A stretch of 20,298 nucleotides of DNA, from the IMG/VR virus record IMGVR_UViG_3300020192_000089, positions 1-20,298 of that record. One strand, given 5' to 3'. The translations under genes and the position numbers were made by a program. The notes beneath the pieces are model-generated. The model did no database searches and had not been told where the DNA came from. It saw only the letters and a list, made by a program, of their open reading frames with translations. Of the stretch, positions 1-20,298 are shown in pieces. Numbering within the stretch: position 1 is the stretch's first letter; every line of letters begins with the position of its first letter. The DNA is from a virus.

Positions 1-246
1 ATCTACCTGCAGTTGCCGCTCGAGCAGCAGCAGACGCTGATTCAGCACCTGCCTGTGCCGCCCTGGCTGCTGCCGATCCTCGCCAGCGTGGTCGGCATCG
101 TGGCCCGCCTGGTGCCCCAAAAGGCGATCACGCCGGCCGTCGCCGCCGCCAAGAGCGAGGACGCCCCGGCTCTCGACAGCAGCGGCTTTCCGATCGCGAC
201 GGGTCACGCGCCGCTGCCGACGCTTGATCCGCAGGAGCGGCCGTGA
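1..246 (+). CDS. Holin-like small membrane protein (5' partial)
   Basis: The reading frame is open to the left edge of the window, so the true start is probably upstream; a TTG at 13 is the first possible start inside but has no Shine-Dalgarno sequence. The visible part has one hydrophobic segment (about residues 18-36 of the visible frame, LLPILASVVGIVARLV) followed by a polar tail of about 45 residues. Size, topology and position directly before an endolysin gene suggest a phage holin, which would form membrane lesions that let the endolysin reach peptidoglycan. The stop codon overlaps the GTG start of the endolysin (GTGA), implying translational coupling. The function is inferred from context and topology, not from a diagnostic motif. 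Confidence 0.6.
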   Translation: MYLQLPLEQQQTLIQHLPVPPWLLPILASVVGIVARLVPQKAITPAVAAAKSEDAPALDSSGFPIATGHAPLPTLDPQERP

Positions 247-857
247 TCTCTCTCGCATCGCTCATCGCCGCTGGCATTGAGCCGACGCAGGCGCGCACGT
301 TCCTCGACCCGTTGCTTCAGACCTGCGAGCGGTTCGACATCGACACGCCGCAGCGCCAGGCGGCCTTCGTCGCGCAGTGCTCGCACGAGTCGAGCGGCTT
401 CACCCGGCTCGAAGAGAGCCTCTTCTATCGCGACCCGGCGCGGATCATGCGCATCTTCCCGAGCTCGGTGAAGACGCTCATGCAGGCGAAGACGCTGGCG
501 GGCAGTCCGCGCAACCTGGCCAACACGGTCTACGCCGGCCGCCTCGGCAACGGGCCATACATCTCGGGCGACGGCTGGCGCTACATCGGCCGCGGCCTGG
601 TGCAGCTCACCGGCCGCGCCAACTACACCGCCGCGGCGCTCGCGCTCGGCGAGCCCTACATCGACCACCCGGAGCACGTCGCCACGCCGCCTGACGCCTG
701 CCTCACCGCCGGCTGGTTCTGGAACCGTGCGCGCTGCAACGGCCTGGCCGATGCGTCCGACATCGACGGCATCACCCGGGCCATCAACGGCCCCGGCATG
801 GTCGGCGCCGAGGAGCGCCGGCTCCTCTACTCGCGGGCGCTAGCTGCGTTCCGCTGA
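243..857 (+). CDS. Endolysin, glycoside hydrolase family 19 (chitinase-like)
   Basis: A 204-residue protein matching the GH19 phage lysozyme fold over its whole length. The segment AFVAQCSHESSGF (about 41-53) carries the family's catalytic glutamate (E49), and GWRYIGRGLVQLTGRANY (about 113-130) is the conserved substrate-cleft block. The tail, with GWFWNRARCNGLAD and the ITRAINGP block, is typical too. Such enzymes hydrolyse the glycan strands of peptidoglycan in the periplasm at the end of the lytic cycle. There is no signal peptide, so export should depend on a holin, in keeping with the membrane protein just upstream. GTG at 243 is chosen because it overlaps the upstream stop and leaves the complete domain. 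Confidence 0.93.
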   Translation: MISLASLIAAGIEPTQARTFLDPLLQTCERFDIDTPQRQAAFVAQCSHESSGFTRLEESLFYRDPARIMRIFPSSVKTLMQAKTLAGSPRNLANTVYAGRLGNGPYISGDGWRYIGRGLVQLTGRANYTAAALALGEPYIDHPEHVATPPDACLTAGWFWNRARCNGLADASDIDGITRAINGPGMVGAEERRLLYSRALAAFR

Positions 858-891
858 CCCCTTCCTCCACACCGTCCACGAAAGGGACACC

Positions 892-1236
892 ATGCACTAC
901 CTGAAACGACCGCAACTCTTTCTCCTGGCCTTCGCGCTCGCGCTGCTCCAGGCTTGCGCCGGGATCGCGCCGGACACGTTCAACAAGAAGCTCGCCGCCG
1001 GCTACGCCACGGTCCAGACCGTGAACGAGAGCGCCGGCTCCCTGCTCACGGCCAACAAGATCAGCAAGAAGGACGCGCAGAACGTCGTCGACACCAGCCG
1101 CATGGCCGTGGCTGGGCTCGACACCGCCGCCGAAATCGGCAAGACGGACCTGAGCGCCGGCAATGCCAAGCTCACCGCGACGATTGCGATCGTCACTGCG
1201 CTCCAGGCGTATCTCGTAACCAAGGGAGGCAAATGA
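892..1236 (+). CDS. Small lipoprotein in the lysis cluster
   Basis: A 114-residue protein with a clear lipoprotein signal: positively charged start (K5, R6), hydrophobic stretch 9-19, and lipobox L-Q-A-C with the lipidated cysteine at residue 22. The mature part is alanine-rich and probably helical, with a second hydrophobic stretch near the C terminus (about 94-110). It is probably anchored in the inner or outer membrane facing the periplasm. Its place after holin and endolysin makes a spanin-like or superinfection-exclusion role conceivable, but it lacks the short proline-rich form of an Rz1 o-spanin, so I make no functional claim. An AAAGG-type Shine-Dalgarno sequence precedes the ATG, and the stop overlaps the next gene (ATGA). 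Confidence 0.8.
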   Translation: MHYLKRPQLFLLAFALALLQACAGIAPDTFNKKLAAGYATVQTVNESAGSLLTANKISKKDAQNVVDTSRMAVAGLDTAAEIGKTDLSAGNAKLTATIAIVTALQAYLVTKGGK

Positions 1237-1421
1237 TGGGAACCGCAGCACTGCTCGAGATCATCCTCGCCGGCCTGAACAACGCTGCGGCGCTGTCGGC
1301 CATCTTCCAGACGGCCACCGCCGAGAAGCGTGACCTGACGCCGGAGGAAGTCGCCATCGTTCGCGCGAAGGCCGTCGGTTCGATCGACGCGCTGCAGGCG
1401 AAGATCGACGCGATGCCATGA
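1233..1421 (+). CDS. Small hypothetical protein of the lysis cluster
   Basis: A 62-residue protein of no recognised family. It has a hydrophobic, small-residue N-terminal half (LLEIILAGLNNAAALSAIF) followed by a charged helix (LTPEEVAIVRAKAVGSIDALQAKIDA). Two consecutive ATG codons (1233 and 1236) could start it. A strong AAGGGAGG Shine-Dalgarno sequence lies just upstream, inside the end of the lipoprotein gene, and the ATG overlaps that gene's TGA. A longer frame upstream (from 954) runs antiphase through the lipoprotein gene and is not used. The stop overlaps the next start, so the three genes look translationally coupled. Confidence 0.75.
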   Translation: MMGTAALLEIILAGLNNAAALSAIFQTATAEKRDLTPEEVAIVRAKAVGSIDALQAKIDAMP

Positions 1422-1606
1422 AGCGCGGCCCGGTGTTTGAGGTCCTGCTGAACCGGGCGGGCCGCTGGTTCGTTCACGAGGTTGCCGGCAACGGCGAGAT
1501 CGTCAGCGTCTCGCAGGCCTACTCGACGAAGTGGAGCGCCACGCGCGCCGCCAAGCGAAAGGCTGGGGCGACCGCCGGGGCGAGCTGGAGAGTCCGAACG
1601 TCCTGA
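1418..1606 (+). CDS. YegP/DUF1508-like small protein
   Basis: A 62-residue protein whose core, FEVLLNRAGRWFVHEVAGNG followed by EIVSVSQAYSTKWSATRAAK, follows the DUF1508 (YegP) pattern: a beta-strand, a turn with an R/K-W residue pair, NGE(I/V), an S-x-x-Y-x-(S/T)-K motif and a terminal helix. YegP-type proteins are small domains of unknown function that usually contain two such repeats; here there is one. The last roughly 15 residues (AGATAGASWRVRTS) are low complexity. It is the final gene of the plus-strand late cluster and is followed within 25 bases by a strong terminator. Confidence 0.65.
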   Translation: MKRGPVFEVLLNRAGRWFVHEVAGNGEIVSVSQAYSTKWSATRAAKRKAGATAGASWRVRTS

Positions 1607-1628
1607 AGCGGTCCCAGGCTCCCGTCGC

Positions 1629-1664
1629 GCGCCGCTGGCCTTCGGGCTGGCGGCGCCTTTTCTC
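1629..1664 (+). terminator. Rho-independent terminator of the lysis/late operon
   Basis: A 12-bp stem (1629-1640 with 1645-1656, GC-rich with two G-U wobble pairs) capped by a TTCG tetraloop closed by C-G, the especially stable UUCG form, followed by TTTTCTCGTTT. The T-rich tract is on the plus strand, so it terminates rightward transcription after the YegP-like gene. It sits between convergent operons, a few bases from the end of the minus-strand operon. Nothing comparable with a T-run exists for the minus strand. Confidence 0.88.
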
Positions 1665-1667
1665 GTT

Positions 1668-1830
1668 TCAGATGGGGAATTTTCTGCCCAACAGCGGGCG
1701 ATTGTGGCGCTCCCGGCCGGCGAGCCACCGCCTTCGCGGGCAGCAGCTCGGCAAATCGGGGCGCTCGATCTGCCGGATTGGCAAATGAGAGGTAGTCGCG
1801 GACTTCGGCCGGGCTGAGGAATTCACTCAT
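1668..1830 (-). pseudogene. Excisionase/AlpA-like helix-turn-helix protein, frameshifted
   Basis: The first 14 codons read MSEFLSPAEVRDYL. After one surplus base the next frame reads HLPIRQIERPDLPSCCPRRR followed by WLAGRERHNRPLLGRKFPI and a TGA at 1668. Joined, these give 53 residues that match the winged-HTH excisionase/MerR-like layout: 'S-P-A-E-V-x-x-Y-L', a second recognition helix, then a basic wing ending in RRRW. The interval is 163 bases, exactly one more than a whole number of codons. Frame 1 alone runs on as an arginine/alanine/proline-rich stretch that looks like noise. It is the last gene of the leftward accessory operon, and its ATG overlaps the upstream stop by 8 bases. An intact version might act in excision or repression. 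The frame break could be real decay, a sequencing error or, less likely, programmed frameshifting. Confidence 0.55.
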
Positions 1831-2281
1831 CGAGGCTCGCTATCCCCGTCTTGTCGTTCGTGCATCCCCCCGGACCGCCCTCGCGGCCAGGGCCGGGGGT
1901 GCCCCAGCCTGAGCCTTTGTTGGTCTCGCAGCCGGGCGGCGGCGGAACGTTCGCATCGAAAGCAGCGCGATCCTTACCGTTGATGTCGGCCCCGCCCCGA
2001 CCGACAGGCGTTGCGCCGCGTCGAGCAGCCCGGCGCAAGAACGCATCTTGTTCCTTGCTGGGTCGATCCTGTCTCGCCGCTTCGGCAGTCAACCCGCGCC
2101 ACTGCTCATCGCCGACCAAGAAATAAGCAAAACACGAGTATTCGGCAATTCCCGGCATCCATTCACGCCAGTCCCGCCCGTCCCAGCGGGCGCGATGAAC
2201 TTGCCCACCCGGCCAGCGGATTTGATAGTCGCCAACCCGCACGGGCCTTTGATTGCTCGAGAACCAAGGTGTCTTTTTCAT
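1823..2281 (-). CDS. Small phage protein with W-rich conserved core
   Basis: A 152-residue product. The first 65 residues (MKKTPWFSSNQRPVRVGDYQ, then RARWDGRDWREW, ending DEQWRGLT) resemble a common phage accessory family of unknown function, in which a 'TPWF...P...G.Y...' start precedes tryptophan-rich strands and a terminal 'WRGL'. The remaining roughly 85 residues are glycine/proline/arginine-rich and unlike the family. They begin with AEAARQD, whose DNA is a 23-bp exact copy (2065-2087) of the end of the neighbouring upstream gene (2286-2308), suggesting the tail was added by fusion at a boundary repeat. The ATG overlaps the intended stop of the upstream gene (AAATGA). A continuous open frame upstream of this ATG exists but appears to result from a frame break in that gene. 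Confidence 0.55.
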   Translation of the reverse strand: MKKTPWFSSNQRPVRVGDYQIRWPGGQVHRARWDGRDWREWMPGIAEYSCFAYFLVGDEQWRGLTAEAARQDRPSKEQDAFLRRAARRGATPVGRGGADINGKDRAAFDANVPPPPGCETNKGSGWGTPGPGREGGPGGCTNDKTGIASLDE

Positions 2282-2608
2282 TTGTGATCCTGTCTCGCCG
2301 CTTCGGCAACGTCGGGCACCGGGGCGTCTACGGGTGCCGCCAGATGAACGTGAATCTGTGTCCACATCAACCTCGACCGCATGCGCCTTTTCACCCTCGC
2401 GCGCCAGCACCTTCGCGCGTAGATCAGACCAGCCCGGCGTTTTCCACCCGAGGGCGCAACAGGCATCGATAGCTTCTCGGTAGCCCGCTCTCCATGCTGA
2501 GAGGGTGGCGTCATGCGGGTTCTCGAACCAAAGCGAGAGGTTGGCTTGATACACGTCACGGAACCATGCCGCGTGACGCTCGCGCTCCTCGCGTAGGGGG
2601 TCACTCAT
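2278..2608 (-). pseudogene. Small accessory phage protein, frameshifted near its end
   Basis: It starts MSDPLREERERHAAWFRDVY and runs through a plausible helical domain (SAWRAGYREAIDACCALGW) to HAVEVDVDT. From there the same frame becomes Arg/Ser/Gly-rich noise that fuses into the next gene, whereas the +1 frame reads IHVHLAAPVDAPVPDVAEAA then RQDHK and stops at a TGA overlapping the next ATG, the junction style used throughout this operon. The AEAARQD peptide is also encoded in frame in the next gene, which supports this reading. The interval is 331 bases, one more than a whole number of codons, so a single surplus base near 2340-2355 would explain it. Start at 2608 is chosen because the ATG overlaps the upstream TGA and an identical start context recurs at 2913. 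Function unknown. Confidence 0.55.
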
Positions 2609-2913
2609 GGCTGGCCGATCCATGTCGTCATAGCTTCGTCGACGGCATCACGAGAGACACGCCAGTCGCGGTTGATGTGAGACAGCGGAAAATGGCTGCA
2701 GTTGGCGAGCAGCCAATCCAGCCGCTGTGTATCTGTCGGCGCGGCTCCTGTGGGGGCGCGGTGGTTCCAGTTTTCCTCGGGGCACATTGCGCCGCACGCC
2801 CGGCAGGTTATGCGGTTAAAGGATGGGCGGCCCTCGACCATCTGCGTGACGTGCTGCACTCCTTTGTCGCCATCGTCGCCACAAAATGGACAGGGCAACA
2901 GGGGGTCACTCAT
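2605..2913 (-). CDS. Lar-like zinc ribbon fused to an RLDWL-type phage module
   Basis: A 102-residue protein in two parts. Residues 7-52 match the Lar restriction-alleviation family: LPCPFCG (C8, C11), then ITCRACGAMC (C37, C40, C44) and the closing W-N-x-R. Lar of Rac prophage modulates type I restriction of unmodified DNA. Residues 53-59 are the linker APTGAAP. Residues 60-102 begin TDTQRLDWLLANC, a module widespread in small phage proteins, of unknown role. The linker DNA is part of a 26-bp sequence repeated exactly 585 bases upstream in another gene, so the two halves were probably joined at a boundary repeat. Start and stop each overlap neighbours by 4 bases. The Lar assignment of the first half is fairly secure by motif; antirestriction activity is inferred. 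Confidence 0.75.
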   Translation of the reverse strand: MSDPLLPCPFCGDDGDKGVQHVTQMVEGRPSFNRITCRACGAMCPEENWNHRAPTGAAPTDTQRLDWLLANCSHFPLSHINRDWRVSRDAVDEAMTTWIGQP

Positions 2914-4119
2914 GGCTGTCTCCGGAAGATTTCGGCGATGCGTTCAAATGCCCGCGCCATTTCCTCGCGTCTATGCTCCGACGAGGGCAACCAGAACGTT
3001 ACGGCCGAGCGGTCGTCATCCTGCGGCGGGTGATGCAGCATCGGCGACGAGTGCAGGATCAGTTGCGCAGCAACGTATGGTCGCCCGGTGTTGCTGACCT
3101 TTTCTAGGCGCACAACCTCGTCGGTCAACTCCTGGCTGTATACGTTGATCCTCATGGCGCTGCTCCTGTGGGGCCAACGGCGTCTCGGAGGTTGGCCTCT
3201 AACTCCCGCCGCTCGGACCCGGCACGATCCGTGGTCGCGCACTCCACCGCAGTCTGCGCGTAATTGTCGGCGTCGGCCATCAGCGCGAGGATCAACGCCT
3301 CGTCGCCGGCTTTCCAAGCGGCCGGCGCGGCTCCTGTGGGGGCGCGGTCGTCGGAGATGCGCGCCTCGATTTCGCCGTCGCAGTCGTGCGCCCACCCGTG
3401 GCGGTCGATAGACTCCATGCGGGACTGGAGGTATTCGTAGCCCCACTTGTAGGCCGCTTCGGTAACGTCGGGCACCGTGGCTGTGCGGGCGAACGGGTCA
3501 GGACCACCGAGTGAGGGGTGCAGGCCACGATTGCATTCGACAATATCAAAATACCGGCGTGCGATTTTCCAGTCGGCCTCGTTGATCCGCGCGTCGTCCC
3601 CGTGGTAGTTCAACGCAAAGGCAAGTTCTCGCTCCGTTATCGCGGGCGCCCCCGACGCCGGGGCGGTGAGTGCGGCGCGGGCGAGCTTGACGATGCGTGT
3701 GTAAATTGTGATCGGGCCAAGCCCATCCAATGCGGCGACCGACAACCCGTGCGCGAAAATCATTCCTTCGGCCAGCGTTTCATCGGCCGGCGCGGCTTTG
3801 TAGTTGATACGATCCGCTGCCTCTCGGGTGAGAGGCGGCGCTGCTCCTGTGGGGGCGGGCGGGGTGGCGGACAGCCAGCATTTGCCGCACTTGATGGTCT
3901 TCGCGCCACCCACAAACTCTATAGTCAGGCTGTCGCCGTGGCACCACTCGTCATCAATGTAGAGCACCGAGCAGGCGCTGTGACAGGTCGGGCACGCCCA
4001 TTTGCACACGCTGTACTTTGTGCCGGCACGGGTCTCTCGATCTGAGCGCTCCTGCAAGACGCCGCAGTAGTCTTCCGCCACCACCGGCTCACCGGCGCTC
4101 GCTGCTCCTGTGGGGGCGG
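2738..4119. repeat. Dispersed boundary repeat (core GCTCCTGTGGGG) in five copies
   Basis: The 12-base core occurs at about 2744, 3162, 3329, 3842 and 4104 on the plus strand. The 26 bases at 2738-2763 and 3323-3348 are identical. Read on the coding (minus) strand it is CCCCACAGGAGC, which contains a consensus AGGAG Shine-Dalgarno sequence and encodes PTGA. At 3155-3175 it serves as ribosome binding site plus stop-start overlap. In the other four copies the start codon is absent and the sequence is read through as an APTGAA linker. It resembles the boundary sequences described between nin-region genes of lambdoid phages. Confidence 0.85.
2910..3155 (-). CDS. Conserved phage hypothetical protein (MRINVYSQELT family)
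   Basis: An 81-residue protein starting MRINVYSQELTDEV and containing HHPPQDDDRSAVTFWLPSS. I recognise this layout (RINVY.EELT at the start, then a D-D-D-R-S-A-[VI]-T-[FI]-W core and a helical C terminus) from small phage accessory proteins of unknown function. The start at 3155 rather than further upstream is fixed by this conserved start and by the ACAGGAG Shine-Dalgarno sequence 8 bases ahead. That Shine-Dalgarno sequence is itself part of the repeated boundary sequence and encodes the PTGAAP tail of the upstream gene, so the two genes share it through an ATGA overlap. Confidence 0.75.
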   Translation of the reverse strand: MRINVYSQELTDEVVRLEKVSNTGRPYVAAQLILHSSPMLHHPPQDDDRSAVTFWLPSSEHRREEMARAFERIAEIFRRQP

Positions 4120-4240
4120 CGTAGTAGACCGGAAAGGCGTTGATGGGCCGCGGGTCGATCTCGCAAACCGAGAGGCGGCGGGCCGCCCCTTCCCTCCAAA
4201 GCCACGCCACCGGCTCGCGCGAGTCGAATTCGTCTGTCAT
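3152..4240 (-). CDS. Mosaic Ead/Ea22-like phage protein with four APTGAA linkers
   Basis: A 362-residue patchwork. Residues 1-41 (EPVAWLWREG to FPVYYA) form the 'PVAW...PVYAAP' module common in phage accessory proteins. Residues 50-128 hold a cysteine-rich putative zinc ribbon (C79, C83, C86, C90, C100, C118, C121). Residues 136-299 are a mixed region including TREAADRIN, TERELAFALN and VPDVTEAAYKWGYEY. Residues 307-356 (DEALILALMADADNYAQTA to ELEANLRDAV) resemble Ea22-type segments. The parts are separated by APTGAAS (42-48), APTGAAP (129-135), APTGAAP (300-306) and a terminal PTGAAP. Function unknown; Ead/Ea22-type genes sit in early-left operons and are dispensable. The ATG at 4240 has an AAGGA upstream. 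Internal fusion of formerly separate small genes is the likeliest origin. Confidence 0.7.
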   Translation of the reverse strand: MTDEFDSREPVAWLWREGAARRLSVCEIDPRPINAFPVYYAAPTGAASAGEPVVAEDYCGVLQERSDRETRAGTKYSVCKWACPTCHSACSVLYIDDEWCHGDSLTIEFVGGAKTIKCGKCWLSATPPAPTGAAPPLTREAADRINYKAAPADETLAEGMIFAHGLSVAALDGLGPITIYTRIVKLARAALTAPASGAPAITERELAFALNYHGDDARINEADWKIARRYFDIVECNRGLHPSLGGPDPFARTATVPDVTEAAYKWGYEYLQSRMESIDRHGWAHDCDGEIEARISDDRAPTGAAPAAWKAGDEALILALMADADNYAQTAVECATTDRAGSERRELEANLRDAVGPTGAAP

Positions 4241-4261
4241 GTCGGTTCCTTTTGCCGAGCC

Positions 4262-4483
4262 CTACGCATAGACGTTTAGCCGGCTGATCGTCACATTGAG
4301 CGCGTCAAGCTCGCCCATCTTTTTGATCTTCCAAAGCACGCGCCGGCCGTGCCAGCCGTTGCTCGACCCTTGGTCGATGTGGTGAGCATCAGAAGGGCCG
4401 GGCGCATCGCAAACCGAGCAGTCGAGTTCCTTGACCCTGCCAATATGCTGGCGAGCCTTGGCGCTGATGTTCTTGCTGTTCAC
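4262..4483 (-). CDS. Ref-like HNH nuclease with central segment deleted
   Basis: A 73-residue protein starting at a GTG that overlaps the upstream stop (GTGA). It reads NSKNISAKARQHIGRVKELD, then CSVCDAPGPSDAHHI, then SSNGWHGRRVLWKIKKMGELD, closing with ALNVTISRL. Both flanks match the phage Ref family (RecA-dependent HNH nuclease, Cys4/HNH type), whose usual order is C-x2-C, S-x-AHHI, then a stretch holding the second Cys pair and a histidine (PLC-x-DCH-x-G), then N-G-x-HG and a helix ending ELDALN. Here the middle stretch of about 15-17 residues between HHIDQG and NGWHG is missing, still in frame. Loss of the second zinc knuckle should abolish normal zinc binding and probably cleavage. A deletion is inferred from memory of family layout. 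Confidence 0.65.
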   Translation of the reverse strand: MNSKNISAKARQHIGRVKELDCSVCDAPGPSDAHHIDQGSSNGWHGRRVLWKIKKMGELDALNVTISRLNVYA

Positions 4484-4971
4484 GCCGCGAGCCTTGATTG
4501 AGAGCCAAGTGCCGGCACCGCTTCGGGCATGTAGGCGGGCAGCAATTGGAGGGCATACAGACCGCCCTTCGTAAAGCCGCAGGGCTTGAACCCGGCGCGC
4601 AAGTAGCAGCGGCCCGGATCGCGCTTGTGGCGCGTTTTCTTGGCATCGACAAAGGTAACCATGCCCAAAGATGGCGGCGCGCCGTAGTAGGCGCGCGTCG
4701 CGGCTACGGCTTCGCGGATCAGTTCGGAAGAAAGGTGCTTGCTTTCGTTGCGGAAGGCACTGCACATCCACGCCCCGGCCCATGCGTGCTTGACGTACTC
4801 GGCGAACGGAAACGAGGTAATCCAAAAGGCCTCCAGCGGCTGCGTCTTGAAAACGACGCAGCTGCCGGGCGGGGCGAACTGAGGCGAGCCGATCTTCTGC
4901 CGGTTGTAATGCCGGTCAGCGAGCGGCAAAACCTCGGCGTCGGCGCGGTGCGATAGGTGCCAGCGCATCAC
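4480..4971 (-). CDS. GNAT-like conserved phage protein
   Basis: A 163-residue protein: LPLADRHYNRQKIGSPQFAP near the start, ITSFPFAEYVKHAWAGAW in the middle, SSELIREAVAATRAYYG as an amphipathic helix, then SLGMVTFVDA, and RDPGRCYLRAGFKPCGFTK towards the end. The last block (G-x-x-Y-x-x-A-G-F, then strand) and the preceding hydrophobic strand recall the closing part of GNAT acyltransferases. The HY near the N terminus and overall order are reminiscent of Mom-type DNA-modifying GNATs, though I cannot show this without a profile search. It is commonly next to Ref-like HNH genes in phages, as here. GTG at 4971 overlaps the upstream TGA and has GGAGG 7 bases ahead; ATG at 4968 is an equally possible start. 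Confidence 0.6.
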   Translation of the reverse strand: MMRWHLSHRADAEVLPLADRHYNRQKIGSPQFAPPGSCVVFKTQPLEAFWITSFPFAEYVKHAWAGAWMCSAFRNESKHLSSELIREAVAATRAYYGAPPSLGMVTFVDAKKTRHKRDPGRCYLRAGFKPCGFTKGGLYALQLLPAYMPEAVPALGSQSRLAA

Positions 4972-5012
4972 GCCGCTACCTCCGCAAACTCCACTGATCG
5001 GTTTATGGTCAT
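4968..5012 (-). CDS. 14-codon mini-gene ending with a copy of the ninB tail
   Basis: MTINRSVEFAEVAA, between two overlapping junctions: its ATG overlaps the TGA of the upstream gene and its TGA overlaps the GTG/ATG of the downstream gene. The last eight residues, VEFAEVAA, equal the C terminus of the NinB protein about 690 bases away, and the underlying 25 bases (4967-4991) are identical to 5654-5678. The GGAGG within this tail is the ribosome binding site for the downstream gene. Probably a recombination leftover kept because it supplies translation signals; the peptide itself need not have a function. Confidence 0.5.
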   Translation of the reverse strand: MTINRSVEFAEVAA

Positions 5013-5203
5013 GCTGCCGGCTTGATAGTCGTGTCGTCGATCACCGGGGGCACAGCGAAGATGTATATAGGTTGCCAAGGCATCTTGTAAACATCGCGCC
5101 ATGTCTTTTTTGCAGGCACCCATGCCGCCATCGGGAACAGGTTCCCGAACTCGTCAACCCATCCGATCTGCCGTGGTGCCAAAGCACCAGAGGAAAGGCT
5201 CAC
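5009..5203 (-). CDS. Small hypothetical protein
   Basis: A 64-residue protein starting at a GTG that overlaps the stop of the upstream gene (GTGA), with AAGGGG about 10 bases ahead. It contains IGWVDEFGNLFPMAAW and WRDVYKMPWQPIYIFAVPPV, rich in aromatic and proline residues. No family recognised with confidence; small phage early proteins with 'W.D..G..FP..A' cores are common. A longer open frame runs upstream to 5479 but crosses the regulatory region and opposes a better gene, so it is not used. Confidence 0.6.
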   Translation of the reverse strand: MSLSSGALAPRQIGWVDEFGNLFPMAAWVPAKKTWRDVYKMPWQPIYIFAVPPVIDDTTIKPAA

Positions 5204-5349
5204 GCCTTCTGCCCCTTGTGGGTGGCGAAGCACCTGTTGAGGTCGCCCGCCGAGGCGTACCCTAATTGGGCACAAAGGGCCTTGTATTGGGGGGTTTGGG
5301 TTTTGTATTGGAGGAAAAGTTTGTAAGCTGTCTGCATGGGGGTGGTCAT
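5200..5349 (-). CDS. Small hypothetical protein, first gene of the accessory operon
   Basis: A 49-residue protein beginning MTTPMQTAYKLFLQYKTQTP and ending HKGQKA, of no recognised family. GGAG lies about 8 bases before the ATG. The Shine-Dalgarno region lies in one arm of a 9-bp inverted repeat (5349-5357 and 5390-5398), so translation or transcription could be controlled there. It heads the leftward operon of about ten genes that runs to 1668 and is divergent from the ribbon-helix-helix gene at 5444. Confidence 0.6.
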   Translation of the reverse strand: MTTPMQTAYKLFLQYKTQTPQYKALCAQLGYASAGDLNRCFATHKGQKA

Positions 5350-5398
5350 GTTGTGGCTCCGTCTGATTGCTGATGCGATGTATTAATGTGCCACAACA
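5349..5398. promoter_or_regulatory. 9-bp inverted repeat in the divergent region
   Basis: TGTTGTGGC at 5349-5357 and its exact reverse complement GCCACAACA at 5390-5398 are separated by 32 bases. The left arm touches the ATG of the leftward operon. The repeat could be an operator pair for the neighbouring ribbon-helix-helix protein, or a hairpin in the leader of the leftward mRNA. Between the arms the minus strand reads TTAATACATC, similar to the region around the -10 of the leftward promoter at 10923, but I see no matching -35 and do not call a promoter. Confidence 0.4.
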
Positions 5399-5407
5399 AA
5401 TGAGGGG

Positions 5408-5436
5408 TTGCAAGTCTTTTCTGTGTAACAGATAAT
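5408..5436 (+). promoter_or_regulatory. Sigma-70 promoter for the ribbon-helix-helix gene
   Basis: TTGCAA (5408-5413), a 17-base spacer and GATAAT (5431-5436). Each box differs from consensus by one or two bases. Seven bases separate the -10 box from the A of the ATG at 5444, so transcription should start at or within a base or two of the start codon, giving a leaderless mRNA. Confidence 0.75.
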
Positions 5437-5443
5437 CTTTTTT

Positions 5444-5599
5444 ATGGACACACCGAAACGCGGCCGACCACCGACCCACCCTGACGAGAAGTTGCTGCTT
5501 CGCTCGATCCGGCTCACGGCTGGGCAGTGGGCCAAGATCGACGCGCAGGGCATGGCGTGGCTCCGTGCGCTCATCGACCGCGCGAAGCCTCCGAAGTAA
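5444..5599 (+). CDS. Ribbon-helix-helix (Arc/CopG-like) regulator, probably leaderless
   Basis: A 51-residue protein with the phage ribbon-helix-helix pattern: a basic N-terminal arm (PKRGRPP), a beta-strand segment (LLLRSIRLTAGQWAKI) in which alternating residues would contact DNA, then a helix (WLRALIDRAK). Such proteins bind operators as dimers. It is the only plus-strand gene between 1606 and 11049, lies opposite to the operons on both sides, and has its own strong promoter. No Shine-Dalgarno sequence precedes the ATG (the upstream bases are a T-run), in agreement with a leaderless transcript, as for lambda cI from PRM. A role in repressing the divergent accessory operon is inferred from position. 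The second helix looks short, so DNA binding should be tested. Confidence 0.72.
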   Translation: MDTPKRGRPPTHPDEKLLLRSIRLTAGQWAKIDAQGMAWLRALIDRAKPPK

Positions 5600-5619
5600 A
5601 CCCGCCGCCAGACGGAGGC

Positions 5620-5664
5620 AAAAGCGGCGTGATCGGATAAACGAGAACAGAGGATCACGCCGCT
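5620..5664 (-). terminator. Leftward terminator overlapping the end of ninB
   Basis: A perfect 12-bp inverted repeat (5653-5664 and 5623-5634, AGCGGCGTGATC and its complement) with an 18-base loop. On the minus strand it is followed by TTTT (5623-5620), fitting an intrinsic terminator for the early-left operon. The ninB stop codon and last codons lie within the stem. It would protect the oppositely oriented ribbon-helix-helix gene from incoming transcription. Confidence 0.65.
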
Positions 5665-5678
5665 ACCTCCGCAAACTC
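5654..5678. repeat. 25-bp direct repeat, ninB copy
   Basis: Identical to 4967-4991. It encodes the end of NinB (EFAEVAA and stop) and holds a GGAGGT ribosome binding site followed by GTGA. At the other copy this site starts the GNAT-like gene; here no convincing gene follows. Confidence 0.9.
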
Positions 5679-6056
5679 AACGCCGCGCTCTACGGCCCAT
5701 GCCTGCACGAAGTCCACCAACTCCGCGCACTCGGCTTTAGTCAGCTTGGAAGTGCGGCGGAAAACAACGTCGATCCCGTGCCCGTCTATTGCCGGCAGCA
5801 CCTCGACCGACTCGCCCCGAGCCCTAAGCCACGCCGCGGTACAGAGCCGCTTCCACGTCTCTACGTCCCGCTTCTTGCCGGCCCACTCGACCGACCGGGC
5901 TATCGCGGCCAGGAGGGCATGCAAAAGGGCGTTTTGCGCCGTGTTGCGCGATGGTTCCTTGATCTCGACGACATACCCGTCCGGAGCGTCTGCCACGGCA
6001 GCGAGCGCACGGCCGCGGGCGGTCATGTGCACCAGGATAAAAACGCGCTTGCTCAT
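5655..6056 (-). CDS. ninB: NinB/Orf-type recombination mediator
   Basis: A 133-residue protein of the NinB (lambda Orf) family. It has the N-terminal strand region, then VEIKEPSRNTAQNALLHALL (about 30-49), the W-K-R-L-C-T-A-A-W block, the IDGHGIDVVFRRTSKLTKAE segment and a C-terminal helix ending in AWAVERGVEF. Lambda Orf binds single-stranded DNA and SSB and stands in for RecFOR in loading recombinase. Here it follows an annealase and an exonuclease in one operon, with a 4-base overlap to the exonuclease gene, giving a complete phage recombination set. Its last codons form the 25-bp repeat and the stem of the terminator. Confidence 0.88.
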   Translation of the reverse strand: MSKRVFILVHMTARGRALAAVADAPDGYVVEIKEPSRNTAQNALLHALLAAIARSVEWAGKKRDVETWKRLCTAAWLRARGESVEVLPAIDGHGIDVVFRRTSKLTKAECAELVDFVQAWAVERGVEFAEVAA

Positions 6057-6694
6057 GCTGCGATCGGCAACGCGCGAACCTCTGCCTCCTCGGCGCGCAC
6101 CTCCTCCATGAACAGGGCGACAGCTAGCTGCAGGCCGGCGATATATGTTTCGTCGCGCTCAATGCGCCGCACGATCAACTGCAAGTGATCGGGAAACTCG
6201 GGGTTGAAAGAAGCGAACTTCCACCACGCCCGGCCGCTGATCCATATGCAGCCCTGCACCTGGGCGACGTACTTCGCCGGGCAGGTGTTGGGAGGCAGGC
6301 GCAGGTATTCGAGATGCGCCGTCAACTCCGGGCACTTTATCTCGATCCCGCCCTCTTCACCGATCAGGCCATCCGGCGATGCGCCGGCCTCAATCTCGTC
6401 ATGGCGCAAAAAGCCGACAGCGTCCACAAACTCGCCCGTGAGGCTTTCGTAGGCCGCGCGGGCGATCGGCTCCCGCTCGGTGCCTTGCTGCATCGCAGCC
6501 GAGGTGAAGGACTGCACCGGAATCCCGGTCAGGCGCTCGACGACCAGCTTCGCCCGCAGGTTGCGCCGGCTGGCAGCCTCCTTTTCGCTGCCGCGGCCTT
6601 TCGCCAGGATATCGGCAAAGCCAGAGGCGGTAGCGATGCCAACCCTGGCGGTTCTCCACTCGTCGGAGCCCTGGGGCATGTCGAGGCGGATCAC
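6053..6694 (-). CDS. YqaJ-type viral recombinase / lambda-exonuclease-like nuclease
   Basis: A 213-residue PD-(D/E)XK nuclease. MPQGSDEWRTARVGIATASG (6-25) is the family's opening motif. MQQGTEREPIARAAYE (68-83) holds the conserved glutamates. GASPDGLIGEEGGIEIKCP (104-122) is the catalytic core, with D108, E118 and K120. AQVQGCIWISGR (about 144-155) is the conserved Q-x-x-G-x-x-W segment. These enzymes degrade 5' strands of double-stranded DNA processively and work with a single-strand annealing protein. The ERF gene immediately upstream (4-base overlap) is the evident partner. Acts in the cytoplasm on replicating phage DNA. All catalytic residues are present. Confidence 0.93.
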   Translation of the reverse strand: MIRLDMPQGSDEWRTARVGIATASGFADILAKGRGSEKEAASRRNLRAKLVVERLTGIPVQSFTSAAMQQGTEREPIARAAYESLTGEFVDAVGFLRHDEIEAGASPDGLIGEEGGIEIKCPELTAHLEYLRLPPNTCPAKYVAQVQGCIWISGRAWWKFASFNPEFPDHLQLIVRRIERDETYIAGLQLAVALFMEEVRAEEAEVRALPIAA

Positions 6695-7287
6695 TGTCTC
6701 GGCTCCCGGTCGGCCTGGCCAGCGGCGTCCTTCAGCGCGGGGCTATGTCGCGCCCACCACGGCCCCGGAGGCTTGACCTTCTCGAAATGCGCCTTAAGGG
6801 CGGCCGATCCTTGCATCGAAACCTCGCGGAACTCGTCGAGCAGCGCGTCCTCCTCGCTGCCGTCGTCGTCGAGCTCGGTGTCCATGCTCATCGTCGGCAC
6901 GACGAACAACTGAAACAGGGCGGTGCGGAAGGCGACGGACTGCGCCTTGATAACGGCCTTGTCGCCAGAGTCCATCGCCTCGCCGTAGGCTTCGCTGGTG
7001 ACGAATGAATCGTCCTCGGCGGTGAAGGTGAAGGTACCTTTGAGCGTGACGAACCGGGTCGCCTTGGCGTCCTTCGGGTCGCCCTTAACCCGGTCGATGA
7101 TGCTCAGGTCGGCATATCGCGAAGCGACCGTGATGCCGTGATTCACCATGATTGGCGACATCTCGTTCATAGCCTGCTCGACACCGCGAAACTTGTAGTT
7201 CTGCGCCTCGTTCTTTTGCGTCTTGCCAATGCCGATCCTGCAGATGTCGCGCATCGCTGCATTGAGGGCCGTTTGAATCCTGCTCAT
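6691..7287 (-). CDS. erf: ERF-family single-strand annealing protein
   Basis: A 198-residue protein of the ERF superfamily. It begins MSRIQTALNAAMRDI and contains KNEAQNYKFRGVEQAMNEMS (about 23-42), the PIMVNHGITV strand, FTFTAEDDSFV, and the signature YGEAMDSGDKAVIKAQSVA (about 108-126) followed by FRTALFQLFVVPT. ERF proteins form rings that anneal complementary single strands and can circularise phage genomes. The acidic tail (TELDDDGSEEDALLDE) could bind partners such as SSB, as in other annealases. The start at 7287 is chosen for the family start and the 4-base overlap with the upstream gene. The frame is open further upstream to 7416 but is arginine-rich there and antiphase to another gene. 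Confidence 0.9.
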   Translation of the reverse strand: MSRIQTALNAAMRDICRIGIGKTQKNEAQNYKFRGVEQAMNEMSPIMVNHGITVASRYADLSIIDRVKGDPKDAKATRFVTLKGTFTFTAEDDSFVTSEAYGEAMDSGDKAVIKAQSVAFRTALFQLFVVPTMSMDTELDDDGSEEDALLDEFREVSMQGSAALKAHFEKVKPPGPWWARHSPALKDAAGQADREPRQ

Positions 7288-7448
7288 GGTTGCGTGTCCG
7301 TTGTTGCGAGGGCGCGCTTGGCGCGGGATTGCCGCTGCCCTTCGGCCCTGCGATCGGCCCGGGCGACGCGCGCCTCGAGCTGCGCCACGTAGGCGAGCGA
7401 CGGCGACTTGCCGCACAGGGCGGCCCAGAGGTTGCGGAGGTAGTTCAT
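7284..7448 (-). CDS. Small helical hypothetical protein
   Basis: A 54-residue protein: a hydrophobic/aromatic start (MNYLRNLWAALCGK), then a charged helix with a heptad-like pattern (YVAQLEARVARADRRAEGQR) suggesting a short coiled coil. Family not recognised. ATG 7448 overlaps the stop of the upstream gene, and the stop overlaps the erf start, so it is embedded in the early-left operon. A slightly longer frame upstream would overlap the preceding gene and is less likely. Confidence 0.6.
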   Translation of the reverse strand: MNYLRNLWAALCGKSPSLAYVAQLEARVARADRRAEGQRQSRAKRALATTDTQP

Positions 7449-7753
7449 GGCCAGACCTTGCAGAGGAGATAGACGAAGAACGGCAGCGCCATCGCCAGCG
7501 CCCACCAGCGCCCGCGGTTGTTCGCCCGCTGGGTCAGCAGCGCCTTCTGCACGTCGAGCTCGGCGGCCGAGTCCATCGGCGGGTTGCGCTCGTAGTACAG
7601 CCCTGAATCAGGGTCGCGGACCAGGGCATGCGTCGGCTGCCAGCGCGCCCCGATGGGCACGCCGACGTGGCGCGGCAACTCGGCCACCACGGTCGGCGGG
7701 TCGGATGCGCGCCGGGCGAAGTTTCGGTTCCAGACGGGGGTCGGCGCGCTCAT
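7445..7753 (-). CDS. Small single-pass membrane protein
   Basis: A 102-residue protein with a soluble N-terminal part (PTPVWNRNFARRASDPPTVV, then RDPDSGLYYERNPP), a helix, and a C-terminal hydrophobic segment of about 17 residues (WWALAMALPFFVYLLCKVW) preceded by RGR, indicating an N-in/C-out tail-anchored protein of the inner membrane. No family recognised. Overlaps the HNH gene stop upstream by 4 bases and the next start downstream by 4 bases. Confidence 0.6.
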   Translation of the reverse strand: MSAPTPVWNRNFARRASDPPTVVAELPRHVGVPIGARWQPTHALVRDPDSGLYYERNPPMDSAAELDVQKALLTQRANNRGRWWALAMALPFFVYLLCKVWP

Positions 7754-8139
7754 TGCATCGCCTCAGCGGCTTTGGCAGCAGAAGCACGGGCGAGGCAATG
7801 CTCGCGGGCATGCTCTCCGTGTTCCATCACGGCGAGGTTCTCGATGCGGTTGTCGAGCTTGTCGCCGTTGATGTGGTGCACATCTTCGGTCGGGCCGAGC
7901 TGGCGACCGAGGTGGCGCTCCACCACCAGCCGGTGAAGACTGAACCGAACGCGCTCGCCGTCAATCCAGATGTAGCCTTGGAGATAGCCCTTCCCGCCGA
8001 TCCACCAACTCTCGCCCTTGTAGTTGTGCCCGCCGTTGATCTTGCGAGCGCATGGTCGGGAGCAGAAGCGGGCCGAGTCGCGCGCCGGCTTGAACGACGC
8101 GCCACAAGTTGCACACGGACGGTCGAGGCGCCTAACCAT
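7750..8139 (-). CDS. HNH endonuclease with N-terminal zinc finger
   Basis: A 129-residue protein. An N-terminal Cys4 finger (C9, C12, C26, C30: CATCGASF, then ARFCSRPCARK) precedes a homing-type HNH domain: GYIWIDGERVRFSLHRLVVE (about 55-74), then DVHHINGDKLDNRIENLAVM (86-105) with H88/H89, N91 and N97, ending HGEHAREH. This is the intron-homing-like HNH_3 layout of free-standing phage nucleases, which make nicks or breaks in DNA. The two histidines, the N-G-D-K-x-x-N-R-x-x-N-L core and a final E-H-x-x-H are all present. ATG 8139 is chosen because the frame above it belongs to the preceding gene. Confidence 0.88.
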   Translation of the reverse strand: MVRRLDRPCATCGASFKPARDSARFCSRPCARKINGGHNYKGESWWIGGKGYLQGYIWIDGERVRFSLHRLVVERHLGRQLGPTEDVHHINGDKLDNRIENLAVMEHGEHAREHCLARASAAKAAEAMQ

Positions 8140-8484
8140 GCGGCACCTCGTCGAGGTCCAGCTCGCGGCGGATGGCGAGCAGCTCCTCCCGCGCACCGGG
8201 CAGGGCCGGCCGGTGATGCGCAGCATCTCGTCGACGCCGTCGCCCGGGCGCATCGGCTGCAGCACGCTGTCGTGCGCGGCGACGATCTTCATCGTCACCA
8301 CGGCCCGCGCCGAATCCGGCACCGTCAGCGGCGGGTCGAGCAGCCAAAAGCCATCGGCTCTCGATGCAATGACGGTCGAGAACATCCCGGCGCATGCCAT
8401 CGCCGCCCGCCGTGCCAGTTCGAAGCCTTCCCTTTCCGGCTTCGCGATGAAGCGCACCAGGTCGCCCACTTTGCAGTTCGGCAT
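8132..8484 (-). pseudogene. Conserved phage hypothetical gene, frameshifted near its 3' end
   Basis: From ATG 8484 the frame reads MPNCKVGDLVRFIAKPEREG through FSTVIASRADGFWLLDPPL and VVTMKIVAAHDSVLQPMRPG to DGVDEMLRITGRP. It then loses sense, while the neighbouring frame continues GAREELLAIRRELDLDEVPH and stops with a TAG that overlaps the HNH start by 8 bases. The interval is 353 bases, one short of a whole number of codons, so one lost base in 8190-8215 explains it; a GGG run there is a likely spot. Joined, it gives about 117 residues. It belongs to small phage proteins of unknown function that start 'GDLA...KP...N.G'. If the frame break is real, the C-terminal 25 residues are lost and the ribosome would run on into the HNH frame. 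Confidence 0.6.
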
Positions 8485-8735
8485 CAGTCCCTCCTGAACC
8501 AGATCTGGTAGACCAAGATCGCGATCTCGCACGCGATGACCAGCGCGAGGAAGAAGCAGAACCCACCCTGGCCTGGCTCGATCCACTTCGCCGGCTTGCG
8601 GACGAGCGGAATGGCCCGCCGCAGGCTCTGCACAGCGGACTGCTCGAGGCCGAGGGCGTACTGGCGGTCGGTAAGCCTCGGCTCGCGTACAAAGGGCTCG
8701 GACGGGGCGAAGTCGCGGCTGTAGCGCGCGCTCAT
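8484..8735 (-). CDS. Small membrane protein with C-terminal transmembrane segment
   Basis: An 83-residue protein: a soluble N-terminal part (MSARYSRDFAPSEPFVREPR, then DRQYALGLEQSAVQSLRRAI), then GQGGFCFFLALVIACEIAIL and VYQIWFRRD, a single hydrophobic helix ending in basic residues, so the C terminus is cytoplasmic. No family recognised. Its TGA shares one base with the start of the downstream gene (TGATG), and its start overlaps the upstream stop. Confidence 0.6.
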   Translation of the reverse strand: MSARYSRDFAPSEPFVREPRLTDRQYALGLEQSAVQSLRRAIPLVRKPAKWIEPGQGGFCFFLALVIACEIAILVYQIWFRRD

Positions 8736-8992
8736 ACGGCCCCCTTCGCTTTGGCAAGTGAATCGGCCGCGGCGGCGACAGCGGCTTGATAGCGATCCTC
8801 GGTCGGCCGCTCGCCTTGCTGCTCGGCGTCCATGCCGATGCAGACCTCGAGCAATTCACGCAACGCCTCCAGCGTCTCGGGCGCGGCAAGAAACATCGCT
8901 CGGTACGGTTGTGCGCCTTCGTGAAGGGCGGCGACGTAGCACTTGCTCCGGCGCTCGCGGATGTAGCCTCCGTCCAGGAAGAGCGCGCTCAT
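8732..8992 (-). CDS. Hypothetical protein of the early-left operon
   Basis: An 86-residue soluble protein, predicted mainly helical after a short N-terminal strand (MSALFLDGGYIRERRSKCYV). The C-terminal half, TLEALRELLEVCIGMDAEQQ then DRYQAAVAAAADSLAKA, matches the general form of small phage proteins with a 'L..aL..L....G.D......R...A..AA...L..a' helix-pair. Function unknown. Overlaps both neighbours by 4 bases. Confidence 0.6.
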   Translation of the reverse strand: MSALFLDGGYIRERRSKCYVAALHEGAQPYRAMFLAAPETLEALRELLEVCIGMDAEQQGERPTEDRYQAAVAAAADSLAKAKGAV

Positions 8993-9291
8993 GGCTTCGT
9001 CGCCTTCAGCAGCACCGCCAGCAGCTCGGTCGTCCTCTTGTTCAGCATCGCCGCCGTGCCCAGGCGATCGATCTTCGTCATGATGCCCGCGCAGCCCTTG
9101 AGCAGGCCGATCGCATCGGCGAAGCCTTCGAGCAACTCGGGGCCGACGGCGACCAGGCGCTCAGCGGCAGCTCGAGCGGTGACCGTCTCGGCGTGCTCTC
9201 GATCCTCGGTGCGCTCGCGGCGCTCGGTCGCGATCTTCTCGTTGCGCTCCTCCTCGTCGCGAGCGAGGCCGGCGAAGGCGTCGCGGCTCAT
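8989..9291 (-). CDS. Charged helical hypothetical protein
   Basis: A 100-residue protein. The first half (LARDEEERNEKIATERRERT, EDREHAETVTARAAAERLVA) is a highly charged, uninterrupted helix likely to form a coiled coil. The second half (LLEGFADAIGLLKGCAGIMT, then TTELLAVLLKATKP) is more hydrophobic. No family recognised. Its ATG overlaps the stop of a 14-codon mini-gene. Confidence 0.55.
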   Translation of the reverse strand: MSRDAFAGLARDEEERNEKIATERRERTEDREHAETVTARAAAERLVAVGPELLEGFADAIGLLKGCAGIMTKIDRLGTAAMLNKRTTELLAVLLKATKP

Positions 9292-9332
9292 GGCTGGAGT
9301 TCCGCTGCCAAATAGTCTTCGACACCGCTCAT
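9288..9332 (-). CDS. 14-codon mini-gene between two ATGA junctions
   Basis: MSGVEDYLAAELQP. Its ATG overlaps the TGA of the upstream gene and its TGA overlaps the ATG of the downstream gene, exactly as for full-size genes in this operon, so ribosomes should translate it. AGGAG lies 7 bases before the ATG, within the end of the upstream gene. It may be a true micropeptide, a coupling device or the remnant of a deleted gene. Unlike the other mini-genes here, I find no second copy of its tail. Confidence 0.45.
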   Translation of the reverse strand: MSGVEDYLAAELQP

Positions 9333-9631
9333 GTCGTGCTCCTCATCCCAAGCGCTGCCATCAGAGCGGGGCGCAGGGGGTGATCGCTGTAATCGGCGGC
9401 GTCGGCGATGTCGCCGATATCGTCCCCCGACAAACCGCACTCGCCCAGCGCATAGGGATAGTCGTATTTCTCATCGACCGAGGGGTCGATCTCATGGGCC
9501 AGGGAGCAGAGCGGGCAGCGCCCCTCGGCATCCCGGATGACGGCGCTATACCCATGCTCTTCCCGGGCGGTCCACTCGCGCCCCGAAACGATGAACAAGA
9601 GGGCCAAGTAATCTTTGATGCTGCCTCTCAT
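9329..9631 (-). CDS. Conserved phage protein with CPLC motif
   Basis: A 100-residue protein containing SAVIRDAEGRCPLCSLAHEI (29-48), then YDYPYALGECGLSGDDIGDI and AADYSDHPLRPALMAALGM. The C-P-x-C-x-L-A-H-E core followed by an acidic helix and 'AAD...LR..L...L' recurs in small phage proteins of unknown function; with only two cysteines it is not a complete zinc site. Overlaps both neighbours by 4 bases. Confidence 0.65.
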   Translation of the reverse strand: MRGSIKDYLALLFIVSGREWTAREEHGYSAVIRDAEGRCPLCSLAHEIDPSVDEKYDYPYALGECGLSGDDIGDIADAADYSDHPLRPALMAALGMRSTT

Positions 9632-9885
9632 GTCGCGCTCCTCTCATCGAGCCATGCCTTATGTACGCGGTCCGCGTACTCTTGCGGCGATTCGTAGTCC
9701 TCGTACTGCACCCACAGGTCATCCGGCGCTTCACTCTCGCTGCGCCCGAGACCGCGAGGAAAGTCGCTCCCGACGAAGGTAGCCACGTAGCACCAGAGGC
9801 CGAGCTCAGGCTTGAGCTCGATCTGGATCGGGCGCCCGTACAGCGTTGCGTACGTGATGTCGGGGGTGTCGATGACGGCGCTCAT
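9628..9885 (-). CDS. Hypothetical protein of the early-left operon
   Basis: An 85-residue protein with beta-rich N-terminal half (ATLYGRPIQIELKPELGLWC, YVATFVGSDFPRGLGRSESE) and a helical C terminus (PQEYADRVHKAWLDER). No family recognised. Its stop overlaps the ATG of the CPLC-motif gene, and its start overlaps the upstream stop, consistent with expression as part of the operon. Confidence 0.6.
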   Translation of the reverse strand: MSAVIDTPDITYATLYGRPIQIELKPELGLWCYVATFVGSDFPRGLGRSESEAPDDLWVQYEDYESPQEYADRVHKAWLDERSAT

Positions 9886-10091
9886 GCGGCGGTCGCCTTT
9901 GCGACGACTTGGTAAAACGCCGAGCCGGGGCCGTACGTTTCAACGTAGTCGGGAAACGCGGCGGCGAGGCGGGCTTGATTGCTCTCGTCGGCGAGGCTCC
10001 AAGCCTCGGACAGCGCGCTCACGAAGCCACCGCCATAGGAGCTCATCGCGAAAAGCATCAGATGGGTCTCAGGGGCGCTGAGGGCGCTCAT
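9882..10091 (-). CDS. Conserved small phage protein (FGGGFVSAL type)
   Basis: A 69-residue protein: ETHLMLFAMSSYGGGFVSAL, then SEAWSLADESNQARLAAAFP and DYVETYGPGSAFYQVVAKAT. The pattern G-G-x-F-[VI]-S-A-L-[AS], then a D-x-x-N-x-x-R-L-x-x-A-F-P-x-x-x-x-x-Y-G-P block, is shared by many small proteins in phages of high-GC hosts; function unknown. Start 10091 is chosen for this pattern and its ATGA overlap with the upstream gene; the frame stays open to 10511 but there it is antiphase to other genes. Confidence 0.7.
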   Translation of the reverse strand: MSALSAPETHLMLFAMSSYGGGFVSALSEAWSLADESNQARLAAAFPDYVETYGPGSAFYQVVAKATAA

Positions 10092-10325
10092 GACTGCACC
10101 TCGGGCGGCGTGCTGGCGGCCTCTGCTTCGGCGATGGCATCGATGACGGTCGATTCCGGGATCGGAATTTCGACTTCGATCCAGTAGCGGCGCTCTCCAT
10201 CCGCCGTGCCCCCGATGGCCGTGCCCATCTTGTCTCGATCGCTGGTGCTGGTGCCCATGCCGCCCCACCCGGCGCAGTTCCAGTCCCCCGCGGTGGTCGA
10301 TGGCAAGCGCAATGCGGCACTTCAC
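10088..10325 (-). pseudogene. Small phage protein (DWNCAGWGGMG family), frame broken at a G-run
   Basis: GTG at 10325 overlaps the upstream TGA and starts VKCRIALAIDHRG. At a run of five Gs the sense moves to the next frame, which reads DWNCAGWGGMGTSTSDRDKM, then DGERRYWIEVEIPIPESTVI and ends at 10088. The interval is 238 bases, one more than a whole number of codons, so one surplus G in the run at about 10287-10291 explains it. Joined, it is a 78-residue protein. A TTG at 10312 could start the second frame alone, but it would lack the strand preceding DWNC. A homopolymer sequencing error is as likely as a real mutation. Function unknown. Confidence 0.6.
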
Positions 10326-10612
10326 AGCGAACCCCCGCGCTTCATGCCAAGCCCGCTGGGCGGCGTGCTGCTCGACGGTGCCGGAGCGGCCACCATGCGG
10401 GAGACATGAATCAACGACAGGGCGAGGTCTGCCGCGAACCGCACCGGGAGCCAGCCGGCCGGAATCGGCAGCATGTCGGCAGTGATGGGGGCGACCGTTG
10501 CGGCTTCCCACTTCTCGACAGGGAAACGGAGGCGAACCTTGACCGTAGTTCCTGCCGCGTAGTCTGCGTTCATCTGCTTCTTCCCTGCATCGGTGTTCGT
10601 ATGCGCGCTCAT
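10322..10612 (-). CDS. Hypothetical protein of the early-left operon
   Basis: A 96-residue product: MSAHTNTDAGKKQMNADYAA, GTTVKVRLRFPVEKWEAATV, APITADMLPIPAGWLPVRFA then ADLALSLIHVSRMVAA. This core looks coherent. The last roughly 20 residues (PAPSSSTPPSGLGMKRGGSL) are low complexity, while the neighbouring frame over the same DNA reads SGTVEQHAAQRAWHEARGFA, which looks more protein-like, so a further single-base shift near 10385-10395 is possible. Without comparison sequences I cannot decide. The start at 10612 overlaps the upstream stop. Confidence 0.5.
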   Translation of the reverse strand: MSAHTNTDAGKKQMNADYAAGTTVKVRLRFPVEKWEAATVAPITADMLPIPAGWLPVRFAADLALSLIHVSRMVAAPAPSSSTPPSGLGMKRGGSL

Positions 10613-10890
10613 GAGAGGTCGCTCCAGCCCGTGACCGGCGCGCCGGAGAACCGCCGCTCGTTCTGCGCCATCGCGGCTTCGCTCAGTCGCTTCTCGGTCG
10701 TCCACTCGCCGTTCAGGCCGAGGATCCGCGGCGCGCGGCGCTCGGCGTTGCGGCGCTCGGCGCGGGTCGGGTCCAGGTCGACGGCGGCGGGAGCGCGGCG
10801 GTCTTGGTCGCGGCGCTGCTCGGCGCCTGCGACCGGGAAGGTGCGGCCGAGCAGAGGGGCGTGCGGTGTGGTGCGATCGGCGACTTGCAT
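10609..10890 (-). CDS. First gene of the early-left operon, hypothetical
   Basis: A 93-residue, strongly charged protein, rich in arginine and probably partly disordered (GAEQRRDQDRRAPAAVDLDP, then TRAERRNAERRAPRILGLNG), with a better-formed C-terminal segment EWTTEKRLSEAAMAQNERRF. GGGAG lies about 7 bases before the ATG, and the predicted leftward promoter lies about 33 bases upstream. By position it corresponds to the slot of the antiterminator N in lambda. It is basic at the right end of the operon, but it has no recognisable N-type arginine-rich motif and no boxB hairpin was found, so this is speculative. Confidence 0.5.
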   Translation of the reverse strand: MQVADRTTPHAPLLGRTFPVAGAEQRRDQDRRAPAAVDLDPTRAERRNAERRAPRILGLNGEWTTEKRLSEAAMAQNERRFSGAPVTGWSDLS

Positions 10891-10922
10891 CTTGGCTCCC
10901 GTTCGATGACTCGATGGGATGT

Positions 10923-10951
10923 ATTACACCAACCGGTTTCGATACTGTCAA
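10923..10951 (-). promoter_or_regulatory. Leftward early promoter (PL-like)
   Basis: On the minus strand TTGACA (10951-10946, exact consensus), a 17-base spacer and TGTAAT (10928-10923). Operator O1 (10926-10939) covers the -10 side and O2 (10951-10964) abuts the -35, so a bound repressor would block it. It would drive the operon from 10890 to 5655. Confidence 0.8.
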
Positions 10952-11039
10952 CACCAACCGGTGCCGATTAAATGTAACAGTTCAGGAACCGTGATTCCGA
11001 CACCGTACGGTGTTGACACATGCCGGCACCGAATGGTGT
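10926..11039. promoter_or_regulatory. Four operators CACC-N4-GGTG of an immunity-type switch
   Basis: O1 10926-10939 (ACACCAACCGGTTT, right half imperfect), O2 10951-10964 (ACACCAACCGGTGC), O3 11000-11013 (ACACCGTACGGTGT, a perfect 14-bp palindrome) and O4 11026-11039 (GCACCGAATGGTGT). Centre spacings are 25, 49 and 26 bases. O1/O2 lie on the leftward promoter and O3/O4 on the rightward promoter, symmetric about the middle. This is the lambda OL/OR logic compressed into about 115 bases. The probable binder present here is the YdaS/Cro-like protein encoded just to the right; a CI-type repressor is expected but not seen. Confidence 0.82.
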
Positions 11040-11042
11040 AAT
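11013..11042 (+). promoter_or_regulatory. Rightward early promoter (PR-like)
   Basis: TTGACA (11013-11018, exact consensus), an 18-base spacer and TGTAAT (11037-11042). O3 touches the -35 and O4 overlaps the spacer and -10. Six bases separate the -10 from the ATG at 11049, so the mRNA should begin at or beside the start codon. Confidence 0.8.
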
Positions 11043-11048
11043 CAGCGC

Positions 11049-11306
11049 ATGGACCTCAAAACCTTTCTCAAGTCGTTGCCCGACGAACCGGCACGGGAGG
11101 CGTTTGCAAGCAAATGCGAAGTGACTCTCGGGCATCTGCGCAATGTCAGCTACATCACTCGCCCGTGTGCGCCGGCGCTCGCCGTTGCGATCGAGCGTGA
11201 GTCGGGCCAGCAGGTGACGCGCCAGGAGTTGTGCCCCGACTGGTGGAAGGTTTGGCCCGAGCTGGACAGGCAGGGAGCCCCGGCGGCGACCGAGCAGGGG
11301 TCCTGA
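11049..11306 (+). CDS. YdaS/Cro-like transcription regulator
   Basis: An 85-residue protein of the YdaS/Cro HTH family: MDLKTFLKSLPDEPAREAFA, SKCEVTLGHLRNVSYITRPC, APALAVAIERESGQQVTRQE then LCPDWWKVWPEL. The HTH lies at about 17-45 (EAFASKC as the first helix, TLGHLRNVSYI as the recognition helix), and the closing VTRxELxPxxWxxxWPEL is diagnostic. Such proteins act as Cro repressors (or, in Rac, as a YdaS antitoxin-type regulator) on the adjacent divergent promoters. The ATG at 11049 sits at the predicted transcription start, with no room for a Shine-Dalgarno sequence, so a leaderless message is expected. A longer frame starting at 11010 would begin inside the promoter and is rejected. Confidence 0.88.
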   Translation: MDLKTFLKSLPDEPAREAFASKCEVTLGHLRNVSYITRPCAPALAVAIERESGQQVTRQELCPDWWKVWPELDRQGAPAATEQGS

Positions 11307-11325
11307 CCCATGGAGCGGCCGGTAA

Positions 11326-11991
11326 ATGACTCCGACTGACGAACGCATGAACACCCACGAGCTCGCGCACTACAGCGCGATGTGCCACGCGATCGCGCTC
11401 TGTCATTCCATCGACGAGGTGAAGGACCTCAAGAACAAGGCGAGGGCGCTTGAGATTTACGCAGCGCAGTCGCAGAACTTGGACGCCGAGCGCAAGGCCT
11501 GCGAGGTGCGGCTCCGTGCCGAGCGCCGGACGGGCGAGCTGCTGGGCGAGCTGGTGCGGGCAACACCGCAGACCGCGCGGCAGATCGTGTCCAACGGTGC
11601 GACACGATCGCCCTACGCCGAAGCGCTCGACCGCACCGGCATCAGCCGGCAGACCGCCCACCGATACCAGGCGCTTGCCGACGTGCCCGCTGCCACGTTC
11701 GAAGCCGCGCTTCGCGACCCCGAGAAGCCCACGACGACCGGCCTGCTGGCGAAGGCCGAGGCCGCACGCGCCGTTCAAGCCGCGAAGGATTCCGCACCTC
11801 AGATGCCGAGCGATTCGCTCTGGCTGTGGGGTAGGGCGCGCGACCTCGAACGCGACGGCTACTTCACCAAGGACGCCGGCGCGCTTCTGTCGCCGATGAC
11901 CGATTCCATGCTCGCCGACATGCGGCGACTCCTGCCGCTGATGGCGGCCTTTATCAACGAACTGACCGAGGCTATCCATGAGTCTGCATGA
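11326..11991 (+). CDS. Conserved phage protein of the early-right operon (putative DNA-associated)
   Basis: A 221-residue protein: HSIDEVKDLKNKARALEIYA then AAQSQNLDAERKACEVRLRA and ERRTGELLGELVRATPQTA, followed by TGISRQTAHRYQALADVP, which resembles an HTH, and FEAALRDPEKPTTTGLLAKA. This layout (helix with K-x-K-A-x-A-L-x-x-Y-A, R-A-x-R-R-x-G-E-L-L, HTH-like S-x-x-x-x-x-R-Y-x-x-L-x-x-V-P-x-x-x-F-E-x-A) is common in phages and mobile elements, where it has been compared to ParB-type DNA-binding proteins; the role is unproven. GGAG lies 10 bases before ATG 11326; ATG 11347 is an alternative start without a Shine-Dalgarno sequence. The gene overlaps the next by 14 bases. Confidence 0.7.
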   Translation: MTPTDERMNTHELAHYSAMCHAIALCHSIDEVKDLKNKARALEIYAAQSQNLDAERKACEVRLRAERRTGELLGELVRATPQTARQIVSNGATRSPYAEALDRTGISRQTAHRYQALADVPAATFEAALRDPEKPTTTGLLAKAEAARAVQAAKDSAPQMPSDSLWLWGRARDLERDGYFTKDAGALLSPMTDSMLADMRRLLPLMAAFINELTEAIHESA

Positions 11992-12418
11992 AGAGATCAC
12001 TGTCGCCATTCAGCGCGAGATCGACGCCCTCGGCGACGCCATCGCGTTGTCGCCTACGTCGCTTGCGCTGGCCGTGCAGCGGGGATTCGCGACCGGTGGC
12101 ATCGAGCCGCACGTGCAGTACACAAGCCTCGAACACCTAAAGCAGATGGCTCGCGGCGTGCTATCGCGCCGCTTCGATGCCGACGGCGACGAGAGTCTCG
12201 CCTACCAAGGCGAGATGTTCGCCGGCCAGTTGCAGGAGCGCTACCCGACGCCACGCGCGAAAAAGGGCGCCGAGCCGATCTACAAGCGCCGGGAGGCGCT
12301 GTCCAGCGGAGAGTTGGACTGGAACATCAACCAGCTTCGTAAGTCGGCCGCGGCGCGGCTTGAACACGCGGATTCGCTGCAGGCTTGGGCGGATAGCAAC
12401 CGGCGCGACGCTGCGTGA
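11978..12418 (+). CDS. Hypothetical protein of the early-right operon
   Basis: A 146-residue soluble protein with helices at both ends (MSLHEEITVAIQREIDALGD, and LRKSAAARLEHADSLQAWAD) and a middle segment (LEHLKQMARGVLSRRFDADG, ESLAYQGEMFAGQLQERYPT). The middle resembles phage proteins in which L-x-x-x-A-R-x-x-L-x-x-[RK]-F-D precedes a compact domain ending in W-x-x-N-x-x-Q-L; function unknown. Its stop overlaps the next gene's GTG. Confidence 0.65.
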   Translation: MSLHEEITVAIQREIDALGDAIALSPTSLALAVQRGFATGGIEPHVQYTSLEHLKQMARGVLSRRFDADGDESLAYQGEMFAGQLQERYPTPRAKKGAEPIYKRREALSSGELDWNINQLRKSAAARLEHADSLQAWADSNRRDAA

Positions 12419-12687
12419 ACACACCCTGGAAGGGTCCGACGATGGTCGAACTGCTCGACGGCCGCATGGTGTTCTCGGACGCCGAAGCGTGGCGCCACCA
12501 GTGCGAAGCTCAGATGCTCCTGCGCCTGCCATACGACGAGCGTGTCGCGCAGCTGGTCGCGATCACCGAACGGCGTCCCGAGGACGCGCGGCGCTTGCTC
12601 GAGACGATGGCGCTGCTGCGTGCGTCGGGAGCTCGCGGCGGAATCAGCAGCAAGGCAGGCTCCAGCGATGGTTATGCCCATGGCTGA
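12415..12687 (+). CDS. DUF7696-like small phage protein
   Basis: A 90-residue protein: VELLDGRMVFSDAEAWRHQC then EAQMLLRLPYDERVAQLVAI and TERRPEDARRLLETMALLRA. The order G-R-x-V-x-S-x-x-x-x-W-R-H-x-C-E-A, L-R-L-P-x-x-x-R, then a Glu/Arg helix fits a widespread phage family of unknown function (DUF7696 as I recall it). GTG 12415 overlaps the upstream stop; ATG 12442 is another possible start with GAAGG upstream. The C-terminal tail SSDGYAHG is repeated almost exactly (SSDGWAHG) at the end of the mini-gene at 12841-12900. Confidence 0.65.
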   Translation: MNTPWKGPTMVELLDGRMVFSDAEAWRHQCEAQMLLRLPYDERVAQLVAITERRPEDARRLLETMALLRASGARGGISSKAGSSDGYAHG

Positions 12688-12844
12688 ATTCCGCATCGAC
12701 GGCCAGCGCCCGCCCAAGGTCGAGCCCATGCCCGCCCTCGACTTCCGCAACCTGGACTTGCCCGTAGTGCATGAGGTTCCGTTCGAAGCGTGGCTATTCG
12801 AGGCAGGGTGGCCGGACACGCAGTCGGCGGAGATGATGCCGTGA
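12668..12844 (+). CDS. Small hypothetical protein before the helicase-methyltransferase
   Basis: A 58-residue protein: MVMPMAEFRIDGQRPPKVEP, MPALDFRNLDLPVVHEVPFE, AWLFEAGWPDTQSAEMMP. Several ATGs (12668, 12674, 12680) could start it; all lie within the end of the upstream gene. Family not recognised, though the closing F-E-A-W-L-F-E-A-G-W segment looks structured. Its terminal AEMMP plus the following GTGAGCG recur as AELMP plus GTGAGCG at 16136-16156. Confidence 0.55.
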   Translation: MVMPMAEFRIDGQRPPKVEPMPALDFRNLDLPVVHEVPFEAWLFEAGWPDTQSAEMMP

Positions 12845-12900
12845 GCGACCCCTTACCGCTTTTGCCGGCCGACTCCAGCGATGGGTGGGCCCACGGATGA
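12841..12900 (+). CDS. 19-codon mini-gene with duplicated tail
   Basis: VSDPLPLLPADSSDGWAHG, starting at a GTG that overlaps the upstream TGA and ending in a TGA that overlaps the ATG of the helicase-methyltransferase. The last eight residues copy the tail of the DUF7696-like gene (one change, Y to W), and the DNA at 12874-12903 is a slightly diverged direct repeat of 12661-12690. Probably a seam left by insertion of the 58-residue gene, kept as a translational bridge. Confidence 0.4.
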   Translation: MSDPLPLLPADSSDGWAHG

Positions 12901-15383
12901 GCGACTACCTCGCCTTCCTGCGCGAGAAGATCAAACTCGCCAGCTTCAAGGGCTTCGAGGTCGCGCCCGACGAGCTGCACCCGTGCCTGTTCCCTCACCA
13001 GCGCGACATCGTTCGCTGGGCCGTGCTGGGTGGCAACCGCGCCATCTTCGCCGCCTTCGGCCTCGGCAAGTCGGTCATGCAGTGCGAGTGGCAGCGTCAG
13101 ATCGTGCCCAAGGCGGGCGGGCCCGGCCTGACCGTCTGCCCGCTCGGCGTGCGGCAGGAGTTGATCCGCGACGCGCAGATGGTCGGCATCGAGCTTCGAT
13201 TCATCCGTTCGGCCGCCGAAATGACAGCTGGGCACGAGTTCTACATCACGAACTATGAGACGGTCCGCGACGGCAAGCTCGACCCCGCGATCTTCGCGGC
13301 GACCAGCCTCGACGAGGCCGCCGTGTTGCGCAGCTTTGGATCGAAGACGTTTCAGGAGTTCCTGCCGATGTTCGCATCGGTGCCGTTCAAGCTGGTCAAC
13401 ACCGCAACGCCGAGTCCGAATCGCTACAAGGAACTGATCCACTACGCCGCCTACCTCGGCGTCATGGATAGCGGCCAGGCCCTGACGCGATTCTTCCAGC
13501 GCGACGCCGAGAAGGCCGGCAATCTGACGCTCTACCCGCACAAGGAAACCGAGTTCTGGCTCTGGGTTTCATCGTGGGCGATCTTCCTTCAGCGCCCGAG
13601 CGATCTCGGCTATTCGGACGAGGGCTACGACCTGCCCGAACTCGACATCCGTTACCACGAGGTGCCGACCGACTACGCGAAGGCCGGTAGCGAGCGCGAC
13701 GGTCAGGCGATCATGTTCACGGATCCTGCGCTCGGTCTTTCCGCCGCCGCCGCCGAGAAGCGCGACAGCATGCCCGGCCGGGTCGCCAAGGTCCGCGAGC
13801 TCGTCGCCGAAACCGACGATCACTTCGTCATCTGGCACGACCTCGAGGCCGAGCGCCACGCGCTGCAGGGTGCGATCCCCGAGGCGGTGAGCGTCTGGGG
13901 GGGCCAAGACCTCGAAGAGCGCGAGCGCCGCATCGTCGGCTTCGGCGACGGCGAGTTCCGCGTCCTCTCGACGAAACCGATCATCGCCGGCAGCGGCTGC
14001 AATTTTCAGCGCCACTGCCACCGCGAAGTCTTCGCCGGCATCGGCTTTAAGTTCGCCGATTTCATCCAGGCCATCCACCGGGTGCAGCGCTTCCAACAAG
14101 CGCACCAGGTCCGCATCGACATCGTCTACAGCGAAGCCGAACGCGAGATCTTGCGCACGCTTCTGGCGAAGTGGGCGCAGCACAAGGAACAGGTACAAGT
14201 CATGACGGAGATCATCAAAAAGTACGGCCTCAACCATCTGGCCATGCAGGAGACGCTTGCCAGGACCCTCGGCCTCGAACGGATCGAGGTGAAGGGCGAG
14301 CGCTTCTGCGTCGCGAACAACGACTGCGTGGAAGAGGCAAAGCGGCAACCGGAGGCGAGCGTCGACCTCATCGTCACCTCGATCCCCTTCGCCAATCACT
14401 ACGAGTATTCGCCCTCGTACAACGACTTCGGGCATACCGACGACAACGCGCACTTCTGGGCGCAGATGGACTTCCTGACGCCGGAGCTGTTGCGCATGCT
14501 CAAGCCAGGTCGGATCTACGCCTGCCACGTCAAGGACCGGATCAACTTCGGCAACGTCACCGGCTTCGGGTTGCCGACATCGAGCCCCTTCCACTGCGAA
14601 GCGACGATGCACGGCATCAAGCACGGCTTCGACTACCTCGGCATGCTGACGGTCGTCACCGACGTCGTGCGCGAGAACAACCAGACCTACCGCCTCGGCT
14701 ATACCGAGATGCGCAAGGACGGTACGAAGATGGGGGTCGGCTCGCCCGAGTACATCCTGCTCTTCCACAAGCCGCAGAGCGACCGCGCCCGCGGCTACGC
14801 CGACGTCCCCGTCACGAAAACTAAGGCGCAGTACTCCCTCGCGCGCTGGCAGGTCGACGCTCACTCCTTCTGGCGATCGAGCGGGAACCGGAGCCTCACC
14901 GCCGAAGAGATGGCCGGCTACGGTCCCGCCAAGCTGGCAAAGATGTTCACCGACTACAGCCTGCAGGAGGTGTACGACTACGAGTTCCACGTCAAGATCG
15001 GCGAGGAACTGCAGGCCAAGGGAGCTTTGCCCTCGACCTTCATGAGCTTAGCTCCGGGCAGCCATTCGCCCGATGTCTGGCACGACGTGCTGCGCATGAA
15101 GACCTTCAACGGCGAGCAGGCGAACCGGGCTGTCGAAAAGCATGTCTGCCCTCTGCAATTTGACATCGTGGACCGGCTGATCGAGCGCTATAGCAACAAG
15201 GGCGAACACGTCTACGATCCGTTCTCTGGCCTTGGAACCGTGCCCGCGCGGGCCGTTGCGCTCGGCCGCACCGGCGGCGGGTCGGAGTTGAACCCAGCCT
15301 ACTTCCTAGACCAGGTGCACTACCTCAAGGCCGCGGAACGCGAGTTCGCGATGCCCGACCTGTTCGACCTCGAGGCCGCGTGA
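12897..15383 (+). CDS. SF2 helicase fused to a DNA methyltransferase
   Basis: An 828-residue protein. The N-terminal half is a SNF2/DEAD-like ATPase: LFPHQRDIVRWAV (Q-motif region), FAAFGLGKSVM (Walker A, about 54-64), SLDEAAVLR (Walker B with DEAA, about 137-145), LVNTATPSPNRYKEL (motif III type), and FIQAIHRVQRFQQAHQVRID (motif VI, about 389-408). The C-terminal half is a beta-class amino-methyltransferase: VDLIVTSIPFANHYEY (motif IV, SIPF, about 490-505) precedes DPFSGLGTVPARAVALGR (motif I, AdoMet site, about 774-791), followed by SELNPAYF. The product would methylate adenine-N6 or cytosine-N4, perhaps while translocating on DNA. I recall similar fusions in other phages. ATG 12897 is chosen over GTG 12885 because it overlaps the upstream stop. 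Antirestriction or replication control are both possible roles. Confidence 0.88.
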   Translation: MSDYLAFLREKIKLASFKGFEVAPDELHPCLFPHQRDIVRWAVLGGNRAIFAAFGLGKSVMQCEWQRQIVPKAGGPGLTVCPLGVRQELIRDAQMVGIELRFIRSAAEMTAGHEFYITNYETVRDGKLDPAIFAATSLDEAAVLRSFGSKTFQEFLPMFASVPFKLVNTATPSPNRYKELIHYAAYLGVMDSGQALTRFFQRDAEKAGNLTLYPHKETEFWLWVSSWAIFLQRPSDLGYSDEGYDLPELDIRYHEVPTDYAKAGSERDGQAIMFTDPALGLSAAAAEKRDSMPGRVAKVRELVAETDDHFVIWHDLEAERHALQGAIPEAVSVWGGQDLEERERRIVGFGDGEFRVLSTKPIIAGSGCNFQRHCHREVFAGIGFKFADFIQAIHRVQRFQQAHQVRIDIVYSEAEREILRTLLAKWAQHKEQVQVMTEIIKKYGLNHLAMQETLARTLGLERIEVKGERFCVANNDCVEEAKRQPEASVDLIVTSIPFANHYEYSPSYNDFGHTDDNAHFWAQMDFLTPELLRMLKPGRIYACHVKDRINFGNVTGFGLPTSSPFHCEATMHGIKHGFDYLGMLTVVTDVVRENNQTYRLGYTEMRKDGTKMGVGSPEYILLFHKPQSDRARGYADVPVTKTKAQYSLARWQVDAHSFWRSSGNRSLTAEEMAGYGPAKLAKMFTDYSLQEVYDYEFHVKIGEELQAKGALPSTFMSLAPGSHSPDVWHDVLRMKTFNGEQANRAVEKHVCPLQFDIVDRLIERYSNKGEHVYDPFSGLGTVPARAVALGRTGGGSELNPAYFLDQVHYLKAAEREFAMPDLFDLEAA

Positions 15384-15384
15384 G

Positions 15385-15582
15385 CTACGCGCCCTCTACC
15401 GTCTCGCGCGCAAGGTCGATGCGCTGCTCCATCCAAGAGTTGGCCGAGACGCCGGCGGATTGCGCGAGCCGGCGCAGCTTTGCCACCCGCGCGGCGGTTG
15501 TGCGGAGCTCGAGGCGCTCGCCCTTGCGCTGCTCGGGCGGCAGCCGCGGGCGGCCCATCTTGCGGGGCTCAGTCGGCTGCAT
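15385..15582 (-). CDS. Ribbon-helix-helix (Arc-like) protein
   Basis: A 65-residue protein: a basic arm (PRKMGRPRLPPEQRKG), a strand (ERLELRTTAARVAKLRRLAQ) and a second helix (GVSANSWMEQRIDLARE). It fits the Arc/CopG ribbon-helix-helix domain: [RK]-L-x-[LI]-R, helix 1, G-[VI]-S-x-x-x-W, helix 2. It probably binds DNA as a dimer. It ends one base from the stop of the convergent helicase-methyltransferase gene with no terminator between, so the two transcripts probably overlap. It is last in a three-gene minus-strand island and overlaps the upstream gene by 14 bases. Confidence 0.78.
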   Translation of the reverse strand: MQPTEPRKMGRPRLPPEQRKGERLELRTTAARVAKLRRLAQSAGVSANSWMEQRIDLARETVEGA

Positions 15583-15811
15583 TGGCGAGGACTTCGGCCA
15601 CGGTGGCGCGCGTCATCGGGTAGCGCAGGCAGGCGACGCGGCAGTCCCAGCCGTCGCCCTCGGCGCCGCGTGCGATCACATCGTTCTCGGAGTGCCCGTA
15701 CAGCCACGAGCCGTCGGCGAAGACATTGACGCAGGCGCCGGAACCGTCCGGGTGGCAGTTGTCCTTCGTGGCCCGGGCGATGCCGGCGATCTGGACCTTG
15801 GTGATGCTCAT
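15569..15811 (-). CDS. Hypothetical protein in the minus-strand island
   Basis: An 80-residue protein with a beta-rich middle (DGSGACVNVFADGSWLYGHS) and a helical tail (MTRATVAEVLANAAD). No family recognised. AGGAG stands 7 bases before the ATG (AGGAGATTGAAATG), and almost the same 20-base leader precedes the next gene upstream at 16021, so the two share a start module. Confidence 0.6.
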   Translation of the reverse strand: MSITKVQIAGIARATKDNCHPDGSGACVNVFADGSWLYGHSENDVIARGAEGDGWDCRVACLRYPMTRATVAEVLANAAD

Positions 15812-15835
15812 TTCAATCTCCTAGAGGGTGGTGGG

Positions 15836-16021
15836 TCAGGCGGCGGGCATCGTGGCGAGCCAAGCAAGGGCCACATATCTCGGGCAATCCCAGACGGCAG
15901 CACACACGTCGATCAAGTCCGCGTTGGCCGAGTTGAGCAGATCGTCGTTGTCAAGCATGGTGTTGATTCGGTCAATCTGCGCGGGGGTGAACTGCGAGGT
16001 ACCAGCGTGGTCGATGCTCAT
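15836..16021 (-). CDS. Small hypothetical protein, first of the minus-strand island
   Basis: A 61-residue acidic protein: MSIDHAGTSQFTPAQIDRIN, TMLDNDDLLNSANADLIDVC, AAVWDCPRYVALAWLATMPA. Family not recognised. AGGAG 7 bases before the ATG supports this start; the frame continues upstream to 16108, but that part would cover the promoter region. It is separated from the next gene by 24 bases. Confidence 0.6.
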   Translation of the reverse strand: MSIDHAGTSQFTPAQIDRINTMLDNDDLLNSANADLIDVCAAVWDCPRYVALAWLATMPAA

Positions 16022-16066
16022 CTCAATCTCCTGTTTGCTGCCCCGGACATCCCGTGGCATGTAGAT

Positions 16067-16095
16067 AATGTACGGTATGAAATGCGGCGACGCAA
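16067..16095 (-). promoter_or_regulatory. Candidate promoter for the minus-strand island
   Basis: On the minus strand TTGCGT (16095-16090), 17 bases, then TACATT (16072-16067). Each box is only a partial match to consensus. Its start point would give a leader of about 40 bases to the ATG at 16021. A small dyad, TTACATTGTAA (16111-16121), lies just upstream and might be an operator, for example for the ribbon-helix-helix protein of the island. Confidence 0.4.
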
Positions 16096-16153
16096 GGACT
16101 ATTTGCACGGTTACATTGTAAAGTTCTCGCGGCCGGCGGAGCTGATGCCGTGA
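16082..16153 (+). CDS. 23-codon mini-gene before the HNH fusion gene
   Basis: MRRRKDYLHGYIVKFSRPAE then LMP, with TGA overlapping the GTG start of the next gene. The tail AELMP and its DNA (GCGGAGCTGATGCCGTGAGCG at 16136-16156) echo AEMMP and its DNA at the end of the gene at 12668-12844. It has no clear ribosome binding site and may not be translated from its own start; the frame is part of a longer one that runs antisense to the island. Confidence 0.3.
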   Translation: MRRRKDYLHGYIVKFSRPAELMP

Positions 16154-17196
16154 GCGCCTATCGCAAGCACTTGACCTCGCCGGAATGGCAGGCCATCCGC
16201 AAGGAGGCGGCCGAACGATCTGGCGGCCTCTGCGAGCTCTGCAAAGCCGCGGCGCGCGAGGTTCATCACGTCACCTATCCCCGCGGCTTCGCCAACGATT
16301 CCGCCGAGCTCGTGCTTCACCTTTGCTCGGCTTGCCACAGGAGATCACACGGTATGCGTAAGCTCGTCACCGACCTTCAACTCAGCCCGACCACGGTTCG
16401 CACCTTCAAGGATAGATCCTGGCAAGCGCAGATCGACCCGGACGGTATCTTGTGGGCATCCTTCGATAGTTGGATGGCAGCTCTAGCGGTGCCGACTCCG
16501 GTTCGCCTGAAGCTTCAGAGCTATGTCATCTCCACCGCCCAAGCGCGCGAGAACGAGACTGGCGAAGACCTGCTGCGCCACAACGAAAATGGCGACATGT
16601 GGGCAACTTGGGCGGCGCTCGAGGATGGGCTGCACAAATGGGAAGGCTCGGCGTCTCATCGCCGCGACCCCCAAGGGCGCAAGGTGCCCCTCGACGACAG
16701 CGAGCAGTTCCTGCTCAACAACTACACGAGTCTGCGCCGATGGGGTCAGCGGACGCAGCAAGACGCGATAGTTGGGCGCATTCAGAAGCCGGCCGCCGCG
16801 AACGTTGTCCCCCTCTCCGACTTTCAGCGCGTGGCGATGGCAGTGCAAGAGTTGGCCGGCCTGCTGCTTCCCAAGGTCGAAGTCCACGATCGCACATTGG
16901 GCCTGCATGACACGCGGCTGACGCTCATCGAGCGGACCATACCGGCGAGATCACCCGACGAGTTTCTCGACGCGAAATCGTTCCTGATCGAGAGCGGCCT
17001 CGACCCGAGTGTGACCGTCGGCAAAACAAAGGTGAACCGGGCCGCCGCGCTTGGCAACCACTTGCACGTCGCGGCGGTAGAGATCGGTCCGAAGCGGCAA
17101 ACCAGGCTGGACGCCTCGCGCAAGTTGGTTGAGGTGGGCACCTACCGCCGGCGGGATCTGCAGCGTGCGCTTGACGAGTTGAAGGGGCGCCCGTAA
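16150..17196 (+). CDS. HNH nuclease domain fused to a long C-terminal region
   Basis: A 348-residue protein. Residues 1-70 form an HNH domain: SPEWQAIRKEAAERSGGLCE, C28-x2-C31, VHHVTYPRGFANDS (HH at 39-40), ELVLHLCSACHRRSHG (second Cys pair and final His). The remainder is not a known nuclease part: GILWASFDSWMAALAVPT, a Trp-rich middle (GDMWATWAALEDGLHKWE), a helical region (FQRVAMAVQELAGLLLPKVE) and the end DEFLDAKSFLIESGLDPSVT through RRRDLQRALDEL, which recalls the DNA- or partner-binding tails of phage antirepressor-type proteins. The HNH core residues are complete, so nicking activity is plausible. GTG 16150 overlaps the stop of the mini-gene; GGAG lies about 9 bases upstream. It is immediately followed by the replication gene (TAAATG). 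Confidence 0.75.
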   Translation: MSAYRKHLTSPEWQAIRKEAAERSGGLCELCKAAAREVHHVTYPRGFANDSAELVLHLCSACHRRSHGMRKLVTDLQLSPTTVRTFKDRSWQAQIDPDGILWASFDSWMAALAVPTPVRLKLQSYVISTAQARENETGEDLLRHNENGDMWATWAALEDGLHKWEGSASHRRDPQGRKVPLDDSEQFLLNNYTSLRRWGQRTQQDAIVGRIQKPAAANVVPLSDFQRVAMAVQELAGLLLPKVEVHDRTLGLHDTRLTLIERTIPARSPDEFLDAKSFLIESGLDPSVTVGKTKVNRAAALGNHLHVAAVEIGPKRQTRLDASRKLVEVGTYRRRDLQRALDELKGRP

Positions 17197-17961
17197 ATGG
17201 CACGAGCCCGCAACATCAAGCCCGGGTTCTTCAAGAACGAAGACCTGGCCGAGTGCTCACCATGGGCGCGACTTTGCTTCGCCGGTCTATGGACATTGGC
17301 CGATCGCGAGGGCCGGCTCGAGGACCGCGCCAAACGCGTCAAGGGCGAGCTGTTCGCCTTCGACACCATCGAAGTCGAGCCGCTGCTCGTCGAGCTTGAA
17401 CGCTACGGATTCTTGGTGCGCTACCAGATTGACGGCGCTTCATTCATCCAGATTTCCAAGTTTTCGACGCACCAGACCCCTCACTATTCCGAGAAAAAGA
17501 GTGCCATTAAGCCACCTCAACTCCAGGAATCTCCGCCTTATGATGGCACGCAGACTCCAAGAACACTCCAAGAGGACTCCAAGAAAGATGGCCTCATCAA
17601 GAGGGGGTCGCAACCCCCTGATTCTCTGATTCCTGATTCTCTGAATCATGAATCCGGGAAAGAGCATGCGGACTCGCCGCTTCGCGACGACCCGCCGCCG
17701 CCGCATCCACCCCCGGAATTCTCCGGACTCAACGCCGAATCCCTCAACGGCAAGGCCATCGTGCCACTCGCTACCGGGTGGGAACTCCCAACCGACTGGG
17801 GCAACGACGCTGTGGCCCTCGGCTTCACGGTCAAGGAAACGCTCTACCAGGCCGAGCGCTTCCGGCAGTTCTTCGTCACGAGCGGCAAGCGCCGATCGGT
17901 CAAGGGCTGGCGGCAGTCGTGGGGCAACTGGCTCGGCAAAGCAGCAGAGAGGCAACGATGA
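17197..17961 (+). CDS. O-like phage replication initiator
   Basis: A 254-residue protein. The N-terminal domain, MARARNIKPGFFKNEDLAEC, SPWARLCFAGLWTLADREGR, LEDRAKRVKGELFAFDTIEV, is the winged-helix start of many phage replication initiators (the origin-binding half in lambda-O-like proteins). A low-complexity linker (residues about 108-185) is encoded by the iteron/AT-rich DNA of the putative origin. The C-terminal block LPTDWGNDAVALGFTVKETL through FRQFFVTSGKRRSVKGWRQS and WGNWLGKAAE is a DnaT-like single-strand-binding or helicase-recruiting domain. It would open the origin encoded within its own gene and recruit host DnaB. No separate helicase loader is seen nearby. ATG follows the previous stop directly; the stop overlaps the next ATG. 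Confidence 0.87.
   Translation: MARARNIKPGFFKNEDLAECSPWARLCFAGLWTLADREGRLEDRAKRVKGELFAFDTIEVEPLLVELERYGFLVRYQIDGASFIQISKFSTHQTPHYSEKKSAIKPPQLQESPPYDGTQTPRTLQEDSKKDGLIKRGSQPPDSLIPDSLNHESGKEHADSPLRDDPPPPHPPPEFSGLNAESLNGKAIVPLATGWELPTDWGNDAVALGFTVKETLYQAERFRQFFVTSGKRRSVKGWRQSWGNWLGKAAERQR
17520..17652 (+). other. Putative replication origin inside the O-like gene
   Basis: Three direct copies of ACTCCAAGA at 17554-17562, 17565-17573 and 17576-17584, with an 11-base period (one helical turn), plus a diverged copy ACTCCAGGA at 17520-17528. Then a perfect hairpin, AGGGGGT-CGCA-ACCCCCT (17602-17619), then a 15-base tandem repeat CTGATTCTCTGATTC / CTGATTCTCTGAATC (17618-17647), visibly richer in A+T than its surroundings. 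Iterons followed by an unwinding region within the initiator's own gene is the lambda ori arrangement. The region encodes a linker that tolerates such sequence. Confidence 0.7.
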
Positions 17962-18350
17962 GCAGCAGTTTTCGCAAGACGGTCGAGAAGTTCGCCGAGG
18001 CGCAGAGCGGCGATTGCATGCCTTGCCACTGGTGCCGGGCGCCGACGAAGCGCGAAACGCTCGCGCAGTACGGCGCCAGGTGCTTCTCGTGTTTCGAGGC
18101 GTACTGCCAAGAGCCGCAGGGCAAGGCGAAACCGCAGCCGAGCTACCGCAACGTGCTCGCCAAGCCGAGCCCCGAGGCCACTCCCCAGCAGATCGACGCC
18201 GCCAAGGCCGAAGCCCGGCGCAAGGCGATCGACTACGCCCGCAAGTTCGGGATCTCGCTCGACGAGGCGCAAACGCTGCTCGACGGCGGCAGAGATTCAC
18301 GCGCGCCCGCGTTTGCCGGGCACCAGGCGCGCGCGGAGGCAGGGCGGTGA
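17958..18350 (+). CDS. Zinc-ribbon phage protein downstream of the initiator
   Basis: A 130-residue protein: MSSSFRKTVEKFAEAQSGDC then MPCHWCRAPTKRETLAQYGA and RCFSCFEAYCQEPQ, with C20, C23, C26 and C42, C45, C50 as possible zinc ligands. A linker rich in A/K/P/Q leads to a C-terminal helix, IDYARKFGISLDEAQTLLDG. It occupies the place of the lambda P helicase loader but has no P-like or DnaC-like motif (no Walker A). A role in replication is possible by position only. ATGA overlap with the initiator gene fixes the start. Confidence 0.7.
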   Translation: MSSSFRKTVEKFAEAQSGDCMPCHWCRAPTKRETLAQYGARCFSCFEAYCQEPQGKAKPQPSYRNVLAKPSPEATPQQIDAAKAEARRKAIDYARKFGISLDEAQTLLDGGRDSRAPAFAGHQARAEAGR

Positions 18351-18865
18351 GCGGTCGCGGCCTGTGCACCGTCGCCGACATCCGCGCGCGGTGCTGCGTC
18401 GACCGAGTGTCCGGTTGCTGGCACTGGCTGGGCGCCATGAGCGACGGGACTCCTCGGATCTACACGTTCGACCACGAGCGCGGCGAGAAGCGATCGATGA
18501 GCGGGCCCAAGGCGGTCTGGAATATCGCGCACGGTGCCTCACCGCTGGCGGGCTATCTGGTCTATCGGCGCTGCACCGTGCGCGACTGCGTGAACCCGGT
18601 GCACATGGGCGAGGCTCGCGACAAGGCGGCGATAGGCCTGCACATCCGGCGCAACGGCTGCAGGCAGGGCACATCCACCGAGCAGCGCCGGGCGAACATG
18701 CGGCTCGCCTGGGCGGCGGCGGGCATCGTCAAGACGCCGGATCACGTCATCGCTGCCATTCTCGCGGCCGATCTGAACCGATCGAACGGCGACGTCGGCC
18801 GCGAACTCGGTATCGCCCCGACGACGGTCAGCAAGTACCGCATCGTGGCGAGGCGGGCTGCGTGA
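18347..18865 (+). CDS. HNH-type DNA-binding/endonuclease protein with C-terminal HTH
   Basis: A 172-residue protein. SGCWHWLGAMSDGTPRIY (about 22-39), GPKAVWNIAHGASPLAGYLV and YRRCTVRDCVNPVHMGEAR match the HNH family in which C-x-x-x-x-C-x-N-P-x-H-[LM] holds the metal-binding residues. The C-terminal third, HVIAAILAADLNRSNGDVGR then ELGIAPTTVSKYRIVARR, is a helix-turn-helix that could target DNA. Such free-standing nucleases are common among phage early genes. GTG 18347 overlaps the upstream stop (GTGA), and the TGA overlaps the rusA start in the same way. Confidence 0.75.
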   Translation: MSGRGLCTVADIRARCCVDRVSGCWHWLGAMSDGTPRIYTFDHERGEKRSMSGPKAVWNIAHGASPLAGYLVYRRCTVRDCVNPVHMGEARDKAAIGLHIRRNGCRQGTSTEQRRANMRLAWAAAGIVKTPDHVIAAILAADLNRSNGDVGRELGIAPTTVSKYRIVARRAA

Positions 18866-19383
18866 TCGCCTTCACCGTGCCTGGCCAGCCCCAAGGCAAG
18901 GGCCGCCCGAAGGCGACCAGCCGCGGCGGCTTCGTGCGGATGTACACGCCTGCCAAGACGGCGAGCTACGAGGGCATGATCGCAGTCCTTGGGCAGGAGG
19001 CGATGGCTGGCCGCCCGCCGCTGGCCTGCGCGATCTCGCTCGAGCTCGACATCCGCCACCAGGTGCCGGCGAGCTGGTCGCGAAAGAAGCGCGATCAGGC
19101 GCTACGCGGCAGTCTCTGGCCGACGACCAAGCCGGACGTGGACAACGTGCTCAAGGCCATTGGCGACGGGCTCAACGGCGTCGCCTGGATCGACGACGTG
19201 CAGGTGGTGCAGGTGAGCCTCACCAAGCGCTACAGCGAGACCCCGGGCGTGCTGGTGGTGGTGCGTGAGGTGGCGCAGGCTGAACTCGCGCTCGAGCCGC
19301 GCGCCTCGCTGCCCGGGTTGTTCGCGCCGGCGCGAGAGCCGGAGCCCACTGTGATCCAGCCGTTCGCGGAGTGCGGGTCGTGA
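18862..19383 (+). CDS. rusA: RusA-family Holliday junction resolvase
   Basis: A 173-residue protein. FTVPGQPQGKGRPKATSRGG (4-23) is the DNA-binding start of RusA. TTKPDVDNVLKAIGDGLNGV (88-107) and AWIDDVQVVQVSLTKRY (108-124) hold the catalytic acidic residues (D92, D94 and D111/D112), matching the D70-D72-D91 set of E. coli RusA. It resolves Holliday junctions during phage recombination or before packaging. The C-terminal roughly 40 residues (LALEPRASLPGLFAPARE and on) exceed the usual 120-140-residue family length and look unstructured. GTG start by GTGA overlap. Confidence 0.9.
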   Translation: MIAFTVPGQPQGKGRPKATSRGGFVRMYTPAKTASYEGMIAVLGQEAMAGRPPLACAISLELDIRHQVPASWSRKKRDQALRGSLWPTTKPDVDNVLKAIGDGLNGVAWIDDVQVVQVSLTKRYSETPGVLVVVREVAQAELALEPRASLPGLFAPAREPEPTVIQPFAECGS

Positions 19384-19814
19384 AGACGTGCAAGAAGTGC
19401 GGCGAGTCCAAGGGCCTGGACGCTTTCAGTGGTGCACGCAGCGAGTGCAAGGCATGTGCAGCCAAGTGCACCGCCAAGTGGCGCGACGAGAACCCGGAGA
19501 AAGACCGGGCCCGCTACGCCAAGTACCGCGCCGAGAACCCGGAGAAAGTGCGGGCCAGCAAGGCCAAGTGCCGCGCCGAGAACCCGGAGAAAGAGCGGGC
19601 CCGCCACGCCAAGTACCACGCCGAGAACGTGGAGAAAGTGCGGGCCAGCAAGGCCAAGTGCCGCGCCAGCCTGAACGATGGATACATCGCGGAGCTGCTT
19701 CGCCTCCCGGCCAAGAAAGCGCCCCCACAACTCATCGAGTTGAAACGCGAGCAGATTCTCCTGCACCGGCTCGCGAAGGAAATGAAGCAGGAAGCAACCA
19801 AGGAGCCAACATGA
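19380..19814 (+). CDS. Zinc-finger protein with four tandem 15-residue repeats
   Basis: A 144-residue protein. It starts VKTCKKCGESKGLDAFSGAR with C4, C7, then SECKACAAKCTAKW, a Cys-pair finger as in small phage proteins related to the endonuclease VII N-terminal finger, and continues with four 15-residue repeats of the form (A/D)EN(P/V)EKxRAxxAK(Y/C)(R/H). Repeats 1 and 3 (ARYAKYR, ARHAKYH) resemble each other, as do 2 and 4 (ASKAKCR). The repeats are highly charged and helical. The C terminus is another charged helix (QLIELKREQILLHRLAKEMK). No catalytic HNH histidine pair is seen, so it is probably a binding protein rather than a nuclease. GTG 19380 overlaps the rusA stop; GTG 19371 is also possible. 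Confidence 0.7.
   Translation: MKTCKKCGESKGLDAFSGARSECKACAAKCTAKWRDENPEKDRARYAKYRAENPEKVRASKAKCRAENPEKERARHAKYHAENVEKVRASKAKCRASLNDGYIAELLRLPAKKAPPQLIELKREQILLHRLAKEMKQEATKEPT
19485..19664 (+). repeat. Four tandem 45-base repeats
   Basis: Units begin at 19485, 19530, 19575 and 19620 and stay in frame. Units 2 and 4 are nearly identical, as are 1 and 3, indicating an ancestral 90-base unit duplicated once. The lack of drift suggests recent expansion or ongoing exchange between units. Confidence 0.9.
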
Positions 19815-20098
19815 ACCCATCCGCCAACACCCTCGAATCGCTCGCCGACATCGGCCGCGTCGAAACCTCCGGCGACATTCGTCGCATAGGCGCGCAAATG
19901 CTGCTCGCCCTGGCCCGCAAGGAGGTCAGCGCCACCGACCTCGAAGCCGCAGCGAAGATGATCGATGCGCAGGCGAACAGCATTTCCGCGGAAGTGAAAC
20001 TCGCAAAAGCCGCGATCGAATTGCGCGAGCGTGGTGCCGACCTCGGCAAGATCGTGCACCTCGGCCGCACGCTTATCGGCAAGCCGAACGCTGCTTGA
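19811..20098 (+). CDS. Hypothetical helical protein of the early-right operon
   Basis: A 95-residue protein: MNPSANTLESLADIGRVETS, then GDIRRIGAQMLLALARKEVS, ATDLEAAAKMIDAQANSISA and EVKLAKAAIELRERGADLGK, all strongly helical. The form resembles small phage proteins that follow rusA and carry an A-K-M-I-D-A-x-x-x-S-x-S-A-E-[VI]-K-L-A-K-A core, function unknown. AGGAG at 19801-19805 precedes the ATG by 5 bases; the ATG overlaps the upstream TGA. Confidence 0.7.
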   Translation: MNPSANTLESLADIGRVETSGDIRRIGAQMLLALARKEVSATDLEAAAKMIDAQANSISAEVKLAKAAIELRERGADLGKIVHLGRTLIGKPNAA

Positions 20099-20114
20099 TG
20101 ACCAAGGCCGACTC

Positions 20115-20177
20115 GTGATGGCCAGCGCTCCACGGGAAACCTCGAACTCGGACTTCTTCGAGGGACGCGCCGCGTGA
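20115..20177 (+). CDS. 20-codon mini-gene
   Basis: VMASAPRETSNSDFFEGRAA, with GTG overlapping the stop of a 6-codon frame (20098-20118) that itself overlaps the preceding gene's stop, and TGA overlapping the GTG of the next gene. A chain of minute overlapping frames like this may only carry ribosomes to the next gene; translation as a real product is unproven. Confidence 0.35.
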   Translation: MMASAPRETSNSDFFEGRAA

Positions 20178-20298
20178 GCGACCACCGCACCATCGCAGAG
20201 AGCTATTCCTCCGCGACCGAGTCCAGCGACCTGCGTATGCGCACGGAGAGACGCGGAGACGTCGACCTCATGATCGCTGCCGGCTGGATCGCCGATGG
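20174..20298 (+). CDS. Phage early-right protein (3' partial)
   Basis: The GTG at 20174 overlaps the upstream stop; 41 codons are visible, reading SDHRTIAESYSSATESSDLR then MRTERRGDVDLMIAAGWIAD, before the window ends. The D-V-D-L-M-I-A-A-G-W motif is typical of small phage proteins at the end of early-right operons, sometimes near antitermination genes. The frame is open to the edge. Product uncertain. Confidence 0.45.
   Translation, partial: MSDHRTIAESYSSATESSDLRMRTERRGDVDLMIAAGWIAD

Follow-up and report, generated by a model that had tools for sequence, protein, structure and literature searches.

For lambdoid phages, it has been proposed that homologous recombination swaps modules by acting on short, conserved boundary sequences (PMC3029335, PMC2327257, PMC3974807), and such sequences are said to be undetectable at most mosaic borders (PMC3029335). 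In the T-even phages, conserved motifs lie within the gene of the adhesin gp38 and recombination swaps the segments, as the title of Tetart et al. (1998), listed in PMC12529663, indicates. Cluster K mycobacteriophages carry Start-Associated Sequences, a 13-bp AGGAG repeat (GGGATAGGAGCCC) present at gene starts genome-wide, for which a role in translation initiation has been proposed (PMC3203893). Moreover, unrelated phage proteins share fragments by the shuffling of domains, and the genetic mechanism was left open in a text where the words "linker" and "boundary" are not used (PMC10684548). Here we describe a locus in a viral contig of 20,298 nt (IMG/VR record IMGVR_UViG_3300020192_000089, analysed over its whole length and called the window in the following), where a short translated repeat, the linker, probably serves as an in-frame, phase-fixed DNA joint in an early-gene locus that undergoes rapid shuffling in related phages, working by short-homology annealing.

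The sequence GCTCCTGTGGGG is present in the window in five exact copies, at positions 2744, 3162, 3330, 3843 and 4104 (span 2744-4115), and is found nowhere else in it. By our arithmetic, about 0.002 copies of an exact 12-mer would be expected by chance in 20 kb on both strands; the expectation of 2.8 copies given by the program refers to the same 12-mer with up to two mismatches allowed. The five copies within one 1.4-kb stretch, which had already been noticed in a sequence-only reading of this DNA, were thus recovered, as were the 26 identical bases shared by two of them (those at 2737 and 3323, with 97% identity across 29 nt). All five linker copies translate in frame, on the minus strand, as (A/G)PTGAA(P/S), three of them between parts of the 362-aa ORF, one at its end (...DAVGPTGAAP-TGA) and one within the Lar-like gene (Table 1). 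The description of the copy at 3155 as a PTGAAP-stop combined with a Shine-Dalgarno sequence and an ATGA start also proved accurate, AGGAG being placed 7 nt ahead of the ATG from which the following gene (MRINVYSQ) is read.

Table 1. Features of the linker locus and recombination genes in the window.
Feature	Position	Strand	Remarks
Fourth short repeat	2286..2308	-	23 nt exact, AEAARQD; second copy at 2065-2087
Gene-start cassette copy 2	2595..2613	-	CAGCCATGAGTGACCCCCT(ACGCGA); preceding gene ends IGQP-TGA
102-aa gene	2605..2913	-	MSDPLLPCPFCG...; weak Lar-like zinc ribbon, then linker, then RLDWL module
Linker copy 5	2737..2757	-	GCCCCCACAGGAGCCGCGCCG = APTGAAP; separates Lar-like zinc ribbon from RLDWL module
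Gene-start cassette copy 1	2900..2918	-	CAGCCATGAGTGACCCCCT; Shine-Dalgarno GGAGA directly upstream; preceding gene ends RRQP-TGA
81-aa gene	2910..3155	-	MRINVYSQ...; phrog_20753, E 6e-37; ATGA start overlaps stop of 362-aa ORF
362-aa mosaic protein	3152..4240	-	parts divided by linkers; one part Cys-rich, zinc-ribbon-like
Linker copy 4	3155..3175	-	GGCCCCACAGGAGCAGCGCCA = GPTGAAP; final residues of ORF 3152-4240
Linker copy 3	3323..3343	-	GCCCCCACAGGAGCCGCGCCG = APTGAAP; surrounding 32-nt block identical in G002
Third short repeat	3453..3481	-	29 nt, 93%, VPDVTEAA; second copy at 2297-2325
Linker copy 2	3836..3856	-	GCCCCCACAGGAGCAGCGCCG = APTGAAP; in frame within ORF 3152-4240
Linker copy 1	4097..4117	-	GCCCCCACAGGAGCAGCGAGC = APTGAAS; in frame within ORF 3152-4240
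Gene, phrog_24928	4480..4971	-	in G005, the C-terminal part follows a mutated start cassette as a fusion
NinB/Orf recombination mediator	5655..6056	-	recombination gene
YqaJ-type phage recombination exonuclease	6053..6694	-	recombination gene
Erf-family single-strand annealing protein	6691..7299	-	recombination gene

The 362-aa protein gave no match to Pfam or to any other family above the cut-off, and the label "Ead-like" (Ead/Ea22 family) that it had received is therefore not kept here. The Lar zinc ribbon assigned to 2605-2913 found weak support, with a match to phrog_599 (E 1.2e-4) and a Pfam Lar match below the cut-off (E 0.029). Beside the linker, the locus carries a second cassette (the MSDPL cassette, SD-CAGCCATGAGTGACCCCCTACG; the gene-start cassette of Table 1), made of a Shine-Dalgarno sequence, an ATGA stop-start and MSDPL (GGAGACAGCCATGAGTGACCCCCTACG). 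Between positions 1823 and 2608 of the window, no stop separates the second MSDPL gene from the one that follows (MKKTPW...), which is in the same frame; another frame offers a plausible end, IHVHLAAPVDAPVPDVAEAARQDHK-stop, and either a frameshift or a fusion is possible. A match to phage pMLP1 was discarded, as it belongs to the gene at about 4523-4928 and not to the linker repeat. In another part of the window (12885-15383), an 832-aa protein has a C-terminal N6_N4 DNA methylase domain, and its N-terminal half, which has no family match, looks helicase-like by eye.

The 22 linker copies, distributed over six records, are nearly all written as GCC CCC ACA GGA GCM GCG (M = A/C). Thr is encoded by ACA in 22/22 copies and every unchanged Gly codon is GGA, both codons being uncommon in the linker-bearing phages (8-12% and 10-11% of the respective codons); where comparable peptides occur at other places in these genomes, they are written with other codons. 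Besides the A/C third position, we counted two synonymous and four non-synonymous changes in the 22 copies. In an alignment of 21 copies, positions +0 to +16 are identical in at least 19/21, except for the A/C position (16/21), and identity drops to about half or below by 24-25 nt downstream. The conserved block is sharp-edged and measures about 19-24 nt (GCCCCCACAGGAGCMGCGCC), and, when linkers of different phages are compared, the identical stretch that surrounds them extends up to 27-32 nt. The peptide APTGAAP itself is common in viral contigs (at least 120 stretches). Among the matches listed, which come from other viral contigs, the core motif CCCACAGGAGC was absent from all 121 sites encoding APTGAAP, where the commonest codon set was seen four times. 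Compared with what the peptide alone would lead one to expect, the near-uniform codons of the linker copies and the absence of the core motif from these 121 sites support the conclusion that the linker DNA is kept well beyond the constraint of its peptide.

In order to define the distribution of the linker DNA, viral contigs of IMG/VR were searched with the pattern GCCCCCACAGGAGCNGC, and 22 stretches were found, with multiple copies only in contigs G002, G003, G004 and G005, and a single copy in the related contig G001. As the contigs were selected by means of this pattern, one copy per contig is biased, while the remaining copies were found at the peptide level and are unbiased. About six related contigs carry the linker, none of them a sequenced isolate. 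Among the matches listed from GTDB contigs, the linker DNA occurred only as single hits, at about the number that we estimate for chance; it was found in none of 399 genomes of one bacterial order, and annotated phages gave weak, chance-level matches only. In the 80 loci around relatives of the 81-aa downstream gene, CCCACAGGAGC was likewise found in none (0/80). No confirmed relatives of the 362-aa or the 102-aa protein were detected in viral contigs, nor any of the 362-aa protein or the RLDWL module in annotated phages, and the closest recombinase relatives lie scattered.

Several other repeats and gene starts came up in these searches. The wider MSDP gene starts and locus L352 turned out to be unrelated coincidences, and the repeats in L156-L160, loci of relatives of the downstream gene, are palindromic, operator-like elements and not linkers; in L156, L157, L159 and L160 they take the form CGCGCCACG...TTTCGTGGCGCG at several places. 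Among other irregular repeats across the collected loci, surveyed without hit-by-hit inspection, no comparable system was recognised. In L149 (7675-8741), L173 (10384-11573) and L191 (9742-10920), segments containing many AAC codons are repeated with differences at A positions, which is reminiscent of a diversity-generating retroelement with its template and variable repeats.

The arrangement of the modules could be compared in contigs G002, G004 and G005. Over most of 37 kb, G002 and G004 share about 98-99.7% identity; the exception is mainly the linker locus, where their modules are permuted. Their right flanks correspond (G004 from 14038 onward, G002 from 5797 onward) in a block that starts at a linker, and G004 12911-13177 corresponds to a module of G005 (92% identity by BLAST, 97% across the main 225 nt) with a linker at each end. 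The claim that the repeat joins unrelated modules, originally made on the window, was borne out in these three contigs, where the flanks occur in other contexts and the breaks fall at the linker. Nine of the ten ends of homology blocks lie within 5 nt of a linker or of the second cassette, positions that make up 20% of the region, and 6 of 1719 circular shifts equalled the observed coincidence, a result that is indicative, given that the ten ends are mutually dependent, and biased, because identical linkers lengthen any block that reaches them. At the block end G004 13488, a linker is missing from the G004 sequence. The shuffling is seen in the relatives and not in the window itself, because the modules of the window found no relatives. 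Compared with G002, two indels were also observed in G004 (18102-18291 and 34788-35283), and direct repeats, about 20 nt and about 10 nt long, flank them.

The window encodes three proteins of the recombination families listed in Table 1, and G004 encodes a Sak4-like protein. Erf/Exo pairs are efficient at recombination between sequences that are short or have diverged (PMC3945230), and Red needs no more than about 30 bp of homology (PMC2327257), a requirement close to the length of the 27-32-nt identical linker blocks found here. We propose, tentatively, that these phages may keep a standard translated joint and use their own annealing recombinases to shuffle modules in frame. In such a model, the stretch of about 19-24 nt (GCCCCCACAGGAGCMGCGCC) would be held near-identical at module junctions, in one reading frame, and would be translated as a short Ala/Pro linker; annealing recombination (Erf, YqaJ and NinB in the window, Sak4 in G004) would pair linker copies within one genome or between co-infecting phages; and the exchange would permute, add or remove whole modules with the ORF left open and the linker restored, because all copies are in the same frame. 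The second cassette (GGAGACAGCCATGAGTGACCCCCTACG) would play the same role between genes, and its damage could fuse neighbours. From the recombination genes, the 27-32-nt blocks and the repeat-flanked indels taken together, we infer exchange at the linkers as the most economical account. The annealing proteins would then perform this exchange, homogenisation driven by it would keep the linker DNA identical, and the variety of modules would be under selection. That the module proteins could be small early host-takeover proteins is a guess.

A different origin had been suggested by the sequence-only reading, namely that the linker represents a fossilised boundary between genes, whose shared Shine-Dalgarno and stop-start were lost so that small genes fused and APTGAAP was left as a scar. 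Several observations agree with parts of this idea, starting from the conservation of the linker as DNA and the occurrence of modules in other contexts. One linked module, phrog_38816, which follows the linker in G004, exists as a stand-alone gene of 64-76 aa in five phages (X1, phiN3, Touem01, RDJL6 and RDJL Phi 1), and the start of this gene lies at about the point where the G004 linker joins. Furthermore, two apparent gene fusions through loss of a start or of a stop-start can be read from the relatives: GACCCCCTACGCGATGCC is a true start in G001 (MNDPLRD) and is ORF-internal in G002 (DPLRD), and in G005 the stop-start CAGCCATGAGT is changed to CAGCCATTGAGT (+1T), with one ORF then spanning two genes and a read-through segment that shares 89% identity with a portion of gene 4480-4971 of the window. 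Both of them, however, sit at the second cassette and not at APTGAAP. The copy at 3155, being at once a C-terminus and the Shine-Dalgarno sequence of the next gene, and the G001 copy, which matches it over 20 nt through the AT of ATG, also speak for a former boundary. The part that found no support is the derivation of APTGAAP from a ribosome-binding site, of which no case was found: the 3155 copy is the only one of 22 to precede a start codon, most copies are followed by GCGCC with no trace of an ATG, and CCCACAGGAGC was upstream of none of the stand-alone module genes examined, in line with its absence from the 80 loci mentioned above. Since the reverse route, by which a linker was co-opted as a Shine-Dalgarno sequence, may equally explain the 3155 copy, we consider the fossil boundary unlikely.

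Recent duplication, with modules and linkers moved as ordinary blocks, would attribute the identity of the linkers to their youth and to the peptide, and would give them no role in recombination. Part of the spread is recent, as some modules of G002, G004 and G005 are 97-98% identical. The modules of the window, on the contrary, have no detectable similarity to those of the other phages, except along 110 nt of a neighbouring gene, although the linkers of both match over up to 32 nt; in addition, synonymous changes are not above amino-acid changes and the blocks end at the linker in a non-random way, and we give this explanation little credit. The conservation of about 19 nt at the DNA level, with sharp edges, would also suit a functional DNA or RNA site tolerated in frame, such as a Chi-like hot spot, a protein-binding site or a small mobile repeat. 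This seems very improbable in view of copies that are always in one coding frame, with neither palindrome nor target duplication seen, and of the results for bacterial DNA given above (single occurrences among the GTDB matches listed and 0/399 genomes of one order). The main caveat is chimeric assembly at repeats, by which the permuted orders of G002, G004 and G005 would be artefacts: all the sequences are assembled contigs, repeats of 20-30 nt can cause false joins or contig ends in short-read assembly, those found here measure 20-32 nt, and contig G003 begins at a linker. Against this, the existence of the linker repeats is backed by several independent contigs, one of which is the window; G002 and G003 agree with 99.96% identity over 7.8 kb, and one module also occurs in stand-alone form. 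Chimeras are also disfavoured because the shared modules have diverged by 2-8% together with linked linker variants (GAA, CCT), and we attach a low probability to this explanation.

The in-frame DNA joint, which we regard as the probable function of the linker, resembles the lambdoid boundary sequences in being shared at the borders of otherwise unrelated modules and in the coincidence of breakpoints with it (within 5 nt for nine of the ten ends of blocks, in a biased test). Boundary sequences lie between genes, whereas the linker is mostly inside ORFs, is translated and fixes the reading phase; the MSDPL cassette does sit between genes as they do, the linker only at 3155. The motifs of T-even gp38 reportedly occupy matching positions within a single protein family; unlike them, the linker is found in several genes, where the modules that it connects are unrelated to one another and permuted in order. 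Both the MSDPL cassette and the copy at 3155 resemble Start-Associated Sequences, from which the linker as a whole differs, four of the five copies of the window being within ORFs and 1 of 22 copies being near a start. As judged from the open-licence literature, a translated, phase-fixed joint between unrelated modules, as seen in about six related contigs, appears to be new. At this locus, boundary sequences are plain, even within genes, and near-identical genomes are found in permuted states. The joint would provide a concrete, testable path to new multi-module proteins and a DNA handle for following module exchange and, if true, it would represent a viral counterpart to exon shuffling with phase-compatible introns.
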